Position numbers and translations under genes: made by a program. DNA of 64,000 nucleotides from a virus, in IMG/VR virus record IMGVR_UViG_3300003690_000055, positions 1 through 64,000 of that record. One strand, given 5' to 3'. Below, one piece after another: positions 1 to 64,000 of this stretch. Within the stretch, counting starts at the first letter, position 1. Every line of letters starts with the position of its first letter. The notes below the pieces were generated by a model. That model was not told where the DNA came from. It did not search any database and worked only from the letters and a program-made list of their open reading frames with translations.

Positions 1-427
1 CAGCGTATTCCTCATCGCTCCCCCAGATCGTTCTAGCATTGCCGCTTAAAGCGGTGCCGCCGGCTGCAGCTGGCACTTTTCCTACAGTTCTTATTTTTAT
101 TTGATATGTCTCGCCCGGGACAATGGGGGCGGTCTTTCCCACAAGAACGCCGTTAGCATCAAAAATACGAGGGATAGGATTTTTCCCACTGCTCGTCTCT
201 ATGCGCCAGCCCTTTTCAAGCTTTTCGGCTTGGAGATACTGTGCCAACTTCACCCGATCCCAATCTTGAGGTCCGTCTTCCGGATGAGTATATGGCACTG
301 TGTCCTTCTGAATCTGCAGGCCCGGGGGACCAATCCACTCAAAAAATGTTTCCTGTGAAATTTCAAATTGCCAAAATGCCATCGTAGCTTCTTTGATACC
401 CTGACCACCTTTAGTTTTGCCAGGCAT
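1..427 (-). CDS. C-terminal part of a split conserved phage protein (runs off the window)
   Basis: The reading frame continues past base 1, so the C-terminus is missing. It has an ATG at 427 but stays open upstream to about 520, overlapping the end of the neighbouring ORF (432-1070) in another frame. The stretch before the ATG (VNHFAKNPDQPMVYVVIRK) looks like real protein, whereas the last ~20 residues of the 432-1070 frame do not. I infer that the two ORFs are one gene broken by a frame change between about 432 and 520. The part seen is rich in Trp and Phe (FWQFEISQETFFEWIG). No function is recognised from this half alone. Confidence 0.6.
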   Translation of the reverse strand, partial: MPGKTKGGQGIKEATMAFWQFEISQETFFEWIGPPGLQIQKDTVPYTHPEDGPQDWDRVKLAQYLQAEKLEKGWRIETSSGKNPIPRIFDANGVLVGKTAPIVPGETYQIKIRTVGKVPAAAGGTALSGNARTIWGSDEEYA

Positions 428-431
428 TTTT

Positions 432-1070
432 CTAATTACCACATACACCATGGGCTGATCTGGGTTTTTTGCAAAGTGATTCACGATCAATAAAGCTGCC
501 TCCCACCGCACCGGTAGGGCTTAAAATCTTAAGGCTTACGCGCTGTAAACCTTCCTTTGTTTTCATCAGCAACTTGACATCAGCGATATCTCCCTCTTCG
601 GTATGGACCTGAACAGACTCACCCCCAAACATCGCAGCCAGGAAGGGCTCCCATAAGAAGCCCGCAACAGAAGCATTAAACTCCCTGATCATAAAAGAGA
701 ACGTTTGCAAAAACATCAAGTAAGAAAGAGTAGTTGCGACAGTCATCCCTTCAGGCGGATTATCAATAAACTGCTGAATGGCGGCTGTCTTCGCTTTAAG
801 ATCTCCTTCCGGCGCTATCTTTTTCATCCAAGCTTCGAAGGTTGCGCGGTCTTCACTGCCTTCTTCGACAGTATACTGTCCTACACTTTGCTCAGCAGGA
901 ATAATAAGAGGAAAGCGTAGGGTTCGCGCTCGGCGCTCCTCGCTGGGAGAGGGGAGTCTTTCTTTTTTGGCGTCCTTCTCCTCTGCCAGGAGGAACTCCA
1001 TTACCTCATTTATCAGATCTGTATTGTGTGCTTTCTTATAAAAACTCTTAACAAGCGTATCAATATTCAT
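432..1070 (-). CDS. N-terminal part of split protein, possible PD-(D/E)XK nuclease-like fold
   Basis: The ORF has 212 residues and starts at an ATG preceded by AGGATAGG. Its middle contains a pattern that could be a PD-(D/E)XK nuclease core: WEPFLAAMFGG, then GDIADV, then VSLKIL. The last ~20 residues appear out of frame, and the natural continuation seems to be the +1 frame read at 1-520. The family assignment is a weak inference from motif order; the frame break is seen directly as two complementary open frames. The gene lies downstream of the ClpP-like protease with a 26-base gap. It could be a structural or DNA-processing protein. Confidence 0.6.
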   Translation of the reverse strand: MNIDTLVKSFYKKAHNTDLINEVMEFLLAEEKDAKKERLPSPSEERRARTLRFPLIIPAEQSVGQYTVEEGSEDRATFEAWMKKIAPEGDLKAKTAAIQQFIDNPPEGMTVATTLSYLMFLQTFSFMIREFNASVAGFLWEPFLAAMFGGESVQVHTEEGDIADVKLLMKTKEGLQRVSLKILSPTGAVGGSFIDRESLCKKPRSAHGVCGN

Positions 1071-1096
1071 AACCTATCCTCGGGCGCTAATACTAA

Positions 1097-1717
1097 TTAG
1101 ATGATTTTATCAACAAGACCCATTTCTAATGCTTGTTGGGCTGAAAAATATTCATCCGTATTCTTAGAGAAAATGCTGTAATATTCGCCAACTGAAAGAT
1201 TGGAGTTCGCTGCGAGCGCTTCAATCATCATTGCTTCCACTTTCTTAAGTTCCGCAAAACTTGTACGAATAGTGGGATGGGTGCCTCCCACCTCACTAGA
1301 ACAGTGATGGAGCATGAGACGGGCGTTCTTAGAGATGTGGCGCTTTCCGGGTGTTCCAAAAGCAAGCAGAGGAACAGCCGCAGAAGCAATTCTCCCGTAG
1401 CCAAAAGTGGCGATGTCTCGATTGCGCTTCACTAGTTCCATTAAATCATAAATAGTAAACATGTCGTTGACAGAGCCCCCGCCGGAGGAAATAAAGAATT
1501 CAATATCCTTAGTGTCTTTTATAGAGCTTGGGTCTTCGTGCAATATCTGACCACCGTTAAGGGTAAGAAGACTGAGTGAAATCTCCTTCATAGACTCTTC
1601 ATTAATGTCGGAACACAATCCCAGAAGAGAGCTTTCTTCCTCTTCTTCTTCCGTCTTTTCCTCCTCTTCTGTTTCTTCTTTTGTGCCCTCTTCTTCGTGG
1701 GTGCTATCATAAATCAT
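1097..1717 (-). CDS. ClpP-like serine protease
   Basis: ClpP/crotonase-fold protease, about 206 residues. After a very acidic Glu-rich N-terminal 30 residues come the family elements: FFISSGGGSVNDMFTIYD, then GRIASAAVPLLAFG with nucleophile Ser about 112, then RLMLHHCS with His about 137, then TDEYFSAQQALEMGLVD with Asp about 188. A start at 1735 would use TTG; ATG at 1717 is preferred because GAGAGAAAG lies just upstream. It overlaps the end of the membrane-protein gene by 11 bases. The phage also has a gp21-type prohead protease (55000-55599), so this enzyme probably has another role, such as host-protein turnover. That role is inferred. Confidence 0.8.
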   Translation of the reverse strand: MIYDSTHEEEGTKEETEEEEKTEEEEEESSLLGLCSDINEESMKEISLSLLTLNGGQILHEDPSSIKDTKDIEFFISSGGGSVNDMFTIYDLMELVKRNRDIATFGYGRIASAAVPLLAFGTPGKRHISKNARLMLHHCSSEVGGTHPTIRTSFAELKKVEAMMIEALAANSNLSVGEYYSIFSKNTDEYFSAQQALEMGLVDKII

Positions 1718-2135
1718 AATTTTTCTTTCTCTCAATTATTGAGGTTTTGTTTGATTCTTCCAGAAATTTAACTGCTTCTTTCCAATTGGTAAACGGCATT
1801 AAGGAGCGGAACCGTTCGGGAACTCCACCTATTAAAGATAGTATAACTGAATTTTTCCAGTTTGTCAAGATTCTTTGGTCCACTTCCTCAAAGCTGCGAA
1901 TTTGATCGTCGGTAAGGTCGGACTTTTTCATATGCTTCCGTTTTAGCTCCGTAAGAAATGATATATCTTCAATGATCTTCACACACATCAGCAAACAGTG
2001 AGCAACAACTTCTTGAACAAGGCGCCACATATGAACAACTTCAAATATTTTGGACAAGTAAACACTGGCAAAGATGCCAGCCGCGAAGCCCAAGACCACA
2101 AAAACCATTAATTCTCCGGTTGTTACTTCATACAT
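1707..2135 (-). CDS. membrane-anchored hypothetical protein
   Basis: Protein of 142 residues with one hydrophobic segment near residues 9-28 (LMVFVVLGFAAGIFASVYL), followed by a charged, probably helical cytoplasmic part with several Lys/Arg clusters. No enzymatic motif is visible. It is the first gene after the terminator and promoter block at 2151-2211 and overlaps the ClpP-like gene, so the two are likely co-transcribed. Function unknown; a membrane adaptor for the neighbouring protease is possible but unsupported. Confidence 0.65.
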   Translation of the reverse strand: MYEVTTGELMVFVVLGFAAGIFASVYLSKIFEVVHMWRLVQEVVAHCLLMCVKIIEDISFLTELKRKHMKKSDLTDDQIRSFEEVDQRILTNWKNSVILSLIGGVPERFRSLMPFTNWKEAVKFLEESNKTSIIERKKNYDL

Positions 2136-2150
2136 AAAGATCCCATAAAA

Positions 2151-2182
2151 AAAGACTGTGAGGTTTAAACCTCGCAGTCTTT
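2151..2182 (-). terminator. intrinsic terminator after the acidic protein gene
   Basis: Inverted repeat with a 13-base stem, one G-T wobble and a TTTAAA loop. On the minus strand the 3' arm runs into seven T residues (CAGTCTTTTTTTATGGG). It ends transcription from the gene at 2221-3054. Confidence 0.8.
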
Positions 2183-2211
2183 AGTATACGTTAAGAGCGC
2201 TTGAAAGTCAA
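2183..2211 (-). promoter_or_regulatory. sigma70-type promoter TTGACT-N17-TATACT
   Basis: Minus-strand -35 box TTGACT (2206-2211), 17-base spacer, -10 box TATACT (2183-2188). It reads towards the membrane protein and ClpP-like genes. The predicted transcription start falls at or inside the terminator stem, so the terminator hairpin would form the 5' end of the new transcript. Confidence 0.7.
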
Positions 2212-2220
2212 GCGTTTATC

Positions 2221-3054
2221 CTACTTCTTCAAAAGCGCGCTCTTCAAAATTCGTGCAGCAACACGCTTGGTGATCTGCTCAACAAGGTCGTCGGTGTTCG
2301 CGGTGAGACCCTCTTCGAAGCCGTAGCCCCTGGACCCAGCAGGGCGCTTCTCGGTGGACTGGGCTGGTGGACTCCACGTCCGGCCCACGGGCTTCTTCCG
2401 GGCTGCTGCGATTTCTTCAGGGGTGGGCGTGTAGTCCTTTTCTCCCTTTTTGGGATCTGGTTTAAGGGAACCTCCAGCCTTGCCGCCGCCGACGATGGCC
2501 GGCCAGTCCTTCTCGGCCTCTTCGAGTTCCTCTTCGTCGCCCTCTTCAAGCTCTTCAAGGCCCGGCTCTTCCGGACCCTCTTCGCCAGGAAGCGGCTCTG
2601 GCTCAAGTTCCGGCTCAGGTTCCGACGGCTCGCCGGTGGACGTCGCTTCGATTTCGATGCCTTCAACACCAGCAGCGCGGGCGATAATCTGCAATGCGTC
2701 GAGAACTTCTTCCTCGGTGGGAACATCTTCAGCACCGGGTTCAACAGCCTCTTCGGCTTCCGGGTCGACAACAGGAAGATCGACGGCTTCCTCGCCTTCA
2801 AGGCCCGGATCGGCTCCGAGCTCAGCGTCGCCCGGTTCGTCCAGGACCTCATTGCGCCTGCGGCGGCCGGGGCTCGTGTTGTCGTCACCCTTCACATCGG
2901 GAGGGTATGTCCCGCGTCCGTGAGACTCTTCGATGTCCTCGGCGGTACGCTCGGTAAGTCCCCTAACGAAGCCGGGAGTAAGTGGCTCCAGCTTTGCCAG
3001 TTTCATAAACTGACGGATTTGTGATTCACTTAATAGATTCTTTTTGTTTGACAT
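2221..3054 (-). CDS. acidic Pro/Glu-rich protein, possible internal head protein
   Basis: Protein of 277 residues. The N-terminus (NLLSESQIRQFMKLAKLEPL) and C-terminus (DDLVEQITKRVAARILKSAL) look structured. Between them is a long low-complexity region of Glu, Pro, Gly and Asp. The compositional bias makes the DNA locally GC-rich and produces long but meaningless ORFs in other frames. AGGAGAT lies before the ATG, and a CTATTTA late-promoter heptamer is 40 bases upstream, which suggests late expression. The short amphipathic N-terminus resembles those of the acidic proteins at 21176 and 21372, and could be a capsid-targeting peptide like those of T4 internal proteins. That is inference; the function is unknown. 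Confidence 0.75.
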   Translation of the reverse strand: MSNKKNLLSESQIRQFMKLAKLEPLTPGFVRGLTERTAEDIEESHGRGTYPPDVKGDDNTSPGRRRRNEVLDEPGDAELGADPGLEGEEAVDLPVVDPEAEEAVEPGAEDVPTEEEVLDALQIIARAAGVEGIEIEATSTGEPSEPEPELEPEPLPGEEGPEEPGLEELEEGDEEELEEAEKDWPAIVGGGKAGGSLKPDPKKGEKDYTPTPEEIAAARKKPVGRTWSPPAQSTEKRPAGSRGYGFEEGLTANTDDLVEQITKRVAARILKSALLKK

Positions 3055-3092
3055 CGTCGATTATCTCCTAACATATCGCGAATATGCTACTT

Positions 3093-3335
3093 TTAAATAG
3101 TATTTTCCCTCAGTAATGTCTTTTTTAATTTAAGAAGAGTGGCATCAACAATTTGTTTTATCCTAACGGTACTAACCCCGTGTCTCTTCCCTATTTCTTC
3201 TAAAGTCATCGGACCATGCTTCTTAACTGCGAGAATGGTGCAGTTCAAATCCTCTTCATACTCTATAAATAAGCGACATTCTCTGTTTTTACAGCTTGTT
3301 TTTGTCAGATAGCACTCTTTTGCACAATCTCTCAT
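3093..3335 (-). CDS. small sigma region 4-like helix-turn-helix protein
   Basis: Protein of 80 residues. The C-terminal half reads MTLEEIGKRHGVSTVRIKQI followed by VDATLLKLKK, the pattern of sigma-70 region 4 helix-turn-helix. The N-terminal part has Cys residues (CAKECYLTKTSCKNREC) that could bind zinc. It lacks sigma regions 2 and 3. It overlaps the RHH-like gene by ATGA, so the two are translationally coupled. It may redirect host RNA polymerase, possibly to the CTATTTA promoters, one of which overlaps its stop codon. That link is speculative; the HTH call itself is fairly secure. Confidence 0.75.
   Translation of the reverse strand: MRDCAKECYLTKTSCKNRECRLFIEYEEDLNCTILAVKKHGPMTLEEIGKRHGVSTVRIKQIVDATLLKLKKTLLRENTI
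3094..3100 (-). promoter_or_regulatory. candidate late promoter CTATTTA upstream of 2221-3054
   Basis: Minus-strand heptamer CTATTTA in the context ATACTATTTAAAA, 40 bases upstream of the ATG at 3054. It is one of eight copies placed before mostly structural genes. Confidence 0.55.
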
Positions 3336-3664
3336 AATTCTGGTAACTCCTCTTCTAATATGTCAAATATATTTTCAATTTCTATTTCGGTCAGCGCCAA
3401 ATCTTGCAACATTTTTTCTCCCTTTGCGCGCAACTTGCGGGACTTTGTGGTTCTCGCTTTAGATTGGACCTTCTTATTAATTTTATAATCGTCTAAGAAC
3501 TCCATAAATAACGGATTCTGCTCCAAGTATGATTCAACGCAATATCTAAAAAATTCACTTTGATTTCGAATTTGATCGTAGTAGAGCCTTATCTTTAAAT
3601 TCTCATGCAATTTGGAATCTATACCAAAACTTAAGATTGAATAATTTTCTCTGTGATCACTCAT
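3332..3664 (-). CDS. ribbon-helix-helix-like small protein
   Basis: Protein of 110 residues. Residues 8-45 (ILSFGIDSKLHENLKIRLYY, then NQSEFFRYCVESYLEQ) fit a short beta strand followed by two helices as in Arc/MetJ regulators, where the second helix typically reads SEFIREAIESYL. A basic segment follows (KSKARTTKSRKLRAKG in outline), then an acidic C-terminus. It overlaps the purine gene upstream and the sigma-like gene downstream, both by ATGA. A regulatory DNA-binding role is inferred. Confidence 0.65.
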   Translation of the reverse strand: MSDHRENYSILSFGIDSKLHENLKIRLYYDQIRNQSEFFRYCVESYLEQNPLFMEFLDDYKINKKVQSKARTTKSRKLRAKGEKMLQDLALTEIEIENIFDILEEELPEL

Positions 3665-4701
3665 CGTTTCAAAATATGCGTTGAACTTTCAAGCTGGCCG
3701 TGGCCAGTCTGTCTTATAAATTGTGCTTTGCCCTGAAGTTCTTTAATGCTTCGGGCACCCGAGTATGAAAACCCACTGCGAATCCCTCTAGCCAATTCTT
3801 CTAATACATTTCGTACGGGGCCCTTACAAGGCACAGTAGTGGCAATTCCCTCGACCGAAGACGTCTTTCCACGCCACTCCATTTGAGCGTCACCGCTGGC
3901 CATTCCCCGATAAGATTTAAACTTACCTTTGCGTGTGTTTATTACATCACCAGGAGTTTCGTCAGTACCTGCAAGCATAGACCCAAGCATAACGAAGTCA
4001 GCGCCAGCCGCCAAAGCCTTGACAATATCTCCAGCGTTCCGCAATCCTCCATCAGCAATGATGGGCGCTCGCCGGTTTGATTTAGCACAATTAATAATTG
4101 TTTGAAGGCCCGGAATACCGTGGCCAGTCTGAATCCTAGTTGAACAAATAGAACCGCCGCCAATATTGCAGCGCACACTATCGGCTCCCCAATCGACCAA
4201 GTCATTGTAACCCTCCAAGGTTGCAACGTTGCCCGCCATGATGTGAGTTGTTTGCCCGAAAACACTGCGCAATTCGTGAAGCGCTTCTTTCATCAAAATG
4301 TGATGACCGTGTGCCACGTCCACACATAGAATTCTTGCACCAGCATCATATAAAGCCGTTGCTCTATCTAAATAGTCACCAGAAGCGCCTATTGCTGCAG
4401 CAACGTTACCATTTGCTCCCACAATAACCTCGTCGACCAAGGCAGCCTGATGCTCAACAGTATTATAACGATGGATGATCGCGAGGCCTCCCAGCTGCCA
4501 CATAGCAGTTCCCATTCGAGATTCTGAAATAGTATCCATGGGACTGGCAATGATAGGTAAGTCGAGCAGGACGGCGGCATAGGGCCCGGGCAAAAAATTT
4601 CCTATGTTAATTTCTTTGCGACTCTTAATATCAGAATATTGTGGGACAAGTAACACATCATCGTATGTCAACCCTTTTGCCGCGTGACCTTTAATATTCA
4701 T
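3661..4701 (-). CDS. IMP dehydrogenase / GMP reductase family enzyme
   Basis: TIM-barrel purine enzyme of 346 residues. Family signatures: N-terminal [20 protein letters not shown], substrate loop [18 protein letters not shown] with catalytic Cys about 186, phosphate-binding [26 protein letters not shown], and YRGMAS. The CBS domains of most IMP dehydrogenases are absent, and the length matches GMP reductase (about 347). The late part ([17 protein letters not shown]) resembles GMP reductase, while YRGMAS resembles IMP dehydrogenase, so I do not choose between GuaB and GuaC. With PurA nearby, it either supplies GMP or feeds GMP back to IMP for adenylate synthesis. Strong match to the superfamily. 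Confidence 0.88.
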
Positions 4702-4891
4702 TTATAACTTTTAACTTTCTTCTTTTCCAACATTGTACCCCATTTTTCGTAGCGATCCTAACCATTGGTAATGGTTCAACCCGGAAATGTTGAGGTAGTG
4801 GTTGTATTTCAAATACTTCAATTATAATTCCAGTCATCGCGGGGGTATCTCCGTCTCGGCGATGGCTCGCTACAAAATCACCCGTCTTCAT
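4691..4891 (-). CDS. small hypothetical protein
   Basis: Protein of 66 residues, beta-rich in appearance (GDFVASHRRD, GIIIEVFEIQ, MVRIATKNGVQCWKRRKLKV), suggesting a small SH3-like barrel. It overlaps the ORFs on both sides (4 bases upstream as ATGA, 11 bases downstream), so it sits inside a tightly coupled operon. No function recognised. Confidence 0.6.
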   Translation of the reverse strand: MKTGDFVASHRRDGDTPAMTGIIIEVFEIQPLPQHFRVEPLPMVRIATKNGVQCWKRRKLKVINEY

Positions 4892-5511
4892 TTGCTCTCT
4901 AAATCTGTGCTTTCGAGCAAAGTATAAGTAAACGAATTCCCAAATTGTTTTTCAGCGGCCCGGGCAGTCATCATAAACTCCTTGAAATCACCATCGTTTT
5001 TAAAGACTTGACAACCTGCACTCCATTTGTCTACCTGGGTAGAGTTACGACCCGCTTTGTGGATATTAATTCCAAAATATCCTGTAGCTATCGTATTGTC
5101 GTTCATATCGTGGATGGAATCACGATCTCCGTCGCGCCACACTGAAAGTGGAGCTCCCCGCTGACACAAAGCATCATATTTCCCTCGATGCTTGTCAATC
5201 TTATAGGCGCCCCGATATTGGCCCGGGCAAAGTATAGCAGTCCCATTTACATTCATGGGCTTCTTGAGCCAATATAAACCAGGGTCGGTGGTAATTTGAT
5301 AAGAATCCACGAGCCATCTTTTATGAGTATCTCGATATATGGTAAGCAAAATATCATCAAACTTGTTGATGTGCCCATCCATATTTCTGATACCAATAAT
5401 GTTTACGTTATGGGGAAAATTTCCATCGAAAAAACCGTAATCCTTTCCTTCTAAAATTCCTTTAAATCTCTCTTTAATGATCTCGGCGTGAAATCCTCTT
5501 ATTCTCGACAT
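4888..5511 (-). CDS. conserved phage protein with YkuD-like HxxxxxxxxxVxxWSAGC pattern
   Basis: Protein of about 207 residues. A TTG start at 5541 is possible, but ATG at 5511 has GAGGGA five bases upstream. The C-terminal half contains INIHKAGRNS followed by VDKWSAGCQVF, similar to the His...Ser-x-Gly-Cys signature of L,D-transpeptidase (YkuD) domains. Earlier segments (ITTDPGLYWLKKP, GTAILCPGQYRGAYK) look like an enzyme fold. If correct, it may act on peptidoglycan. No signal peptide or membrane segment is seen. The family call is tentative. Confidence 0.65.
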   Translation of the reverse strand: MSRIRGFHAEIIKERFKGILEGKDYGFFDGNFPHNVNIIGIRNMDGHINKFDDILLTIYRDTHKRWLVDSYQITTDPGLYWLKKPMNVNGTAILCPGQYRGAYKIDKHRGKYDALCQRGAPLSVWRDGDRDSIHDMNDNTIATGYFGINIHKAGRNSTQVDKWSAGCQVFKNDGDFKEFMMTARAAEKQFGNSFTYTLLESTDLESK

Positions 5512-5759
5512 TCTATTCCCTCTTTTATTGTACCCCAACAATCAGGACATGTCAAGTGCACGACTTTCTTTTCTTCCAATACGGTGACCATCCAAGTTTT
5601 AACTGTTGTATGATCCCTCGTAAATAGTTTTTTACAAACACAACACTCTGTGGGGTGATTCATCATTAGAGAAGTTTGAGAGGTTAAGCGTTCCTGGGCC
5701 TCTTTGCGTTTCTCTTTTCTTTTAGTTGTATTTACTTTTCTTAGCTTTGGCCTACTCAC
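5499..5759 (-). CDS. small zinc-ribbon-like protein
   Basis: Protein of 86 residues starting at GTG (5759), which overlaps the stop of the methyltransferase gene as GTGA. The first 25 residues are very basic. Two Cys pairs follow (ECCVCKKLF and TCPDCWGTI), typical of a zinc ribbon. Its role is unknown. It overlaps the downstream YkuD-like gene by 13 bases. Confidence 0.6.
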   Translation of the reverse strand: MSRPKLRKVNTTKRKEKRKEAQERLTSQTSLMMNHPTECCVCKKLFTRDHTTVKTWMVTVLEEKKVVHLTCPDCWGTIKEGIECRE

Positions 5760-6277
5760 GTTCTTTCCAATGGATAAAAATCGGGCGCTAGCGCAACTGG
5801 CGACTTGTAGAGCATATCAGAATGAAACACCACAACTGCCGACGGGAAAGGGGCGGCATTGTCAGAGGTACCAAACTTTAATCGACCGCGAACAAGGTGA
5901 ACTTCTTTTGCTTTCATTACGTAGTCGTGCCACCACTTGGTATCAGTTCTGGATGGAATCAACATTACAACAACGGTGTTATGTTTCTTTGACTCTTCAT
6001 ATCCCTTTTTAAACCACGCACCTATGCCGCGGCCATAGGGAGGATTCACAAAAACGGTGTGCCCCTTCCAATCTTGGGTGAGACCATCATCTTCCTCAGT
6101 AAAATATTTCTTGCACTTGGAGCTTGCTGCGGTCGCACACGGATCAAGTGTAAACTGAAACTGCTTATTTAATTTATCGTAAAAATCTTGGGGTGTATCC
6201 CAGTCGCCCGACTTCGAACTGAACCCAACAGCCCCCGTCTGTTGCTTCCATAGGCCTCCAACTTTAAGCGGTTCCAT
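5756..6277 (-). CDS. dam: phage DNA N-6-adenine methyltransferase (Dam-like, short phage family)
   Basis: Protein of 173 residues matching the small phage N6-adenine methyltransferase family: DWDTPQDFYDKLNKQFQFTL, then DPCATAASSKC, the catalytic NPPY near residues 78-81 followed by GRGIGAWFKKGYEE, then MLIPSRTDTKWWHDYV and VHLVRGRLKFG. It probably methylates adenines in phage DNA, either for protection from host nucleases or against the nearby candidate nuclease. GGGAGTA precedes the ATG. It overlaps dUTPase by 14 bases. Confidence 0.88.
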   Translation of the reverse strand: MEPLKVGGLWKQQTGAVGFSSKSGDWDTPQDFYDKLNKQFQFTLDPCATAASSKCKKYFTEEDDGLTQDWKGHTVFVNPPYGRGIGAWFKKGYEESKKHNTVVVMLIPSRTDTKWWHDYVMKAKEVHLVRGRLKFGTSDNAAPFPSAVVVFHSDMLYKSPVALAPDFYPLERT

Positions 6278-6734
6278 CTGTACTCCCTAGCGCACCGGTG
6301 CCACGCTCCGAAATAGTAATTGGATACCAATCATAAATATTGGGGTCCTCTGATGCCAAGAAACGAATTGGTATTACGGGTATAACAACAGCTTGTGCTA
6401 CCTTATCTCCGGGTTCCAAAATTTGTGTTTCTGAACCAACGTTGTGAAGGTTCACAAAAACTTCGCCCTTGTAGCCGCTGTCCACCACACACGCCCCCAC
6501 CAAAAGTTGTCGTTTGTGGGCAACACTCGATTTATTTTTTATCTCCATCATATAGCCGTGCGGAACTGCAAAGATACATCCCGTTGGAATCAGGGCGCTT
6601 TCCCCTGGTGCAATTTTGAAGAGTGTCTCGGACTCCTCGTCGGGAGTCCAACGTAAATCTAATCCAGCGTCGCTGGGATTTGCTCTAACGGGGGGGAAAT
6701 CACTCCCTCGTAACATATGGTATTGTAAAATCAT
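6264..6734 (-). CDS. dut: dUTPase (deoxyuridine 5'-triphosphate nucleotidohydrolase)
   Basis: Trimeric-type dUTPase, about 156 residues from the ATG at 6734 (GAAAGGA upstream), preferred over 6776, which would lie within purA. All five motifs are visible: SDAGLDLR (motif 1), NKSSVAHKRQLLV (2), CVVDSGYKGEVFVNL with catalytic Asp about 85 (3), PGDKVAQAVVIP (4), and SERGTGALGSTD (5). It hydrolyses dUTP to dUMP, lowering uracil in DNA and feeding thymidylate synthesis. It lies between purA and the Dam-like gene in the nucleotide operon. Confidence 0.93.
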   Translation of the reverse strand: MILQYHMLRGSDFPPVRANPSDAGLDLRWTPDEESETLFKIAPGESALIPTGCIFAVPHGYMMEIKNKSSVAHKRQLLVGACVVDSGYKGEVFVNLHNVGSETQILEPGDKVAQAVVIPVIPIRFLASEDPNIYDWYPITISERGTGALGSTDGTA

Positions 6735-6735
6735 T

Positions 6736-7743
6736 TTAAATCCTTTCTGGGCTTTCTGAAAATATGATATTAACATCCGTATCTTCTAGATACTTTTTAA
6801 GATATTGTTTCCACGCCTGCTCGTTTCCTGTTTGTATGAAAATGCGATCATCAGTATAGGATCGCAAGTTCCATCTTCCAACTTCTCGTAAGACGTCAAC
6901 TTTGTTAATGATCAAATCAGTAACCCCGTTAATGATGATTGCTTTTCTCAACATTCTTGCGTCAAGCCAATTACATTGTCGTGGGCGCCCAGTTGTAGCG
7001 CCATATTCATCGCCAATCTGTTGTAAAAGATCGAACTCGCGGCCGCTGCCATGGAATTTCTTAGACCCCACATAGGTATCATAAGCCTTCGTAACGCCAA
7101 ATACTCTACGAACTACTTGAGGTGGAATACAATTTAAAAGTGCACTGGCCGTGGTGCAGTGACTTGAAGTTACAAAAGGATAATCTCCCCAGTCAATGTC
7201 CAAACCAAACCCTTGTGCGCCCTCGCAAAGAATCCACGGATCTACTAGCCCACTATAAAACTCATTATACAAGTCGATGAGATAGGGGCTGTTCTTCAAC
7301 TCGGGAACGTCTTGGGCGCGCGTGCCCGTGCGGTCGTACTTATCTCTATAAGCTGGGCCGTTACCTCGTTTGGTTGTGCCGATAGCGCTTTCGCGGCCGT
7401 CTTCTTCTAAATGTGCATTAGTGATAACGTGAGTATTTTCAGCAATGAATACAAGACCAGATGTTTGAACACCATTATCCTCCAGTTCGGCAATCTCTTT
7501 TTTAAACTGCGCCAGATTTACCACGCATCCGGGCCCAATAATAGATCGTATTCCGAAGAATACTCCAGCAGGTATATGATGTGTTACAAACTTCTTGCCC
7601 TTGTGGTAAATGGTGTGGCCTGCGTTACATCCTCCATTAAAACGGAGACAATGGGTATACCCCCCCGATTTGAGTAGGTGGTGAGTTACTTTTCCTTTGC
7701 CCTCGTCACCATAGGACAATCCTATTACTATATCAGCTTTCAT
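6736..7743 (-). CDS. purA: adenylosuccinate synthetase family (PurA / PurZ-like)
   Basis: Protein of 335 residues, the compact size of archaeal PurA and phage PurZ rather than the ~430 of bacterial PurA. Motifs: GLSYGDEGKGK with Asp13, GGCNAGHT, IPAGVF, AIGTTKRGNGPAY, EGAQGFGLDIDWGDYPFVTS, KAYDTYVGS, EYGATTGRPRQCNWLD, and INKVDVL. PurA joins IMP and aspartate using GTP. PurZ acts on dGMP in 2-aminoadenine phages. The catalytic Asp13 is kept here; as I recall, it is Ser in characterised PurZ. This favours PurA-type or a PurZ0-type intermediate chemistry. It overlaps the upstream methyltransferase by 11 bases. Confidence 0.9.
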   Translation of the reverse strand: MKADIVIGLSYGDEGKGKVTHHLLKSGGYTHCLRFNGGCNAGHTIYHKGKKFVTHHIPAGVFFGIRSIIGPGCVVNLAQFKKEIAELEDNGVQTSGLVFIAENTHVITNAHLEEDGRESAIGTTKRGNGPAYRDKYDRTGTRAQDVPELKNSPYLIDLYNEFYSGLVDPWILCEGAQGFGLDIDWGDYPFVTSSHCTTASALLNCIPPQVVRRVFGVTKAYDTYVGSKKFHGSGREFDLLQQIGDEYGATTGRPRQCNWLDARMLRKAIIINGVTDLIINKVDVLREVGRWNLRSYTDDRIFIQTGNEQAWKQYLKKYLEDTDVNIIFSESPERI

Positions 7744-8620
7744 TTAATTCACCTTCAATCCTTTCCATCATTTGCGCGAACATATCTTTTCGAACTTCAC
7801 ATCCCTTAAATCTTCGGCTGGTATTGGCTGCAGCAACAGCAGTTGTGCCAGCCCCTAGGAAAGGATCAATAACGAGATCTCCTTCGTTGGAGTGCTTTTT
7901 AATTAAGGCCTCACACAAGGGCAAACTCTTTTGGGTGGGCATAATGCGCCACTTCCCTCCCTGAATAGGGTAATGGTACAAAGCATTATCATACTTACTG
8001 TTAAAAGTAGGGTTCCCCCCTTTCACTCCCAATAACGCTATCTCCCTACAGTTAGTTAAATAATTGCGGCTGGAGTTGAGAGGCTGTGGGTTTGTTTTTA
8101 TCCATTCGATGATGCGCAGCTGCTTAAAGTTAGCCTGCTCCATTGCTTCTTTCAAGTAAGAGATCTTCCAAATATCAAAGAAGATAATGCACGTGCCCCC
8201 TGGTCGTAGGGTCCGATAAAATTCTTCAACAAACTGCCCCATCTTTTTCATCGTAAATTCTGAGTCCCACTTGCCGTAGTCGGTTGTCACAGCATACTTC
8301 TGACCATAAATCGAACCATACTTAAGATAATTCTTTTTGGCATTTCGCAACGCCGTAACGCGTTGTTTCCCTGGAGAGTATGCGCCCGTCTGTGTCCAGA
8401 GTTTCCACTCCTCCGCAGTCTTGAGGGCGCGCCATTCCTCTTCAGTCTTAAGATTGCCGGCGCTGTTCTTACGATGGGCCACATGATCAACCCACTTATC
8501 CATCCCCGTCGCACGGGAAGTAATATAGGGAGGGTCTGTGAGTACCAAATCAATAGAGTTGCTATAAATTCTTTTAAGGTACTCAAGACCTTCCTTATTT
8601 GCTAACTCCCGAGTGGTCAT
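7733..8620 (-). CDS. DNA methyltransferase, beta-type order (N4-cytosine or N6-adenine)
   Basis: Protein of 295 residues. Catalytic motif IV is TDPPY near residues 28-32. The cofactor motif I (DLVIDPFLGAGTTAVAAA) comes near the C-terminus, giving the beta-class order. Other supporting segments are FYRTLRPGGTCIIFFD and IIEWIKTNPQP. The target base and sequence cannot be read from the protein. It follows the unknown 351-residue gene and the candidate nuclease gene with almost no spacing, which resembles a restriction-modification cassette. Confidence 0.87.
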   Translation of the reverse strand: MTTRELANKEGLEYLKRIYSNSIDLVLTDPPYITSRATGMDKWVDHVAHRKNSAGNLKTEEEWRALKTAEEWKLWTQTGAYSPGKQRVTALRNAKKNYLKYGSIYGQKYAVTTDYGKWDSEFTMKKMGQFVEEFYRTLRPGGTCIIFFDIWKISYLKEAMEQANFKQLRIIEWIKTNPQPLNSSRNYLTNCREIALLGVKGGNPTFNSKYDNALYHYPIQGGKWRIMPTQKSLPLCEALIKKHSNEGDLVIDPFLGAGTTAVAAANTSRRFKGCEVRKDMFAQMMERIEGELNES

Positions 8621-8629
8621 TAAATATTC

Positions 8630-9685
8630 CTAAGCAGACTTAAGGTCGGTGCGCTTGATGACGCGTCGCTTGTTGGTCCACAGCTCAGTAATGCCGTTCT
8701 TATCTGTCGACAATTGCTTCGCAGACTTAACGAAAACATTGCAAGTCTTGCTAAGCAAAGCCACAGTCTGCTTAACAGTAGCGACAACCTCGTCCCTGTC
8801 GGCCTGAACGTCCGTATCTTCCTTATCTTCAGTTCGATCATAAGCAATAAGGACTGTAAAATCAGTATTGGGGCTGTTAAGAATATGCGCTATGAGAGAA
8901 CCATAAAGGTTAGGGTTGAAGCGACCGTTATCGCGCAACACGAAGACTCGCTCATTGCCACTAATGTTCTTGAAGTCCCCCTTGGTACCAGCATAGTTGG
9001 TTGCGCCCGTGTCAACGTAAAGCTTTTGGAGTTCCGAAGCGGTGTGGGTGACGATTCGCGTAGTAAGCTTGCCACTCTTCTTAAGGGTGTCCTTAATGCG
9101 ATTAGAAAACCATTTCCAGGTCTTCCCAGAATTCTTAAACAACTCATCCTTAAAGTACTTCCCACCAACCTTGGCATACTCGCTTAAATCAAGGTTACAA
9201 TCAATAGGAGTGCCGCCGTTAGCTGCCTTAACAATATGATCGAGTCGGCCGCTCTTGATGCGCCTTTCTACAGCGTGCTTCATATCCGCTTCACTACTCT
9301 CCGTCTCACCTAGGTGATCATTCGACTTGTCCTGAAAATCTTCCCACTCGTCCGCGCCGTAGCCAAGAACGTCGTGATGAAAAGTAGATACTAAAACATT
9401 TTGGGTGGGGTCGACGGCATGAGCGCCTTGCTTGCCGCGGCCGCGGGTAACACCATCCTTTACAATCTCCCCATCGGGCAGCGGAATGACACTAATTGGA
9501 ACCTCTTGAACCACGCCACCTAAAAACTGTTGCGTGTAGCGGTTAACCTTGTCCTGTAGATCTCCCTTGACTCGCGCAGTCTGATCAAACTTGATCAGCG
9601 TTGTAGGATCAACCCACTTAAAATATTTTCTAACGATCTGTTCGCCGTACGTATCGAACAGCTCCTGCATTTGTACTCTATTCAT
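8630..9685 (-). CDS. hypothetical protein in candidate restriction-modification cassette
   Basis: Protein of 351 residues without a family I recognise. It is soluble-looking, with a Lys-rich middle and short conserved-looking stretches (HAVDPTQNVLVSTFHHDVLG, NERVFVLRDNGRFNPNLYG, FTVLIAYDRTEDKEDTD). Its ATG overlaps the stop of the upstream nuclease-like gene (TAATG). The methyltransferase follows after 9 bases. Translational coupling suggests the three proteins work together; a specificity or second nuclease subunit is one possibility. Confidence 0.7.
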   Translation of the reverse strand: MNRVQMQELFDTYGEQIVRKYFKWVDPTTLIKFDQTARVKGDLQDKVNRYTQQFLGGVVQEVPISVIPLPDGEIVKDGVTRGRGKQGAHAVDPTQNVLVSTFHHDVLGYGADEWEDFQDKSNDHLGETESSEADMKHAVERRIKSGRLDHIVKAANGGTPIDCNLDLSEYAKVGGKYFKDELFKNSGKTWKWFSNRIKDTLKKSGKLTTRIVTHTASELQKLYVDTGATNYAGTKGDFKNISGNERVFVLRDNGRFNPNLYGSLIAHILNSPNTDFTVLIAYDRTEDKEDTDVQADRDEVVATVKQTVALLSKTCNVFVKSAKQLSTDKNGITELWTNKRRVIKRTDLKSA

Positions 9686-10218
9686 TACTTAATTCTCTTT
9701 CCGTTTTTAATAATTTGAACTCCGCCGTTGTTTTGAATATCTTTCCACGAAACATCGGCGCTGAGTCGTGGGTCCTTATTGTTTAGAACTGTGTCAAACT
9801 TCTTTTCGAGCTTGGGCTTCAGAATATCATATACTTGTTGCCCTGTCAGCCTCCAAGACTCAACTAGTCTACCTTTTTCAAAGCGGTTGAAATAATGCTC
9901 GGGGTACTTCACAATCTTCTCTTCAATGAGGTAACGATTCTGCTCTTCCCTCGTGGGCTGCACTGAGATACCTGTGTACGCCCCCTTGCAATTCGGACCA
10001 ATAGTAGATTTATATTCTACCTCTTCTCCCTTTTCATTGAAGGCATCGGCGCCCGAATAGTCAGTTGCAACCTCATGATCAAGAGCAATGGCCGCAAGGA
10101 TCTCCTTGCTGCGTGCGTAACTAAAGGGGTCGCCCCAGTTTTGCTCTTCACTGATCTGTGCCATTTTTTCGAAAAGATATCTGTATTCTTGTTCGGGTCT
10201 CATTTGTGTGTTATTCAT
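9685..10218 (-). CDS. candidate PD-(D/E)XK restriction endonuclease-like protein
   Basis: Protein of 177 residues. Residues near 45-70 read GADAFNEKGEEVEYKST, an Asp followed by E-Y-K at the spacing of a PD-(D/E)XK nuclease core, with an upstream helix SKEILAAIALDHEVAT. The rest is charged and ends in a basic tail. A strong sigma70-type promoter lies directly upstream, and the gene is the first of an operon with an unknown protein and a DNA methyltransferase. That context supports a nuclease paired with modification. The nuclease call rests on motif reading only. Confidence 0.7.
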   Translation of the reverse strand: MNNTQMRPEQEYRYLFEKMAQISEEQNWGDPFSYARSKEILAAIALDHEVATDYSGADAFNEKGEEVEYKSTIGPNCKGAYTGISVQPTREEQNRYLIEEKIVKYPEHYFNRFEKGRLVESWRLTGQQVYDILKPKLEKKFDTVLNNKDPRLSADVSWKDIQNNGGVQIIKNGKRIK

Positions 10219-10224
10219 ATCCTT

Positions 10225-10253
10225 ATAATATCACTTTCTTTGGTGGGTGTCAA
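10225..10253 (-). promoter_or_regulatory. sigma70-type promoter TTGACA-N17-TATTAT
   Basis: Minus-strand -35 TTGACA (10248-10253), 17-base spacer, -10 TATTAT (10225-10230). It drives the nuclease-like, unknown and methyltransferase genes, and possibly purA and the genes beyond. The -10 box is only 6 bases from the ATG at 10218, so the leader would be very short or absent. Confidence 0.8.
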
Positions 10254-10267
10254 CCCAATAATCTTAA

Positions 10268-10453
10268 CTAATCTTTTTTTAGCATCCGAGGGCGGCCATC
10301 GGGGCCCCCCACCACCACCTGTACGTTGGCGGCGGTGCCGCCCTTCCTCTGGGCGCGCAGACTCTTTATCACACCGCGCATATGTTTAATCATATTTTGG
10401 TATGCCTTGATTTGTTCATCGATTATTTTTTTTTCTTCTTTAGTCAGTGCCAT
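10268..10453 (-). CDS. small basic hypothetical protein
   Basis: Protein of 61 residues: a charged helical N-terminal half (KEEKKIIDEQIKAYQNMI) and a Gly-rich tail with VQVVVGGPDGRPRM. It begins 3 bases after the DnaE stop and has no clear Shine-Dalgarno, so it probably depends on coupling to dnaE. Function unknown. Confidence 0.5.
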   Translation of the reverse strand: MALTKEEKKIIDEQIKAYQNMIKHMRGVIKSLRAQRKGGTAANVQVVVGGPDGRPRMLKKD

Positions 10454-10456
10454 TGG

Positions 10457-13400
10457 TCAGCCTAGTAGTCTCAAATTTCTTCTAATAGATCTCGTTGAAA
10501 ATCCCCACGCTGGATCAAAATCTAGCCTGCCCATGTAGGGACGGTTCAGATGAATTCTATCCTTACCCTCTACTATACCCCAACAGCGGAACTTTGTCAA
10601 CACCGAATTGGAATCAATTACGGCCACAATCCAATACGGTTTCCCATGCTTTGTTTTCTTTTTGATAACTTCGCGCGGAATGAACCACACAAGCCCAAGT
10701 TCCGGGTCATAATCCGAAACCGGCGGCACGTAGTAGTTATTCAATCTCTGTCTGACATCCTCAGTCATTACCAGATGCATCGGGAATATCCCAGTAAGCG
10801 TTGTGAGATTATCAATCTCTTCTTCGTTGGTGAAATCGCCTTCGTCCTTATAGTTCTCTATGTTCTCAAGGAACTTCTTCTTGCTATAGACGCGATCAAC
10901 TGCCACAGCAGACCAGAAGTGCTTACGTCCAGTGAACCTCTCATCGATTAGTTTATTCAACGCCCCCGAACGAACGAGTACGTCCAAGGCCTTCTTATTC
11001 AACTTTGAATATATAATATCCTCGTGGAAGAGAAACTCCTCAATATCATTGAACGGCCGGTTATTAACAATTTGTTCGATTGCTGCATCCCCCAAGCCCT
11101 TTAACGAACTGAGGGGTTGCACCAATTTCTTTTCGTCATCGGGGTCAATCTCCCACACAAACGACGACGTATTGATATCGGCCTCCACAATCTCAAAGCC
11201 GTTCGACTTCGCAATGTTGATAGCTTTCTCCTTGCGCTTCTCCGGCTCCTTATCAAGGAACGACGCCATCCACTCAACTGGATAGTAGTTGTAGAGCCAC
11301 GCACACTGGAACGAGATTGCTGAGTATGATACTGCATGCGACTTATTGAAACCGTAGCCAGAAAAGTATTCGAACCTCTCCCACATGTCCTCGGCTTCGC
11401 TGTGACGAATACCCTTCTCGATGCATCCGTCGATAAACTTGGTGCGAAGCGCTTTCTTCACTCTCGCTTCCTTCCCCGTTCCCTTCTTGGTAAGCACCTT
11501 CCTTAGCAAGTTTCCCTCATCTAGGGTAAGTCCCTTCCCTAACTTGTGAGCAAGGAGGGCAATCTGTTCTTGGAAGATAAGGAACCCGTAGGTTTCTTTG
11601 GTGACCTCCTTAACATGCTCATTGATATAATCAATATCCCCCGCGTTTGCCTTGGCTTGAATGTATTGCTCGTGCACATTGGCCGACAATGGGCCCGGTC
11701 GATAGATCGATGTGATGGCCGAGATATCAATCAAAGACTTCGGCTTTGCGTTCGCACAGAATTCTTGTGCCCGTTGCTCTGTGAATTGAAAAATTCCCGC
11801 GAAATTACCCCTCTGGAAAATGTTCTTATACACGCTTTGATCATTAAAATCAATCTTGTCTGGATGGAGGAAGTCGTTATAAAATGCTTTTATATCTTCA
11901 AACGTCGGGTCGGCGAGCCCCCCGTGCCGCTTCAAGATATGACGAATTGCCCCCTCAATCATGCGAAGCGTAGACAAGCCCAACAGATCAAACTTAATGA
12001 ATCCGAGTGGTTCCAGGTGCCGAAGATGTTGTCCTTCCGCCCACGGAGACTGCCGGACGCCTCCCGAAGTGATGATGGGCATGTGCTCATTTAGGTCGTC
12101 AGCAATCAAGACGCCTCCAGCGTGACGAGAGCAGGAGCGAACCTGTCCCACCAACGCTTCAACGTGTGTTTTAATATGCGGATACTTTACTAGGTAGCCG
12201 CGCAAGGAGGGAGACAGTTCCATAACCTCTTCCCACGTCGGTGCGTAGACACCGGCCTTGATACCATGTAGCTGCTTTGCTGCTGGTGTTGCTTCCGCAA
12301 TCATAGAAGAAGTAACTCTATTAACTTCTCCGAATTCTACGCCATAGAACTTTGAGATATCCTTGATTAGAGACTTAAGCTGAAGGGTGTTCCAATTTGA
12401 AATTGGAATAACCGAGTTCTTGCCCCAATCCTCCATGAGCATTTCCTTAAGTTGCATGGGCTCTGCAACATCATAATCAATATCCGGATAGTCCGTTGCA
12501 TCCTTCCGAAGGAACCTCTCGAAGAGAAGGCCATACTTGATGGGGTCAATCTGCGTGATGCCCAAAACATATGCAGTCAGAGATCCTGCCGCAGACCCTC
12601 GGCCTGGACCAGTCAGCTGAACCTCGTTCGCCTTGTCGGCGATCGCCTTCATTGTCAAGAAGTACTTGCTGAAACCACGATCTTCAATAACATCAAGCTC
12701 CATTTGAAGCCGTGTGGTATACTCTTCATTCTCGTGAAGTCCACGGTGACGTAGCCCTTCCAAAGCATAGTTGACTAGGGCTTCCGCATCTGTGAAACCC
12801 GCTGGTACTACAAAGTCTGGTAACTTTACAGCTGTATTGGGCGTGAAGTCTTCAATTCTATTGAACGCAATGTGGTGTGTCTCAGTAATAGACTTCATCA
12901 CTAAGTCATCATCATACTCTTGCTCTGCAATCTTAGAATACTCTTTGTACGAATGCCACATCTGATTACCGTTCTTCGGGAATAGCTCATAACCAATTTC
13001 TTCAACGCCGGCAGGAAGTTCCGTATTATCTTCAGCCCACGCGGGGGTTCCCTTGCCGAGCCATCCAAGACGCTTGTAGAGTTCTCGATCCTTCCACGCC
13101 TCCCGATTGGGATAGTGACTATCTGCAGTTGAAATCAAAGGAATGCCAAACTCCCTGTGCATTTCAATAATAAATTGGTTTAGTTCATGTTGCTCTGGGA
13201 TCTGATTCCATTGGAGTTCCCCGTACCAACGATCCCCGAACACCTCCACAAAGCGACGTGTCGTTTCCCTCATCGCTTCCCTCACGGCGTCGGGGCCTTG
13301 TTCTCGGTTAGCCCAGTAGTTTCCCGCATAGGGGCCACCCAAACACGCAGACGCAGCGATGACTCCCTCGGAGTGTCGGTCAAGCATATCATAATCTACG

Positions 13401-13894
13401 CGAGGGTAACGATAGAAATTCTCTTCCTTATAGGATTCAGAAACAAGCTTGAATAAGTTATTCAGCCCTGTTTGGTTCTGTGCCAACAGGATCAAATGGC
13501 GACGGCGGCGAATAAGATTACTCATCGCCTTTTTGCTCGCGTCCTCATCTTCAATAGAAGCGCCGACGGCATTACCCTTGGCTAACCCTCGCGCTACCTT
13601 TACATCCTTTTTAGCCTCTTCATACTCTTCGCGCCACTCTTCAATAGACGGCAAAAAATATGCCTCCACCCCGTAAATTGGCTTGAATTCCTTTCCCTCA
13701 GACTTCATCTTCTGCCAGTGTAAAAACTGGTGTGAAAAGCCATTCATATTCCCGTGGTCCGTCAAGGCGAGAGCTTCGCCTCCGTTCTCATAGCAAAAAT
13801 CCATATGCTCATCCGGATACCCAATAGCATCGAAGATTGAGCCTGCCACGCTGTGGGCGTGTAGCCCTACGAAAGGAATCTTTTTATCTGTCAT
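10457..13894 (-). CDS. dnaE: DNA polymerase III alpha subunit (family C replicative polymerase)
   Basis: Full-length DnaE-type polymerase, 1145 residues. It begins with a PHP domain (FVGLHAHSVAGS, His12 and His14; ALTDHGNM). The catalytic palm contains GPGRGSAAGSL, YPDIDYDV with Asp471 and Asp473, and GFIKFDLLGLSTL with Asp about 636. ISAITSIYRPGPL and GYGFNKSHAVSYS are fingers-region signatures. It replaces the family B gp43 polymerase normal in T4-like phages. The ATG overlaps the upstream nucleotidyltransferase-like stop as ATGA. No separate beta clamp or epsilon exonuclease gene is seen in the window. Confidence 0.95.
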   Translation of the reverse strand: MTDKKIPFVGLHAHSVAGSIFDAIGYPDEHMDFCYENGGEALALTDHGNMNGFSHQFLHWQKMKSEGKEFKPIYGVEAYFLPSIEEWREEYEEAKKDVKVARGLAKGNAVGASIEDEDASKKAMSNLIRRRRHLILLAQNQTGLNNLFKLVSESYKEENFYRYPRVDYDMLDRHSEGVIAASACLGGPYAGNYWANREQGPDAVREAMRETTRRFVEVFGDRWYGELQWNQIPEQHELNQFIIEMHREFGIPLISTADSHYPNREAWKDRELYKRLGWLGKGTPAWAEDNTELPAGVEEIGYELFPKNGNQMWHSYKEYSKIAEQEYDDDLVMKSITETHHIAFNRIEDFTPNTAVKLPDFVVPAGFTDAEALVNYALEGLRHRGLHENEEYTTRLQMELDVIEDRGFSKYFLTMKAIADKANEVQLTGPGRGSAAGSLTAYVLGITQIDPIKYGLLFERFLRKDATDYPDIDYDVAEPMQLKEMLMEDWGKNSVIPISNWNTLQLKSLIKDISKFYGVEFGEVNRVTSSMIAEATPAAKQLHGIKAGVYAPTWEEVMELSPSLRGYLVKYPHIKTHVEALVGQVRSCSRHAGGVLIADDLNEHMPIITSGGVRQSPWAEGQHLRHLEPLGFIKFDLLGLSTLRMIEGAIRHILKRHGGLADPTFEDIKAFYNDFLHPDKIDFNDQSVYKNIFQRGNFAGIFQFTEQRAQEFCANAKPKSLIDISAITSIYRPGPLSANVHEQYIQAKANAGDIDYINEHVKEVTKETYGFLIFQEQIALLAHKLGKGLTLDEGNLLRKVLTKKGTGKEARVKKALRTKFIDGCIEKGIRHSEAEDMWERFEYFSGYGFNKSHAVSYSAISFQCAWLYNYYPVEWMASFLDKEPEKRKEKAINIAKSNGFEIVEADINTSSFVWEIDPDDEKKLVQPLSSLKGLGDAAIEQIVNNRPFNDIEEFLFHEDIIYSKLNKKALDVLVRSGALNKLIDERFTGRKHFWSAVAVDRVYSKKKFLENIENYKDEGDFTNEEEIDNLTTLTGIFPMHLVMTEDVRQRLNNYYVPPVSDYDPELGLVWFIPREVIKKKTKHGKPYWIVAVIDSNSVLTKFRCWGIVEGKDRIHLNRPYMGRLDFDPAWGFSTRSIRRNLRLLG

Positions 13895-14742
13895 TTACTT
13901 CTCCCTCTATACATAGTTTTGGTTCCAGGACGCTTGGTCCTTTTTCCTAGATCCGATGATATAAATTTAACATATTCAGCCCACGTTGTCAAGTCATAAA
14001 ACTCCTTAATTTCTAATTCATAGCCTTCGGGGCCATCACCAAAAACATCTTCCAATGAAAAGCTGAGAGATTTGCGTCTTTCCTCGGGGGGAAGCTTCTC
14101 ACTTGGCATTTCGCCCGGTGGAGGGAGTTTATATAAAGCTGCGTTTGTGGTTATCGTTCTTTTCGCTCGGCGCCACTCTTCGGCTTCCAAGACGAAACTA
14201 ATGGGCGCGCCATCTTTAACCGTTTTTCCGTTATGTGAAAAATAAAATGGCACATTCTTTTTAAGAGTTGATTTATACTTATACACTTCCCTAGGGTCAA
14301 GGACACCCATAGGGAACGACACATAATATTGATCAGGCTCGATCCAGCGACCCATTTTAATCATAACCCAATAGGCAACGTTAATTCCGTAAATTATTGA
14401 CCAAGAATAACAATCTACTTTGTCTCTGTGCCTAGGATGAATCGGAACATAGTAAATTGGGACTTCTTTGTGCTTTTCATTACCAAATCGAATATATGTA
14501 CCACGATCAATGCTCTCAACATCGGTGGCCCATTCGCCAATTCTATGTTTAATAAGAGGGGCTATATCATCATTGGCAACAATCCAAATAGACGAACAGC
14601 CAGTGTGTAAACACTCATAGATGGTTGCCTCAATAGCTGTATAATTGGGCCCCACCGGGATCAAAGAGGAGTCCCATTCCATACCGAATTCTGTATTCAT
14701 GCCTGCCACCGGAATGATTGCGGGCATATTCAATTTACTCAT
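13891..14742 (-). CDS. nucleotidyltransferase-like protein (NTP-transferase fold)
   Basis: Protein of 283 residues. The N-terminus reads MPAIIPVAGMNTEFGMEWDS then SLIPVGPNYTAIEATIYECL and CSSIWIVANDDIAPLI, the layout of sugar-phosphate nucleotidyltransferases. The usual Gly-rich GxGTR/K loop is replaced by AGMNTEFG, so the catalytic ability is doubtful. The middle has YVPIHPRHRDKVDCYSW. The C-terminus is charged and unrelated to anything I recognise. It is coupled to dnaE by ATGA and to the upstream gene by ATGAGTAA. Role unknown. Confidence 0.7.
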   Translation of the reverse strand: MSKLNMPAIIPVAGMNTEFGMEWDSSLIPVGPNYTAIEATIYECLHTGCSSIWIVANDDIAPLIKHRIGEWATDVESIDRGTYIRFGNEKHKEVPIYYVPIHPRHRDKVDCYSWSIIYGINVAYWVMIKMGRWIEPDQYYVSFPMGVLDPREVYKYKSTLKKNVPFYFSHNGKTVKDGAPISFVLEAEEWRRAKRTITTNAALYKLPPPGEMPSEKLPPEERRKSLSFSLEDVFGDGPEGYELEIKEFYDLTTWAEYVKFISSDLGKRTKRPGTKTMYRGRSK

Positions 14743-15184
14743 GCAGGACTATCCGTTTATCCAGAGGCCCAACCACATTAAACGAAAATTCGTTTTTCGC
14801 CGAGTGTCTGAGGGAGTGACGCAACTTAAGGCTACGGCCGTTAGGTTGTTTAATGTTCCTATCGCGTAATTTACGTTCCACCAGGAGGCGCACCACCGTT
14901 TCAGAAAAATCAAAATTCCGAACGTCCCCATCACACACTACACTCTTAGTTATAATATCTTTAAAATCCCCTCCAGTATTGCGATCAATTCTGTTGGACA
15001 CTACAAACTTTATAACCTTGAGGAAGCTATCGTGGAGAAAAATACTCAGATCCACCCCCAACCTGGATCCCTGCACCACATCAAACATGTCATGAACTAT
15101 ATGATTTTCAACAACTTCTTCCACATTTAAATTGGTAAAGTTATCTACGTCAAAAAGATGAAGTTCTTTAAACTCCAGAAGCAC
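14735..15184 (-). CDS. conserved phage hypothetical protein, C-terminal portion
   Basis: Protein of 149 residues from a GTG at 15184 preceded by GAGGGG. Distinctive stretches are SNRIDRNTGGDFKDIITKSV, FDFSETVVRLLVERKL and RSLKLRHSLRHSAKNEFSF. From memory of related phage proteins, this looks like the C-terminal part of a ~250-residue family whose N-terminal part (DNVVVGWREEAVSFAREHG) is encoded just upstream in another frame (15145-15363). Either the gene is split and translated separately, or it has suffered a deletion and frame change. Function unknown. Confidence 0.6.
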   Translation of the reverse strand: MLLEFKELHLFDVDNFTNLNVEEVVENHIVHDMFDVVQGSRLGVDLSIFLHDSFLKVIKFVVSNRIDRNTGGDFKDIITKSVVCDGDVRNFDFSETVVRLLVERKLRDRNIKQPNGRSLKLRHSLRHSAKNEFSFNVVGPLDKRIVLHE

Positions 15185-15363
15185 CTAATCCCCTCATACC
15201 ATCTGTGCTTCACATCTTGGTATCCCACAAAGTAATGAAAGGGCCGCTGCTCGCTATTGACAATCAGAGGATAGCCGTGCTCTCGCGCAAACGAAACCGC
15301 CTCCTCTCGCCAGCCCACCACAACGTTGTCCAAGGTATATTTAAGAGGAGGCAAGTCCATCAT
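15145..15363 (-). CDS. conserved phage hypothetical protein, N-terminal portion
   Basis: Protein of 72 residues, with TLDNVVVGWREEAVSFAREH then GYPLIVNSEQRPFHYF near the N-terminus. This is a pattern I associate with longer phage proteins of unknown function. It overlaps the next ORF by 40 bases in another frame, and the last ~15 residues look out of frame. Its ATG lies 7 bases from a perfect -10 box, so the transcript may be leaderless, starting at or next to the ATG (ATG ATG GAC). Confidence 0.55.
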   Translation of the reverse strand: MMDLPPLKYTLDNVVVGWREEAVSFAREHGYPLIVNSEQRPFHYFVGYQDVKHRWYEGIRCFWSLKNFIFLT

Positions 15364-15369
15364 AGTGCT

Positions 15370-15398
15370 ATTATAGCACCGACGAATAACTAGGTCAA
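15370..15398 (-). promoter_or_regulatory. sigma70-type promoter TTGACC-N17-TATAAT
   Basis: Minus-strand -35 TTGACC (15393-15398), 17-base spacer, consensus -10 TATAAT (15370-15375). It overlaps the end of the GroES-like gene and directs transcription of the 15145-15363 gene, the nucleotidyltransferase-like gene and dnaE. Confidence 0.82.
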
Positions 15399-15623
15399 GA
15401 GTTTTCTGATAACATACCGATTACGTGGTTTTCTTTGATGACCGTGAAGGTCTCGCCGTTATGCTGGATGTCACGCAGCATGTGCGCTTCTACAACGATC
15501 TGCAATCCGGTATGGGCTTTCTACCGCCCGGTAGTCCTGGGGCAGTAGGATACCGCTATCTTCTGTTTCGCTGTCCTCTATTGTTTTCACCCAAAGATAA
15601 TTATTAACTGGGGTGAATGTCAT
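15395..15623 (-). pseudogene. GroES-like co-chaperonin, frame-disrupted and shortened
   Basis: The first frame starts at ATG 15623, overlapping the iscU stop as ATGA, and stops at 15471 after 50 residues: MTFTPVNNYLWVKTIEDS, SGILLPQDYRAVESPY. A second frame, open from 15520 and ending at 15395, reads QIVVEAHMLRDIQHNGETF then TVIKENHVIGMLSENS. Together they match the start and end of a GroES/gp31-type co-chaperonin, but roughly 20 central residues are missing and the frame changes at 15474-15520. It could be a sequencing deletion, a decayed gene or a short variant needing a frameshift. T4 gp31 replaces GroES to fold the capsid protein. Confidence 0.6.
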
Positions 15624-15994
15624 TTACTCTCCAAATCGGCGATGGCCGCTTTAATGGCCTCTTCTGCCAACACTGAGCAGTGTATTTTAACAGGTGGTAG
15701 GGATAGCTCCTCCACAATATCTGTATTCTTAATTTCTGCAGCTTCTGATAAGGTTTTTCCCTTAATCCATTCGGTGGCTAAGGAAGAGGCCGCTATCGCA
15801 GACCCACACCCAAAAGTTTTAAACTTAGTCTCACAAATACAGTTATTTTCATCCACCCTAATCTGTAACTTCATAACGTCCCCGCATTCGGGGGCGCCCA
15901 CAACTCCGGTTCCCACCTTCGGATCGTTTTTATCCAACGACCCCACATTTCTGGGATTCTCAAAATGATCGATTACTTTTGTTGTATAAGCCAT
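15620..15994 (-). CDS. iscU: iron-sulfur cluster scaffold protein IscU
   Basis: Protein of 124 residues from ATG 15994 (AGGAGA upstream). It is strikingly close to proteobacterial IscU along its whole length: MAYTTKVIDHFENPRNVGS, GAPECGDVMKLQI (Cys37, Asp39), FGCGSAIAASSLATEW (Cys63), and LPPVKIHCSVLAEEAIKAAI (Cys106). The LPPVK motif that HscA recognises is intact, so it should work with the host Isc machinery. It builds [2Fe-2S] clusters before transfer to carriers such as IscA, encoded directly upstream. The closeness suggests fairly recent acquisition from a proteobacterium. IscU is uncommon in phages. Confidence 0.93.
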   Translation of the reverse strand: MAYTTKVIDHFENPRNVGSLDKNDPKVGTGVVGAPECGDVMKLQIRVDENNCICETKFKTFGCGSAIAASSLATEWIKGKTLSEAAEIKNTDIVEELSLPPVKIHCSVLAEEAIKAAIADLESK

Positions 15995-16007
15995 AATTTT
16001 CTCCTTT

Positions 16008-16319
16008 TTAACTAAATGATGATCCGCAACCGCAAGTCGTGTTCGCCGCCGGATTATTAAAGACAAACCCCTCTTGCTGTAGTGTGGCCACATAATCTAC
16101 TGTAGTATCCTTTAGAATTCCGGCGCTCATAGGATCAATATATATCTTTACAGCAGAAATGTCAAGTAAAATATCTTCTTCATCTGGTTCTTCTGTCTCT
16201 ATATTTAAACAATATGACATGCCCGAGCAACCACCCCCCTGGACTGCAATCCTGATGGTCTCGTCGGCTTCTAAAACCTTAGCTATGCGCTCTGTTGCTT
16301 TGTCAGTAAACTGTATCAT
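16008..16319 (-). CDS. iscA: A-type iron-sulfur carrier (IscA/ErpA/HesB family)
   Basis: Protein of 103 residues from ATG 16319; longer upstream reading is out-of-frame overlap with the reductase gene. The three cluster-binding cysteines are present: GGGCSGMSYC (Cys31) and CGCGSSFS near the C-terminus (Cys96, Cys98). IYIDPMSAGIL and VDYVATLQQEGFVFNNP are family signatures. It accepts Fe-S clusters from IscU and delivers them to target proteins. IscA/HesB genes occur in marine T4-like phages; the pairing with iscU 13 bases downstream is more unusual. Confidence 0.92.
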   Translation of the reverse strand: MIQFTDKATERIAKVLEADETIRIAVQGGGCSGMSYCLNIETEEPDEEDILLDISAVKIYIDPMSAGILKDTTVDYVATLQQEGFVFNNPAANTTCGCGSSFS

Positions 16320-16329
16320 CTCTATATAA

Positions 16330-18753
16330 CTAGCCGCACTTTGCAAAACCGCAGTTATTACAAGTAATGCAGCCCTCAACATATACCAGCCCTTCGGTCT
16401 CACACTCGCCACAGGTCTTCTCAGTGGCTGTCTGACCATCCGGGATATATCCTTTCAAAACTCTCGCAACACACTTGGCAAAGCTGAACATATCAGAATC
16501 GCGATCTTTTTGTAGCTGTTCCACAACATATTGAATGTTTGCTCCATGACGCAGACCAAGTGAAATAATACGAGTGAACGCCGAATGGTTGGCATTATCA
16601 AATACTTTAACCAAGTCCTTTATTACTACTGTATCACCATTCTTCCCAACTTTCAAGTCATAAATCGAATTAACTGTTTTACGTGGATTCTTAACTAGAA
16701 TACCCTCGGCCTTGTCGCGAGGGATCTCGATCAGATTTGAAAGACCACCCATAACTTCGTACGGTTTCCCACCCATCAAACCAACAACAATAATCCACTT
16801 CTCTCCCTGAATAGTAGTATGATGAATATTACAATCTAATTCAATGGGGCGCTTGGGGGCACGATGTTGAGGAAACGCCCCACCATCCTCTGATTTCGAG
16901 GCCACGAGAACGCCACTGCGAGATCCCTCCACATACACCGTAAGTCCCTTAAGGCCTCGTTTCCACCCCTCAGTATAAAGGGAACCCACCACTTCTGGCG
17001 CCGTTCCCTTTGGGAGATTAATTGTGGAGCTAATGCTATGATCTATGTGCTGTTGAATTGCTGCTTGTACAGCAATACGTGCAAAACCGTCAATATTATT
17101 TGATTCCATAAAAAAATCAGGGATTTTAGAGTTTTTGTCCGTTTGTAAATTTAGCCATTCCTGAACATTATGGTGTAACACTTCATACTCTACCCATTTG
17201 TCTCCCAAGTCGTCCACAAAATCGGCTTCGAGGTGTTGTTCATTATGAGAGAGTTTACGACGACGAATATAAGAATTACGAAACACGGGCTCCAATCCTG
17301 AAGAAGTCTGGCTCATAATTGATACAGAGCCCGTTGGGGCATTTGTAAGAATAGATATATTGCGACGACCAAAAGTCTCAATTTTTTTAGAAAGATTTTT
17401 CGGGAGCCTTTTTATATATGAGTTTTCTTTCTCTTGTGGCCAGGAGAATGCCGGGAAGGCGCCGCGCTCTTGGGCCAAGCATACACTTTCCTCATAGGCG
17501 GTGTTACGAACAGTGGCATAAATTTTATCAATGATTTCGATAGCTTCGGCCGAGTCGTATGCTAGGTTGAGTCGTGCAATAGCATCTGCTAAACCGTGAG
17601 TACCCAGGCCAGTGCGGCGGCCGCTGTGGGCAGCATTCCATAACTTTTCCCACAATTGTTTTTCATCTTTACTGTCGGCTGCAGCCCTAATTTTATCTAA
17701 CTTTTCCAGCTCAAGTTCTACCAGGTCATCAGAGAGACGCATTCCTACAGTTGTTATTTCTTTTAACTTATTGAAATCGAACTTTGCTTTCTTTGTGAAA
17801 GCGTCTTTTACTAAATGCTTGAGATTTAAGGAAATTAAACGGCATGAATCATAGGCTGATAGCGGTATCTCCCCGCACGGGTTCGTGCAAATCGTTTTAA
17901 ATCCAGTATACTCGTGCGCCGGCAAATTATTTATAATATTGTCCCACATTAAAAGCCCAGGTTCGGCTGTTTTGGTGGCAGACTCAATAATTTCACTCCA
18001 TAACTCACTGGCCTCAATTTCATCAACAAATTCCGGGTCTCCGTCGACTGGAAACTGCAACGTAAACGATTCATTATTCTCGACGGCCTTCATAAAGCTA
18101 TCGCTTATTTTAACTGAGACGTTGGCTCCCGTAACCTTCGAAAGGTCTCGTTTCATCTTGACAAACTTAAATATATCGGGATGACGGACGTCCATAGAAA
18201 TCATAAGAGCCCCTCGGCGTCCATTTTGGCCAATCATCCGACAAATGTAAGAATAAAAGTCAGCAAAGCTCCAAGCACCGGTGGTGGTGCGCGCAGAATT
18301 ATGTACAGGGGCTCCTTCGGGGCGAAGATTAGAAATATCAAGACCGACACCACAACGACGTTTGAACAAATTAGCCAAATCTCTCCCAGTATCGATAATA
18401 GACGAAACATTGTCTTGGGGACTATCAATCACGACACAATTAGATAAAGATACATTAACGTGATCATTACCAATACCCATCATCGGAGATCCTTGAGGCA
18501 CAATGTATTTAAAATCTTTCAGGAAGGAGTAAATCTCATTTTCAGTAAGATAAGGATTCTTGCCCGATTCAAACTTGTCTTCTACCCTTGCAAACTCTTT
18601 GGCAATGCGTCTGTGCATGTCGTCTGGAGTCTTCTCGATAAAATTACCCTTCTTGTCGCGCAAACAATACTTGGTCATAAAAACGTTAGTGGCCAGTTCG
18701 TCACCATTAAAATATTCAAGAGTAGCCGCCCTTACACTGCTTTCTTCGTACAT
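16330..18753 (-). CDS. nrdJ: adenosylcobalamin-dependent (class II) ribonucleotide reductase
   Basis: Protein of 807 residues. Signatures: SNCVVIDSP (Cys about 106), RRCGVGLDISNLRP, TICTNPCGEIPLS with Cys289, Cys293 and Glu295 (active-site NPCGE), RRTGLGTHGLADA, NAPTGSVS, and INLPKGTAPE. The C-terminus carries a Cys-rich tail (CGECETEGL, CITCNNCGFAKCG) used as a redox swinging arm or zinc site in class II enzymes. It makes deoxyribonucleotides without oxygen-dependent cofactor, relying on B12. No separate small subunit is seen, as expected. SD GGGAGGA precedes the ATG; the helicase stop is 3 bases upstream. Confidence 0.93.
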   Translation of the reverse strand: MYEESSVRAATLEYFNGDELATNVFMTKYCLRDKKGNFIEKTPDDMHRRIAKEFARVEDKFESGKNPYLTENEIYSFLKDFKYIVPQGSPMMGIGNDHVNVSLSNCVVIDSPQDNVSSIIDTGRDLANLFKRRCGVGLDISNLRPEGAPVHNSARTTTGAWSFADFYSYICRMIGQNGRRGALMISMDVRHPDIFKFVKMKRDLSKVTGANVSVKISDSFMKAVENNESFTLQFPVDGDPEFVDEIEASELWSEIIESATKTAEPGLLMWDNIINNLPAHEYTGFKTICTNPCGEIPLSAYDSCRLISLNLKHLVKDAFTKKAKFDFNKLKEITTVGMRLSDDLVELELEKLDKIRAAADSKDEKQLWEKLWNAAHSGRRTGLGTHGLADAIARLNLAYDSAEAIEIIDKIYATVRNTAYEESVCLAQERGAFPAFSWPQEKENSYIKRLPKNLSKKIETFGRRNISILTNAPTGSVSIMSQTSSGLEPVFRNSYIRRRKLSHNEQHLEADFVDDLGDKWVEYEVLHHNVQEWLNLQTDKNSKIPDFFMESNNIDGFARIAVQAAIQQHIDHSISSTINLPKGTAPEVVGSLYTEGWKRGLKGLTVYVEGSRSGVLVASKSEDGGAFPQHRAPKRPIELDCNIHHTTIQGEKWIIVVGLMGGKPYEVMGGLSNLIEIPRDKAEGILVKNPRKTVNSIYDLKVGKNGDTVVIKDLVKVFDNANHSAFTRIISLGLRHGANIQYVVEQLQKDRDSDMFSFAKCVARVLKGYIPDGQTATEKTCGECETEGLVYVEGCITCNNCGFAKCG

Positions 18754-18755
18754 CC

Positions 18756-20123
18756 CTATCCTCCCTTACTCTGCTTAAACTTTTTATACTTTTCAAACAG
18801 ATCTTCTTTTTGTTTCTTAGCACTTACTTCCACCATTCCGGCTTCTTCGGATGGCTCAAGCACCTTAATACATACATTACTCGTATCCATAAAAATCGGA
18901 AATACTAGACCATCGGGGCCATTCCGATTCTTGGCAACGAACATTCGTCCACCATTAGTATTTTTATCTTCTATCGTGCGAGAAATAGTAAAAATAAAAT
19001 CAGCAATGAAACATTTATTAAATGCCTCGGAGATTGATTCCATAGTAATAACTTCTGCGTTTAATCCAGACCGATTAGTCTGTGATGCTGTCCACACTGG
19101 TGCCTTGTATTCTGCTGCAATACCACGCAGCTCTTCATAAATAGATTCGAGTTCGTTCCTCTTCTCTTTTAAATACCGAACTGGGCGAAGTAAATCGCCG
19201 TAGTCAACGATGATCATATCTACTTCAATACTTCTCATCCGTAATTTTTCTAAATGATTCCGAATAGTTTGAGTGGTGGCAGTCTTTGTGGGATATTCTT
19301 TTACAATAAGTTTACCTTCAATACCCTGCACCTCTTCATAAATTTGTTCTTTAAAAGCGCCGAGATTTTGAATGGGAATTTTAGTGAGGCACGAATCATA
19401 GCGAGAAGCTACCACCATATCTTGTAGTTCTAATGTGTAATGAACCACCGTCTTTCCCTCTTTGAGAGCCTGTGTACCCAGATGAACAAGAGCCATTGAC
19501 TTCCCGGCGCCGGTAGGCGAAATGACCACACCCAATTCTTTTTGTCCCAAGCCCCCCTTGCAAACATTATCAATTAGGTCCCACCCAGTTGTAGATGGAT
19601 TGCGAAACCGAGGCTTAAACCGCTCCTCAAAATCCTTTTTATAATCATAACCCTCATCGTTGTTCATACCAAGTTTGAGCGAGTCATTAATAACCTGAGA
19701 GATCTCATCAAAAGATGAATTCTGTAGCAATCCGATGGACTTAATCATCGCCGACTTTAAATTCTGTTTCTTACAAAAGTCGAGGGAAGTGTCTTTAATA
19801 TATGCCACGTCTGTGAGATCTGTAATTTGACTGCGAACATAAAACTCGCGAGTTTGTTTCGCGGTAAGCTCATTTTCATCGTCAAGCTCTGAACGAAGGA
19901 TGGTTTTCATAATATCCCTAGAGGGATGAACTTCATACTTCTTACGATAATCAAACACCTTGTTTAAAAATAGTTTAAGATAGTTTAATTCTAAGAAATT
20001 TACATCAAGCACTTCTTCAATTTGATCAGCGAACGCTCGATCATCGAGGATCACCATACACAACTTCTCTTGGAAAGACTTTCCGTACTTGGAAAAGTTT
20101 ACAGACTCACCGTTCAATTTCAT
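18756..20123 (-). CDS. dnaB: replicative DNA helicase, DnaB/gp41-like
   Basis: RecA-fold helicase of about 455 residues. Start chosen at ATG 20123 (GAGGGAAG upstream), because an ATG at 20135 coincides with the predicted transcription start. The N-terminal ~150 residues are helical (primase-interaction type). Walker A is ISPTGAGKS at about 201-209; later come FMDTSNV-type strands, IIVDYGDLLRP (Walker B) and TASQTNRSG (motif H3). It unwinds DNA ahead of the DnaE polymerase. No primase gene is recognised in the window. It is driven by the promoter at 20141-20169. Confidence 0.9.
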   Translation of the reverse strand: MKLNGESVNFSKYGKSFQEKLCMVILDDRAFADQIEEVLDVNFLELNYLKLFLNKVFDYRKKYEVHPSRDIMKTILRSELDDENELTAKQTREFYVRSQITDLTDVAYIKDTSLDFCKKQNLKSAMIKSIGLLQNSSFDEISQVINDSLKLGMNNDEGYDYKKDFEERFKPRFRNPSTTGWDLIDNVCKGGLGQKELGVVISPTGAGKSMALVHLGTQALKEGKTVVHYTLELQDMVVASRYDSCLTKIPIQNLGAFKEQIYEEVQGIEGKLIVKEYPTKTATTQTIRNHLEKLRMRSIEVDMIIVDYGDLLRPVRYLKEKRNELESIYEELRGIAAEYKAPVWTASQTNRSGLNAEVITMESISEAFNKCFIADFIFTISRTIEDKNTNGGRMFVAKNRNGPDGLVFPIFMDTSNVCIKVLEPSEEAGMVEVSAKKQKEDLFEKYKKFKQSKGG

Positions 20124-20140
20124 AGCTTCCCTCATGGCTA

Positions 20141-20169
20141 ATAATACTAGCTCCTAAGTGCTTTGTCAA
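20141..20169 (-). promoter_or_regulatory. sigma70-type promoter TTGACA-N17-TATTAT
   Basis: Minus-strand -35 TTGACA (20164-20169), 17-base spacer, -10 TATTAT (20141-20146). It lies inside the 3' end of the exonuclease gene and serves the helicase, ribonucleotide reductase and Isc genes. Confidence 0.8.
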
Positions 20170-21112
20170 CACAAATTCTATTCATTGTTGCGTGAAGGTC
20201 ATCCCAATTAAATACGCCAAAACCATCCTGGTTCATCATACGAATAACCTCGGTTTTGTTATAATCATACTCAAAATTATCCAGCGTATAGTGTACCTTA
20301 TCTCGACATTGTAAAGAGAGTGCCGGAGCATACAGTTGCATCAATTTATAGTTCTCTATAATTACATCTCTGTAAGCCAAAACGTTCGTGAAAAATTTAG
20401 CTTTGGAGTCGCTTTTAAGACAAAAATCAAAAATCTCTTGCAATGTCGCATCCTTATCTTCTTTAAGAAATTTTAAGTTTTTTGAAATACTTTTAAGGCC
20501 GGCGCCGGGAACTCCTTTGAGATTGTCGGAAGGGTCGCCAGCAATCGCCCTCGCCATTGCAAAGTTACGCGGGTGGATATCAAAATCCTCCACAATATTT
20601 AACTTATTATGAACCTTCTTTTGAATGGGCCGGAATAAAACTGTTTCGTCGTTGCACAACTGGATGAAATCCTTATCACTCGAAACAATTACCTTCTGCC
20701 ATCCCTTAAAGTGGTCGAGCTGGGTGGCATATGCTATTACATCATCAGCTTCCACCTCGTCAAAGCGAAGTTGAACCACTGGGAGCTCATTGAGATATTC
20801 TATCAGGCGTAGTTGCTGCCACGCCATATTAGCTTGCTGTTGTTCATCAGTCAAATCCGTCTGGCGATTGACGCGGATGGGCTTGCGGCCTTCCTTATAA
20901 TTCTTGTTTTGTTCGCGCCTCTTCCGGCTGCCCCCGGGACCATCCCAGATAATCATCACCGTGTCTGGCCTAATGTCCCTACACAGCTTCTGCAAGATGC
21001 CTAGGAAGCCCTTCAAGCCACCGATGGGCTGCCCGTGAGCAGACAGGCTTGGGTTGACGATAAACGCCCTAAAATAGGCGTTGAGAGCGTCAACGATCAT
21101 TACTCTTTTCAT
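20147..21112 (-). CDS. 5'-3' exonuclease (FEN / T4 RNase H family)
   Basis: Protein of 321 residues with the acidic cluster of structure-specific 5' nucleases: MIVDALNAYFRAF, IIWDGPGGSRKRREQNKNYK, EVEADDVIAY, VSSDKDFIQL, and the helix-hairpin-helix part AGDPSDNLKGVPGAGLKS. It would remove RNA primers and 5' flaps. The short PolA at 25910 has no 5'-3' nuclease of its own, so this enzyme may supply that activity in trans. It has its own promoter at 21143-21171. Confidence 0.9.
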   Translation of the reverse strand: MKRVMIVDALNAYFRAFIVNPSLSAHGQPIGGLKGFLGILQKLCRDIRPDTVMIIWDGPGGSRKRREQNKNYKEGRKPIRVNRQTDLTDEQQQANMAWQQLRLIEYLNELPVVQLRFDEVEADDVIAYATQLDHFKGWQKVIVSSDKDFIQLCNDETVLFRPIQKKVHNKLNIVEDFDIHPRNFAMARAIAGDPSDNLKGVPGAGLKSISKNLKFLKEDKDATLQEIFDFCLKSDSKAKFFTNVLAYRDVIIENYKLMQLYAPALSLQCRDKVHYTLDNFEYDYNKTEVIRMMNQDGFGVFNWDDLHATMNRICVDKALRS

Positions 21113-21142
21113 GTGTATCCCCTAATGTATGAAACTCCTATG

Positions 21143-21171
21143 AGTATACCTCACAGGAGCCTCGAAGTCAA
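21143..21171 (-). promoter_or_regulatory. sigma70-type promoter TTGACT-N17-TATACT
   Basis: Minus-strand -35 TTGACT (21166-21171), 17-base spacer, -10 TATACT (21143-21148), 31 bases upstream of the exonuclease ATG. The boxes are identical to those at 2183-2211. Confidence 0.8.
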
Positions 21172-21175
21172 GGGG

Positions 21176-21412
21176 TTATTTAGGAGAAATATCCGAGGAT
21201 TCGCGAGCTAATAGATCATCGGCTTCTTCTAGCTCGACAGTACTCTGTTTTCTATCGTCGAGCCATTTCTTGGCTTCTTTATGTGTGGCGAAGGCGCCGC
21301 GGCTCACTAAAGCTTTTACTACCGACGATGGTTCGTCCTCTTCTTCTTCGGGCTTCGGCTTCTTGCGAGCTTTACCTAAAAAGTCTCGCCAGCCTTCCAT
21401 TATAAGTTTCAT
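21176..21412 (-). CDS. small charged protein with amphipathic N-terminus
   Basis: Protein of 78 residues. The N-terminus MKLIMEGWRDFLGKARKKP is similar to the start of its upstream neighbour (LITESWRKYLAED), and an acidic stretch (EEEEDE) follows. The C-terminal part contains a short segment, ALVSRGAFATHKEAKKWLDD. Its ATG overlaps the corrected stop of the upstream gene as ATGA. The N-terminus resembles capsid-targeting sequences of T4 internal proteins, so packaging into the head is possible but unproven. Confidence 0.6.
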   Translation of the reverse strand: MKLIMEGWRDFLGKARKKPKPEEEEDEPSSVVKALVSRGAFATHKEAKKWLDDRKQSTVELEEADDLLARESSDISPK

Positions 21413-22142
21413 TTGTTTGAATCACCCCCCCACCTACTCCGGTCGATGGGCGGCATGCCGGCCGCGGGGCCGCGGCCCGGATGCGGTTATCTTCTTCCCA
21501 CTCCTGTTCTAACGAGGGGAGCCCCTCCCGCGCCCGGCGAGCATTTTCGGCCTCTACGGAGGCACGCCATTCGGCCTGCCGGGCTGCGGTGTTCGCCTTT
21601 GCCGCTTCGGCTTCCCAGGCGTCGGGCTTCCCGACGGCCTTCGTGACGATAGTGGATGTTAAATCTGGATCACCGAGCTTCTCTCGAACTTTCAAAATCA
21701 CAGCCGCCACCATGGCCCCCCCAACGCCGCCGGCGACGGTTCCAGCGCCGCCGAGGAGGGCGAGCTCGCCACCCCAGGCAGCCATGAAGGGGCCGAGGAT
21801 CTCGCCGGCCATCACGAGGGCCGCGGTCATACCACCAATGGCGCCTACCCAAGCGCCGACTTTGGGGGCTTCTTGTCGAAATTCGTCGCCGGTTGCAACC
21901 TCGCTAAGTTGTGTATCGAGCTTGGCCACCATCGCTTCAGCGGCCTCGTCGATCATCGCTTGCATCTCAGGGGGCAGATCAGCAACGGCTGCCTCGACCC
22001 CCTCTTCGCCCAATTCTTCGAGGGCATCCTGACCGGCCTGAGCTAGCTCTTCAGGATTCGGCTGATCGTCCTCAGCCAAATACTTACGCCAACTCTCTGT
22101 AATTAACTGGTGATTTTTATAACTTGACCACTTACTCATCAT
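21372..22142 (-). CDS. acidic Ala-rich protein with Gly-rich hydrophobic segment, likely frame-shifted near its end
   Basis: The 256-residue frame has an N-terminus HQLITESWRKYLAEDDQ, an acidic Ala/Glu-rich region, then a Gly/Ala-rich hydrophobic stretch (GAIGGMTAALVMAGEILG and LLGGAGTVAGGVGGAMVAAV) that may insert in membranes. The last ~35 residues overlap the next gene and look wrong. Another frame in the same place gives AAGMPPIDRSRWGGDSNK and stops at 21409 with an ATGA overlap, the usual junction here. The frame change lies in a GC-rich palindromic stretch near 21455-21480. A late heptamer lies 21 bases upstream of the ATG. It may be an internal head protein. Confidence 0.65.
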   Translation of the reverse strand: MMSKWSSYKNHQLITESWRKYLAEDDQPNPEELAQAGQDALEELGEEGVEAAVADLPPEMQAMIDEAAEAMVAKLDTQLSEVATGDEFRQEAPKVGAWVGAIGGMTAALVMAGEILGPFMAAWGGELALLGGAGTVAGGVGGAMVAAVILKVREKLGDPDLTSTIVTKAVGKPDAWEAEAAKANTAARQAEWRASVEAENARRAREGLPSLEQEWEEDNRIRAAAPRPACRPSTGVGGGVIQTNETYNGRLARLFR

Positions 22143-22162
22143 GATTCTCCGAGAATGTATAA

Positions 22163-22169
22163 TAAATAG
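22163..22169 (-). promoter_or_regulatory. candidate late promoter CTATTTA upstream of 21372-22142
   Basis: Minus-strand AACTATTTATTATA, 21 bases upstream of the ATG at 22142 and immediately after the corrected recA stop (22172). Confidence 0.55.
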
Positions 22170-22182
22170 TTCTATTCTTTAT

Positions 22183-23139
22183 CTACGTCGTAGAAATCCG
22201 CAGCGCTTCCTTCGCGCACATCAAACTTACGAATGATCTGCTCATCCATAATCTCAAGTACTCGGGTTTAACCTCTTCGGTGCCCCATAGAATCTTGAAC
22301 GCACAGTTGCGCCCCTGTGTGCCGAAGCGAGACTTCTCAAGCTTGACCTTCACCTCGGAGCCGATGCGGAAGCCGCTCTCGTCCTCGATGAAAGCAGACT
22401 TGGCCTTGCGCCCAGTCAACCAGATGCGGAGAGAGTATACATAGTGCATCGCCTTTCCGCCCGGAGTAATAAACGGTGTCGTCATTGCGACGATGCGCGC
22501 ATTCGGTCCTTGTGGAATGTTAGTTTTCAACTGGTTGAGAACCAGGAAGGCTGACTTGGTATTTGCAATTGGAATCGTCAACTTGGACATCCCCTTTGAT
22601 AATATACGTGCCTTCATTGCCATCGTGGACTGAGGATTAAAGTCCCCTTCCACATCCGTGATGGTGGGTGTCATAGCCAAGGAGTCCCAGATAAATAGGG
22701 TTCTTTCTGCTCCCGACTTCAAAACATTTTCAACGGTTTCTAGCACATGCTCAACCGACTGAGCCTGAACATATATAAGTTCATTTACATCGCATCCGGC
22801 GCGTTCAAGGAAGCCCGGATCAATTGCTGACTCAGAATCCATATAAATTACAGTCATTCCCATCTGTTGGGCGTTGCCAGCAACCTGCGCAGCCATAAAA
22901 GATTTACCAGTTGATTCCAAGCCGGCGATCTCTGTGAATTTACCCACCGGGATGCCTGCCAGTTGGCCTCTACAAACAATAGAATCCAACCAGCGCGAAC
23001 CGGTTGGAATCCATTCTTTTACTTCTGTGGGGTTGGCCTCTTTGAGGTTATGTGCCACATCGAGGCCTGATGTTTTGTTGATTAGGGTCCGAAGCCCATC
23101 AATGGAGATCTTGCCGGCCTTTGATTTACTTTTTGCCAT
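22183..23139 (-). CDS. recA: RecA/UvsX-like recombinase with disrupted C-terminus
   Basis: RecA-fold recombinase: Walker A IAGLESTGKS at about 71-80, IYMDSESAIDPGFL, LFIWDSLAMTPT (Walker B), SAFLVLNQLKTNI, and GKAMHYVYSLRIWLTG (L2 region). The frame to 22183 ends in an unlikely sequence after ILWGTEEVKPEY. An alternative frame from about 22267 to a stop at 22172 gives VLEIMDEQIIRKFDVREGS and ADFYDVDKE, which looks like the true C-terminus. About 40 residues seem to be missing at the junction, an estimate from family length. The protein catalyses strand exchange in recombination-dependent replication. The catalytic core is intact. Confidence 0.88.
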   Translation of the reverse strand: MAKSKSKAGKISIDGLRTLINKTSGLDVAHNLKEANPTEVKEWIPTGSRWLDSIVCRGQLAGIPVGKFTEIAGLESTGKSFMAAQVAGNAQQMGMTVIYMDSESAIDPGFLERAGCDVNELIYVQAQSVEHVLETVENVLKSGAERTLFIWDSLAMTPTITDVEGDFNPQSTMAMKARILSKGMSKLTIPIANTKSAFLVLNQLKTNIPQGPNARIVAMTTPFITPGGKAMHYVYSLRIWLTGRKAKSAFIEDESGFRIGSEVKVKLEKSRFGTQGRNCAFKILWGTEEVKPEYLRLWMSRSFVSLMCAKEALRISTT

Positions 23140-23143
23140 TATC

Positions 23144-23635
23144 TTATGTTAACGTGAGGAGTCCATTTTTGGTCTGAACCACCACATCGAAACCTGCGAC
23201 GAATACATCTGCCATCCGATCGCCTAGACTATATAACTCTCCAGCGCGGACCTTAACGTTAGATGCTACCTCGCACGTACCACGCTTGTGATCATGACGT
23301 TCAGTAGAAATGGTGAGCAGATCATATTCATAGGCCTTCTCTTGAATGGTTTCAGTTAGATACTCTTTAAAGAAGCCCTCACGCTCATAGTCCTCAAGCA
23401 ATCCTTCCCCGCGCATATTTTCCAAAATGTCTTCGCCATACCGAGAAAGCACCGTGATATTGCCCGGGCAGACCAAGAGGCCGGCGAGCATCGAAGCAGT
23501 GGTGGTTTCCCCGAGAGCCGTCTCTATATAATCATCTGTAATGTGCCAGACAGAAACGCTCTCTTCATAATTTAAATAAACATAATCATCCTCGGCAACG
23601 TTTAGTTCGCGGAGGGTTTTAATAATCGTTCCCAC
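23144..23635 (-). CDS. conserved hypothetical protein near recA
   Basis: About 163 residues from GTG 23635, which has AAAGGGAA upstream. An ATG at 23680 is also open, but its purine run lies too close to it and within the conserved hairpin. The sequence looks like an alpha/beta protein (VYLNYEESVSVWHITDDYIE, TTTASMLAGLLVCPGNITVL, TERHDHKRGTCEVASNVKV). It ends 5 bases before the recA ATG. Function unknown. The hairpin at 23663-23685 lies in its leader. Confidence 0.6.
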   Translation of the reverse strand: MGTIIKTLRELNVAEDDYVYLNYEESVSVWHITDDYIETALGETTTASMLAGLLVCPGNITVLSRYGEDILENMRGEGLLEDYEREGFFKEYLTETIQEKAYEYDLLTISTERHDHKRGTCEVASNVKVRAGELYSLGDRMADVFVAGFDVVVQTKNGLLTLT

Positions 23636-23662
23636 TTTAATTCCCTTTCTTTTAATAAGTGT

Positions 23663-23685
23663 GAGACATCTATAGCCCATGCCTC
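23663..23685 (-). promoter_or_regulatory. conserved leader hairpin, copy 1
   Basis: Minus-strand stem GAGGCAT / ATGTCTC with loop GGGCTATAG. The stem has 7 pairs including a G-U. It is preceded by CCACAGG, and the next start codon is 28 bases downstream. Copy 2 at 23911-23935 has the same stem with a compensatory pair change (T-A here, C-G there). No U-run follows, so it is not a simple terminator. Confidence 0.65.
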
Positions 23686-23702
23686 CCTGTGGCTTTTAAA
23701 GA

Positions 23703-23891
23703 TTATTCTACGTTTTTAGCTTCTTGAACCTCAACGCGAAGTTCCTGGGCTAATGTCTTAACATCCTGCATTGTCTTGCGTACGCGAGTACCGGCGGCGT
23801 TGTTGCCACGCTCAAAGAACTTATCATGATCGTCGCGCACTCCCTCAAGGAGGGTAATCAGCTGTTCAAGTCGATTCGTTTTAGTAGTCAT
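23703..23891 (-). CDS. histone H1-like protein (Hc1 family)
   Basis: Protein of 62 residues: LEQLITLLEGVRDDHDKFFE, then RGNNAAGTRVRKTMQDVKTL, then AQELRVEVQEAKN. This is the helical-hairpin pattern of bacterial Hc1/histone H1-like proteins, usually with K-A-A-G-T-R-V-R-K and R-x-x-V-Q-E-x-K-N. It likely binds or is bound to nucleoid-type complexes; in phage it might organise replicating or packaged DNA. SD AAAGGAG precedes the ATG. Its leader contains hairpin copy 2. Confidence 0.78.
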   Translation of the reverse strand: MTTKTNRLEQLITLLEGVRDDHDKFFERGNNAAGTRVRKTMQDVKTLAQELRVEVQEAKNVE

Positions 23892-23910
23892 AACTACTCC
23901 TTTCTAAATT

Positions 23911-23935
23911 GAGACACCTGATAACCCTGTGCCTC
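23911..23935 (-). promoter_or_regulatory. conserved leader hairpin, copy 2
   Basis: Minus-strand stem GAGGCAC / GTGTCTC with loop AGGGTTATCAG, preceded by CCACAGG as in copy 1. It lies 20 bases upstream of the Hc1-like start codon and downstream of the ssDNA-binding protein gene. See copy 1 at 23663-23685. Confidence 0.65.
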
Positions 23936-23951
23936 CCTGTGGGGGGGATTA

Positions 23952-24725
23952 TTAGAGAGAACCCAACTCTGCGAAAGCCGCATCGACAGCGTTGGTTTCG
24001 CCATCTGTGCTTTTACCATACTTTTCCGTCTCAGTACTAACGCTCTCGGGATCGTCAACCTGTGCGTTGACAAAAGTGTCGAGGATAGTTTGGACATCGG
24101 TAGTCGTCTTTCGCTCAAACAAACCAGTGAAATCTGGAATGCTGTCTAAAAGCTCGGCGCACTTCTCGGGCGTCAGATCCTCGCAAAGCGGGGACGAACG
24201 GCGACGGGGCACAAGCTTCGTCTGTGGGAAGGAAGCCCCTGGCGGCTTCCCGTAGGTCATCTGTAGGTCGGTGCCTGTCTCGGTATCGGTGATATCCCCA
24301 TACTCCGGATTCAGCACGAGCGTCAAAAGGTTCTCATAAGCAGTCTTGCCATAGCCCCACACGCGGACACCTCTTTCTTCCTCGCCGCGAACCATCACGG
24401 GACTGAAGAAGCGCTGTCGCACGAACAGTGACTTTGCAACCTTCTTACTATGTTCGTCGTTACTGTTTGCGCCTTCACGCCACAGCTGTGAGGCGAACTC
24501 ACACACAGGACACTCGTCGCTGTAGTTGCGCTTAGGACACAGGAACCCTCCCTTTTCAACATTGTAATGAAACCACATCTCTTTGAAGGGGTCTCCATCC
24601 GCTGTCGGAACGATTCGAATAGTCTGGTCCCCATCCTCGGGGCGCCAGAAAGTGTCATTTGAGGAGTTTCCGTCTCCACGTAGTGACGAGAGCTTCTCTC
24701 TCATCTTGTCTAAATTAATACCCAT
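23952..24725 (-). CDS. gp32-like single-stranded DNA-binding protein
   Basis: Protein of 257 residues. It has a zinc site like T4 gp32: a His in WFHYNVEKGGF followed by LCPKRNYSDECPVC (three Cys). The OB-fold part includes RFFSPVMVRGEEERGVRVW and YENLLTLVLNPEYGDITDTE. The C-terminal region is acidic and ends AVDAAFAELGSL, as expected for partner recruitment. It coats ssDNA during replication and recombination. SD AAAGGAA precedes the ATG. In T4, gp32 controls its own translation; the hairpins just downstream could belong to a similar circuit. Confidence 0.88.
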   Translation of the reverse strand: MGINLDKMREKLSSLRGDGNSSNDTFWRPEDGDQTIRIVPTADGDPFKEMWFHYNVEKGGFLCPKRNYSDECPVCEFASQLWREGANSNDEHSKKVAKSLFVRQRFFSPVMVRGEEERGVRVWGYGKTAYENLLTLVLNPEYGDITDTETGTDLQMTYGKPPGASFPQTKLVPRRRSSPLCEDLTPEKCAELLDSIPDFTGLFERKTTTDVQTILDTFVNAQVDDPESVSTETEKYGKSTDGETNAVDAAFAELGSL

Positions 24726-24756
24726 TTTATTTTCCTTTCTTTGGGTTAGAGTACGA

Positions 24757-25599
24757 TCAGCTAATATCCTGATCGTCTAAAAATGATTGTACCATAGATG
24801 AATACTTAATGCAATAACAATATTTTTGGTCATAGGTGGTTTTAAACACTCCGTATGAAACATTTACTCCCGTAACGACCTGAGCCTTAACATAGTCTGT
24901 AATTTTCTTGAACAATGTGCCATCTTCCTTAAGTTGTTCTTCATTGATACCATAATAGTATACCACATCACGTGGGTTTGTCAAGTTACAAAACCACTTT
25001 TCTTCAGATTTTTCAATATCGAGCAGCCCAATCGTGGCAATACGACTTAACCTTGAAGGTTCAATAAAGTTGCCAATTACAGGCTCAGAATTTTTAAATA
25101 CATTAATCATATGAACCAGATTAACGATCGCTTGATTCAAAATATCGTAGTAGCCCATAATAGGAACATCTCCAATTCCCATTTCAACCATTTGATTGTC
25201 TATGAGCCATATCGCCTCGATTATACCAGAACGAGCATACTCCTGTAAAATATTACTAACAATTTTTTCTTGCATTTTTTGTACTTCGCTTGCGAGCGTT
25301 AGATCAGCTTGGATATAAATAACCGTTATTCTATTATTTTTAATCTGTTCCAAAAGCCTGAGTATACCGCCGGAGATCTGCCCGGCACCCGCTGTTACAA
25401 CGTAAACATCGCTATCAGTAAACTTAAGTTTTCTCTTAAGTGAGGGAAAGCTCTTATCATAGTCTTCATGATTATTCCTTTTTTTGATGGTGATATCAGC
25501 ATCTTTAGAAGTATCAATCCCATATGTTTCATACTGCGGAAACTTTGAAAAAGCTTTTGCAATATTACAGCCTGCTTTTCCCAAGCCCACAATTTTCAC
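24757..25599 (-). CDS. tubulin/FtsZ-like protein
   Basis: Protein of 280 residues starting at GTG 25599 (overlap GTGA with the MazG-like stop). The N-terminus KIVGLGKAGCNIAKAF matches the first FtsZ/tubulin nucleotide-binding loop, and VYVVTAGAGQISGGILRLLE sits where the GGGTGTG signature should be but is degenerate. Next come ITVIYIQADLTLASEVQKMQ and IWLIDNQMVE, as in FtsZ. GTP binding is therefore uncertain. Possible roles are filament formation or a DNA-replication accessory, as it lies between the ssDNA-binding and MazG/PolA genes. Confidence 0.65.
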   Translation of the reverse strand: MKIVGLGKAGCNIAKAFSKFPQYETYGIDTSKDADITIKKRNNHEDYDKSFPSLKRKLKFTDSDVYVVTAGAGQISGGILRLLEQIKNNRITVIYIQADLTLASEVQKMQEKIVSNILQEYARSGIIEAIWLIDNQMVEMGIGDVPIMGYYDILNQAIVNLVHMINVFKNSEPVIGNFIEPSRLSRIATIGLLDIEKSEEKWFCNLTNPRDVVYYYGINEEQLKEDGTLFKKITDYVKAQVVTGVNVSYGVFKTTYDQKYCYCIKYSSMVQSFLDDQDIS

Positions 25600-25913
25600 T
25601 CTTCTTCAACCCAGTCTAGGATCAGCCCCAGTTCAAAGCCACCGCGAGTGACACGTTTTGCCGTTGCTTCAGCAAGAATGGACTTTTCATGTATCCCGGC
25701 GCGATAACAAATAAAGTTCATAATCTCCATCACATCGGCAGCCTCTTCAGCACAAGGATTTTCAATAAATTCTTCTATTTCTTCCCGTAATTTCTTGAAA
25801 GCATAGTGGCGCAAGGTTTTGTGGTCGACTTGCCGAACTTGGGCTGTCTTACCTGCTTCCTCAATAATCTCTGGAATTCTATCTCGAACAAGTTTATTAT
25901 ATTCCTTTTTCAT
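25596..25913 (-). CDS. MazG-like nucleotide pyrophosphohydrolase
   Basis: Protein of 105 residues: YNKLVRDRIPEIIEEAGKTA, then KLREEIEEFIEN and AEEAADVMEIMNFICYRAGI, the EExxE...ExxD metal-binding pattern of MazG/HisE-type enzymes. It likely hydrolyses a nucleoside triphosphate to monophosphate. The exact substrate (house-cleaning, dNTP or signalling nucleotide) cannot be read. It is coupled by ATGA to polA upstream and GTGA to the tubulin-like gene downstream. Confidence 0.8.
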   Translation of the reverse strand: MKKEYNKLVRDRIPEIIEEAGKTAQVRQVDHKTLRHYAFKKLREEIEEFIENPCAEEAADVMEIMNFICYRAGIHEKSILAEATAKRVTRGGFELGLILDWVEEE

Positions 25914-27097
25914 AATCTCAATTCTTTCATATCTCCCAGATTCTTGCCCGCAGAGGCATTAACCTTAAATATACCATACCGTGTTTTCTTGAATGTGTCA
26001 AGCAAATTCAGAATTTCATAGCGATCTTCCTCAGAAAGGTCGATATACACAGCATCGTGAATCAAAAAAGAAATATTGCTTTTCATCCCCTTCAAAAGCT
26101 CGTAAACCTTGTAGGCCTGTTCGTGTACCATATCAATTGTGGTACTCTGAATAATATAGTTAAGAGCGTGATGCTCGTCTACATTGTTCATTACTCTACC
26201 ATAATCTGTCTCAATTTTATAGCCGTCCCAGTATTTATTTTTAACTAAATCTTTGTTATAGAGACGTTCTAGCGCCTTATTTGGCTTCTGAGAATATAAC
26301 CAAGAGAAAGTTTTCACCTTAGCTTCCTGCCGAGTTAATTGCCTATCAAAAACATGTCTAACGTTCCAATCGTGGATGTCATTGGTGGGTTGGGCTACTC
26401 CTGCGAGTGCCAGGAAGGCGCGCAATTCCGCCGCATTAAAATCAAGTTCAATAAACCAGTCATTCTTTGGCTTAATACAGGCGCGGAATTCTTTATTCAT
26501 TGTCAAAATTGGAAAGGTGTTGAGATTAGTTGCCAAGCGTCCCGTTACGGTGCCCCAAGGATTATAGTCACACACGTGCTCAACACTTTGTAATGTACGA
26601 TGAAAGTTCTGACCGCGGACGGAACTTAAGAGGTGCTGAACTGGACCAGTGTCTATATCTAGAATTTGCAAACGAATGTCAGACAGCATCTCCACCAAGT
26701 TGTACATAAAATCATAGTTTTGAGGCTTAGGATACGTGTTCAGAACGTGTTCGGTTATCTTATTTCTGGTATTTAAGTACTCATACAAAAAGTATTCTGG
26801 CAGAACGTCGTAGAAACAGTTTTCGTCCAAAGAAAGACGTGATGTTTTAAAAGCCTTGAGACACGACTTAAGCGTTTTCTTGATTCCCTCCCAGTCCTCA
26901 TACAACTCAGGCGGACAAACGTCTGTGAGGGTCGCTCCGTGGCTATAAATGCGTGCTATCTCATACTGTTTGCCAGGAAGGTGCCCTGAGTACTCCCAGG
27001 TCTCGCCCTCCATAGGTAATTGGGGTGTGGGGTTGATGGTATTGTCTGCGAAATATCCAGCACAATCCCTCTTTTGATCTAGGACTTGAAAAAGCAA
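25910..27097 (-). CDS. short DNA polymerase, family A (PolA-like)
   Basis: Protein of 395 residues with the family A motifs: NPWGTVTGRLATN (Thr-Gly-Arg, about 184-187), motif A WFIELDFNAAELRAF with Asp219, motif B RQEAKVKTFSWLYS (Arg256, Lys260), and motif C FLIHDAVYIDL with His347 and Asp348. The usual HDE of motif C is HDA here. The N-terminal ~140 residues are not a recognisable 3'-5' exonuclease, so proofreading is absent. The start is an unusual TTG with perfect AGGAGG 4 bases upstream. It is the second polymerase besides DnaE, maybe for gap filling or repair. Confidence 0.88.
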   Translation of the reverse strand: MLFQVLDQKRDCAGYFADNTINPTPQLPMEGETWEYSGHLPGKQYEIARIYSHGATLTDVCPPELYEDWEGIKKTLKSCLKAFKTSRLSLDENCFYDVLPEYFLYEYLNTRNKITEHVLNTYPKPQNYDFMYNLVEMLSDIRLQILDIDTGPVQHLLSSVRGQNFHRTLQSVEHVCDYNPWGTVTGRLATNLNTFPILTMNKEFRACIKPKNDWFIELDFNAAELRAFLALAGVAQPTNDIHDWNVRHVFDRQLTRQEAKVKTFSWLYSQKPNKALERLYNKDLVKNKYWDGYKIETDYGRVMNNVDEHHALNYIIQSTTIDMVHEQAYKVYELLKGMKSNISFLIHDAVYIDLSEEDRYEILNLLDTFKKTRYGIFKVNASAGKNLGDMKELRL

Positions 27098-27139
27098 ACG
27101 ACCTCCTAACTTATAAACTAATGACGTTAATTTTCTTTA

Positions 27140-28459
27140 TCACTTATTCGAGGCGCGGTTGATAACAACAGCATTTTCAAATTGAAGGCCAATGGCGCCT
27201 TGATCATATATGTAATCTCTAAAAATTAGATTAACATAGTGGGCAACATTTTGCAAGCGCGAAATATTTTTATTTGGGCGCAGATGATATTTTTCATACG
27301 CTTCTGACTTCACGCTCTGTAATTTTGCCTGTGAAAGCGGGAACTTCGCCTCACATTGCCTTAAATTAGTATATAAATCAATTAAAAATTTAGGCGGCAA
27401 GACGTCTTCAAAGGAGACCTCACCCTTAATAACTTGTTGAGAAGTTATTTTTAGAGGGGCTCGAGCTTTCGGTGTGATTCTACAATTTTTGTTTAGCGTC
27501 TCTTTTCCCTTATCATAGTAAGGAGCGGAGCGAATGAAATTTGAATAAGAGTTCATTAGAATTCGAATCAGATCATCGAAATCGGTCAGATATGTTTTAT
27601 CATAAAAGATATCAAAAAAATTACTCTTATCTATCACCCGGGCGCCCTTCGGACCCACGTATCGTTCTAGGGCGACAGCTTTGAAAGCAGACGTAAATAG
27701 ATCTGCTGTTAAAATCCAAGGAGCATTTTTATTTACCGTAAATCCAAATTTTTTAGCGCAGCCTGTGAAAAAATCAAAATTAGGATCCTTAATAAAAGAT
27801 TCATTTTTAATTCTATCGTCCCCAGCATTTTTATTTGATATGGCAATGCTAAGACCAGATGTAAAAATACTTCCGTTATTAGATAATAAATAATTTGTTT
27901 TTGTAATGGGAGCGATAGAAGACATATTCTGCAAATAAATTACGTATACATTTAAGAATGTATAAAAATCTTTTATCCTATCGCTCTGATCGCCCGTTAG
28001 AGTTTGAAAAAATACATCATAGAGGCCTTGCGTAAAGTGTGCATATTTAGAATTTGGAGATTTATATCCTTTATGAGCTTTTATCTCCAATAAATCAGGA
28101 TTTGAAGGAACCCCAAAGGCACCCTTCCTATCGAGAACGCCCATAATGAGAGCTTTTTGAATATGAGCGGCAAACTTTTCGAACGCGGATGCCACCACGT
28201 TCAAAGCTCTGACATCTTGACTGACAGCGGGCCTGATTATTTTTAGATTTTTAGTAGATGGAATAATAGTATTCTGGACCGGATCAACTCTTCCATATAA
28301 AAGCTTATCATACCAGACATCCAAAGGAGGCGGAAAAGTCGACGGATATATTTTATTTTTATATAAATAACGTTGATAGTAAGAGGCTAAAGAAGAAAGA
28401 CCATTTTGGCCAGCTGGGTTTCTCAAGTCGTATTCAGTATATTTGAAGATATCAGGCAT
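27140..28459 (-). CDS. putative baseplate or tail structural protein
   Basis: Protein of 439 residues, rich in aromatic residues and Lys, with no enzyme motif (YTEYDLRNPAGQNGLSSLAS, PKGARVIDKSNFFDIFYD, NVAHYVNLIFRDYIYDQG). It directly follows the giant hub-like protein by 6 bases and is the last gene of the tail block before polA. Its place suggests a baseplate component, but I do not recognise a T4 counterpart. Confidence 0.65.
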   Translation of the reverse strand: MPDIFKYTEYDLRNPAGQNGLSSLASYYQRYLYKNKIYPSTFPPPLDVWYDKLLYGRVDPVQNTIIPSTKNLKIIRPAVSQDVRALNVVASAFEKFAAHIQKALIMGVLDRKGAFGVPSNPDLLEIKAHKGYKSPNSKYAHFTQGLYDVFFQTLTGDQSDRIKDFYTFLNVYVIYLQNMSSIAPITKTNYLLSNNGSIFTSGLSIAISNKNAGDDRIKNESFIKDPNFDFFTGCAKKFGFTVNKNAPWILTADLFTSAFKAVALERYVGPKGARVIDKSNFFDIFYDKTYLTDFDDLIRILMNSYSNFIRSAPYYDKGKETLNKNCRITPKARAPLKITSQQVIKGEVSFEDVLPPKFLIDLYTNLRQCEAKFPLSQAKLQSVKSEAYEKYHLRPNKNISRLQNVAHYVNLIFRDYIYDQGAIGLQFENAVVINRASNK

Positions 28460-28465
28460 AATTAT

Positions 28466-31400
28466 TTAGTCAACTCCATTCGAAGGCTCAGAGAGGGAGG
28501 GAGGAGCAGGGCCCGTGCGAATACCCCGGGCCGCGAGACGCTGCTCGTTTCGGGCGCTTAACTCCGCTTGAGTCATTCTTTCCGCCACCTCGGCTTCCAA
28601 CTCGGCAAACAGGTCACTGAGCTGCTCCTCGTCCTGGAGGTACGTAGCATCGATGCTGGCCTGGTAGTCAGCCTCGGTCCAGAGATCGTACCCGGTGTCG
28701 GCGCCCACCTCTCCGACGTACTCTTGCATTCCAACCCGGACACGGAATTCGTAATCGGTTTCGGAGGGATTTTCGTCTGGGCCCCCGATACCCGCGACGT
28801 CGCGCAGTGCATCGGCCGTGACGACTTCATCGGTTCCCATTCTAAGGCCTTCCTGCAAAGCTTTCACACTAACGTTATATCCTTGTGACGAAATATTATG
28901 ATCGACCCCTGTAATCATGAAATATCCTCCTAACCCAAGAAGCTTAGCATATGCATCATCAGAAGCAATGAGTGTAGGCCATACAAAAGTATATTGGCCA
29001 TTCTTAAATAGTGTGTTTCCCACCATTTCCATGCTTACGCTATATAGTTCTCTCAATTGCTCAGCGCCTAGAGCACCAATTTTTTGAATTTTTGCTTCTC
29101 GCAAATATGCCTGATCCTGTCTGGTAAATTTTAAACTTTTAAGGATGCCGGCACTAGAACCTATATAATTGTGATATATCCCGGCTTTCAGGTCATCTTC
29201 ATAATTTCCCGTACGGTTTGCTGGTTTAGCGTCTGTACTATATAATATCAATCCCGAAATAGTGTTCGAGTGTTTGCTAAACCAGTCGAAGTAGTTGTCG
29301 ATGCTTGACCGATCCGGGATATCATTTGTTTCATCCAAAGCACCTTTAGCCTCCGCAAGTGTCATCACCGTCGTAGGCTCTCCCTTCTTAATTTTTCTAG
29401 AAGAATTATTAAAATTAATAACTGACGTATCAAATCTAACTTGATTAACAATATTGTCCGAAAAGCAATTCTTCTTGAGTGCTCCCGAAATAAGGCCGCT
29501 ACATAGGTCTTTTAAGAAATGCATTAAATAATACCTAGATCTCGATTTTTTGATAACATTATTTTTATACCAAACATTAAATAAATCCAATGAAATCGGA
29601 ATACTTCCAATATTAATACGTTTTTTAATAGATGAACCCGTATCTGAATCCGTACTAAATATATAGCCCTTTTCTCTAAGACTTCGAGCCAGGGCAGCAT
29701 CGTCTATGTTATTTGCACACGCAAGATCCAAAGCATTTTCAGATTGAAAAAGTACAAGTGGATTGACAATGTCGATGTCGGATAAAAAAGTCATATAACC
29801 AGGATCGACACTCTCATTTGATGTAACATCTTGGTGGTTTTCTAGAATAGTATCAATTAAATCTCCCAAGTAAAAATAAGGAATTTTAACATCATCATTA
29901 TCCGTAACTTCATTCTCCCACTGTCCTAGCATATCTTCTGCGGCTGAATCTCCAACGTCTTGAGTAGAGGCGCCTTCGTTAATCCCTTTGTTCACCAAAG
30001 CGAGCAGGTCCGTGTTGGTACCTTCGCCTCCTGCCATATCAGATTGATTTCTTATGGAAAACCCTCGCGATGAAGCATTTGCAGACATTCTTTGCCGAGC
30101 ATATGTGGCGCGCTCCTCGGCATTTTTAATATCGCCGAGCCTAGGTTGAGAAAGTACATCCTGACTTACTTGAATAGTATACATTTTGGTAGTTTTTGTT
30201 TTGCAGCCATCATCGGATCTTCCATAAAGCGCACTTAAAAACCTTCTATATTTTTTTAGCTTATCTTCGTTTTCAAGATCTTTCTTCTTTTCCATCAACT
30301 CTTCAAGCTCTTCTTTTGAAAGGTCATCATCATCAGCCGACTTGACGCGGGAGCCCACAGCATCAAGTGCTGCCTGCATATCTCGGTCGCGTACACCCAA
30401 TATATCCGCTTTTTTAGATGTTAAAAGACCAACTAAGGCTGCCTGATAATCTATAGATAGCTGTACTGTACCGTCCGGATTAAAATTTAAATCATGACGA
30501 ATTTGTTGAAGATACAGCGATATCCTCGTTGTTTCAAGCGCGCGAGTAAGCTGTGTTATTTGATTCGGAGGCGCATCAGGCATAAGTTCTTTCATATTTG
30601 GTGGCGAGGCCCAGCCAGCCACAACTTTAATCCTAAAATAAGCACCATCGTAAGCTTGTTGAATATTACCGGCGTCCGACTTACACCTCGGTGGCTTCGG
30701 CTTCTCGGAAGGATCGTCTCCGTTTGATGCCAGAGGGCTATCACGCGACATGGTCCGCGATGAAATCAATAAGTCTAATGGATTGGGAACATGTCCGGCG
30801 CCGTAGCCCGCGAAACTGCCATCGTCGCGAATTTTAGCAGAACCTTGGAATAAATCATTAACACTTTGAAAATGAAACGTTAAATTGGCCGATATGTTAT
30901 TATCTACTTCGGCTGGCTGTACCCCGTCGAGCTTCCAAGTAAACGACTGTAACCCAAACCCCCGGAGGCGACCGTAACCATCGGTGCCGGTCATCGGTCG
31001 GATGTCGGTCGCATCAATAAAATTCGGAATTGGTATCTCATACTGTGCTATGGGCTTCGCAGATTCAAGTAACTTGCCCTCCTCATCCCTTATCGCTGTC
31101 GAATAATCAACACGATAAAGTTTTATATACGGAACCAACAAGGCATAAACGGCCGGGGATAAGTTTAATAATTGCCTTATTTCATCTGTTCTGCCGGCAT
31201 GATTTATTTTAGAAATAGTGGTTCCTGGTTCGCCATATAATTTAACCACATTGGTGTAAGTTGATCTTTGTTCCTGGAGCTCAGAAATCATATCAATATT
31301 TTCCATCAAAAAACACTGCATATCAAGGGGCTTCAGCACCTTGAAAGCCAGCATTTTATTTATTTGCTCCGGAGTGTAAAACTCTGAATTAATTCCCTGC

Positions 31401-33016
31401 TCGGCGATTTCGGAGGCCTCTTGATCGGGTGTCGGCTGTGGCTGAATGCCGGCGCCCCAGAAGTCTAATATGATTTCTAAAACATCTCTGAATTTTTCTT
31501 TATATTCCGGAGACCCAGGCTCAGCCCCCCACATTCCGCGGTTATCGACGAACTGCTCTTTGAGCTTCTCGTCGAGGAGATAAATAGCGCCCTGGCCGTT
31601 CTCATAAGCTTTATAGGCTTTGTACCAAAACTCTTTTATATCGCCCGTCATCAGTCTGGTTGCGCTGTGTGTTCCTAGGGATTGTTCTTCTTCGGCCGTC
31701 ATCAAAGAATCAAGCGGAAGCGTAGGCCACACGAGTATCTGAGAGGGTATCGGGCTGTAGAACTTGTCGCTACGTTCAAGTGTGGTCTCGTGGGGAAATT
31801 GATTCCAGTACGCCTCCTGCCGCTCTTCGATGTCCATACTAACCATCGGGTGTGCATAAGTCTGCCAATATCCGGAGGTCGAGGTGCCGCCGTCCGGAGA
31901 GGTGCCGAATGCCCAGCTTTTTGGTTGTGGGAGTACTCCCTGCGTTGCTGCGGTGCCCGGGGTAGCTGCCTGGGCTTCGGCAGTTTTTATCTCATCAATG
32001 ATGGCTTGGAGCACCGTTTCTGCGGGTGCTTTGAACGCGGTTCGGATGCCGTCAATTAAATCAACGATATCCACCATCGAATCGGAGGTCGTCGCCATCA
32101 AGTTAAAATATTCACGAACCAGTGGACCTGTGAGGTGGCCATAATTGGCAGGTATATCAGGCGCAAGAAAAACCGGGCGCGGGGGAGTGCCGGTGCCCCC
32201 GTGGGCAGTCAAGATCTTTGCGCGTCCATAAAACATTCTTATCTCTGAATCCCGGAAGCTGCCATCAATGTCCCCGGGGTGGTCCTGTGGATTAATGGGG
32301 TCGCCCCCTGGAACATATCCCCAATTTCGGGCCGTGTTGTTCTCTTTCTCACTGTTCAAAACGGATGGCTCTGGATATCCCATAAGCTCTGTCCTATAGC
32401 GAGGGTCATTGACCACGCGATCGCGTGTGATCGCCATCGATTTATCCAGATCCCTTACGCCAGTGCCCCCCCCTTGCGCTTCTGCGGACTCGGCGGCGCG
32501 GCCGGCCGTGTCAGCGCCGGAAGCTCCCAGGACCTCCTGCTCGAAAACAGAGACCTTATCTTCAAATTTTCTCCACCAACTTTGTTGAAAATTAAGGTCA
32601 TCAGCATCAAAATGATGAGGCACAGCTGCACCAACATTAAAACCGGTCAGCAGTCCAAAGCGACGCCAAGATGTTTGTTGTGCTATGAAGTTTGTTCCAA
32701 GCTCTGGAGCCGCATTTTCCCCTGGGACGGAAGATCCCATAATTATCTCAACGTCGGCAATATTGGAAAAGGCTGTGCTCCCCAACTTCATCGAGCTCAT
32801 CTGGGCCTTCTGTGCTACCGCCGACATCACGCGAGATTGGAACGTCTGGTCAGTTGGAATGTAACCGTCATTAGCAGGGACTTGCAAGTCCCAGTTAGTC
32901 TTAAAATATTCCCAAGCTACTTGAAGCCTATAGCTGGCATTCAACCTTTCTTTAAATTTAGTATCCCAGTTATCATACCAGATCTCTGGGATTGGCTCTA
33001 TTGCCGAATTTGACAT
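28466..33016 (-). CDS. giant baseplate protein with hub-like regions
   Basis: Protein of 1516 residues, the largest gene here. The middle (RLRGFGLQSFTWKLDGVQPA then EVDNNISANLTFHFQS) and the late part (YTFVWPTLIASDDAYAKLLG then LGGYFMITGVDHNISSQGYN) resemble segments of T4-type baseplate hub proteins. Around 830-900 it is highly charged (KSADDDDLSKEELEELMEKK). The C-terminus is acidic. It probably forms the central hub or wedge-hub connection. The size suggests fusion of several baseplate functions. It follows the LysM protein by 3 bases. Confidence 0.72.
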   Translation of the reverse strand: MSNSAIEPIPEIWYDNWDTKFKERLNASYRLQVAWEYFKTNWDLQVPANDGYIPTDQTFQSRVMSAVAQKAQMSSMKLGSTAFSNIADVEIIMGSSVPGENAAPELGTNFIAQQTSWRRFGLLTGFNVGAAVPHHFDADDLNFQQSWWRKFEDKVSVFEQEVLGASGADTAGRAAESAEAQGGGTGVRDLDKSMAITRDRVVNDPRYRTELMGYPEPSVLNSEKENNTARNWGYVPGGDPINPQDHPGDIDGSFRDSEIRMFYGRAKILTAHGGTGTPPRPVFLAPDIPANYGHLTGPLVREYFNLMATTSDSMVDIVDLIDGIRTAFKAPAETVLQAIIDEIKTAEAQAATPGTAATQGVLPQPKSWAFGTSPDGGTSTSGYWQTYAHPMVSMDIEERQEAYWNQFPHETTLERSDKFYSPIPSQILVWPTLPLDSLMTAEEEQSLGTHSATRLMTGDIKEFWYKAYKAYENGQGAIYLLDEKLKEQFVDNRGMWGAEPGSPEYKEKFRDVLEIILDFWGAGIQPQPTPDQEASEIAEQGINSEFYTPEQINKMLAFKVLKPLDMQCFLMENIDMISELQEQRSTYTNVVKLYGEPGTTISKINHAGRTDEIRQLLNLSPAVYALLVPYIKLYRVDYSTAIRDEEGKLLESAKPIAQYEIPIPNFIDATDIRPMTGTDGYGRLRGFGLQSFTWKLDGVQPAEVDNNISANLTFHFQSVNDLFQGSAKIRDDGSFAGYGAGHVPNPLDLLISSRTMSRDSPLASNGDDPSEKPKPPRCKSDAGNIQQAYDGAYFRIKVVAGWASPPNMKELMPDAPPNQITQLTRALETTRISLYLQQIRHDLNFNPDGTVQLSIDYQAALVGLLTSKKADILGVRDRDMQAALDAVGSRVKSADDDDLSKEELEELMEKKKDLENEDKLKKYRRFLSALYGRSDDGCKTKTTKMYTIQVSQDVLSQPRLGDIKNAEERATYARQRMSANASSRGFSIRNQSDMAGGEGTNTDLLALVNKGINEGASTQDVGDSAAEDMLGQWENEVTDNDDVKIPYFYLGDLIDTILENHQDVTSNESVDPGYMTFLSDIDIVNPLVLFQSENALDLACANNIDDAALARSLREKGYIFSTDSDTGSSIKKRINIGSIPISLDLFNVWYKNNVIKKSRSRYYLMHFLKDLCSGLISGALKKNCFSDNIVNQVRFDTSVINFNNSSRKIKKGEPTTVMTLAEAKGALDETNDIPDRSSIDNYFDWFSKHSNTISGLILYSTDAKPANRTGNYEDDLKAGIYHNYIGSSAGILKSLKFTRQDQAYLREAKIQKIGALGAEQLRELYSVSMEMVGNTLFKNGQYTFVWPTLIASDDAYAKLLGLGGYFMITGVDHNISSQGYNVSVKALQEGLRMGTDEVVTADALRDVAGIGGPDENPSETDYEFRVRVGMQEYVGEVGADTGYDLWTEADYQASIDATYLQDEEQLSDLFAELEAEVAERMTQAELSARNEQRLAARGIRTGPAPPSLSEPSNGVD

Positions 33017-33019
33017 TTT

Positions 33020-33358
33020 TTAGCCTCTTACTACTCGCAGCGTTTCCCTCAAAGGGAGCGGGATTATAATAACATCCCCAACGTTCAAGTGTGCCTCCGT
33101 TGGTTTCTCGTTATACAACCCAATAACCCACCAATACTGCGCATCGCCGTAATATTGGATTGCCAGCTTATAGAACCTGTCGCCAACTTTCCATATATGA
33201 CGTGTTCTTGATAGTTTGGATCTTTGAAAAGGGGTTGGCGTCATCATTGCAGAGGAGCCATAGTGCTTAATAAAAGGCACACCACGGTCCTCTAAAATTG
33301 ATTCATAAGATTCGTCTTTGTTTTTAAAAAGGGGCCGGTTACTATATCTACTTCCCAT
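33020..33358 (-). CDS. gp53-like baseplate wedge protein with LysM-type domain
   Basis: Protein of 112 residues. The C-terminal half reads RHIWKVGDRFYKLAIQYYGD then AQYWWVIGLYNEKP and GDVIIIPLP, the LysM-type repeat found in T4 gp53 and P2 gpX. It would sit in the baseplate near the tube, or recognise peptidoglycan during ejection. It is placed between the gp48/54-like protein and the giant hub protein. Confidence 0.8.
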   Translation of the reverse strand: MGSRYSNRPLFKNKDESYESILEDRGVPFIKHYGSSAMMTPTPFQRSKLSRTRHIWKVGDRFYKLAIQYYGDAQYWWVIGLYNEKPTEAHLNVGDVIIIPLPLRETLRVVRG

Positions 33359-33382
33359 TAATCTATTTTCACTCCTTATCCA

Positions 33383-34609
33383 CTACTCGCCGCGGCTGCC
33401 GGCAGCGCGAGCGTGAGCGCGGCGGACTGCTGCGCGCTGTGACGAGTTGGGCGTGAAGCCGCCAACAGTCATCGTACCGCTTCCGCCCATGTCGTTGGGC
33501 ACCTCGCCGGACATCGATATCGCATCCGCTGCTTGGTCTGCGGCCGTGGGTCCGGCTGGTGTTGATTCAGCTGTATCGTCGGAGAAGTCCGGCGGCGGAA
33601 CCTCGGCGGACATCTCGTCGAGGTCGGCCTGGAACTCGGCTTCGTACTCGGCGGCCGCAATTTCTTCGGGGGTAGGATATGTAGCATAAGCATTAGGAAA
33701 CCTGGCATTAATGTCTCTATCCCCACCAAAATAAAAAGTTTTCGTGCCGACGGCTCGCCAGCCGGCTATAGCCGGCTGCGAAGGATCTGCTGCATCAACC
33801 CAGCCGGCTAAATGGGTGTGTATAACAGTAAAGTTAAAACTTAAAGAAACTTTTTTTGGAATATAATTTCTAATCTGTGAAAAGTCGCCAATCGCGAACT
33901 TATACATTTCTGAACCATCAAAAAGATCGCCAGATATAAACCCTCCCGCACTCAAATCAGGAGAATAACTTACACCACCATTTATATAACCCATCAATCT
34001 CTGATCTTCATTATTGGGACTAGAAATTAGATTTGTCCATTTTATCGATAGAAGGGGAGCGCCCTTTAATACAGTTTGCTGAGATAGTGTCGGAGCAACC
34101 GATTGGTTAGGGGCGGTGGAGGCGGCATCGGCCTGTTGGGCTGAGTATATGCTTGTTCCCGGCGCGACCGTACGATCATAAACTGGATATTGAAACTGCA
34201 TGAACTTGGCAATTTGCAAAAGATTGAATTTTGCATTCTCTTCTGAATCATTGACAATATCAAAGCCCAATTGAATATTTCTTGTTGTTCCTTGAAAAGT
34301 AGCCAGGTGATCCATTCTGCCATAAACCGGCGTAGTGTTCCACGAGGGGGTGTACGTGTCCGTAAATTGTGTCGCCCAACCTTCAAAAGCAACTTCTTCT
34401 CCGGTGGGAATATGTTTAACTGAAATGGTAAAAAACCAATTAGATCGTAATGCTGGGTCAGCAGTAATGGGTCCTGTGTACGACCTTCTCCCGATCAACC
34501 TGTCTTGAGGCAGTGGGTAACTAGATCCATTGGGATTTTTTCGAGTTTCCAGCGTATGGGTCTGATACTGCTCTTGCCATTCACCACGTTTTAAAAATTT
34601 ATTAGCCAT
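33383..34609 (-). CDS. baseplate tail-tube initiator-like protein (gp48/gp54-like)
   Basis: Protein of 408 residues. SNWFFTISVKHIPTGEEVAF, TTPVYGRMDHLATFQGTTRN, IQLGFDIVNDSEENAKFNLL and LSFNFTVIHTHLAGW look like the tube-fold strands of proteins that cap the baseplate and start the tail tube. The last ~70 residues are acidic, Ala/Pro-rich low complexity (DDTAESTPAGPTAADQAAD). The position directly after the tape measure matches T4 gene order 29-48-54. The family call is an inference. Confidence 0.7.
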   Translation of the reverse strand: MANKFLKRGEWQEQYQTHTLETRKNPNGSSYPLPQDRLIGRRSYTGPITADPALRSNWFFTISVKHIPTGEEVAFEGWATQFTDTYTPSWNTTPVYGRMDHLATFQGTTRNIQLGFDIVNDSEENAKFNLLQIAKFMQFQYPVYDRTVAPGTSIYSAQQADAASTAPNQSVAPTLSQQTVLKGAPLLSIKWTNLISSPNNEDQRLMGYINGGVSYSPDLSAGGFISGDLFDGSEMYKFAIGDFSQIRNYIPKKVSLSFNFTVIHTHLAGWVDAADPSQPAIAGWRAVGTKTFYFGGDRDINARFPNAYATYPTPEEIAAAEYEAEFQADLDEMSAEVPPPDFSDDTAESTPAGPTAADQAADAISMSGEVPNDMGGSGTMTVGGFTPNSSQRAAVRRAHARAAGSRGE

Positions 34610-34622
34610 TATACTCTCCCAA

Positions 34623-36878
34623 TTATCTATTCAGCGTAAACGGATCAACGCCCTCAAGTACATAATCCTTGATCTGAGAAACTGTGACCTGTTGCTTATT
34701 TTTATTTTGATCTTTCATAACGCCAAGATGGGACGCAACAAGATCTAATTTTTTATTGGTCTCATCGCGCTGTTTGGCCTGGGCATCCAAATCCTTTCTC
34801 GAAATTACCTCGCTTCCTGCGGGTATTCTAGCGTTAACCGTTCCGCCGACGGCATAACCTCTAATATATGGTGTGGCCGTGGCTTGCGTGCTTTGGCCGG
34901 CCAATATAATCTTTTCTTGAAAATTTCCTTCATTCATAAGAATTGGGGTTAAGGATCCTCCCCCCATAAGCGGTTCGGGTACAATTCCTCCAGCAAGAAA
35001 GCCTCTCCTGGATGCTTCTCCGGCCCTGAATTTTTTCTTTTCCTTTTCCTTTTTTTCTTCGCCGCCGAACTTCATGGCCAGCCCTCCTATGCCAGCCATA
35101 GCGAGAATACCCAGTGCCGCAATTGAAAAGCCCTGGAGGCCCGGAATGGCCATTGCAAGAGCTGCAGCGGCGAGGGCCGCGAAGACGAAGCCGGTCGCAA
35201 TAGCCCCCATACCAGATGTGATCTTACCGACCATTCCAGCAAAGGCCGAGAAGCCTTCGATCATAGGGAGAAGGACATTCGTTACAAAAGGTTCTGCATC
35301 AAGGAACATTTTCTTGAATGCGGTTCTCAGCTTGTCCATGATGGCCAGTGCTTTCTCAGCCTGTTCGTTTGCTTGTTCTCGACTTAATCGTTCGATCTCC
35401 AATTCTTCATTACTCTGAGACATTAACTTGCGCGTTTCTTCTGCGGATATCCCCAAAGCACTCGAGAATGCCAATAGCTCTGCGCCCGATAGATCTTCGG
35501 CTGATACCCCGGCATCCTCGAAAGCACTCTTGAGCATTTTAACGCCTTCTATCGGGTCTTCCAAGGAAGCATTCAACATATCAATAGAGTTCAGGTAGGG
35601 GCCGCCTAAAATTGCATTCAATCGGCCAACGGCTTGTCCTGCCGCATCAAACGTCTTAAATTTATCCATCAGTTCCAATAAAACATTAACTTCGGTTCCA
35701 GAAGCCTTTGCTGCCTTGGCTAGATCTTCGAAGACTGCCCCAGCACGGTCGCCATAGCGAACCAAAATTTCTTTATTTCTGACAAATTCCTGACCCATTT
35801 TTTTAACATCTATACCCAACGACTTTGCAGTAGCAGTAATGTCGAGCAAAAGATTTTGAGCACCTGACAGCGACATACCCATAGCTTTCGTGGCTGTTTG
35901 CATAATCTGGGCCTGGTCTTGCATCTCAAAGCCAAGCTCGGCCAAAACGCTCACAGTGGCGCCCAGTTCATCTTGAGTTTGCTGATTAAAATAAGTAAAA
36001 TCAGTAAAAGTATTCTTAAGTACCTGGGTGGCCGCGGCAGCTTCCTTAAAAGTCACGCCCGCACTACGACCTGCACGTTCTATGTTTTTTATTGTCTCGT
36101 TAAATTTCTCGCCGGCGCCTGTGGACTTTTCGAACTGTGAGGTAACGTTGTCTAATTCTATAGCATACTGTATAGATACGTCAAGCAGCTTCCACGTGAG
36201 GTCTTTGAGTAGCTGCGTCGGCTTCATGCCCTTCATAAAAGCCTTCCAATGTTTCGGACCCTTTGAGAGGAAGCCTTGAAGCTTTTGCATCGGACCGGAG
36301 AGACCCAAAAGTGAATTCGCCAACGCATCAAAGGCAAGTGAGCCGGCCTGTGAATCTTTGGCGCCCTCCTTAAGCGCGTTATTCATATCATCTAGAGCAT
36401 CAGCAGCACCCTGGATGTCACCGGCGGTGAGCAGGGCCATTGCTTTTGCGTGCGCAATCCTGGCCTTTGCATTCTTCTTAAGCGCGTCGACGTTCGCCAG
36501 CAAACTGGTTTTAAGCTTGGCGGCGCCGTCGATCTCAAGAGCGCGCCTTTGAGTGGCTTCTGTTAGAAATTTATCTCTCTTTTTTTCAGCTTTGGTGAGC
36601 TCTCTCTGCGCGACCCTGTATTCCGCCGTACCCGCGGTGAGCAGTAACAGATCGGCGGTCAGGGTAGTAACCTGATCATTGTATTCGTCGGCGGTCGCCT
36701 TCGCGGCTCGGAGAGCAACGTTTTGTTGCTTCAGGTTTTCAGCAACCTTTGCGGAGTTGGCGCCAAATTGCTCCAATTTATCTAAGAAATCCTGCGAAAA
36801 ATCTAGGCGGTCGATCTCCTCTCGAAGATCGCTCATCTCAATTTTAAGTCTAGCAATTTCTTCGGGGGTCAGTGCCAT
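34623..36878 (-). CDS. tail tape measure protein (gp29-like)
   Basis: Protein of 751 residues, mostly helical with coiled-coil character from the N-terminus (ARLKIEMSDLREEIDRLDFS). The central part has TAKSLGIDVKKMGQEFVRNK and FKTFDAAGQAVGRLNAILGG, typical of phage tape measures. A long hydrophobic Ala/Gly stretch follows near 570-610 (ATGFVFAALAAAALAMAIP, then GFSIAALGILAMAGIGGLAM) that could cross the host membrane. It sets tail length. The chaperone genes immediately upstream support the call. Confidence 0.88.
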   Translation of the reverse strand: MALTPEEIARLKIEMSDLREEIDRLDFSQDFLDKLEQFGANSAKVAENLKQQNVALRAAKATADEYNDQVTTLTADLLLLTAGTAEYRVAQRELTKAEKKRDKFLTEATQRRALEIDGAAKLKTSLLANVDALKKNAKARIAHAKAMALLTAGDIQGAADALDDMNNALKEGAKDSQAGSLAFDALANSLLGLSGPMQKLQGFLSKGPKHWKAFMKGMKPTQLLKDLTWKLLDVSIQYAIELDNVTSQFEKSTGAGEKFNETIKNIERAGRSAGVTFKEAAAATQVLKNTFTDFTYFNQQTQDELGATVSVLAELGFEMQDQAQIMQTATKAMGMSLSGAQNLLLDITATAKSLGIDVKKMGQEFVRNKEILVRYGDRAGAVFEDLAKAAKASGTEVNVLLELMDKFKTFDAAGQAVGRLNAILGGPYLNSIDMLNASLEDPIEGVKMLKSAFEDAGVSAEDLSGAELLAFSSALGISAEETRKLMSQSNEELEIERLSREQANEQAEKALAIMDKLRTAFKKMFLDAEPFVTNVLLPMIEGFSAFAGMVGKITSGMGAIATGFVFAALAAAALAMAIPGLQGFSIAALGILAMAGIGGLAMKFGGEEKKEKEKKKFRAGEASRRGFLAGGIVPEPLMGGGSLTPILMNEGNFQEKIILAGQSTQATATPYIRGYAVGGTVNARIPAGSEVISRKDLDAQAKQRDETNKKLDLVASHLGVMKDQNKNKQQVTVSQIKDYVLEGVDPFTLNR

Positions 36879-36889
36879 AATTTTTTATC

Positions 36890-37216
36890 CTAATTTTTAA
36901 AAGGCCAACGTAGGCCCGTTTCATTTTCAAACGCCTTGACCGCGGTCATCAAATCATGGCGGGATCCTAATGTTCTAGTATCACTTAATCCATGTTTCAT
37001 ATATGAATCCATATATCGTTTTTCTCGTTTAAGGGCGCCCATAAAAGAGTCAATTTGAGATTGCGTACCAACTAATTTTAAAGGGACATCCATTCCAGCA
37101 TAGTACAAATCCAACATTGCACTCTGTACTTTTCCAGCAAATTTGCTACGAGCCTGTTCATTCAACTTACTGTCCCGGTTGTTCAAATAAATTACATTTT
37201 TAACTAAATCGCCCAT
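36890..37216 (-). CDS. small protein between tail chaperone and tape measure
   Basis: Protein of 108 residues (LVKNVIYLNNRDSKLNEQAR, AGMDVPLKLVGTQSQIDSFM, RTLGSRHDLMTAVKAFENET), probably helical. It lies between the terminator at 37252 and the tape measure gene, with AGAGGACA upstream of the ATG. A chaperone or tube-tip role is possible by position only. Confidence 0.65.
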   Translation of the reverse strand: MGDLVKNVIYLNNRDSKLNEQARSKFAGKVQSAMLDLYYAGMDVPLKLVGTQSQIDSFMGALKREKRYMDSYMKHGLSDTRTLGSRHDLMTAVKAFENETGLRWPFKN

Positions 37217-37251
37217 AGATGTGTCCTCTAATATATAACTAGTACCAAACT

Positions 37252-37277
37252 AAAAAGCCGGAACTACTTGTTCCGGC
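37252..37277 (-). terminator. intrinsic terminator after the tail-chaperone region
   Basis: Minus-strand stem GCCGGAAC / GTTCCGGC with a 5-base loop and a following TTTTT. It overlaps the last codons and the stop (37264) of the frame-shifted chaperone extension. Confidence 0.8.
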
Positions 37278-37449
37278 CTTGTCGCTCAATTTCTTCGTTT
37301 TGGTTTTTAAATTCTTTAATTAATCGCTCAACAAACCAATGACGCAAAGGAATTGGCAAATTATAGGCTTCAAAGAGAGACCAGCCCCCGTGATGTTTTA
37401 AAACAAAGAACTCTTCATAGACTCCTTCTTGGTATTTAGGAGTTAGGCC
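37264..37449 (-). CDS. tail assembly chaperone extension (gp51-like) reached by frameshift from gp26-like gene
   Basis: A 61-codon frame with no ATG or GTG start, beginning just after a T7 run (37450-37456) in the last codons of the gp26-like gene. It encodes GLTPKYQEGVYEEFFVLKHH, GGWSLFEAYNLPIPLRHWFV and ERLIKEFKNQ, which looks like a conserved small tail protein. The frame is +1 (or -2) relative to gp26, so slippage on GAG TTT TTT TGG would fuse it to the gp26-like protein. This matches the G/GT-type chaperones encoded before tape measure genes. In T4, separate genes 26 and 51 lie at this place. Confidence 0.7.
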   Translation of the reverse strand, partial: GLTPKYQEGVYEEFFVLKHHGGWSLFEAYNLPIPLRHWFVERLIKEFKNQNEEIERQGRNK

Positions 37450-38290
37450 AAAAAAACTCTGCCGTCAAAGGCATTCCCACCTCTCCTTCGTGGTCACAGG
37501 AGTCACATGTAAACTCACAAGTAACATCCATATCTGGCTTGACTAGTTCATAAATTTTTCTAAGATATTTTACGTCTTGTAGTGGCATTTTTTCGGCAAA
37601 CTTCTCAATATCTTTTCCGTCGGTGTGGTCATTCACCGACACAATTACGCGCTTAAGCAGATCCGTGCTTCTTGTGTCCGGTAGTTTAAGTTTTTTCTTT
37701 TTTTCGTTAGTTTTTACCATCGCACGCTCATCTCTTGATGTCAAGAGCCTAATCTCAACGGTCACCCCTGTTTTCGGGAGACTGAACGTGAAGTTTTTAT
37801 CACTATTCATATCGACACCCTCGGGCAGTTCGGAAACATCGTTTACACCCAATTCTTCAAGGTTAAACACATTCTCATTTGTCTCACCACAAGAAGGACA
37901 TGTCACGTCTGTCTCATACAGGGGGCCAAAGCCGGTAATCCTTGAAGCAATCAACATTGCATTTTTATCACCGATCAACAAATCGTCTATTTTTATACTT
38001 TTATCGACAATAACCGACTCCAATAGCCTATTAATAGCGAGCCCCTTTCTCAGGAGCGACTCTGAAGTCAAGATATCCTCTTCTTTGGCTGTCATATGAT
38101 GTATTTCAATAACATCAATCCCAGCAAGAGGGTGCTCATCGGGATAAAAGCGCCCAGCACTCGGTAAATCCACAAATTCTGTGGGGGTTATGAATGAAAA
38201 TATGTCACTTGATTGGGCGATCGCGAGTGGTGTGGATGTGTCGTCGGGTGTCGGAGCTCCAAATCGCTCCGAATTTCTTTTTCTACCCAT
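37436..38290 (-). CDS. gp26-like baseplate hub / tail assembly protein
   Basis: Protein of 284 residues like T4 gp26: FVDLPSAGRFYPDEHPLAG, IEIHHMTAKEEDILTSESLL, two Cys pairs (VTCPSCGETNEN and CEFTCDSCDHEGEV) likely binding zinc, and the end MPLTAEFFWPNS. T4 gp26 is about 208 residues; this one has extra charged residues (TNEKKKKLKL). It assists hub and tape measure assembly. Its final codons contain the T7 slippery run leading to the gp51-like extension. Confidence 0.83.
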   Translation of the reverse strand: MGRKRNSERFGAPTPDDTSTPLAIAQSSDIFSFITPTEFVDLPSAGRFYPDEHPLAGIDVIEIHHMTAKEEDILTSESLLRKGLAINRLLESVIVDKSIKIDDLLIGDKNAMLIASRITGFGPLYETDVTCPSCGETNENVFNLEELGVNDVSELPEGVDMNSDKNFTFSLPKTGVTVEIRLLTSRDERAMVKTNEKKKKLKLPDTRSTDLLKRVIVSVNDHTDGKDIEKFAEKMPLQDVKYLRKIYELVKPDMDVTCEFTCDSCDHEGEVGMPLTAEFFWPNS

Positions 38291-38307
38291 TAATTACCTT
38301 CTTTCTC

Positions 38308-38883
38308 TTACGGTTCCGCGGCGAAATCGACTGCAGGACCAGAACTATACAGAGCATAATCATACCGCATTCCGACAGTAATATTAAGTAATTCTGTATC
38401 ATTATCATAACTTAAGTCACCAAAAGTAGCCGTTGTAATCCAAGCGTTTATCAATTGCCATTCACCAACAAGGCCTCCCTCACCATTAAGCTCGCGAATA
38501 TTAACAAGCCCAAGAGCGTTAAGAGCATCCTTCTTGTTTGGGGTGCCAGGAGGACGATTAGCCAGGATAACATCTTCCTGGATGTCAGGACGTAAATATC
38601 CCATGTTGGCCAATGCATTCATAAGGAGAGCATTTCCATCTGGATTGATGGAGTTAACGATTACAGCGGACATCTCGTTCCATTCAACGCTACCGGGATA
38701 ATAAAAAGTATTTCCTAGGAACTTATGAGTCGCCTGGCCTACCGTGTAAGCTGGCTTTGTTACTGACTTAGCAAGATAAGTTCTATATGTAAACTTATCC
38801 TCTGCCGCGGCAATATTGGGAAGATCCAGTATAAATCTATGTGCTCTCTTTGGCTCCGATAGTGCGCTTGTCCAGAATGGCAT
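38308..38883 (-). CDS. tail tube protein (gp19-like)
   Basis: Protein of 191 residues: RAHRFILDLPNIAAAEDKFT, YLAKSVTKPAYTVGQATHKF, TFYYPGSVEWNEMSAVIV, LVGEWQLINAWITTATFGDL, and ITVGMRYDYA. These are hallmarks of T4-type tube protein gp19, which polymerises on the baseplate around the tape measure. It follows the sheath gene, in T4 order. Its late promoter is 30 bases upstream. Confidence 0.9.
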   Translation of the reverse strand: MPFWTSALSEPKRAHRFILDLPNIAAAEDKFTYRTYLAKSVTKPAYTVGQATHKFLGNTFYYPGSVEWNEMSAVIVNSINPDGNALLMNALANMGYLRPDIQEDVILANRPPGTPNKKDALNALGLVNIRELNGEGGLVGEWQLINAWITTATFGDLSYDNDTELLNITVGMRYDYALYSSGPAVDFAAEP

Positions 38884-38912
38884 TATTTAGTTACTCCTCA
38901 TAAGTTCTAAGT

Positions 38913-38919
38913 TAAATAG
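38913..38919 (-). promoter_or_regulatory. candidate late promoter CTATTTA upstream of tail tube gene
   Basis: Minus-strand ACACTATTTAACTT, 30 bases upstream of the ATG at 38883. It follows directly on the hairpin at 38921-38942. Confidence 0.65.
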
Positions 38920-38920
38920 T

Positions 38921-38942
38921 GTGGGAGATTAAAACCTCCCAC
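38921..38942 (-). terminator. hairpin after the sheath gene
   Basis: Stem GTGGGAG / CTCCCAC with an 8-base loop, just after the sheath stop. It lacks a clear U-run, so it may be a weak terminator, processing site or 3'-end stabiliser. Confidence 0.5.
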
Positions 38943-38946
38943 TTTA

Positions 38947-41916
38947 TTAGTCGTCAAATGACGCTCCAGTTCTTGTAATATTAAAATCAATTGCTATAAA
39001 TTCGATGGCCCTTGTTGGCTTCAGGAAAATCCTGGCATATAGAATGTTTCTATCAATCAAATCTGGTGTAGTAGTCGTTTCATCGAGCACAAGTTTATAA
39101 TCAGATAAACCGAAATTTGTCTTGATATCAGCAAGAATTGGGCCGACCGCCGAGATGAATCGATTCCACGTTGTTTGAACGTTTGGATCGAAAAGAAGGC
39201 GCGATGCAACCTGTGAAACGCGCTTCTTCACAAAAATCATCAATCTACGAACGTTAATGCGATCCAGAGCAGACGGAGTAACCTGAAGTGTCTTTTGTCC
39301 AAAGATTACAATACCCTCTGCCGGGAACTTGGCAATTGGATTAATGTTCGCAGCGTAAAGGTCATCTCGATCCTTACGACGCAACTGGTGTGCCACATCA
39401 ACGATCGGAATGCCGGCGGAACCTTCAGTTAAACCACCGCGGTTAAATCCGGCAGGGGCAAACCACACCTGGGTCTTCTTCTGGGAACTTGAGAACGTAC
39501 CCAAAGCGGCGATGGACGGCGGAAGCCAAATCATGGCGCCATTGATCGTATCTCTTCCTCGAACCCACGGATAGAAGCAACAACCATAAGACGAATTGAG
39601 GCCTCGATCGCGCAGATTACTAATTACAGTCCTTAAATTAGACTCCGTATTATTTCTGGCAGACGAAGTGTCTTCTGCACGGGCTTTGTAGCCGCCGGCC
39701 AAGTCGATAATCGCAAGAGCATCAGCGCGGTCCTCGCAAACACGAAGCAGGCTTGTGGTCAAACCTTCCTGTGTAAGGCCCGGGATAGTGGCCAAGTTCA
39801 TCTCAACCACTTCTGGATCCGAAATAGAATCGATTGCCTGAAGAACAGAATTGAATGTATAACTATTCACAGGTGAAGGCGTACCGGTATCCCACTGGCT
39901 ATTTCGGAATGGCTCAAGTTCTGTGATGTCCAAGCCATCAAAGCCACCGTACAGTGGCACCGTGAAGCGGTCATATCCAGCATCTAGAACACCAGAAATT
40001 GCGCCGCTTACATTGGTCAAAGCAAGACCAGTCGCGTGGGAACCAGATCCCCAGAAAGCCCCGCCAGAGCCACTCGGGTCTATTCTAATGTCGTCCAGCG
40101 TAAAGAATACCGATCGTTCGGTGGCACTCGCAACCGGGGAGCTAAGCATACTTCCGACAGCCCCACCGCGCGGGCGGAGTAAGTCGATATTGGAGGCATC
40201 AAAAATCGTGCCACCTGTCGTCCTGGTAGTTTGGAGCCCAAAATAAGCATTTTTGGGAGTGGTCAAGTTACCGGCGGAGGCCGATACACGGAGCTCAGGA
40301 GCTGGGAATAAAACGTTTGTATTAAGAACGGAACCGCTCACAATGAACACTGAGGCGCTAGTAACAGTGACCAAACCTGCATTGATAGAGGCCCCGCTTC
40401 GTGGTCGACCAGTACCGGCTGAAGCAATTGTTGAAGTCGAACCAGTAACCCAATAACCGGCCTCGTCCGGACCGCCGCCGCCGCCGCTGTTGTCAATTGC
40501 AATCGCCTCATCCAAATATTTAATTATACCCTTAAAACCGAACGGCAGGAGCGTTGGATTGTCGCCAACAACATCTTCGTTCATAGCAATTCGAATGAAA
40601 TCAGATCGATTATTATAATCACCATAGTTGATATAACGTCTCTCGTCGGAATTCCACGAGTTATACTTGTCGCCGACCTTGCGCGCGACATAATTTAATG
40701 AATCCGGATTCAAGTTACAGTCGTTAAACTGTTCGACAACCTTAACAACATTGTCGGAATCGTCAAGTTTGCGAACTACAACCGAAAATGATCCGTAATC
40801 ATCAGACTCATTAGTTGAAACTTTAATATCTTGAATAGAAACTTTAAGATTACTATTTGTCCAGTCGCCGGGCTCGTTTAGGGCGTGAAGAGTAAACAAT
40901 ACAGGCATATCTGCGGGATTATAACCATTATTGGCTATTGGATCTCCATCGCCATGCGAAGCTGAGGTGCGCTGGACGGTGTCACATCCAATAATCGCCG
41001 GCGTTTGGGCATTTTGTAGTCCTACCCGGAAATCATCGCCGGCCCCCATTGTGGCTGCAGCGCCATTAAGATTTATCATCGCCGCAAAAGTACTTCCTGC
41101 GCTTCCTGTGATGTTGGCCTTTACATGACGATCAAATGTTTCCCCCAACCAATAATTCATTTCATTTTCAATAAGAGAAGAGTTCGTTCTTTGTGGAGTT
41201 GTATTGAACACCTTGCGAATATACTTTGAATCGTTAACATCAAAGTTAAAAACTGTCGTTTTGGGCTTACTGTTATAATCGACGTTATTAATAACCATCT
41301 TAAATTCCAAGGCCTTACCTGTGTCCCCCATAATAACATTAGAACCAGTTCCGGCTAGCCCGGAGCTGGATAAGGCGCCGGTCAGGTTAAAGTTACTGGC
41401 TCCTGCGGCGACCGTACCGCTTAATTGTAGAAGAGTGGCGGCCTCAGTTGTATAAAAAATTGCAGCAAGAGCTCCCTCAGCTTGATTGGTCGCAGTTCCT
41501 CGCTGATCGGGATGGAAAACCACGAGGCCCCAAGCATCTCCAGTTGAACCGGCGTCGAAGCCGGCTTTTCCACCGGAACCGTCATTCTTAGAATCTTGAC
41601 TTCCCAAAAGGCGAATGTAAGTTAAGGGGGAGCTGTTGCGAAGATAGGCTTGGGCTGCATATGCACCGTAAGATGGCGCAGCAACGTTCGCACCCTGGCG
41701 CCACACGTCGCCATTAGCGGTGCCGGGGACCGGGGCGCCAAAAACTTCTACAAATTCAGAAAACGAATTAACTGTAACTGGCCGTAACGCGGGGCCCTTA
41801 AGGGCGCGCCCTATAACAACCGGCCCAATTCCGGCCGGGGATGCGGGTATCTGGGAATTGTCAATCTCATTAACGAAAACTCCTGGTGATACAAATTTAA
41901 AATTTTTAACTGACAT
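38947..41916 (-). CDS. tail sheath protein (gp18-like)
   Basis: Protein of 989 residues, larger than T4 gp18 (659). The N-terminus FKFVSPGVFVNEIDNSQIPA with GPVVIGRALKGPALRPVTV is the sheath signature. The C-terminal conserved sheath domain includes VWFAPAGFNRGGLTEGSAGI, PIVDVAHQLRRKDRDDLYAA, NINPIAKFPAEGIVIFGQKT and INVRRLMIFVKKRVSQVASR. The extra length lies in the central variable domain exposed on the tail surface (GSTSTIASAGTGRPRSG region). It forms the contractile sheath. One late heptamer precedes it at 35 bases. Confidence 0.94.
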   Translation of the reverse strand: MSVKNFKFVSPGVFVNEIDNSQIPASPAGIGPVVIGRALKGPALRPVTVNSFSEFVEVFGAPVPGTANGDVWRQGANVAAPSYGAYAAQAYLRNSSPLTYIRLLGSQDSKNDGSGGKAGFDAGSTGDAWGLVVFHPDQRGTATNQAEGALAAIFYTTEAATLLQLSGTVAAGASNFNLTGALSSSGLAGTGSNVIMGDTGKALEFKMVINNVDYNSKPKTTVFNFDVNDSKYIRKVFNTTPQRTNSSLIENEMNYWLGETFDRHVKANITGSAGSTFAAMINLNGAAATMGAGDDFRVGLQNAQTPAIIGCDTVQRTSASHGDGDPIANNGYNPADMPVLFTLHALNEPGDWTNSNLKVSIQDIKVSTNESDDYGSFSVVVRKLDDSDNVVKVVEQFNDCNLNPDSLNYVARKVGDKYNSWNSDERRYINYGDYNNRSDFIRIAMNEDVVGDNPTLLPFGFKGIIKYLDEAIAIDNSGGGGGPDEAGYWVTGSTSTIASAGTGRPRSGASINAGLVTVTSASVFIVSGSVLNTNVLFPAPELRVSASAGNLTTPKNAYFGLQTTRTTGGTIFDASNIDLLRPRGGAVGSMLSSPVASATERSVFFTLDDIRIDPSGSGGAFWGSGSHATGLALTNVSGAISGVLDAGYDRFTVPLYGGFDGLDITELEPFRNSQWDTGTPSPVNSYTFNSVLQAIDSISDPEVVEMNLATIPGLTQEGLTTSLLRVCEDRADALAIIDLAGGYKARAEDTSSARNNTESNLRTVISNLRDRGLNSSYGCCFYPWVRGRDTINGAMIWLPPSIAALGTFSSSQKKTQVWFAPAGFNRGGLTEGSAGIPIVDVAHQLRRKDRDDLYAANINPIAKFPAEGIVIFGQKTLQVTPSALDRINVRRLMIFVKKRVSQVASRLLFDPNVQTTWNRFISAVGPILADIKTNFGLSDYKLVLDETTTTPDLIDRNILYARIFLKPTRAIEFIAIDFNITRTGASFDD

Positions 41917-41950
41917 TCGTTTTTATCTCCTAAGCCTGGGATATCGTTAT

Positions 41951-41957
41951 TAAATAG
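41951..41957 (-). promoter_or_regulatory. candidate late promoter CTATTTA upstream of sheath gene
   Basis: Minus-strand ATACTATTTAATAA, 35 bases upstream of the sheath ATG at 41916. Confidence 0.65.
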
Positions 41958-41979
41958 TATTGACTGCGCGCAATAGTAA

Positions 41980-42930
41980 CTATTCTCTATAAAATCCGTC
42001 CTTAATACTACCTGGTATATCGCCGAAAATTACCTTTTCTCTTGAAAGCTTAAATTCTACAGCATTTTCGCGCTTTACAATTACTGGTCTCTCTTGATTA
42101 TCTCCTTCTCCTATTAGATAACCAAGTACCTCAATATTTATTATATTTTCAAAATTTCTATGCTCCATTCCCATATTGGCTATATTCGAACCATTATTAA
42201 AACTTCCCTGAATGAAGACTTCATAAAAATGATTTTCATGACTTATTCTCTTTGGCATCCGTGAATTACCAGGAACCGTTATGAATGGTCGTATTAATTC
42301 ATTCATTTGTTGCTGATATTCAGTTCTCAGGGAAATCTCATAGTTAACCGATATCCATGTTGGAATCGGCATCGTTATTGTTTCATAAACAACTCTCTGA
42401 GTTGACATATTCCGCTTATTGGTGTTAAAGTTTTTCGACGCAACATCCCTATTCACGCCATATTTACGCTTTGAAAAAGCATTTTGAAATTCAGCAGTCT
42501 TTTTAGGGTTAATCCTGCGGGATATCGTTATCGTTCCACCTTTCTCATCATTAACAGGATACAAATTTGCATATACAATTCCCTTTCTGGCAGGATCCTT
42601 ATTAATTGACGCCCTATTAATGGTGATCAGAGGCAACACCAAAGTTTGTTCTGTATCTCTTAGCTCTTTGTTCTGGCCAGCTTTTAATTGATAAGCTCTT
42701 TCAGCTGTTAACCAGAGAACCGGAACTTTCTTAAATCCATCATTCGCTGTAATAGAAAGATTTAAGTCCTCATCAATAAATTTTAACATAGCCCTATCAA
42801 TTGTTTCTAATGTTGATGGCATAAACTCAATTTCTTTAAGCTTGCCCTGTACACCTTTATCACCCACATAATTAAACCGATCAGCTTTTTTATTACGTAT
42901 TTGCTTTTGTGTTTTTTTGCTTCTAGCCAT
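41980..42930 (-). CDS. tail completion / sheath stabiliser protein (gp15-like)
   Basis: About 316 residues from ATG 42930 (MARSKKTQKQIRNKKADR); a longer frame to 42972 would overlap the neck gene. Segments FKKVPVLWLTAERAYQLKAG, TLVLPLITINRASINKDPAR, and MPIPTWISVNYEISLRTEYQ then QQMNELIRPFIT follow the order of T4 gp15, which caps the tail and joins it to the head neck. The position between neck and sheath genes agrees. Confidence 0.75.
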   Translation of the reverse strand: MARSKKTQKQIRNKKADRFNYVGDKGVQGKLKEIEFMPSTLETIDRAMLKFIDEDLNLSITANDGFKKVPVLWLTAERAYQLKAGQNKELRDTEQTLVLPLITINRASINKDPARKGIVYANLYPVNDEKGGTITISRRINPKKTAEFQNAFSKRKYGVNRDVASKNFNTNKRNMSTQRVVYETITMPIPTWISVNYEISLRTEYQQQMNELIRPFITVPGNSRMPKRISHENHFYEVFIQGSFNNGSNIANMGMEHRNFENIINIEVLGYLIGEGDNQERPVIVKRENAVEFKLSREKVIFGDIPGSIKDGFYRE

Positions 42931-42943
42931 GATTGATGTCCAT

Positions 42944-44215
42944 CTAACCCACATATATACCAGCAGGAACATTTTGAAGTACTTTCCCAGTAGAATCTTG
43001 AAGTGTGGAGTCTTTTGTGGCCATTTCTGCGTAAGTCAATTCATCCAGTGTCGTCTTTAATTCTTCTCTTAAGGCATCTTGCTCAGCTTTTGCCTGTCCT
43101 AGCAAATCGGCGGCATTTAAAGTTACGCTCTCGCCTGGAATTGGTACGGTGGCGAATTTGCCTCTCACTTGCCCCAATATTTCTTTTGTTAAGGCTAAAG
43201 CAAACCGACGAATCCATTGTTTGCCAATCGAATTAATGCTCTCATATGAAAGATTTTGGAATGGCAATGTATTCATATTGTTAATACCCTCTATTCCAGA
43301 TCGAGGCTGTCCGCTGCCCTCTTCCCACGGGGCATATTGATTATCGATTGTAAATTCAACCCAATATTTCTCTGGACTAGTGTTGTCGGGTCGTGGATAT
43401 ATTCGAATATTATTATTTTTAATTTCATAAGAATAATGAGAAATTCTAGTCCAAAGAGCGTCTTCATAGGCCAGGGCTTGTAATTTATTCTGCCATGTTG
43501 GAACTATTTCAAAGGTAGAATCATCAGCGTATTGACCATAAGTTCTCATATTACCAACAACAGAAAATCCACCATAATATCCGTAAAATCGCCACATCGC
43601 TCTTGGGGTTTTAAAGAATACTTTACGGATTATGACTCTTTTATCATCTACTTCCCCGAAGAAAGGAACCGAAGAAGATAGTGCTGACGAGCCAGATATT
43701 AGTGTCTGCAAGTCATAATCTTGCTGGCCAGCTATTCGTTCAAACGAAGCTGAATAAATTGGAAGTGTCCCTCCGATGCCAATTTCAGTAATATTTCTCT
43801 CCGAAACTCTCCGGGCAAATCCATAGTCAAACCGCGGGTATCTCAACTCAATATTGGAGCCTGATAAAGAATTACCACTAACAACTTGACCATCTTGATC
43901 AAAAGATGCGGTTGCAGCGCCCAGCAGACTAGATAAACTATTTTTACTTTGATGTATATTAATAATATAAGAATATTCTAAAACTGCTTCTTCATATGCA
44001 GCATAAACATTCCCTACTGCTAATTCAATATCTAAAACATCGCCGCCTAACTTCTTATATGTGTAAGATACTTGATCTGATGCTCCAGAAAGAAAAGCGT
44101 CCGAAGATGCATAAATTCCAAAAGGAAGAGTGGCTGCTACATCCGACGCCGATCCCGTTACTGTTAAAATATTTGCGTTTGTTGTCGATGATGGGCTTAA
44201 TTTTGGTATCGCCAT
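42944..44215 (-). CDS. neck protein (gp13-like)
   Basis: Protein of 423 residues with features of phage neck proteins: YAAYEEAVLEYSYIINIHQS, RVIIRKVFFKTPRAMWRFYG, IRIYPRPDNTSPEKYWVEFT, and a C-terminal helix WIRRFALALTKEILGQVRGK followed by PIPGESVTLNAADLLGQAKA. It would join the portal vertex to the tail. It follows the capsid terminator and its own late promoter at 44241. Whether it covers both T4 gp13 and gp14 roles is unclear. Confidence 0.75.
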   Translation of the reverse strand: MAIPKLSPSSTTNANILTVTGSASDVAATLPFGIYASSDAFLSGASDQVSYTYKKLGGDVLDIELAVGNVYAAYEEAVLEYSYIINIHQSKNSLSSLLGAATASFDQDGQVVSGNSLSGSNIELRYPRFDYGFARRVSERNITEIGIGGTLPIYSASFERIAGQQDYDLQTLISGSSALSSSVPFFGEVDDKRVIIRKVFFKTPRAMWRFYGYYGGFSVVGNMRTYGQYADDSTFEIVPTWQNKLQALAYEDALWTRISHYSYEIKNNNIRIYPRPDNTSPEKYWVEFTIDNQYAPWEEGSGQPRSGIEGINNMNTLPFQNLSYESINSIGKQWIRRFALALTKEILGQVRGKFATVPIPGESVTLNAADLLGQAKAEQDALREELKTTLDELTYAEMATKDSTLQDSTGKVLQNVPAGIYVG

Positions 44216-44240
44216 GTGATGCTCCCGCGTGCTCTAGTAC

Positions 44241-44247
44241 TAAATAG
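44241..44247 (-). promoter_or_regulatory. candidate late promoter CTATTTA upstream of neck gene
   Basis: Minus-strand TTTCTATTTAGTAC, 26 bases upstream of the ATG at 44215. It directly abuts the terminator of the capsid gene. Confidence 0.65.
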
Positions 44248-44277
44248 AAAGCCCCGCCTCAAAAGAGACGGGGCTTT
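44248..44277 (-). terminator. intrinsic terminator after the major capsid gene
   Basis: Minus-strand stem AAAGCCCCGTCTC / GAGGCGGGGCTTT with a TTTT loop and one wobble pair. It runs into TTTCTATTT, so the terminator tract merges with the next promoter. Confidence 0.82.
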
Positions 44278-44305
44278 AACTATTTTGACCTTACGTCAGT
44301 TATGA

Positions 44306-46063
44306 CTAGACTAAGTCGCGAACGACAACTAATCCATACATATCTGGACGAACCATCTTCTTGGCATATCGGGTCATCACGCCCTTGCGAGGCACGAAGT
44401 CTTCAACGCCGAAGATAGTAGGAGTGGTCTGCAGCGGCACATAAGGTGCATACACATAGCCACTCTCAAGGAAGCTACTTCCACGTCGTCCAACAAGGAC
44501 GATATTACGTGGGAAGTAAGGATCGACAAGAATGTCGAACTTCTTCGAAAGCGAACCAACCTTCACAGCACCCGCATCGCCGCGATCGCTATCAGCGGTC
44601 ACATTGGCACGGAAGCCAGCAGTAAACTCAAGGATGTTGGCAACTTCAGGTCCGCAAACCAGGAAATTAGCAGCACCGCGTAGAGTCCTACGGTGGATCT
44701 GAGCAGAGACATCATTGATGGTCTCAATGAGAGTCTCATACCACTCACTCACATTACCAGTGAAGTCGGGCGTAGTGCTAGCACCAATCTCAGCGCCGGT
44801 TTCACGGTTCAGGAACTTACCTGCGGCACGAGACCAGAAACGAGTTCCAGCCGTTGCACCCTTAACAAGGTCCTCAAGGATCTCACGATCAATTTCAAGA
44901 GCAATCTGCTCAGAAAGGATCTGAGTAAGCTCAACCTCGGCATCAAGGTTGTGGTAGGCGTTAAGATCTTGTCCTAACTCCGGTGACCACTTGGCCTTGA
45001 GCTTCTTGGTGACAGCCGTAACAGCCACGGAATCGACCTTGATGTCGATTTCAGGAATGTTCTGCTCATTTTCGAGTCCCCACGTAGTAGCGGGCAAGAC
45101 TGCGCCAACGGCGCCGCCCGTTCCAGCAAAATTATCAGTAATTGGGAACTCAAGAGTAGCGGCATCAAGAGCTGCTTTAATTTCAGCAGCCGAACCAGTA
45201 CCAACAGCGACAACTCTCACAGTCACGTCAGACGTTGTGGCAAGATCCGCCGACTTACTCAGCGAGCTAAGACGACGCACGATAACAATGTCATCGTCAG
45301 GGTTGAGTGCATTAGTCCAAGCCGCATCAATACCCACAAGATCGTCGTAATTAAACTGAGTCGCACTCAAATCCTGTGTAAGAACAGCAAAAGCAGAACC
45401 AGATGTAAGATCCGGATCAAACCTCAAAATTTGAGCACTAACGTAATCGGTCGACAGAGCCTGCAAGCCTACAGAGTAGTCTGCAACATCCCCAGCGCCA
45501 CCATTACCGTCGATAGTACCAGAAATTGTGGTTGTGCCAGTCGCGACTGAACCAGTCGGCGATGAATAGCCGTTGCGTAAGTTATACGCACCAGCTGCAG
45601 CTTCGCCTTCACTACCGGCGAGATTAACACCGCCGGTGATCTGACTAGCTACGGCGCCACCGCCATATACCGAATTACCAACCTCGAACCCAAGGCGCGC
45701 GGTTGATGTATCCTGGAAAACACCGCCGTAGGTGAAATCAAGGAAGAAGATGAGGCCCGAGGGCAAACTCATCGGCTGAACGCTAACGAGATCGTTGGCG
45801 ATCAGATTGCCGAATACACGGCGAACAAGAGGAAACGCAACAGCTGCGAAACCTTCAACGTCCTGACCAACAGCCATGCTGCTAGCCTCACGGAGTAGCT
45901 CTTTTGCTTGGTTCTCAAGCAATCGGGCCATACCATTCCGAGCGGCGTCGTCACCGATACCCTCAAGAAGACCTGTAGCTTCCCATTTAGAAATGAGAGC
46001 GGCACCTTCTGTAGAGAGATCGCGGTTGACGATACCTTCGGTTAATTTTTGTACAATAGACAT
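44306..46063 (-). CDS. major capsid protein (gp23-like)
   Basis: Protein of 585 residues with the T4 gp23 layout. The N-terminal ~60 residues end LLENQAKELLREASSM, a likely prohead-protease site after Glu59. Conserved parts: AVAFPLVRRVFGNLIANDLV, SLPSGLIFFLDFTYGG, KLKAKWSPELGQDLNAYHNL, DAEVELTQILSEQIALEIDR, and KFDILVDPYFPRNIVLVGRR. The middle carries an inserted surface domain with acidic and Ser/Thr-rich stretches. It forms the head shell together with scaffold gp22 encoded upstream. Confidence 0.94.
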   Translation of the reverse strand: MSIVQKLTEGIVNRDLSTEGAALISKWEATGLLEGIGDDAARNGMARLLENQAKELLREASSMAVGQDVEGFAAVAFPLVRRVFGNLIANDLVSVQPMSLPSGLIFFLDFTYGGVFQDTSTARLGFEVGNSVYGGGAVASQITGGVNLAGSEGEAAAGAYNLRNGYSSPTGSVATGTTTISGTIDGNGGAGDVADYSVGLQALSTDYVSAQILRFDPDLTSGSAFAVLTQDLSATQFNYDDLVGIDAAWTNALNPDDDIVIVRRLSSLSKSADLATTSDVTVRVVAVGTGSAAEIKAALDAATLEFPITDNFAGTGGAVGAVLPATTWGLENEQNIPEIDIKVDSVAVTAVTKKLKAKWSPELGQDLNAYHNLDAEVELTQILSEQIALEIDREILEDLVKGATAGTRFWSRAAGKFLNRETGAEIGASTTPDFTGNVSEWYETLIETINDVSAQIHRRTLRGAANFLVCGPEVANILEFTAGFRANVTADSDRGDAGAVKVGSLSKKFDILVDPYFPRNIVLVGRRGSSFLESGYVYAPYVPLQTTPTIFGVEDFVPRKGVMTRYAKKMVRPDMYGLVVVRDLV

Positions 46064-46085
46064 TTTTATATAACCTCCTAGTATG

Positions 46086-47177
46086 TTATTGTTTTGTTAA
46101 ACCTGCTAAACGCAGCATTCGATCCATATTTGGATCTTTTGTTGCCTGGTTGTTTTTCTTTGAATTGATCAAAAGCGAAACAGGCCTTTGAACCGCTTCA
46201 CGAAGTGTTTGTGGTCGCTTGCTCTCAGAGCCGGCGACACCCACCGCGTTTTGAATTGTTTCAAATAATACCTGTGCTTCTTCAACAGAATTGGCAAGTT
46301 GAACAGCCTCGACAATTTTATTTCTTTGTCGCTCATTCAAGGAGGTGCTGCTAAGTGCCTTGTTTTGATAAACAAGTTTGGCGTTTTCCAAGTTCAGCCT
46401 TGTAAGCTGAGTCTTAGATTCAGTTAAAAGAGCATATAGCCCCTTTAGTGATTCTGTAAGTTCTGAAATTTTACTTTCATAGAGGGCGGCATCAGAAACA
46501 ACATCTGGTGCTGTTGACGCGTCTTCCTCTAGTTCTTCTTCGTCCTCATCGAGTTGGGCAGCCTGCGCGGCGGCCATGGCATTATTATTGGCCTGCTCCA
46601 CACTATTATCAGCGGAGTTGACGGAAGCCCAACCCTGCGGGCGGGGAGTGCCCTGATATTCGACTTTCTCGGACACCAACTCTTCAATAAGGTCGGCAAT
46701 CATTTCTTCTGTGAGAGCAATATCTTCGTCTTCCTCTAAGTTTGTTTTTTCAGTAATATCTGGCGAATCGTCATCGCTCTCAGTTAATTCTGGAACAACA
46801 CCTGCCGGTGGGGTACCCAAATCAGCTGCCAGGTCGGTTGCATCTATTAATGAATCAGGAGAAGTTTCCACTCCGGCGGCCTCTTCCTCATCAATACGAG
46901 CTTTAAGGGCATTAAAATCAATTTCAATTAATTCGTCTTGCGGCGGTGAGTCAAGCTCTTCAGTTTGAAAAGCATATGGAACATCATCAGTAAAAGACGC
47001 GTCGGCAGGGGCATCTTCCTCAAGACCGAGACCGAACTCATCCTGCTCTAATAAAGTAGAAAGAGCACCTTTCACTTCGACCGAATACTTCTCCAATACG
47101 GCATTTTCCGCATTTTTAAGGGCTGCTTCTTTCAGCGCTTTCGCGTCGACGATGGCTTCTTCTAATAGTGAAGACAT
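46086..47177 (-). CDS. prohead core scaffold protein (gp22-like)
   Basis: Protein of 363 residues, highly acidic and helical. The N-terminus SSLLEEAIVDAKALKEAALK and a C-terminal part LRLAGLTKQ frame the sequence. The coil-forming region is TESLKGLYALLTESKTQLTR. It directly precedes the major capsid gene, as gene 22 does in T4. It would be cleaved by gp21 protease and expelled as the head matures. Late promoter at 47211. Confidence 0.83.
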   Translation of the reverse strand: MSSLLEEAIVDAKALKEAALKNAENAVLEKYSVEVKGALSTLLEQDEFGLGLEEDAPADASFTDDVPYAFQTEELDSPPQDELIEIDFNALKARIDEEEAAGVETSPDSLIDATDLAADLGTPPAGVVPELTESDDDSPDITEKTNLEEDEDIALTEEMIADLIEELVSEKVEYQGTPRPQGWASVNSADNSVEQANNNAMAAAQAAQLDEDEEELEEDASTAPDVVSDAALYESKISELTESLKGLYALLTESKTQLTRLNLENAKLVYQNKALSSTSLNERQRNKIVEAVQLANSVEEAQVLFETIQNAVGVAGSESKRPQTLREAVQRPVSLLINSKKNNQATKDPNMDRMLRLAGLTKQ

Positions 47178-47210
47178 AAAAATTACTCCAGTTCTAACAT
47201 GTAATCACAA

Positions 47211-47217
47211 TAAATAG
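47211..47217 (-). promoter_or_regulatory. candidate late promoter CTATTTA upstream of scaffold-capsid unit
   Basis: Minus-strand ACACTATTTATTGT, 34 bases upstream of the scaffold ATG at 47177. Capsid has no separate heptamer, so both genes seem to be transcribed from here. Confidence 0.68.
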
Positions 47218-47264
47218 TGTGTAACTAAAGGAAATGACTAATAGTTATGATTTATGGGGGCCTC

Positions 47265-48035
47265 CTAAGAAATTTCCACTTCCCATACATGAATTTTTGA
47301 TAAAATAGGATCGAATCCTGTGCCCGCAACAATACTGCCGGCCCCTATAATAATATCTGAGGATCCAAAATCTAAAATATTACTTGTGGCTGGGTTTCCT
47401 CCGAACGACGCCTGACCCAGAACAGTTACACCATCCCACGAGGCATCTCCACTCGTTCCATAGCCCGCCAAAGCAGAGAGGCCTCCATTTAGTGCGCGGA
47501 CTCCATAGAAAGTAGAAGCGGCAGCTGTATTTATATAAGTCGTCGCCCCAGCCAGATTGCGCCTACACAAAAAGTCACGAGAAGAAATATATAAATCAAC
47601 AGCCTGTATATAATCTGTACCATCGCCGAACGCCACTGCGGTCCAATGATAGGCTGCAGTGGGGACGTCTCCAACCCACTCAACTAAAACTATTAATTCT
47701 GTGTTTAAAGTTGCAGAGCCTCCTTTAATAAAGTTGGTGCACGCAGCGCGCATATAAGGAACCACTGTCGGATATGCTGTGGTATCCCAGTTTCCTGTGT
47801 TGGCCGGCAAATCCCACAAAACGCCAGTACTTCCGTTGGGACCCCAGGCAGTAGCGCCGCCGGCATTTCCAAAAGTCCATGTAACGGCACTTGTTACCGT
47901 TCCTGCTGATGGAGTCAGCGCGTAGCTACTCTCCCCACTCCAGTCGGCGGAATCCAGGGCAGCCAAATCAAATGTGGCCTTTAAAGTCACGCGGGCCCCA
48001 ATGTCCGCCGTATTGATAGTTTTAATACCCGCCAT
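47265..48035 (-). CDS. putative virion surface or fibre-tip protein
   Basis: About 256 residues from ATG 48035 (TTAGGAG five bases upstream); a TTG at 48077 is less likely. The composition is Gly/Ala/Thr/Ser-rich and beta-like (IGARVTLKATFDLAALDSAD, YIQAVDLYISSRDFLCRRNL, KIHVWEVEIS at the end), suggesting a jelly-roll or fibre domain. It lies between fibre genes and the scaffold. Function inferred by position and composition. Confidence 0.65.
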   Translation of the reverse strand: MAGIKTINTADIGARVTLKATFDLAALDSADWSGESSYALTPSAGTVTSAVTWTFGNAGGATAWGPNGSTGVLWDLPANTGNWDTTAYPTVVPYMRAACTNFIKGGSATLNTELIVLVEWVGDVPTAAYHWTAVAFGDGTDYIQAVDLYISSRDFLCRRNLAGATTYINTAAASTFYGVRALNGGLSALAGYGTSGDASWDGVTVLGQASFGGNPATSNILDFGSSDIIIGAGSIVAGTGFDPILSKIHVWEVEIS

Positions 48036-48069
48036 TTCTACTCCTAATATCGCAGATGCATTAGCCACT

Positions 48070-49140
48070 TCATTCAATCTCTACATAAGTAGAATCAGGA
48101 TTGAAATATATTACATTGGCAGTGTTCGTACCATAACCTACAATGCGTATATACGAATCTGTGGCAGTGGGAGCAGCGCCGCTCATCAGCCCGTTGCTTC
48201 CCGATTGAATATAAACAGGGCCGCCTTTTATAAAGGCTCCCGCATACTGATCACCATGAACATTGTAATAGCCGCGAAGAAGGACCCCGGCCGCGGCAGG
48301 ATCTGTGCCCAAGGGGACACCCAGCAGTTGGTTATGACCGCTTCCGGTCGCATCTGCAGAAGCATCTTCCCAGCCGCCGTCGCTGTTAAGATATACTACC
48401 GAGCCGGACTGTAAATTAGAACCGGTTCCATAGTATACTACTTCACCGCCGCCGTTGTTGGTACTAAGGTTTTTTGGATCGGCAGAACCCGTGTAGTGAA
48501 CATCTAAAGCAGTTTTGGGTGCTGTGGTGCCGATGCCGACATTGCCCTCCGACTGATCAAAGTAATAGCCGACTCCCCCCAAGGCGCCAGAAATCTGGAA
48601 ATCGAGGTTTGAGTTAGGAATGCCGAACTTGATCGCCGGTCCGTTAGCGGGATATAACTCTATAGCTGCTGAATCTGATTCTATAACGATGCCGGCGGTG
48701 GCGTTGCTACCCGAAACATGTAACGCCCTCGAAGGCGACGCCGTGCCGATGCCGACGTAGCCGGAATCTAAAATGGTTAAATCTGTCGAGCCGTCGTCAT
48801 TCTTAAAAGTGTATCCAGTATAGCCGGCCTGATTTCCTTGAAAATCTAAAAATCCAGTGCTACTATTTCGTCCAATTTTGTAGTAGTTAGTGCCGCCGAG
48901 GCCTAGTCGTAGTTGATCGGAGGAAGTATCACCGAGAATGTCTAGGGTAGCGCCCGGCGCTGAGGTGCCGATGCCGGCGCGCGCAGTTGACCCGCTTACA
49001 ACAAAAACGGTAGTGCCGCCAGCAACCACTCCCATCGCATCTTCATTCCAGTCTATGTAAGTATTTCCATCGAGATCTATTGTGGTCTCAGCATAAATGT
49101 CACCATGCTTGACACTACCGGTTGTATATTTATATGCCAT
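48070..49140 (-). CDS. tail fibre-like protein with GIGT repeats
   Basis: Protein of 356 residues. It has three GIGT motifs (ARAGIGTSAPGATLDILGD, YVGIGTASPSRALHVSGSN, NVGIGTTAPKTALDVHYTG) typical of marine phage fibre proteins with collagen-like or beta-helical shafts. The C-terminal part (GYYNVHGDQYAGAFIKGGPV) looks like a carbohydrate-facing or trimerisation domain. The late heptamer lies only 8 bases upstream of its ATG, so its mRNA may start at or near the ATG. Confidence 0.72.
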   Translation of the reverse strand: MAYKYTTGSVKHGDIYAETTIDLDGNTYIDWNEDAMGVVAGGTTVFVVSGSTARAGIGTSAPGATLDILGDTSSDQLRLGLGGTNYYKIGRNSSTGFLDFQGNQAGYTGYTFKNDDGSTDLTILDSGYVGIGTASPSRALHVSGSNATAGIVIESDSAAIELYPANGPAIKFGIPNSNLDFQISGALGGVGYYFDQSEGNVGIGTTAPKTALDVHYTGSADPKNLSTNNGGGEVVYYGTGSNLQSGSVVYLNSDGGWEDASADATGSGHNQLLGVPLGTDPAAAGVLLRGYYNVHGDQYAGAFIKGGPVYIQSGSNGLMSGAAPTATDSYIRIVGYGTNTANVIYFNPDSTYVEIE

Positions 49141-49147
49141 TCTTTTA

Positions 49148-49154
49148 TAAATAG
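49148..49154 (-). promoter_or_regulatory. candidate late promoter CTATTTA upstream of fibre gene 48070-49140
   Basis: Minus-strand TTTCTATTTATAAA, only 8 bases upstream of the ATG. It sits just after the terminator at 49161-49199. Confidence 0.55.
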
Positions 49155-49160
49155 AAACTC

Positions 49161-49199
49161 AAAAACAAAAAGGGTGAGTATCCCGAAAGATACTCACCC
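49161..49199 (-). terminator. intrinsic terminator after fibre gene 49241-50533
   Basis: Minus-strand stem GGGTGAGTATC / GATACTCACCC (11 perfect pairs, 6-base loop) followed by TTTTTGTTTTTG. Confidence 0.88.
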
Positions 49200-49240
49200 C
49201 AAATTTGTATGGTTGTCTCTAGCCTAAAGAAAGCTTCAGA

Positions 49241-50533
49241 TTAGAAGATCATCCAATTACTACTATCCGAATACAAGTTGACAGAAGCATAAGGCGACTC
49301 AAGCGCGATATGCAGCCCACCATCAATTAACTGAGAGCCAGCTCCAGTAATCTGAATCGGGAAGGTAGCACTTGCACTTCCATCACTATTCTTAACAACA
49401 TAAACACGAGTACCGACTTCATTAGCCGTTGCATCTGGTAATGTAATGATAGATCCAGACGCACAAAGATAAATAGTACCAGCATCAGCGGCCACAATAG
49501 TATGGTCGCTAGCCTGATCCTGACTCGAAGTTACTGAGACTTTCGACCACATAAATCCCTTCGAGGTAGAAAGAATATCACCAACTGTTAATTGTCCACC
49601 CGCTGTAATGTTTGTAGAAGCCGAAAGGGCTCCAGAAACTTCAACAAGATTGGTATTCAAACAAATAAGGTCGTCATCACTATCCGTACCAATCGTTTCG
49701 CTATCTCCCAACTTAAGATTGTCCGCCCTAACCTCGCCGCTGGTGCTTACAGTAAATAATTGAGCAACGTTAATACCACCAGCTGGGGAGAAAAGTCCCG
49801 CACTAGATGATACAGCGCCCGCTACAACAGCGCCGGCTGCACTTACAGTAAACGTTTCAGCAACGTTAATACCACCAGCTGGCGAGAAAAGTCCCGAACT
49901 AGATGATACAGCCCCCGCTACAACAGCGCCGGCTGCACTTACAGTAAACGTTTCAGCAACATTGATGCCGCCCGCTGGGGAGAAAAGTCCCGAACTGGAT
50001 GATACGGCTCCTGCCGCAACAGCACCCGCAGTACTTACAGTAAACTTTTGAGCAACATTAATACCACCAGCTGGCGAGAAAAGTCCCGAACTAGATGATA
50101 CGGCGCCCAATACTGCATCACCGTCGTTGGCGATGCTAAAGGCTTCAGCTAATGTAAGACTATCAGCAGTAAGAGCGCCCGAGCCGGAGATGTCACCGTC
50201 GGACGGATTAAGACTTACTGACGAATGAATGCGTAATGTCTCGCCACTGGCGCCACCGGCCGTGTCGGCAAAAACCGGATAGTATGTTGCGTCGGTCGAC
50301 GTACCCGTAGTCGTAACAGTAGAAGTGCTAACACCCGTCAGTCTGGACGCGTCACCTTCAAAGAATGCGCCCGAAACAACAGTACTAGCGCTAAGAATGT
50401 TTACATAACCAACTGCAAATCCTGTAGAAATATCTCCAAGCTGACTATTAGAGCTAGCCGATAGACTAAATCCTGTATCAAGTATTAGAGAGCCAGATAA
50501 TAGTGCTGTACCTCTTTGAAATTTATATGTCAT
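49241..50533 (-). CDS. repeat-containing tail fibre-like protein
   Basis: Protein of 430 residues. Residues 143-270 are four tandem copies of a 32-residue unit (GAVSSSSGLFSPAGGINVA then ETFTVSAAGAVVA). The N-terminus has the SGAFFEGDASRLTGV motif shared with other fibres. The C-terminus (IDGGLHIALESPYASVNLYS then NWMIF) is homologous to the end of the 856-residue fibre at 50694. It likely forms an elongated trimeric fibre. SD AGGAGG is 8 bases from the ATG. Confidence 0.78.
   Translation of the reverse strand: MTYKFQRGTALLSGSLILDTGFSLSASSNSQLGDISTGFAVGYVNILSASTVVSGAFFEGDASRLTGVSTSTVTTTGTSTDATYYPVFADTAGGASGETLRIHSSVSLNPSDGDISGSGALTADSLTLAEAFSIANDGDAVLGAVSSSSGLFSPAGGINVAQKFTVSTAGAVAAGAVSSSSGLFSPAGGINVAETFTVSAAGAVVAGAVSSSSGLFSPAGGINVAETFTVSAAGAVVAGAVSSSAGLFSPAGGINVAQLFTVSTSGEVRADNLKLGDSETIGTDSDDDLICLNTNLVEVSGALSASTNITAGGQLTVGDILSTSKGFMWSKVSVTSSQDQASDHTIVAADAGTIYLCASGSIITLPDATANEVGTRVYVVKNSDGSASATFPIQITGAGSQLIDGGLHIALESPYASVNLYSDSSNWMIF
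49724..50107 (-). repeat. four tandem 96-bp repeats inside a fibre gene
   Basis: Four in-frame units of 32 codons, about 49724-50107, differing at a few codons each. The repeats are coding, so they can expand or contract without a frame break. Confidence 0.85.
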
Positions 50534-50693
50534 ATTTAAATCCTCCTATATTATATGACGAAACGCGTGAAAAACCACAAAAGCAAACTGTGATCACAAC
50601 CTGGAGGAATGAGAAAAAATAAAACTTATATCCACAATCGTTTTCTGTACCAATTAGTCTAAACTTATGGAAAGAAGCAAAGTAATTCTATTT
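50534..50693. other. 160-base intergenic region with no gene recognised
   Basis: AT-rich gap between two fibre genes. It contains the SD of the downstream gene and the palindrome GTGATCAC near 50590, but no CTATTTA heptamer and no clear terminator. I see nothing else in it. Confidence 0.5.
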
Positions 50694-53264
50694 TTAATAA
50701 ATATACCAATTGGCCCCGTTAGAATAGAGCTGTATAGCACCATAAGGAGATTCTATTGCAACATTCCCTTCGCCATCAATCGTTTGAGAGGCAGATGCAC
50801 TCAAAGCAACCGGGTTTGCGGCCGAAGCAGCGCCACTTTCGTCCTTAATCATAACAACTTGGCCAATGGAAAAGGAGGTTGCATCAAACTCAATAGACAC
50901 GGGGACCGACGTTACCCCTAAAATATAATCCGTAATGGATGCGGTGTAATTTGATGCAACAGACGTTCTTTTATGAATCAGCCCTCCAGAAAGATGAGAG
51001 GACCCACCAACTGTCAAAAGATGAGAAGGATTCCGCGCGCCGATTCCCACCCTATCATTTAGAGCATCTACTCTGATAAGGTCAGCTTCAGTTAGGCCTT
51101 TAACTTGAAAATCGACATCGACCCCATCATTATTAATTGCAACTTTGGCATTTTGGTCGCCTCCGCTACCTGAGACCATATAGATCATGTTTTCGGCGCC
51201 GGCCTCGATGTTTATCTTATCAGGTTCAAATCTGATGAAAGTGTTTGTATCTCCATTGTGATAAATGTATTCGTTAAATCCGACGTCTCCCTCAACATCA
51301 AGAGTATAGGTGGGAGTCGTCGTGCCAATGCCCACGCGTCCAGAACCAGTTACGAATAGAATGCCAGTGCCCCCGTCGCCCTCAACCGTCAATAAACTTT
51401 CAGTCGTGCCCGAAACATGAAGTACAGCTTGTGGAGATTGTTCCCGAATGCCGACTGCATTAGCAACGCCGCCGGCGTTAACGCTTTTTACATGAAGATT
51501 ATACCCGTAACCAGCTGTTGCAACTCTGAAGTTTACGTCGCCACCATCTCCAACAACTACTTCATCTGTGCCATTCTCACTTATCTTTAATAATCTTTCG
51601 TTGCCGGCATAGAAATCAATTCGATCTTCATTTGTAAAATCAATATAAGTATCGGGATCGGTTGAACTTACTACGTAATTCTCAGCGTAGAATGATGAGG
51701 CAGAAATATTAGAAGATGCTGAAACATTTTGTACTTGGACCGCGGAGGCTGTCAGTGTTGTATACTCTGCCAACGATCCGGTATATGAGCCTGTTAAGGT
51801 TGTCCCATTAAATGTAAGGTTTGAGGAGGCCGCAAAAGAGCCGCCACTATTATACTGTACCTCTGTTGTCGATCCAGCAACAGCGGCGCTACTAGTCGAT
51901 GATGCCGTTAAAACAATGTTATTACTAGAATCAAGTCCCAAGTAGCTGCCATCGCCCGCCAAAGAACCGGAGGAGAGAGTAAAGTTTATTGCAGAAGCGG
52001 ATAGAGTTGTTAGCTCAGCTAGCGAGCCAGTATATGAGGCAGTTAAGGTTGTTCCGTTGAATGTAAAGTTTGATGAGCCAGCAAATGACCCAACATTATT
52101 ATACTGAACTTGGGTGGACGAACCTCCGGGCGCCGCTGCAGCTGCAGTTAAAACCAAATTATAGGAAGCGTCTAATCCCAAATAGCTTCCTGTTCCCGCT
52201 AAAGTTCCCGAAGTGGGTAGCAAATTCATTAAAGAAGCTGACAGGGTGGTTACTTCTGCCAACGAACCCGTATAAGAGCCCGTTAAGGTAGTTCCATTAA
52301 ACGTAAGATTCGATGAACCCGCGAAAGCACCCGTGGCGTTGTATTGAATCTGAGTTGTGGCGCCTGCGGGTTCGGTAGTTAATCCGCTTAGGTTCGAGCC
52401 ATCACCATAAAAAGCTGAAGCCGAAACATTAACGGACGCGCTCAAATCAGTTAGTGATAAAGTGTTGCTAGCTGTTAAAAATAATAGGTTTATACTTCCG
52501 CTAAAGGTACCTCCCCCTGTTTGAAACTGTACGGATCCCGTATCGCCTACCGCATTCTGACCAGTTGCTGCAATCGAAAGTGTACTTCGGCGGCCGCCAT
52601 CAGTTAGTGTGATACCATCGCCAGCGGCCAAATAACGCGCATTAGTTAACCTATCGTCAAGTGCAACTGTTATAAATTCTGCATCAACGGGAGGATACGG
52701 CGCCGAGCGAGGTTCAGCTACTGGGCCCGCGGAAGTAGATGAAGTTACCGGCGGCGTGCGATCAATGCTCGGCATCACTCGGAAAGTACCGGCCCGGGCG
52801 GTAATACATTCGGCGCTTATCTGAAACTTATGTTCTACTTGTCCAAAGTAATACCTAGTATCATTATAGGTTCTTACAATCTCATAAAACTGATCGCCAT
52901 ACTGAACAAAGTCTCCGACTCGAACAAAAAGATTTTGATCGGCCGTTAAGCGCTTGCGATGAAAGTTAACTGTTAATTTACTTTTATATTCATACCCATA
53001 ACGATCATGGGTTTGTTCGTTCTCTACCTCAACATATGCATATACACGAACAGGTGGAAGAGATACTTTCTCAATCGCTTCACCATAAATATCATTAAAA
53101 TTAGACGCCTCAATGCTTATCGGATAATAAGCAAGACTCTGGCCTACAACCCTTTCGGCCAGTTCGTCATTTACTTGTTTTACTAGGTCGCGTTCTTTTT
53201 TACCAAAGAACATAGGCGCTGGCGGGGCCGCCGGTTGCGCCCACTTATTTTTAGGATCGGCCAT
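50694..53264 (-). CDS. large tail fibre protein
   Basis: Protein of 856 residues. The N-terminal ~170 residues look like an attachment domain (FGKKERDLVKQVNDELAERV, RVYAYVEVENEQTHDRYGYE, RKRLTADQNLFVRVGDFVQY). The shaft has the SASAFYGDGSNLSGL motif, then three ~80-residue repeats containing YNATGAFAGSSNLTFNGTTL-type units, then GIGT motifs. The C-terminus (IDGEGNVAIESPYGAIQLYS then NWYIY) is shared with the fibre at 49241. A host-receptor fibre is the likely role. Confidence 0.78.
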   Translation of the reverse strand: MADPKNKWAQPAAPPAPMFFGKKERDLVKQVNDELAERVVGQSLAYYPISIEASNFNDIYGEAIEKVSLPPVRVYAYVEVENEQTHDRYGYEYKSKLTVNFHRKRLTADQNLFVRVGDFVQYGDQFYEIVRTYNDTRYYFGQVEHKFQISAECITARAGTFRVMPSIDRTPPVTSSTSAGPVAEPRSAPYPPVDAEFITVALDDRLTNARYLAAGDGITLTDGGRRSTLSIAATGQNAVGDTGSVQFQTGGGTFSGSINLLFLTASNTLSLTDLSASVNVSASAFYGDGSNLSGLTTEPAGATTQIQYNATGAFAGSSNLTFNGTTLTGSYTGSLAEVTTLSASLMNLLPTSGTLAGTGSYLGLDASYNLVLTAAAAAPGGSSTQVQYNNVGSFAGSSNFTFNGTTLTASYTGSLAELTTLSASAINFTLSSGSLAGDGSYLGLDSSNNIVLTASSTSSAAVAGSTTEVQYNSGGSFAASSNLTFNGTTLTGSYTGSLAEYTTLTASAVQVQNVSASSNISASSFYAENYVVSSTDPDTYIDFTNEDRIDFYAGNERLLKISENGTDEVVVGDGGDVNFRVATAGYGYNLHVKSVNAGGVANAVGIREQSPQAVLHVSGTTESLLTVEGDGGTGILFVTGSGRVGIGTTTPTYTLDVEGDVGFNEYIYHNGDTNTFIRFEPDKINIEAGAENMIYMVSGSGGDQNAKVAINNDGVDVDFQVKGLTEADLIRVDALNDRVGIGARNPSHLLTVGGSSHLSGGLIHKRTSVASNYTASITDYILGVTSVPVSIEFDATSFSIGQVVMIKDESGAASAANPVALSASASQTIDGEGNVAIESPYGAIQLYSNGANWYIY
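51740..52380 (-). repeat. three tandem ~245-bp repeats inside the large fibre gene
   Basis: Three imperfect in-frame copies (about 80 codons each) that share SSNLTFNGTTL and SYTGSLAE. The boundaries are approximate. Confidence 0.7.
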
Positions 53265-53296
53265 CTAACGGCCCTCCCAATAAAAAGCCTTATATT

Positions 53297-53303
53297 TATT
53301 TAG
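53297..53303 (-). promoter_or_regulatory. possible late promoter variant CTAAATA
   Basis: Minus-strand CACTAAATAAATATAA, 33 bases upstream of the fibre ATG at 53264. It has the same spacing as the CTATTTA sites but a different core, like the CTAAATA-type late motif I recall for cyanophages. Confidence 0.4.
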
Positions 53304-53369
53304 TGCGCGAACTGCTGCCGATAATACATCGTATACCATTTCCCGCCATAGCCCCAAACACGGCTCCGT

Positions 53370-53792
53370 CTATCCGACTCCAGCCGAACCGGACCAGTTC
53401 GAGCCGCCCGACGAGACAGAGAGATTGTTAATAGAATCAGTCGGAATGAATGTACAACCAGCCATCACAGATGTCCCCCCGCTAACACCACCAGTCAAGT
53501 GTAATTCTGTTACTTTAAGTTCCAGAGGCCCCAACTCCGTATCCGCCTTAACAAGCAAATAATTAGTACCTGTAAGACCGAAAGCAGAAAAACCAACTCT
53601 TAAATCAACAGAACCACTGTTGTTAACTTGTACCCATCGAGTCACCGTCGGAAAATGAATTGCTACGGAACCATCTCCGTGCGTACCTCCCGAACCAACT
53701 TGAGCATCTATGTTGCCACTTGCAAAAGGTTTTCCAGATACTTGGTATGATCCAACATTGCCCAATCCTACTTTATATTGTAATACAGCCAT
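53370..53792 (-). CDS. small virion protein
   Basis: Protein of 140 residues, beta-rich and Gly/Ser-rich (LQYKVGLGNVGSYQVSGKPF, AIHFPTVTRWVQVNNSGSVD, ELKVTELHLTGGVSGGTSVM). It has its own late heptamer at 19 bases. It may be a head decoration or fibre-associated protein; no specific family recognised. A 105-base gap follows with no supported gene. Confidence 0.68.
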   Translation of the reverse strand: MAVLQYKVGLGNVGSYQVSGKPFASGNIDAQVGSGGTHGDGSVAIHFPTVTRWVQVNNSGSVDLRVGFSAFGLTGTNYLLVKADTELGPLELKVTELHLTGGVSGGTSVMAGCTFIPTDSINNLSVSSGGSNWSGSAGVG

Positions 53793-53810
53793 AGTTTTGT
53801 CTCCGTCTAA

Positions 53811-53817
53811 TAAATAG
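53811..53817 (-). promoter_or_regulatory. candidate late promoter CTATTTA upstream of small virion protein gene
   Basis: Minus-strand ATGCTATTTATTAG, 19 bases upstream of the ATG at 53792. It overlaps a 14-base palindrome (AATAGCATGCTATT) that follows the bS21 gene. Confidence 0.6.
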
Positions 53818-53833
53818 CATGCTATTAACTGTT

Positions 53834-54055
53834 TTATCTAAACAATTTAGCATCCTTCTTCCTTTGCAGCTTTCGTTGTTCGCGAATTGCCTTCTGATGT
53901 TTTAGTTTGCGGCGAGTCGCCGGCTTAATGTAGTAATCGGTTTTCTCTCTATAAGTTTCGACAACGCGTTCCTTTTTGCATTTCCTAACAAACCTTCTTA
54001 TCAATCTCTCGCTTGTTTCGCCGCGGCGCAGTTCAACCCTAACATTCGTTGCCAT
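53834..54055 (-). CDS. rpsU: ribosomal protein bS21 homologue
   Basis: Protein of 73 residues with the full bS21 pattern: VRVELRRGETSERLIRRFVR, KCKKERVVETYREKTDYYIK, PATRRKLKHQKAIREQRKLQ, and a basic tail. bS21 binds the 30S subunit next to the anti-Shine-Dalgarno sequence, where it helps select mRNAs. Phage copies are known in marine phages and may replace host bS21 to favour phage translation. It sits among late head genes. Confidence 0.92.
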   Translation of the reverse strand: MATNVRVELRRGETSERLIRRFVRKCKKERVVETYREKTDYYIKPATRRKLKHQKAIREQRKLQRKKDAKLFR

Positions 54056-54062
54056 TCTGCAC

Positions 54063-54515
54063 CTACTTTCCTTCTTTTACATCGTTCATATGAGCATTCC
54101 AATTTCCGCCAACAGCCCCGAGCAAATTGGATATATCCACCCCTGCATCTTCAGGTGCTTGCCTAGATAAGGGGCCAGCCTGTTGGCTAGGACTAGCTTG
54201 AGCCGGGACTGGGGTAGTGCCCTCAAAAAGATTCATACCATTATAGGCGGCTCCTCCAATGGCTTCCATTAATTTTGTTTTATGTTTTTTTAATTTATCG
54301 CTTTGTTGGGTGCTAAAAGCATTTCGCTTCATTCTTTCAAGAGTGGGGTCGACCTTCGTCTCGGCGGTTTGCAATGAGGGCACCGTTTGAGTTGTATGCA
54401 TTCCGCGGGCAACTTCAGATATAAGACTCGAAAGTACTCCATCCTCAAATATTACTTCTTTTATACACTCTTTTATAAGAGGCTTCAAAATCTTCTTTAG
54501 TTCTGTCTTTTTCAT
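54063..54515 (-). CDS. small head-region protein, possible prohead core component
   Basis: Protein of 150 residues. The N-terminus (KKTELKKILKPLIKECIKEV) is an amphipathic helix; RNAFSTQQSDKLKKHKTKL follows, then a Gly/Pro/Gln-rich linker and a C-terminal SNLLGAVGGNWNAHMNDVKE. It lies between gp21-like protease and bS21 in the head cluster. A prohead core or internal protein is suggested by place; not recognised otherwise. Confidence 0.65.
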   Translation of the reverse strand: MKKTELKKILKPLIKECIKEVIFEDGVLSSLISEVARGMHTTQTVPSLQTAETKVDPTLERMKRNAFSTQQSDKLKKHKTKLMEAIGGAAYNGMNLFEGTTPVPAQASPSQQAGPLSRQAPEDAGVDISNLLGAVGGNWNAHMNDVKEGK

Positions 54516-54525
54516 TTAAAATATT

Positions 54526-54996
54526 TTATTCTGTTCTTTCACCAGCGCCCAGGCCGCGAATGAGATCATCAATTTTCTCTAAGACCTGGGTGCCTAGTTC
54601 TGAATTTGTTCGAAATTTCTTGAGAGCTATCCGCATTTCAGAAAAAGACGGCGAACTAAGCAGATCGAGCGCCTTTGCATCTTGAAAAAAGTCTTTGTTG
54701 AGAGCTCGGAAATCGCGATTGAGATTGGCAAAAAGTTTATCATACTTCTTCTTGTGAAGCTCTAAAATTTTAGTTTTCTTTCCGCCAGCATAGGCGCCCT
54801 GAATATCTCTAGCCGTAGAGGGAGCCTCTCCAGTAGCAGCATATTTAGCTGCGCCGGCGATCCTTTTACCAACACCCTTCATTCCTGCCCCGATGCCGGC
54901 TCCGCGAGCGCGCTGGCGGTCGAACCATCCTTCTTCAATAACAGCATTTATTTCTTCTTTGATAATCTGTTCCAATTCTTGTTTTAAAATTTCCAT
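54526..54996 (-). CDS. small basic head-region protein
   Basis: Protein of 156 residues. An acidic amphipathic N-terminus (ILKQELEQIIKEEINAVIEE) is followed by a basic Gly-rich part (GWFDRQRARGAGIGAGMKGV) and a helical C-terminus. The N-terminal helix ending in Glu could be a capsid-targeting or protease-cleaved peptide. Located directly after the prohead protease gene. Function unknown. Confidence 0.65.
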   Translation of the reverse strand: MEILKQELEQIIKEEINAVIEEGWFDRQRARGAGIGAGMKGVGKRIAGAAKYAATGEAPSTARDIQGAYAGGKKTKILELHKKKYDKLFANLNRDFRALNKDFFQDAKALDLLSSPSFSEMRIALKKFRTNSELGTQVLEKIDDLIRGLGAGERTE

Positions 54997-54999
54997 TTT

Positions 55000-55599
55000 T
55001 TAATTTCCTATAATTTCATTCATTAAATTTATAAGCTTATTGTTCTTTTGAGCCTGTTCATTCATTAACTTATTCTCAGAAAGACTCATAAAAGCGCCTG
55101 GCGTAGAGGGTTCCGAAACAATATCAAAACAGATAAGCTGGAAATCATCTTCTACGATTGTCTTTCCCTGCTGTTCAGTAACGGAGCCCATACCTCTAGA
55201 TGAAATACCAATCTTTACGCCAGCATCCACAAGAGCCCGAAGGATTTGGCCGGCAGGGGTGTTAAGTACCTGGCACTTCCCCATAACAGCGGGTCCGTCC
55301 ATCCAAATGTCGATAACCATGTGAGAAACATTCGCCAGATTAACTATGGAAGATTCTGGATGGTCTAGCTCTCCGAGCGCGCGGCGCTCGTCAACAACTT
55401 GAGTATATTTCTTAACTTCTCGTTGCATAATCGCTTCAGAATAAACGCGACCGTTACCATTTTCACAACCACCCTCTTGGAGCTTGCCCGTAATGAACAT
55501 GGCGCCTTCTCGCACCATCTTCTTCTCGGCTTCCGTCAGGAGATCCTGACAGACGCCCCCTTCGCATAGCTCATAGTATTCGCGGAGAAGTTGGGCCAT
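55000..55599 (-). CDS. prohead core protease (gp21-like)
   Basis: Protein of 199 residues resembling T4 gp21: NGNGRVYSEAIMQREVKKYT, the catalytic-type ALGELDHPESSIVNLANVSH with His80, and ALVDAGVKIGISSRGMGSV with Ser133 or Ser134, then FDIVSEPSTPGAFM. It processes scaffold and capsid proteins after prohead assembly. It is close to portal and terminase, as in other T4-like phages. Confidence 0.9.
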   Translation of the reverse strand: MAQLLREYYELCEGGVCQDLLTEAEKKMVREGAMFITGKLQEGGCENGNGRVYSEAIMQREVKKYTQVVDERRALGELDHPESSIVNLANVSHMVIDIWMDGPAVMGKCQVLNTPAGQILRALVDAGVKIGISSRGMGSVTEQQGKTIVEDDFQLICFDIVSEPSTPGAFMSLSENKLMNEQAQKNNKLINLMNEIIGN

Positions 55600-55609
55600 T
55601 GTTTATTTC

Positions 55610-55987
55610 TTATTCCCAGCCCCGCCAGCCCGACGGTGTCCCGCCGCGAACGGATCGAGGGTCCTGTGGCGGCGGTCGATAGCCTGGATTCGGATGATGA
55701 TTATCTAACTCTTGCGCGTCGACGGGGCGATCGAACCGCCGCTCGGTTCCGGTACCGTGTCCCACACCCACCATGATGCTTCCCGGTTGTTTGCCCTTTT
55801 GTACGGCGAAGCTCCCTCCGCGTTTAACCAATACATCACCGTTCATATCTTTCAATCCTTCCCCTTGGGCGATATAGTGATGAACGCCGGCTACCTCTTC
55901 CAATACAGAGCCATCATCATTACGAGCTACTGTCTCGTTCAAGAAGTATCTTGGGTCTATTCTTTTTACATTTTTTCTGCGTGCCAT
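55610..55987 (-). CDS. hypothetical protein with conserved N-terminus
   Basis: Protein of 125 residues. The basic N-terminus (MARRKNVKRIDPRYFLNETV) is of a type I recall in several marine phage proteins near head genes. The C-terminal part is Gly/Pro/Arg-rich and probably disordered (PPPQDPRSVRGGTPSGWRG). It lies upstream of the protease gene by 10 bases. Function unknown. Confidence 0.6.
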   Translation of the reverse strand: MARRKNVKRIDPRYFLNETVARNDDGSVLEEVAGVHHYIAQGEGLKDMNGDVLVKRGGSFAVQKGKQPGSIMVGVGHGTGTERRFDRPVDAQELDNHHPNPGYRPPPQDPRSVRGGTPSGWRGWE

Positions 55988-56020
55988 TATCTTGTTCCTT
56001 TTGAAATTTAAAGTTTTAAC

Positions 56021-56040
56021 GTGGGGCCTCTCGACCCCAC
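56021..56040 (-). terminator. hairpin of uncertain role before gene 55610-55987
   Basis: Stem GTGGGG / CCCCAC with an 8-base loop. The following minus-strand bases (GTTAAAACTTT) are a poor U-run, so termination would be weak. Confidence 0.4.
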
Positions 56041-56097
56041 CTAAAGTATGCTACCGGAGCAGCACCTACGAACCGGTTGGATCATCCATTTTTTCAT
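56041..56097 (-). CDS. possible 18-residue micro-ORF
   Basis: ATG at 56097 overlaps the upstream stop as ATGA and has a near-perfect AAAGGAGGTGAGCAATC before it. It encodes MKKWMIQPVRRCCSGSIL and stops just before the hairpin at 56021. It may be a leader peptide or a decayed gene end. Confidence 0.35.
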   Translation of the reverse strand: MKKWMIQPVRRCCSGSIL

Positions 56098-56414
56098 GAT
56101 TGCTCACCTCCTTTGTGGATCACCCTGATCCCGTAATCCTCTACCAACATACTCAGAAAGTATGATGTTCCAGCACTAATACATCCGCAAATAAACGCAT
56201 TTACAAAAGTATAGTCAAAATTAAATAGTTCTGTATAAGGACTTATGCCCCATAGAAACACGCCAACCCAAAATCCCATACACAAATGACAATGAAATAA
56301 TCTACCGAATCCGCCCCATGCCTTACACGGTGGGCGGATCTTATTAAAGATGTGTCCATGAACAATAATAAAAGTCATGCCGTATGCAGCAAGAACGAAA
56401 TGTAGCAATTCCAC
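56094..56414 (-). CDS. small membrane protein
   Basis: Protein of 106 residues starting at GTG 56414. It has about three hydrophobic segments (LLHFVLAAYGMTFIIVHGHI, MGFWVGVFLWGI, VNAFICGCISAGTSYFLSML) with a Cys/His pair FHCHLCMG between the first and second. Such proteins appear among phage head genes without known function. A holin-like role cannot be excluded but has no support. Confidence 0.6.
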   Translation of the reverse strand: MELLHFVLAAYGMTFIIVHGHIFNKIRPPCKAWGGFGRLFHCHLCMGFWVGVFLWGISPYTELFNFDYTFVNAFICGCISAGTSYFLSMLVEDYGIRVIHKGGEQS

Positions 56415-56415
56415 T

Positions 56416-56922
56416 TTAATATCGATTTCTTAATGGATAGTAGTAGTAGCCCGGGCGCATAGAACCCTTCTCGGCATACTGTGGAACTTCATCGTATTCG
56501 GTGGTGTCGCGATCGGTCGGATGCGTATACAGATCTTCCAGTTCTTTCTCGTATTGGTCTGCTACTCTTTCGCTCGCAGACTCATGGTCAATGAACTCTG
56601 CAACGATATATACAGCGGCCTGTAGGGGGTTTACCTCATCATTACCATAAATCTCTCCCTCTAAGGATCGAAAGACATTTCCGCCTCGTATCGAAGAGCG
56701 ATCAACGATACCTTTCTCGGCGAGCAGTTCGAGCAAACGACTTTGATAATCATAAACGTCTTCAGTAGCTATTGCCTTCGGGAAAGTAACAACCTTCATT
56801 TGTTCTGGCATCACAGCAATATCAATTTTTTTGTGATCCATAACAAGCAGCGAACCATCTAAACCCTTGCGAGCATTAAGTTCTACAGTTGCATGCGGGC
56901 CACCAATTTTAATTTTAATCAT
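56416..56922 (-). CDS. conserved hypothetical protein in head cluster
   Basis: Protein of 168 residues. An N-terminal beta-like part (IKIKIGGPHATVELNARKGL) and a helical part rich in Glu (VAEFIDHESASERVADQYEK) end in a Tyr/Arg tail (GYYYYPLRNRY). It overlaps the gene upstream by 8 bases. No function recognised. Confidence 0.65.
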   Translation of the reverse strand: MIKIKIGGPHATVELNARKGLDGSLLVMDHKKIDIAVMPEQMKVVTFPKAIATEDVYDYQSRLLELLAEKGIVDRSSIRGGNVFRSLEGEIYGNDEVNPLQAAVYIVAEFIDHESASERVADQYEKELEDLYTHPTDRDTTEYDEVPQYAEKGSMRPGYYYYPLRNRY

Positions 56923-57727
56923 TTACTGAAAGCTCCCGAATTAACTCCTGTGTCTTTAAAATCTTATCGAGATCTTGTTGTGCAAACTCTCGCTTACGAA
57001 AATCTTCAAGATAATCAGCAACACCACTAACCTTTTGCTCTATGAGAGGTTCCAACTCGACGTTTACCGCTTTACTAAGTAGGCCCTTAAGCCTTGATAA
57101 TTCTTCATTGAGGTAAAGCCGTAGTTCGAACCCATCATCAGCAAAACTTGTAATAAAATGATTTAATAATTCTTTCTGTTCTTGTAAAAGATTTCCATAC
57201 TTCTCATTAAATTTCTTAATAAATGAATTATAAGTTAAATTATCAAGCGATTTTAATGTGTCAGACTCTGAGAGTGACGATTTTTCACTCATTCTATCAA
57301 TTATAGACTGCTCAAATAAAACTCTTTTTTTAACAGCCGTTCTAGTATTAAAGATAGCATCAACAGAGGCTAGAGATTTAAAGTTTGGAACAAAATTACC
57401 CCAAACGTCTTTACCCAATCCTTTGTTAATGGCCGCTATAATACGAGACTGGGCATCAAAAATAGTATTTTCACTTAAAGCAGTATAGGCCGTCTTTGCT
57501 TCTTGTAATAATCTCTCAGCAACTTTCGACTGAATTTGCCTTGTCTCAAGCAAGATATTATAAAGTTCAAGTTCACGAGCAAGCGTTTCCCCCTTAGAAA
57601 AAAATTCTTTTAAGATTGTTACAGTTTTATCTTTTTTATCGGCATCCTTATCTATAATACCCTTTGTTAGCTCCTTTATAAGAGTCTCATAAATAAATGC
57701 TGTATTGCGTTTCTTATTATGTTTCAT
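56915..57727 (-). CDS. helical conserved protein downstream of portal
   Basis: Protein of 270 residues, almost fully helical and charged. The N-terminus KHNKKRNTAFIYETLIKELT is distinctive. Further coils are ETRQIQSKVAERLLQEAKTA and LNHFITSFADDGFELRLYLN. It overlaps the portal gene by 11 bases. The position in the portal-protease cluster suggests prohead core or scaffold work, but that is not shown. Confidence 0.68.
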   Translation of the reverse strand: MKHNKKRNTAFIYETLIKELTKGIIDKDADKKDKTVTILKEFFSKGETLARELELYNILLETRQIQSKVAERLLQEAKTAYTALSENTIFDAQSRIIAAINKGLGKDVWGNFVPNFKSLASVDAIFNTRTAVKKRVLFEQSIIDRMSEKSSLSESDTLKSLDNLTYNSFIKKFNEKYGNLLQEQKELLNHFITSFADDGFELRLYLNEELSRLKGLLSKAVNVELEPLIEQKVSGVADYLEDFRKREFAQQDLDKILKTQELIRELSVND

Positions 57728-59681
57728 CTTTTTCAGCCTCTTTTTTCTCCATCTGTTCTACAAGTCGACGAACTCTCACGGTATTTTCAAACAATCTTGA
57801 TTCGCTCTTATTATAAGTAGATTCGTTTTGTTCTTTTAGATATATCAAAGACTTGAAGTCTATTTTGCCCAGACCCAAATCTTGCACCTGGGCGCCCGGC
57901 GGTTTGCGGACACGATTAGTACTTAGAGTTGGTGCTTCTGGCTTATAAGAGTTTTTAATTGCTTTACTTGTACCAGCGCGTTTTCGGCCGTCGCCGCCTC
58001 GGCGGGCGACAGTTTGGTACGAACTCTTTTTATAATGTTTAACATCGGCGTCGATCTCACTCAAGTCCTCACGTCTTCCCGGGGCCGTAAGAAGCGCCGA
58101 TTCTTCCCCTCCGAGTTCTTCACCGCCGAGCTCACCCTCCAGGCCGCCCAGCTCACCGCCAAGGTCACCCTCCAGGTCGCCAAGCTCACCGCCGAGCTCA
58201 CCCCCGAGATCTTCGGCGGCGCCTTCCTCAGCAACACCCTCAAGAGCTTGCTGATACTTGCGATCATAAAAAGACTCGCGCTGGTTGCGAAGAAACTCAT
58301 CATCGGAAAGACCGAGAATATTAGTGGCAACCCAATGCTTACTATATGTGCCTTCCGGGATGGCGTTTGCAGTATCAAACTTGGTACGCATATATTCTAG
58401 CTGCTGCAATTCAGCGAGACGAGATGGGTTGTTTAAAGATAATTTAAAACTAATTAAATCCTCACCACGGAAGCCTAGCGTATAAAGATGAACAATAGAA
58501 ATTTTTTCTAATTCAGAAACAAGAGATCGTTGTAGTCTCTGAATTGTTCTCGAAAACCGAATGTCTTTTTGAGCAAGGGTTGTTTTGTCTTCATCGGCTC
58601 CCTCAAGATTTGTAAGATATGATTGAGGAATCTTAATTGCAGAAAACAACTTGTCTCTTAAATATTTAACATCCTCGATATCATCAAGAGATTTGGCGCC
58701 CGGGAGCGAAGTAATATCAGATCCTATTCCACCCCGCATTGGAATAAAATAATCCTCTTCCAAAGAAAGGGGATTATATCGAAGATCGACCCGTCCAGTT
58801 GCAGAATCAACCAACGAATTACGTTTCATCTCTGTTTTAACTTTTTCCATATATTGAGCAACATCTTGAGGGGGAATGTTGCCCACATCAATTTTAAAGA
58901 CGCGTCGTTCCGGTGCTCGGACCACACGATAAGCAATCATCGCATCTTCTAATAATGTAAGCTGACGCCAAATTCGGCGGCAAGGATCTAGTACAGATGT
59001 TCCATACGGAGCGTGGCGATCGTTTCCAAGAATACGAAGATGAGCAACCTGCCAATTTTCAAAAGTCATACCAGCACCATTCCATTGAAATTGTACAAAA
59101 TTGGGGTTGGTGGGATCTTGGCCCTCGAGCCTTTCAACCTCATTATTCGGCAGGCCCACTACTGATGTAATACCTATCCTTTCATCAATATCTAAGTATA
59201 AAAAGAAATCGCCATATTTACACATTGAGCGAGCCCACCCGAACGCATTAAATTCTATATTTAAAACATCATAAAACAAAGAATTAAGAATTGTTTTGAT
59301 TTCGTGATTCATACAATCAATCTTCAGTAATTTATCATATTCATCCGATGTTGTCATTTCATCGGCATAAATATCTATAGCCGACGCAATCTCTGGCATA
59401 TATTCCATCTGTTCAAAGTCAACATAACGCTCTGCACGATTTTGATTCCTAAACGCAGCTGATGTAAACAAGTTATAATTCTGCGACATGTTATTGTCGG
59501 CTCTTTTAAACTCTTGACCACTTAAAGATCTAAACCGATAACGATATTTATCTAAATCACCTCGTCGTTCCTGCCGGCCGGCCTGAGCGCGGTAGTTTAT
59601 AATTGGACCAGATAAGAGTCTTGTTAACCTCTTAAACAGAGGCGCTACTGGGTTTCTTGGGTTTTTCTCGTTCTTAGCCAT
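57717..59681 (-). CDS. portal protein (gp20-like)
   Basis: Protein of 654 residues with T4 gp20 features: DFEQMEYMPEIASAIDIYAD, LTLLEDAMIAYRVVRAPERR, VFKIDVGNIPPQDVAQYMEK, SLPGAKSLDDIEDVKYLRDK and LFSAIKIPQSYL. The C-terminal ~150 residues include an Asp/Glu/Gly/Leu repeat region (GGELGGELGDLEGDLGGEL) with tandem repeats in the DNA near 58105-58200. The portal dodecamer is the DNA channel where terminase and neck bind. Confidence 0.92.
   Translation of the reverse strand: MAKNEKNPRNPVAPLFKRLTRLLSGPIINYRAQAGRQERRGDLDKYRYRFRSLSGQEFKRADNNMSQNYNLFTSAAFRNQNRAERYVDFEQMEYMPEIASAIDIYADEMTTSDEYDKLLKIDCMNHEIKTILNSLFYDVLNIEFNAFGWARSMCKYGDFFLYLDIDERIGITSVVGLPNNEVERLEGQDPTNPNFVQFQWNGAGMTFENWQVAHLRILGNDRHAPYGTSVLDPCRRIWRQLTLLEDAMIAYRVVRAPERRVFKIDVGNIPPQDVAQYMEKVKTEMKRNSLVDSATGRVDLRYNPLSLEEDYFIPMRGGIGSDITSLPGAKSLDDIEDVKYLRDKLFSAIKIPQSYLTNLEGADEDKTTLAQKDIRFSRTIQRLQRSLVSELEKISIVHLYTLGFRGEDLISFKLSLNNPSRLAELQQLEYMRTKFDTANAIPEGTYSKHWVATNILGLSDDEFLRNQRESFYDRKYQQALEGVAEEGAAEDLGGELGGELGDLEGDLGGELGGLEGELGGEELGGEESALLTAPGRREDLSEIDADVKHYKKSSYQTVARRGGDGRKRAGTSKAIKNSYKPEAPTLSTNRVRKPPGAQVQDLGLGKIDFKSLIYLKEQNESTYNKSESRLFENTVRVRRLVEQMEKKEAEKDET
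58105..58200 (-). repeat. short tandem GELGG-type repeats within the portal gene
   Basis: In-frame repeats of about 5-7 codons (Gly-Glu-Leu-Gly-Gly / Asp-Leu-Glu-Gly). They give an acidic flexible stretch in the portal C-terminal region and a long spurious plus-strand ORF. Confidence 0.65.
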
Positions 59682-59684
59682 TAT

Positions 59685-61271
59685 TTATCCCTTAATGAGT
59701 CCGAGATATTGTTCGTTGAACTCGGCTCCCTCCAATGTTCGTTGATTTTCTTTTGTCATCTTGTGTCCACTCATTCCTGGAATTGTTGTTGAGATACTCG
59801 TTTTTGACGTAGAAATAGAAGATATAAATTGTTTACTATATTCCACATTTTTTTGGCTCTCCACGATTACCATATCTCTCACCCAGCACCCAATAGCGAA
59901 CGACATAACCAAATCATCATTATAGCTTCTCATCGCTTCCGGTCTTCCATTATGCCAAATAAACGTTTTCATTTCAGAAAGTAAGCGATTTGAGTTAATC
60001 TTAATTAGTTTGTTTCTCATAAACTCTTCCATCTTCGCAACAATCAAAGGTCGCGTTTTAGAAGAGGTTGTAAACCCCGGAAGTACATTTGATTGCCATT
60101 GTGCCGTAACCGGATCAACATAGAGATGATCTCCTTTGGTTGAGTGATACAAGTTATGATACCCCTTATCAAGTAATTTTTTAAGTACTGCATAACCTAT
60201 GTTGTTGTTTTCTATGACCAACATTGGATTTCCATACTCGCCGGCAACGTTATGTAAAATATCTGCGAAATCATCGGGCGTCGGTTTTCCAACATATTCG
60301 GCAATTACTTCCATTGTCTCTAGTTCAAATATATGAAAGGCGCTATTGTCTTTACCGTCACCTCTCGCAACGTCTGCCACTATAAGATAGGGCTTTCCGG
60401 GATCATACCTTTTCCATATCCAATAGTTTCTATCAAATCCTGTTCGATATTCCGGAGCCACAGTTCGGTCTAAATACCATTGAATATCGTCGGGATGAAT
60501 AACTGTCTCACCAGATACATTAAAGTTGCACTCCAACTCTTGAGCTATCTGGCGCTTAGACATATTCTTGGTTTCTTTATCAAACCATTTTTTATCTCTG
60601 TCTGGATGAACATCCCACAATAAGGTGGTCATATAAAAATCATTTGTGCCTGCTTCGGCTTCCACACAACTTTGGTGAAACCAATTTCCCACACCATTTG
60701 GGGTCGAGAGAGCAATACAACGGCCGCCAGTTGATAGTGTAGGATAAAGGGCAGTCCACAATTCGGACAGTTTCTCAACGTGTGCGGCCTCATCAACAAC
60801 CAATAGCGATAGTGCTTCAGAACGGCCCGCATCAGATGAAGTTGAAGAGCCTTTTATTTGTGATCCATTTGAAAGCTCAAAAGAGGTTCTGTTATCAATG
60901 GTAATTTCTGAAATTCTCATCCAATCCGGGAGATGCTTGATAATTGCTTTTACTTTTTTTACAAGATTTGTTGCTGTTTGTAGCTTGGTGGCGACAATAA
61001 GAATGTTCTTATCGCGGTGGAAAAGCATTAGCCAACTAATGTAAGCTGCGGTGATAGTGGAGATACCGAGTTGGCGTGCTTTAAGAATTATATTGAAACG
61101 ATAATCGTTAAAATCTTTAAGCAATTCTTCTTGATAATCATATGCTTTAAAGGGAATTAGTCCTCTTTGGGGATGGGAGATACGACAATAATTTGTAGTA
61201 AAATAGGCTGGATCTTTCCCGGCCTTGACGATCTCTTTTAATATCTCTTGCTTAGTGAGAGCATTGCCCAT
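59685..61271 (-). CDS. terminase large subunit (gp17-like)
   Basis: Protein of 528 residues. The ATPase domain has Walker A ARQLGIST at about 65-72 (in place of the T4 SRQLGKTT), coupling and Walker B LSLLVVDEAAHVE, and CIALSTPNGVGNWF. The nuclease domain shows LIVADVARGDGKD, MLVIENNNIGYAV and SYNDDLVMSFAIG with the acidic residues of an RNase-H fold. It packages DNA through the portal encoded directly downstream. The small subunit is not identified with certainty; small ORFs upstream are candidates. Confidence 0.94.
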   Translation of the reverse strand: MGNALTKQEILKEIVKAGKDPAYFTTNYCRISHPQRGLIPFKAYDYQEELLKDFNDYRFNIILKARQLGISTITAAYISWLMLFHRDKNILIVATKLQTATNLVKKVKAIIKHLPDWMRISEITIDNRTSFELSNGSQIKGSSTSSDAGRSEALSLLVVDEAAHVEKLSELWTALYPTLSTGGRCIALSTPNGVGNWFHQSCVEAEAGTNDFYMTTLLWDVHPDRDKKWFDKETKNMSKRQIAQELECNFNVSGETVIHPDDIQWYLDRTVAPEYRTGFDRNYWIWKRYDPGKPYLIVADVARGDGKDNSAFHIFELETMEVIAEYVGKPTPDDFADILHNVAGEYGNPMLVIENNNIGYAVLKKLLDKGYHNLYHSTKGDHLYVDPVTAQWQSNVLPGFTTSSKTRPLIVAKMEEFMRNKLIKINSNRLLSEMKTFIWHNGRPEAMRSYNDDLVMSFAIGCWVRDMVIVESQKNVEYSKQFISSISTSKTSISTTIPGMSGHKMTKENQRTLEGAEFNEQYLGLIKG

Positions 61272-61279
61272 AACATTTG

Positions 61280-61828
61280 CTACTTACCTTTACGCGTATC
61301 GTTCTTGGGGCGCTTATTCTTGGGTCCGAGGGCGAGCCAGTCTTTGATGGCATCTTTAAGTCGGTCCTCCTCTGAGCCTTTATTCACATCGATAACGTCA
61401 GTGAGGCCGCCGATGCGGTAATCACAATGCGCCTGGCAATCGGTACGGTAATTAGAAATCCTCTGTACCAAAATGTGATGATCTCCTTCTTTGGTTAAAG
61501 TTAGGGTATTACCCGTTATATTCTTATATTCTTTCTTTAAAAATTTTACAATTTCTTTTAGCTGCCGAATGATATCGTCCTCAAAACCTTTGTCCTGGAC
61601 TTCTTTAATCCGTATCTCGGCTTGATACTTTACCCTTAAAATGGGACCATGGAACGTAACACCAAAACCATCCATTACGCGACGATCATTGATCAGGTGT
61701 CCCTCTTCGCGGCGGAGGCCTACTTTGTGGGCTTTGCCGTCTGCCTGTGTGGACTCGTCATGCGCACCATCATATGCATTGGCAGCTGCCTGACTAATTC
61801 CTTGAATGATTTCATATACTGTAGCCAT
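61280..61828 (-). CDS. conserved hypothetical protein upstream of terminase
   Basis: About 182 residues from ATG 61828, which has AAGGAAAATTAAT before it and follows the upstream stop as TAATATG. MATVYEIIQGISQAAANAYD is followed by VMDGFGVTFHGPILRVKYQA and a Lys-rich helical part; QAHCDYRIGGLTDVIDVN lies near the end. Its place directly before the terminase large gene would suit a small terminase subunit, but no helix-turn-helix is evident. Confidence 0.65.
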   Translation of the reverse strand: MATVYEIIQGISQAAANAYDGAHDESTQADGKAHKVGLRREEGHLINDRRVMDGFGVTFHGPILRVKYQAEIRIKEVQDKGFEDDIIRQLKEIVKFLKKEYKNITGNTLTLTKEGDHHILVQRISNYRTDCQAHCDYRIGGLTDVIDVNKGSEEDRLKDAIKDWLALGPKNKRPKNDTRKGK

Positions 61829-61829
61829 A

Positions 61830-62216
61830 TTAATTTTCCTTATTCGGTCTCCAACCGGTTGTCCATCTCTCTTCTCTCCCGTCAATCCATTGTATATAGC
61901 ATCCGAAGCAAGCTCCAAACTTGTTCATATACAAATCATCACGCGGATGAAAAGAATAAATAGAGCAAATAGGACACGTCCTATTATGGTCTCTAGTAAG
62001 TAGTTTTTTGTTTATTAAAAATCCGTCTTGTTCTACTTTGTCTTGAGTTTCGGTTAATTTGGCAAACTTTTGTTGCTCTTCTTGAGATTGCACAATGTAT
62101 TCTTGTTCTTTACCTTCGCTCCAAAAACGTTTTGGATTGTTAATAGCCTCTTCGCCATACTTTTGTGAAATGGCTTTTTCTAATTTAGCTATATAATCCT
62201 GGTCTTCGTTTTTCAT
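61830..62216 (-). CDS. zinc-site hypothetical protein near terminase
   Basis: Protein of 128 residues. A helical N-terminus is followed by RTCPICSIYSFHPRDDLYMN and ACFGCYIQWIDGREERWTTG, with two Cys pairs that likely bind zinc. It is coupled to both neighbouring genes (4-base overlap upstream). Similar small proteins accompany terminase genes in other marine T4-like phages as I recall; function unknown. Confidence 0.65.
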   Translation of the reverse strand: MKNEDQDYIAKLEKAISQKYGEEAINNPKRFWSEGKEQEYIVQSQEEQQKFAKLTETQDKVEQDGFLINKKLLTRDHNRTCPICSIYSFHPRDDLYMNKFGACFGCYIQWIDGREERWTTGWRPNKEN

Positions 62217-62497
62217 TCTTTCTCTTGAATCTGTTGTTCCATAAGCCCTTCTCTTTCGGATCGATTTTTATAATCGGATTGCGCAAAATGAGATCTAAGA
62301 ATTCCATCTATGGTTGCAGGAATTGTTTCTACAGCTGGATCATCCAAAAGTCTTTGCTGTTCTTTCTTCACCACTCTTCCTATACATTTGCCCACTTTTG
62401 CCCGAACAGCGTCTTCAACCCACTGTTGTGGATCCAACACCGTATCAACAAATGCCTCCCATTCTAAATCTGTTATTTCAACTGATAATTTTTTCAT
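62213..62497 (-). CDS. small helical hypothetical protein
   Basis: Protein of 94 residues: KKLSVEITDLEWEAFVDTVL, VEDAVRAKVGKCIGRVVKKE, then a Glu/Gln-rich tail. Probably all helical. It overlaps the next gene by ATGA-type contact (62213-62216). Function unknown; by place it belongs to the packaging cluster. Confidence 0.6.
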   Translation of the reverse strand: MKKLSVEITDLEWEAFVDTVLDPQQWVEDAVRAKVGKCIGRVVKKEQQRLLDDPAVETIPATIDGILRSHFAQSDYKNRSEREGLMEQQIQEKE

Positions 62498-62506
62498 ACT
62501 TTTCCC

Positions 62507-63952
62507 CTATCCTAGCATCCACCCCATTAATGTTACATAGCCAGTATTACCGGTTTCTGTATTTGCAGTACCTGATCTAATATATACTTGAACATAGGCT
62601 GTATCACTAGCTTCCATATCGGCAATAACACTTTGGTGATATGTGAAATAAGATACTACACCATCCTCCGCAACATCTTGAAGACTCCCAAAATAAGTTC
62701 TATTAGAAGTAATTATTTTACTCCACGTATATTGGGTACCAGCCTGATCGATGCCGTCGATGCGTGCGCTAAATGTTAGCAGATATTTACCATCTATAGG
62801 TGCTGTAAAAGTTCCATTGGTCGTATTGAAATCGCCTTGAGTATCGAATACTTCAGATAAACTTCCGCTAAGGGTCACCCATATATTAGATTCAAGAGTT
62901 TGGTTTCCCCCAGAGTAAGCCGAGAAAGCCGGTTGGTCATCGAGCGCAAGCACCGAAGCACTCATCACACCATCTGATTCAATTGACATTCTTTCGATAA
63001 GTGTTGTGCCTCCATCAGCACACGTCCAGAATCGCAGTGCTCCGGGTCTCGAAGACCCATCAGTCCAAGTGCCGGTGCCCACTTCTCCGGTTATCATTGC
63101 AGCCGAATAATAAGTTCCATCATCGGTTTCGGTTGCATCGAAAATAACTTCGCCCAAGCTTTCACCAGCCTGGATAACCGCATCATCATATCTTTCAAAC
63201 CTAATTTCTCCGGCGGCGTTGGCGGTGCCATTCTTGCTCTCAAGTTTTAATTGTGGAAGATTGTTGCCAGTGGGGATAAGCGTAGTAGTAGCTGCTTGGA
63301 TTGTTACGGTATCGGTGTAAGCGTCCCCGAGAGTGGTATTTCCATCAACCGTCAAGGCTCCCGCTACATCCAAGGTCGAACCATCCCACGTCAGGTTGGC
63401 GTCTCCTTCGACGGAATTACTATCGGTGAAGATGGCAATCTCATTATCAGTGCCGTTTGTTCCATCCACCAACGTAGTTCCCCACACACGAGAATCAATT
63501 TCATCATGTTTAAGAACTCCTGAACCATCAATAACAATAACACTGTTATCAGTACCAGCAACAATTCCGTTAATAGTGACTGTATCGCCAGACGCATCAC
63601 CAAGAGTAGTACTCCCACTTACTCCAAGAGACCCAGTAATTCCGACTGGGCCAGTTTCGAGAGAGGCATTGAGAGCTAGCTTATTAGTAGATGCATTGAA
63701 AGAAATATTTGCATTTCCGGCGAGACCCGTAGACCCATCGGTTTGAAAGCCTTCGGTAAATACTATATTGTACGCAATATTACCAGCTGAACTTGTAACA
63801 TCTACGTGATCGGCGAGAATATTTGTAAGATTCTCCCCATCGCCATAAAAAGCAGACGCGGATATATTAGAAGACGCTGATAGGTCTGTAACGTTATTTT
63901 CAACAAAATTTAAAAGGGCACCGCGGTCCCTAAAAACTATATCTTCACTCAC
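62507..63952 (-). CDS. fibre-like protein with C1q-like C-terminal domain
   Basis: Protein of 481 residues from GTG 63952, which overlaps the upstream stop (GTGA). The N-terminus contains NISASAFYGDGENLTNI, the same module seen in the fibres at 49241 and 50694. The shaft has repeated TLGDASGDTVTINGIV / TLGDAYTDTVTIQAAT units. The C-terminus (PIDGKYLLTFSARIDG, then QSVIADMEASDTAYVQVYIR) resembles C1q/TNF-like trimeric heads. Likely a receptor-binding or head fibre. Confidence 0.75.
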   Translation of the reverse strand: MSEDIVFRDRGALLNFVENNVTDLSASSNISASAFYGDGENLTNILADHVDVTSSAGNIAYNIVFTEGFQTDGSTGLAGNANISFNASTNKLALNASLETGPVGITGSLGVSGSTTLGDASGDTVTINGIVAGTDNSVIVIDGSGVLKHDEIDSRVWGTTLVDGTNGTDNEIAIFTDSNSVEGDANLTWDGSTLDVAGALTVDGNTTLGDAYTDTVTIQAATTTLIPTGNNLPQLKLESKNGTANAAGEIRFERYDDAVIQAGESLGEVIFDATETDDGTYYSAAMITGEVGTGTWTDGSSRPGALRFWTCADGGTTLIERMSIESDGVMSASVLALDDQPAFSAYSGGNQTLESNIWVTLSGSLSEVFDTQGDFNTTNGTFTAPIDGKYLLTFSARIDGIDQAGTQYTWSKIITSNRTYFGSLQDVAEDGVVSYFTYHQSVIADMEASDTAYVQVYIRSGTANTETGNTGYVTLMGWMLG

Positions 63953-63999
63953 TTTTTACAATCTCCGTCGATATAGCGAATATCCCCAGAGATGCGAGT
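63949..63999 (-). CDS. C-terminal end of a structural protein (starts outside the window)
   Basis: Only the last 16 codons are in view: TRISGDIRYIDGDCKK, then TGA overlapping the next GTG start. The wording is typical of phage fibre or virion proteins. The rest lies beyond 64000. Confidence 0.5.
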   Translation of the reverse strand, partial: TRISGDIRYIDGDCKK

Positions 64000-64000
64000 G

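Follow-up and report, generated by a model that had tools for sequence, protein, structure and literature searches.

The window, the whole 64,000-nucleotide stretch analysed here, comes from a 64 kb virus record that encodes a gp19-like tail tube protein, a sheath, a tape measure protein, a major head protein, a portal and a large terminase. The virus is a large myovirus and a distant relative of T4. Neither tRNA genes nor Rfam matches were found in the window. The order of the tail genes is sheath, tube, chaperone, one small gene and tape measure, which places the chaperone gene where that of a tail assembly chaperone (TAC) is expected. The gp26-like gene (37436..38290, minus strand) encodes the short chaperone, TAC-N, of 284 aa. 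On one side of it lies the tail tube gene (38308..38883, minus strand; PHROG 4542 tail tube, E 2.8e-13), the product of which is the expected partner of the chaperone C domain. On the other side is a small gene of 108 aa (36890..37216, minus strand) with no family match of note, followed by the gene for the tape measure protein (34623..36878, minus strand; PHROG 167 tail length tape measure, E 4e-7), on which the chaperone would be expected to act. The earlier reading of this DNA, made from the letters alone (the sequence-only reading), had likewise placed the tape measure gene after one small gene. The sheath protein has an unusual length of 989 aa (window 38947-41916), and its conserved sheath matches are in the second half.

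The 3' end of the gp26-like open reading frame reads GCA GAG TTT TTT TGG CCT AAC TCC TAA on the minus strand. The run of seven T residues is at 37456-37450 and the following GG at 37449-37448, so that the shift site, in the zero-frame codons TTT TTT TGG, occupies 37448..37456. The zero-frame stop, TAA, is at 37436..37438, 4 sense codons past the shift codon. In the +1 frame, the sequence past the T run (37264..37449, minus strand) reads GGC CTA ACT through to AAC AAG TAG, giving 61 codons at 37449-37267 and a stop at 37266-37264. Its translation is GLTPKYQEGVYEEFFVLKHHGGWSLFEAYNLPIPLRHWFVERLIKEFKNQNEEIERQGRNK. This frame is closed just 5' of the shift site by a TGA (37465..37467, minus strand), after which there are only CGG CAG AGT TTT TTT; there is no ATG, GTG or TTG in the extension frame of the window. 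The TGA and the lack of a start codon after it exclude an independent start for the extension here. All of this agrees with the sequence-only reading, which had described the GAG TTT TTT TGG gene end and a second frame of 61 residues with no ATG or GTG; TTG is absent as well.

A terminator-like hairpin overlaps the end of the extension (37254..37280, minus strand), with an 11 bp stem at 37280-37254 followed by T residues and a folding z of -4.1. The intrinsic terminator proposed earlier is thus real as a sequence feature. Of 151 relatives, 53 have a similar hairpin close to the stop of the extension. Lying between the chaperone gene and the tape measure gene, such a hairpin might uncouple the expression of the two.

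Identity of the chaperone and its extension

The zero-frame protein matches PF12322 (T4_baseplate, E 2.8e-15) and the PHROG 150 baseplate hub family. Structures were predicted from window and IMG/VR sequences only. The AlphaFold model of the zero-frame protein has a pLDDT of 85.6, and a Foldseek search with it finds many gp26-type viral proteins, with E values down to 6e-21. Of the 50 matches listed in a fold search of the PDB, the HK97 TAC (2ob9) is the most probable (0.57, the others being at most 0.12), with a TM score of 0.49 by target length and an E value of 0.64 that is non-significant alone. The match between this structure and the predicted model is supportive rather than conclusive. 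By profile and fold together, the gp26-like gene is a tail assembly chaperone gene.

The model of the extension is helical, with a pLDDT of 88.9. Its Foldseek match is the 53 aa Gp51 of Prochlorococcus phage P-HM1 (probability 1.00, E 0.11). When the +1 extensions of the window's relatives were compared by hhalign with the -1 extensions found in other T4-related phages, the probability was 82.9 with an E value, for a single comparison, of 9e-6. The profile of the -1 extensions in turn finds residues 200-244 of T4 gp51, at E about 5e-9 when 2000 shuffled sequences were added to the searched set. When compared directly, the window family and T4 gp26 and gp51 show weak sequence similarity, and the -1 families were required as intermediates to connect them. 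The first two thirds of T4 gp51 are related to gp26. On these comparisons, T4 gp51 is a gp26-like domain joined to a C domain at residues 200-244. The putative frameshift product would therefore be the counterpart of T4 gp51, and the short product the counterpart of gp26. A gp26-gp51 fusion had been suggested for this locus; the extension (TAC-C) is gp51-related, but it corresponds to only the last ~45 residues of T4 gp51 rather than to the whole protein. The locus has what the sequences suggest is a TAC pair, with a conserved C domain downstream, in another frame, to be fused by recoding. The extension (37264-37449) also has a weak Pfam match to DUF6760 (PF20546), at E 0.012 and under the cut-off, which may point to a broader family of C domains.

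Conservation of the shift site and of the extension frame

Relatives were drawn from IMG/VR, GenBank phages and GTDB genomes, and clustering at 90% protein identity gave a non-redundant set of 121. The extension is in the +1 frame in 165 of the 166 loci where one is detectable, the exception being the distant jumbo phage LR756511. Among the 121 non-redundant relatives, the shift site is TTTTTTTGG in 112, TTTCTTTGG in 5 and TTCTTTTGG in 4, with the same frame relation throughout. The search of homologues for a conserved T run and frame relation that the sequence-only reading had proposed thus came out in favour of both. YTT T is present at the site in 121 of 121, the A-site codon is always UGG, and the zero frame always ends 3-7 codons past the shift codon. 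TTC is the second site codon in none of 116, and 21.6% of Phe codons elsewhere in the chaperone genes are TTC (naive P about 6e-13, with shared ancestry ignored). Recurrence of the site and its frame relation in 121 relatives clustered at this identity is, as far as sequence comparison goes, more than chance would produce.

Past the site, a sequence holds about 4.5 stops in the zero frame and none in the +1 frame. Across 28 sequences the extension read in the +1 frame has pS 0.82 and pN 0.25 (pN/pS 0.30); across a set of 8 sequences the values are 0.66 and 0.15 (pN/pS 0.23). These ratios indicate that the extension is under purifying selection, in the +1 frame only. Its conservation starts right at the shift site. 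An extension in frame with the gp26-like gene, which had been named beforehand as evidence against a frameshift, was looked for and is present in none of the relatives in the window's clade. By comparison of sequences, then, the frame relation, the conservation of the site, the coding selection in the extension and the family identity can be regarded as shown.

Relatives of the gp26-like protein also occur in sequences labelled as bacterial. The 306 kb contig NHDW01000006.1, from the Methylococcaceae MAG TMED69, has the same gp26-like match near both ends (L094, L095); this might represent a circular jumbo phage genome, assembled with overlapping ends and binned as bacterial. In CP070664.1 a relative with 46% identity is located at 2762491-2771258 (L093), in a 2.8 Mb contig labelled as candidate division WOR-3, where it may belong to a prophage or stem from misassembly.

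Probable programmed +1 frameshifting and its alternatives

It is very probable, on the comparative evidence, that two chaperone isoforms are made from this one gene through programmed +1 ribosomal frameshifting. A programmed frameshift linking the gp26-like gene to the extension had been proposed from the window, and the frame, the site and the selection seen in relatives now argue strongly for it. Most ribosomes would translate GAG-UUU-UUU-UGG-CCU-AAC-UCC and then meet the stop codon, producing TAC-N. A minority would slip +1 with the second UUU (tRNA-Phe) in the P site and UGG (Trp) waiting in the A site. The slipped tRNA-Phe would re-pair on the overlapping UUU, GGC would be decoded next and 61 codons would be added to make TAC-NC (...AEFF-GLTPKYQE...). 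If the roles are like those in lambda G/GT, TAC-N would bind the tape measure protein, and tail tube subunits would be recruited through the C domain of the longer isoform. What the variants of the site appear to have in common is YUU_U at the P site, with UGG next in the A site. In the TTC TTT TGG alleles, full re-pairing in the forward direction is possible at the second codon only (UUU to UUU), which is the codon proposed here to slip; the TTT CTT TGG alleles could alternatively shift at the first UUU, with re-pairing on UUC.

No conserved stimulatory RNA structure was found, RNAalifold predicting no pairs across 26 sequences, and nothing stands out in the window's own folding around the shift site (z -1.3). 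Nor is there a conserved Shine-Dalgarno-like motif next to the site: the consensus directly 5' of the site is ACN GCN GAC, with no purine-rich motif. Since there is no conserved stimulator of either kind, a useful rate of shifting is an assumption.

The same frame would be reached, with one extra Phe, through a programmed -2 shift. The sequence-only reading, which left the choice between +1 and -2 open, had named phage Mu as a -2 case. On a pure run of seven T residues the P-site tRNA could re-pair two bases back with no mismatch. However, the 4 non-redundant relatives with TTC TTT TGG keep the frame relation, and by the rules of pairing a -2 slip would there bring tRNA-Phe onto UCU, where the middle base does not match. 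Because these natural variants and TTT CTT TGG keep the frame relation, the ambiguity resolves towards +1, and a -2 shift is considered improbable. The same alleles bear on transcriptional slippage, in which mixed mRNAs would yield both products by standard translation. A homopolymer of seven in 112 of the 121 relatives would suit such slippage, but in the other 9 the run is interrupted, with the frame relation and YTT TGG kept. Since TTT CTT TGG and TTC TTT TGG hold at most 4 T residues in a row, transcriptional slippage is unlikely.

There is little chance that the extension is a separate small gene, translated independently or by coupled reinitiation, despite its being annotated as such in several phages, such as Mel-JY01 and the cyanophages with their gp51. 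A start codon of its own had been named in advance as evidence against a frameshift, and in some non-redundant relatives the extension frame does contain an ATG, GTG or TTG a short way upstream of the site. Against this, in 47 of the 121, as in the window, no such codon occurs in the stretch from the preceding stop to the conserved GL motif, and conservation runs from the shift site onward. Homopolymers are error-prone and the window is from a metagenomic virus record, so the gene could in principle be continuous, with the T run misread in sequencing or assembly. That explanation is not tenable, because the run and the frame relation recur in L010, an independent contig with 97% aa identity, and in considerably more than a hundred other records. 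The same relation is present in all 121 relatives, including the alleles without a homopolymer, and the genomes of the isolates Flavobacterium phage immuto and Microcystis phage Mel-JY01 agree.

Probable direction of the shift among T4-related phages

Programmed +1 frameshifting, the preferred reading for the window, is not the direction suggested by all related phages. In 12 of the 12 relatives read from the T4 and cyanophage side the extension is in the -1 frame; these are P-HM1, S-PM2, Melnitz-1, Cr30, Astolliot, PG216, Ahp1, V45v66, RHph_Y68, BUCT608 and the Vibrio phages 1.255.O and K355. Most of them have a classical heptamer, GA[T TTT TTC], TC[T TTT TTC] or a close variant. The extension is +1 in the window's lineage, in the Microcystis and Flavobacterium phages and in SP-15, LIS04 and GXN1. 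Some distant +1 relatives have UUU_C sites: TTT TTT CAC in SP-15, TTC TTT CGT in GXN1 and AAC TTT CTA in LR756508. The LIS04 site, TTT TTT AGT, is a poorer fit to the YUU_U or UUU_C pattern.

In the window the T run starts on a codon boundary (GAG TTT TTT T), and so in-register -1 tandem slippage is barred without a mismatch and +1 slippage is allowed. The X XXY YYZ register and -1-frame extension of a tandem site are both absent from GAG TTT TTT TGG and its +1 extension.

A tree of TAC-N has a 100/100 branch that parts a side of 28 rows, including all 26 of the +1 rows, from a side of 14 rows, which holds T4 and the other -1 rows. Three changes on this tree account for all three labels. The jumbo phages XacN1 (GC[T TTT TTT]) and LR756511 (GG[T TTT TTC]) have a -1 relation and fall on the +1 side, in a placement that is insecure from long branches. 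These sites (XacN1, L008 near 6735; LR756511, L007 near 6700) are possible reversals of direction.

Taken together, it is reasonably likely that a large T4-related lineage uses +1 shifting at YUU_U or UUU_C, that the T4 and cyanophage lineage uses -1 tandem shifting to reach a homologous C domain, and that T4 has a separate gene. The +1 lineage would include marine viruses like that of the window together with Flavobacterium, Microcystis, Streptococcus, Bacillus and Listeria phages. On this reading, it is the phasing of the T run with respect to the codons that sets the direction, so the decoding mechanism would have changed while the protein architecture remained fixed.

Among individual records, SP-15 (L006, 6807-7006), LIS04 (L009, 6708-6939), GXN1 (L005, 6729-7000) and immuto (L003, 6720-6943) each have a +1 frame that runs without a stop over the gp26-like gene end. 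In these four records the chaperone extension is unannotated or a truncated small open reading frame. In Mel-JY01 it is annotated as a separate gene.

Comparison with known systems

Lambda G/GT is alike in having a short and a frameshifted long chaperone encoded before the tape measure gene. Its shift is -1 whereas that of the window would be +1, and the likeness is one of arrangement. According to Atkins et al. 2016 (PMC5009743), chaperone frameshifting of the lambda type is conserved among long-tailed phages, with T4 as the exception. In the haloarchaeal myovirus HSTV-2 the counterpart shift is likely to be +1 (PMC5009743, PMC8211752), as proposed for the window; this is an archaeal virus, likened by direction alone.

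Closer parallels to the site itself are found outside tail genes. The +1 site of prfB, encoding RF2, is CUU_U, or UUU_U in a minority of species (PMC5009743). There a P-site YUU slips +1 onto UUU, and the window has the same YUU_U. In prfB, however, the A site holds a UGA stop and a Shine-Dalgarno stimulator is about 3 nt upstream, whereas the window has UGG and no adjacent stimulator. In influenza A PA-X, the site is UCC_UUU_CGU, of the UUU_C class that was shown to be +1 by mass spectrometry (PMC3498833). A +1 slip of tRNA-Phe is common to both systems, and UUU_C also occurs in the window's distant relatives GXN1 and SP-15. PA-X is, however, an unrelated gene of a eukaryotic virus, with UUU_C rather than the UUU_U of the window. 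The window site is thus a candidate UGG-paused YUU_U +1 site, lacking a stop codon or obvious stimulator, with natural variants at hand.

The nearest systems are those of the T4-like phages, the chaperones of which were reportedly identified by Vladimirov, Gautam and Davidson in 2022 (Virology 566:9-15). Their abstract is said to describe frameshifting as conserved in several T4-like groups, with T4 using genes 26 and 51, and the work is said to have closed the T4 exception for T4-like groups. With TAC frameshifting in T4-like phages reported in 2022, this kind of system was already known. So far as the abstract and the citing texts describe them, those chaperones are like that of the window in belonging to the PF12322 (gp26) family, in their place before the tape measure gene, in their short and long isoforms and in their poly-T shift site. 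The citing passage of one paper gives the poly-T sites in T4-like TAC-N genes as -1 (PMC12846349, citing Vladimirov et al. 2022), whereas the frame relation in the window is +1. According to a passage in another, some T4-like phages have separate genes for a short and a fused long chaperone (PMC10885494, citing Vladimirov et al. 2022). In the cyanophages P-HM1 and S-PM2, gp26 and gp51 are homologous to TAC-N and TAC-C and there is a T-run shift site at the end of gene 26, but the frame is -1 and the site T TTT TTC, against +1 and TTT TTT T in the window. In T4, gp26 is of the TAC-N type and gp51 combines a gp26-like domain with the C domain; the two genes are without a frameshift, where the window would have one frameshifted gene. 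That T4 has separate genes 26 and 51 at this place, as the sequence-only reading had it, is correct as to their being separate, but they are divergently oriented and not simply side by side.

Subject to the content of Vladimirov et al. 2022, what appears to be new is the +1 direction in a large lineage and the occurrence of opposite directions within one homologous family. The homologous chaperones of a single phage superfamily would thus reach the same fusion via opposite shift directions, or have separate genes, and they make up a naturally occurring set in which the determinants of recoding direction and rate could be studied.
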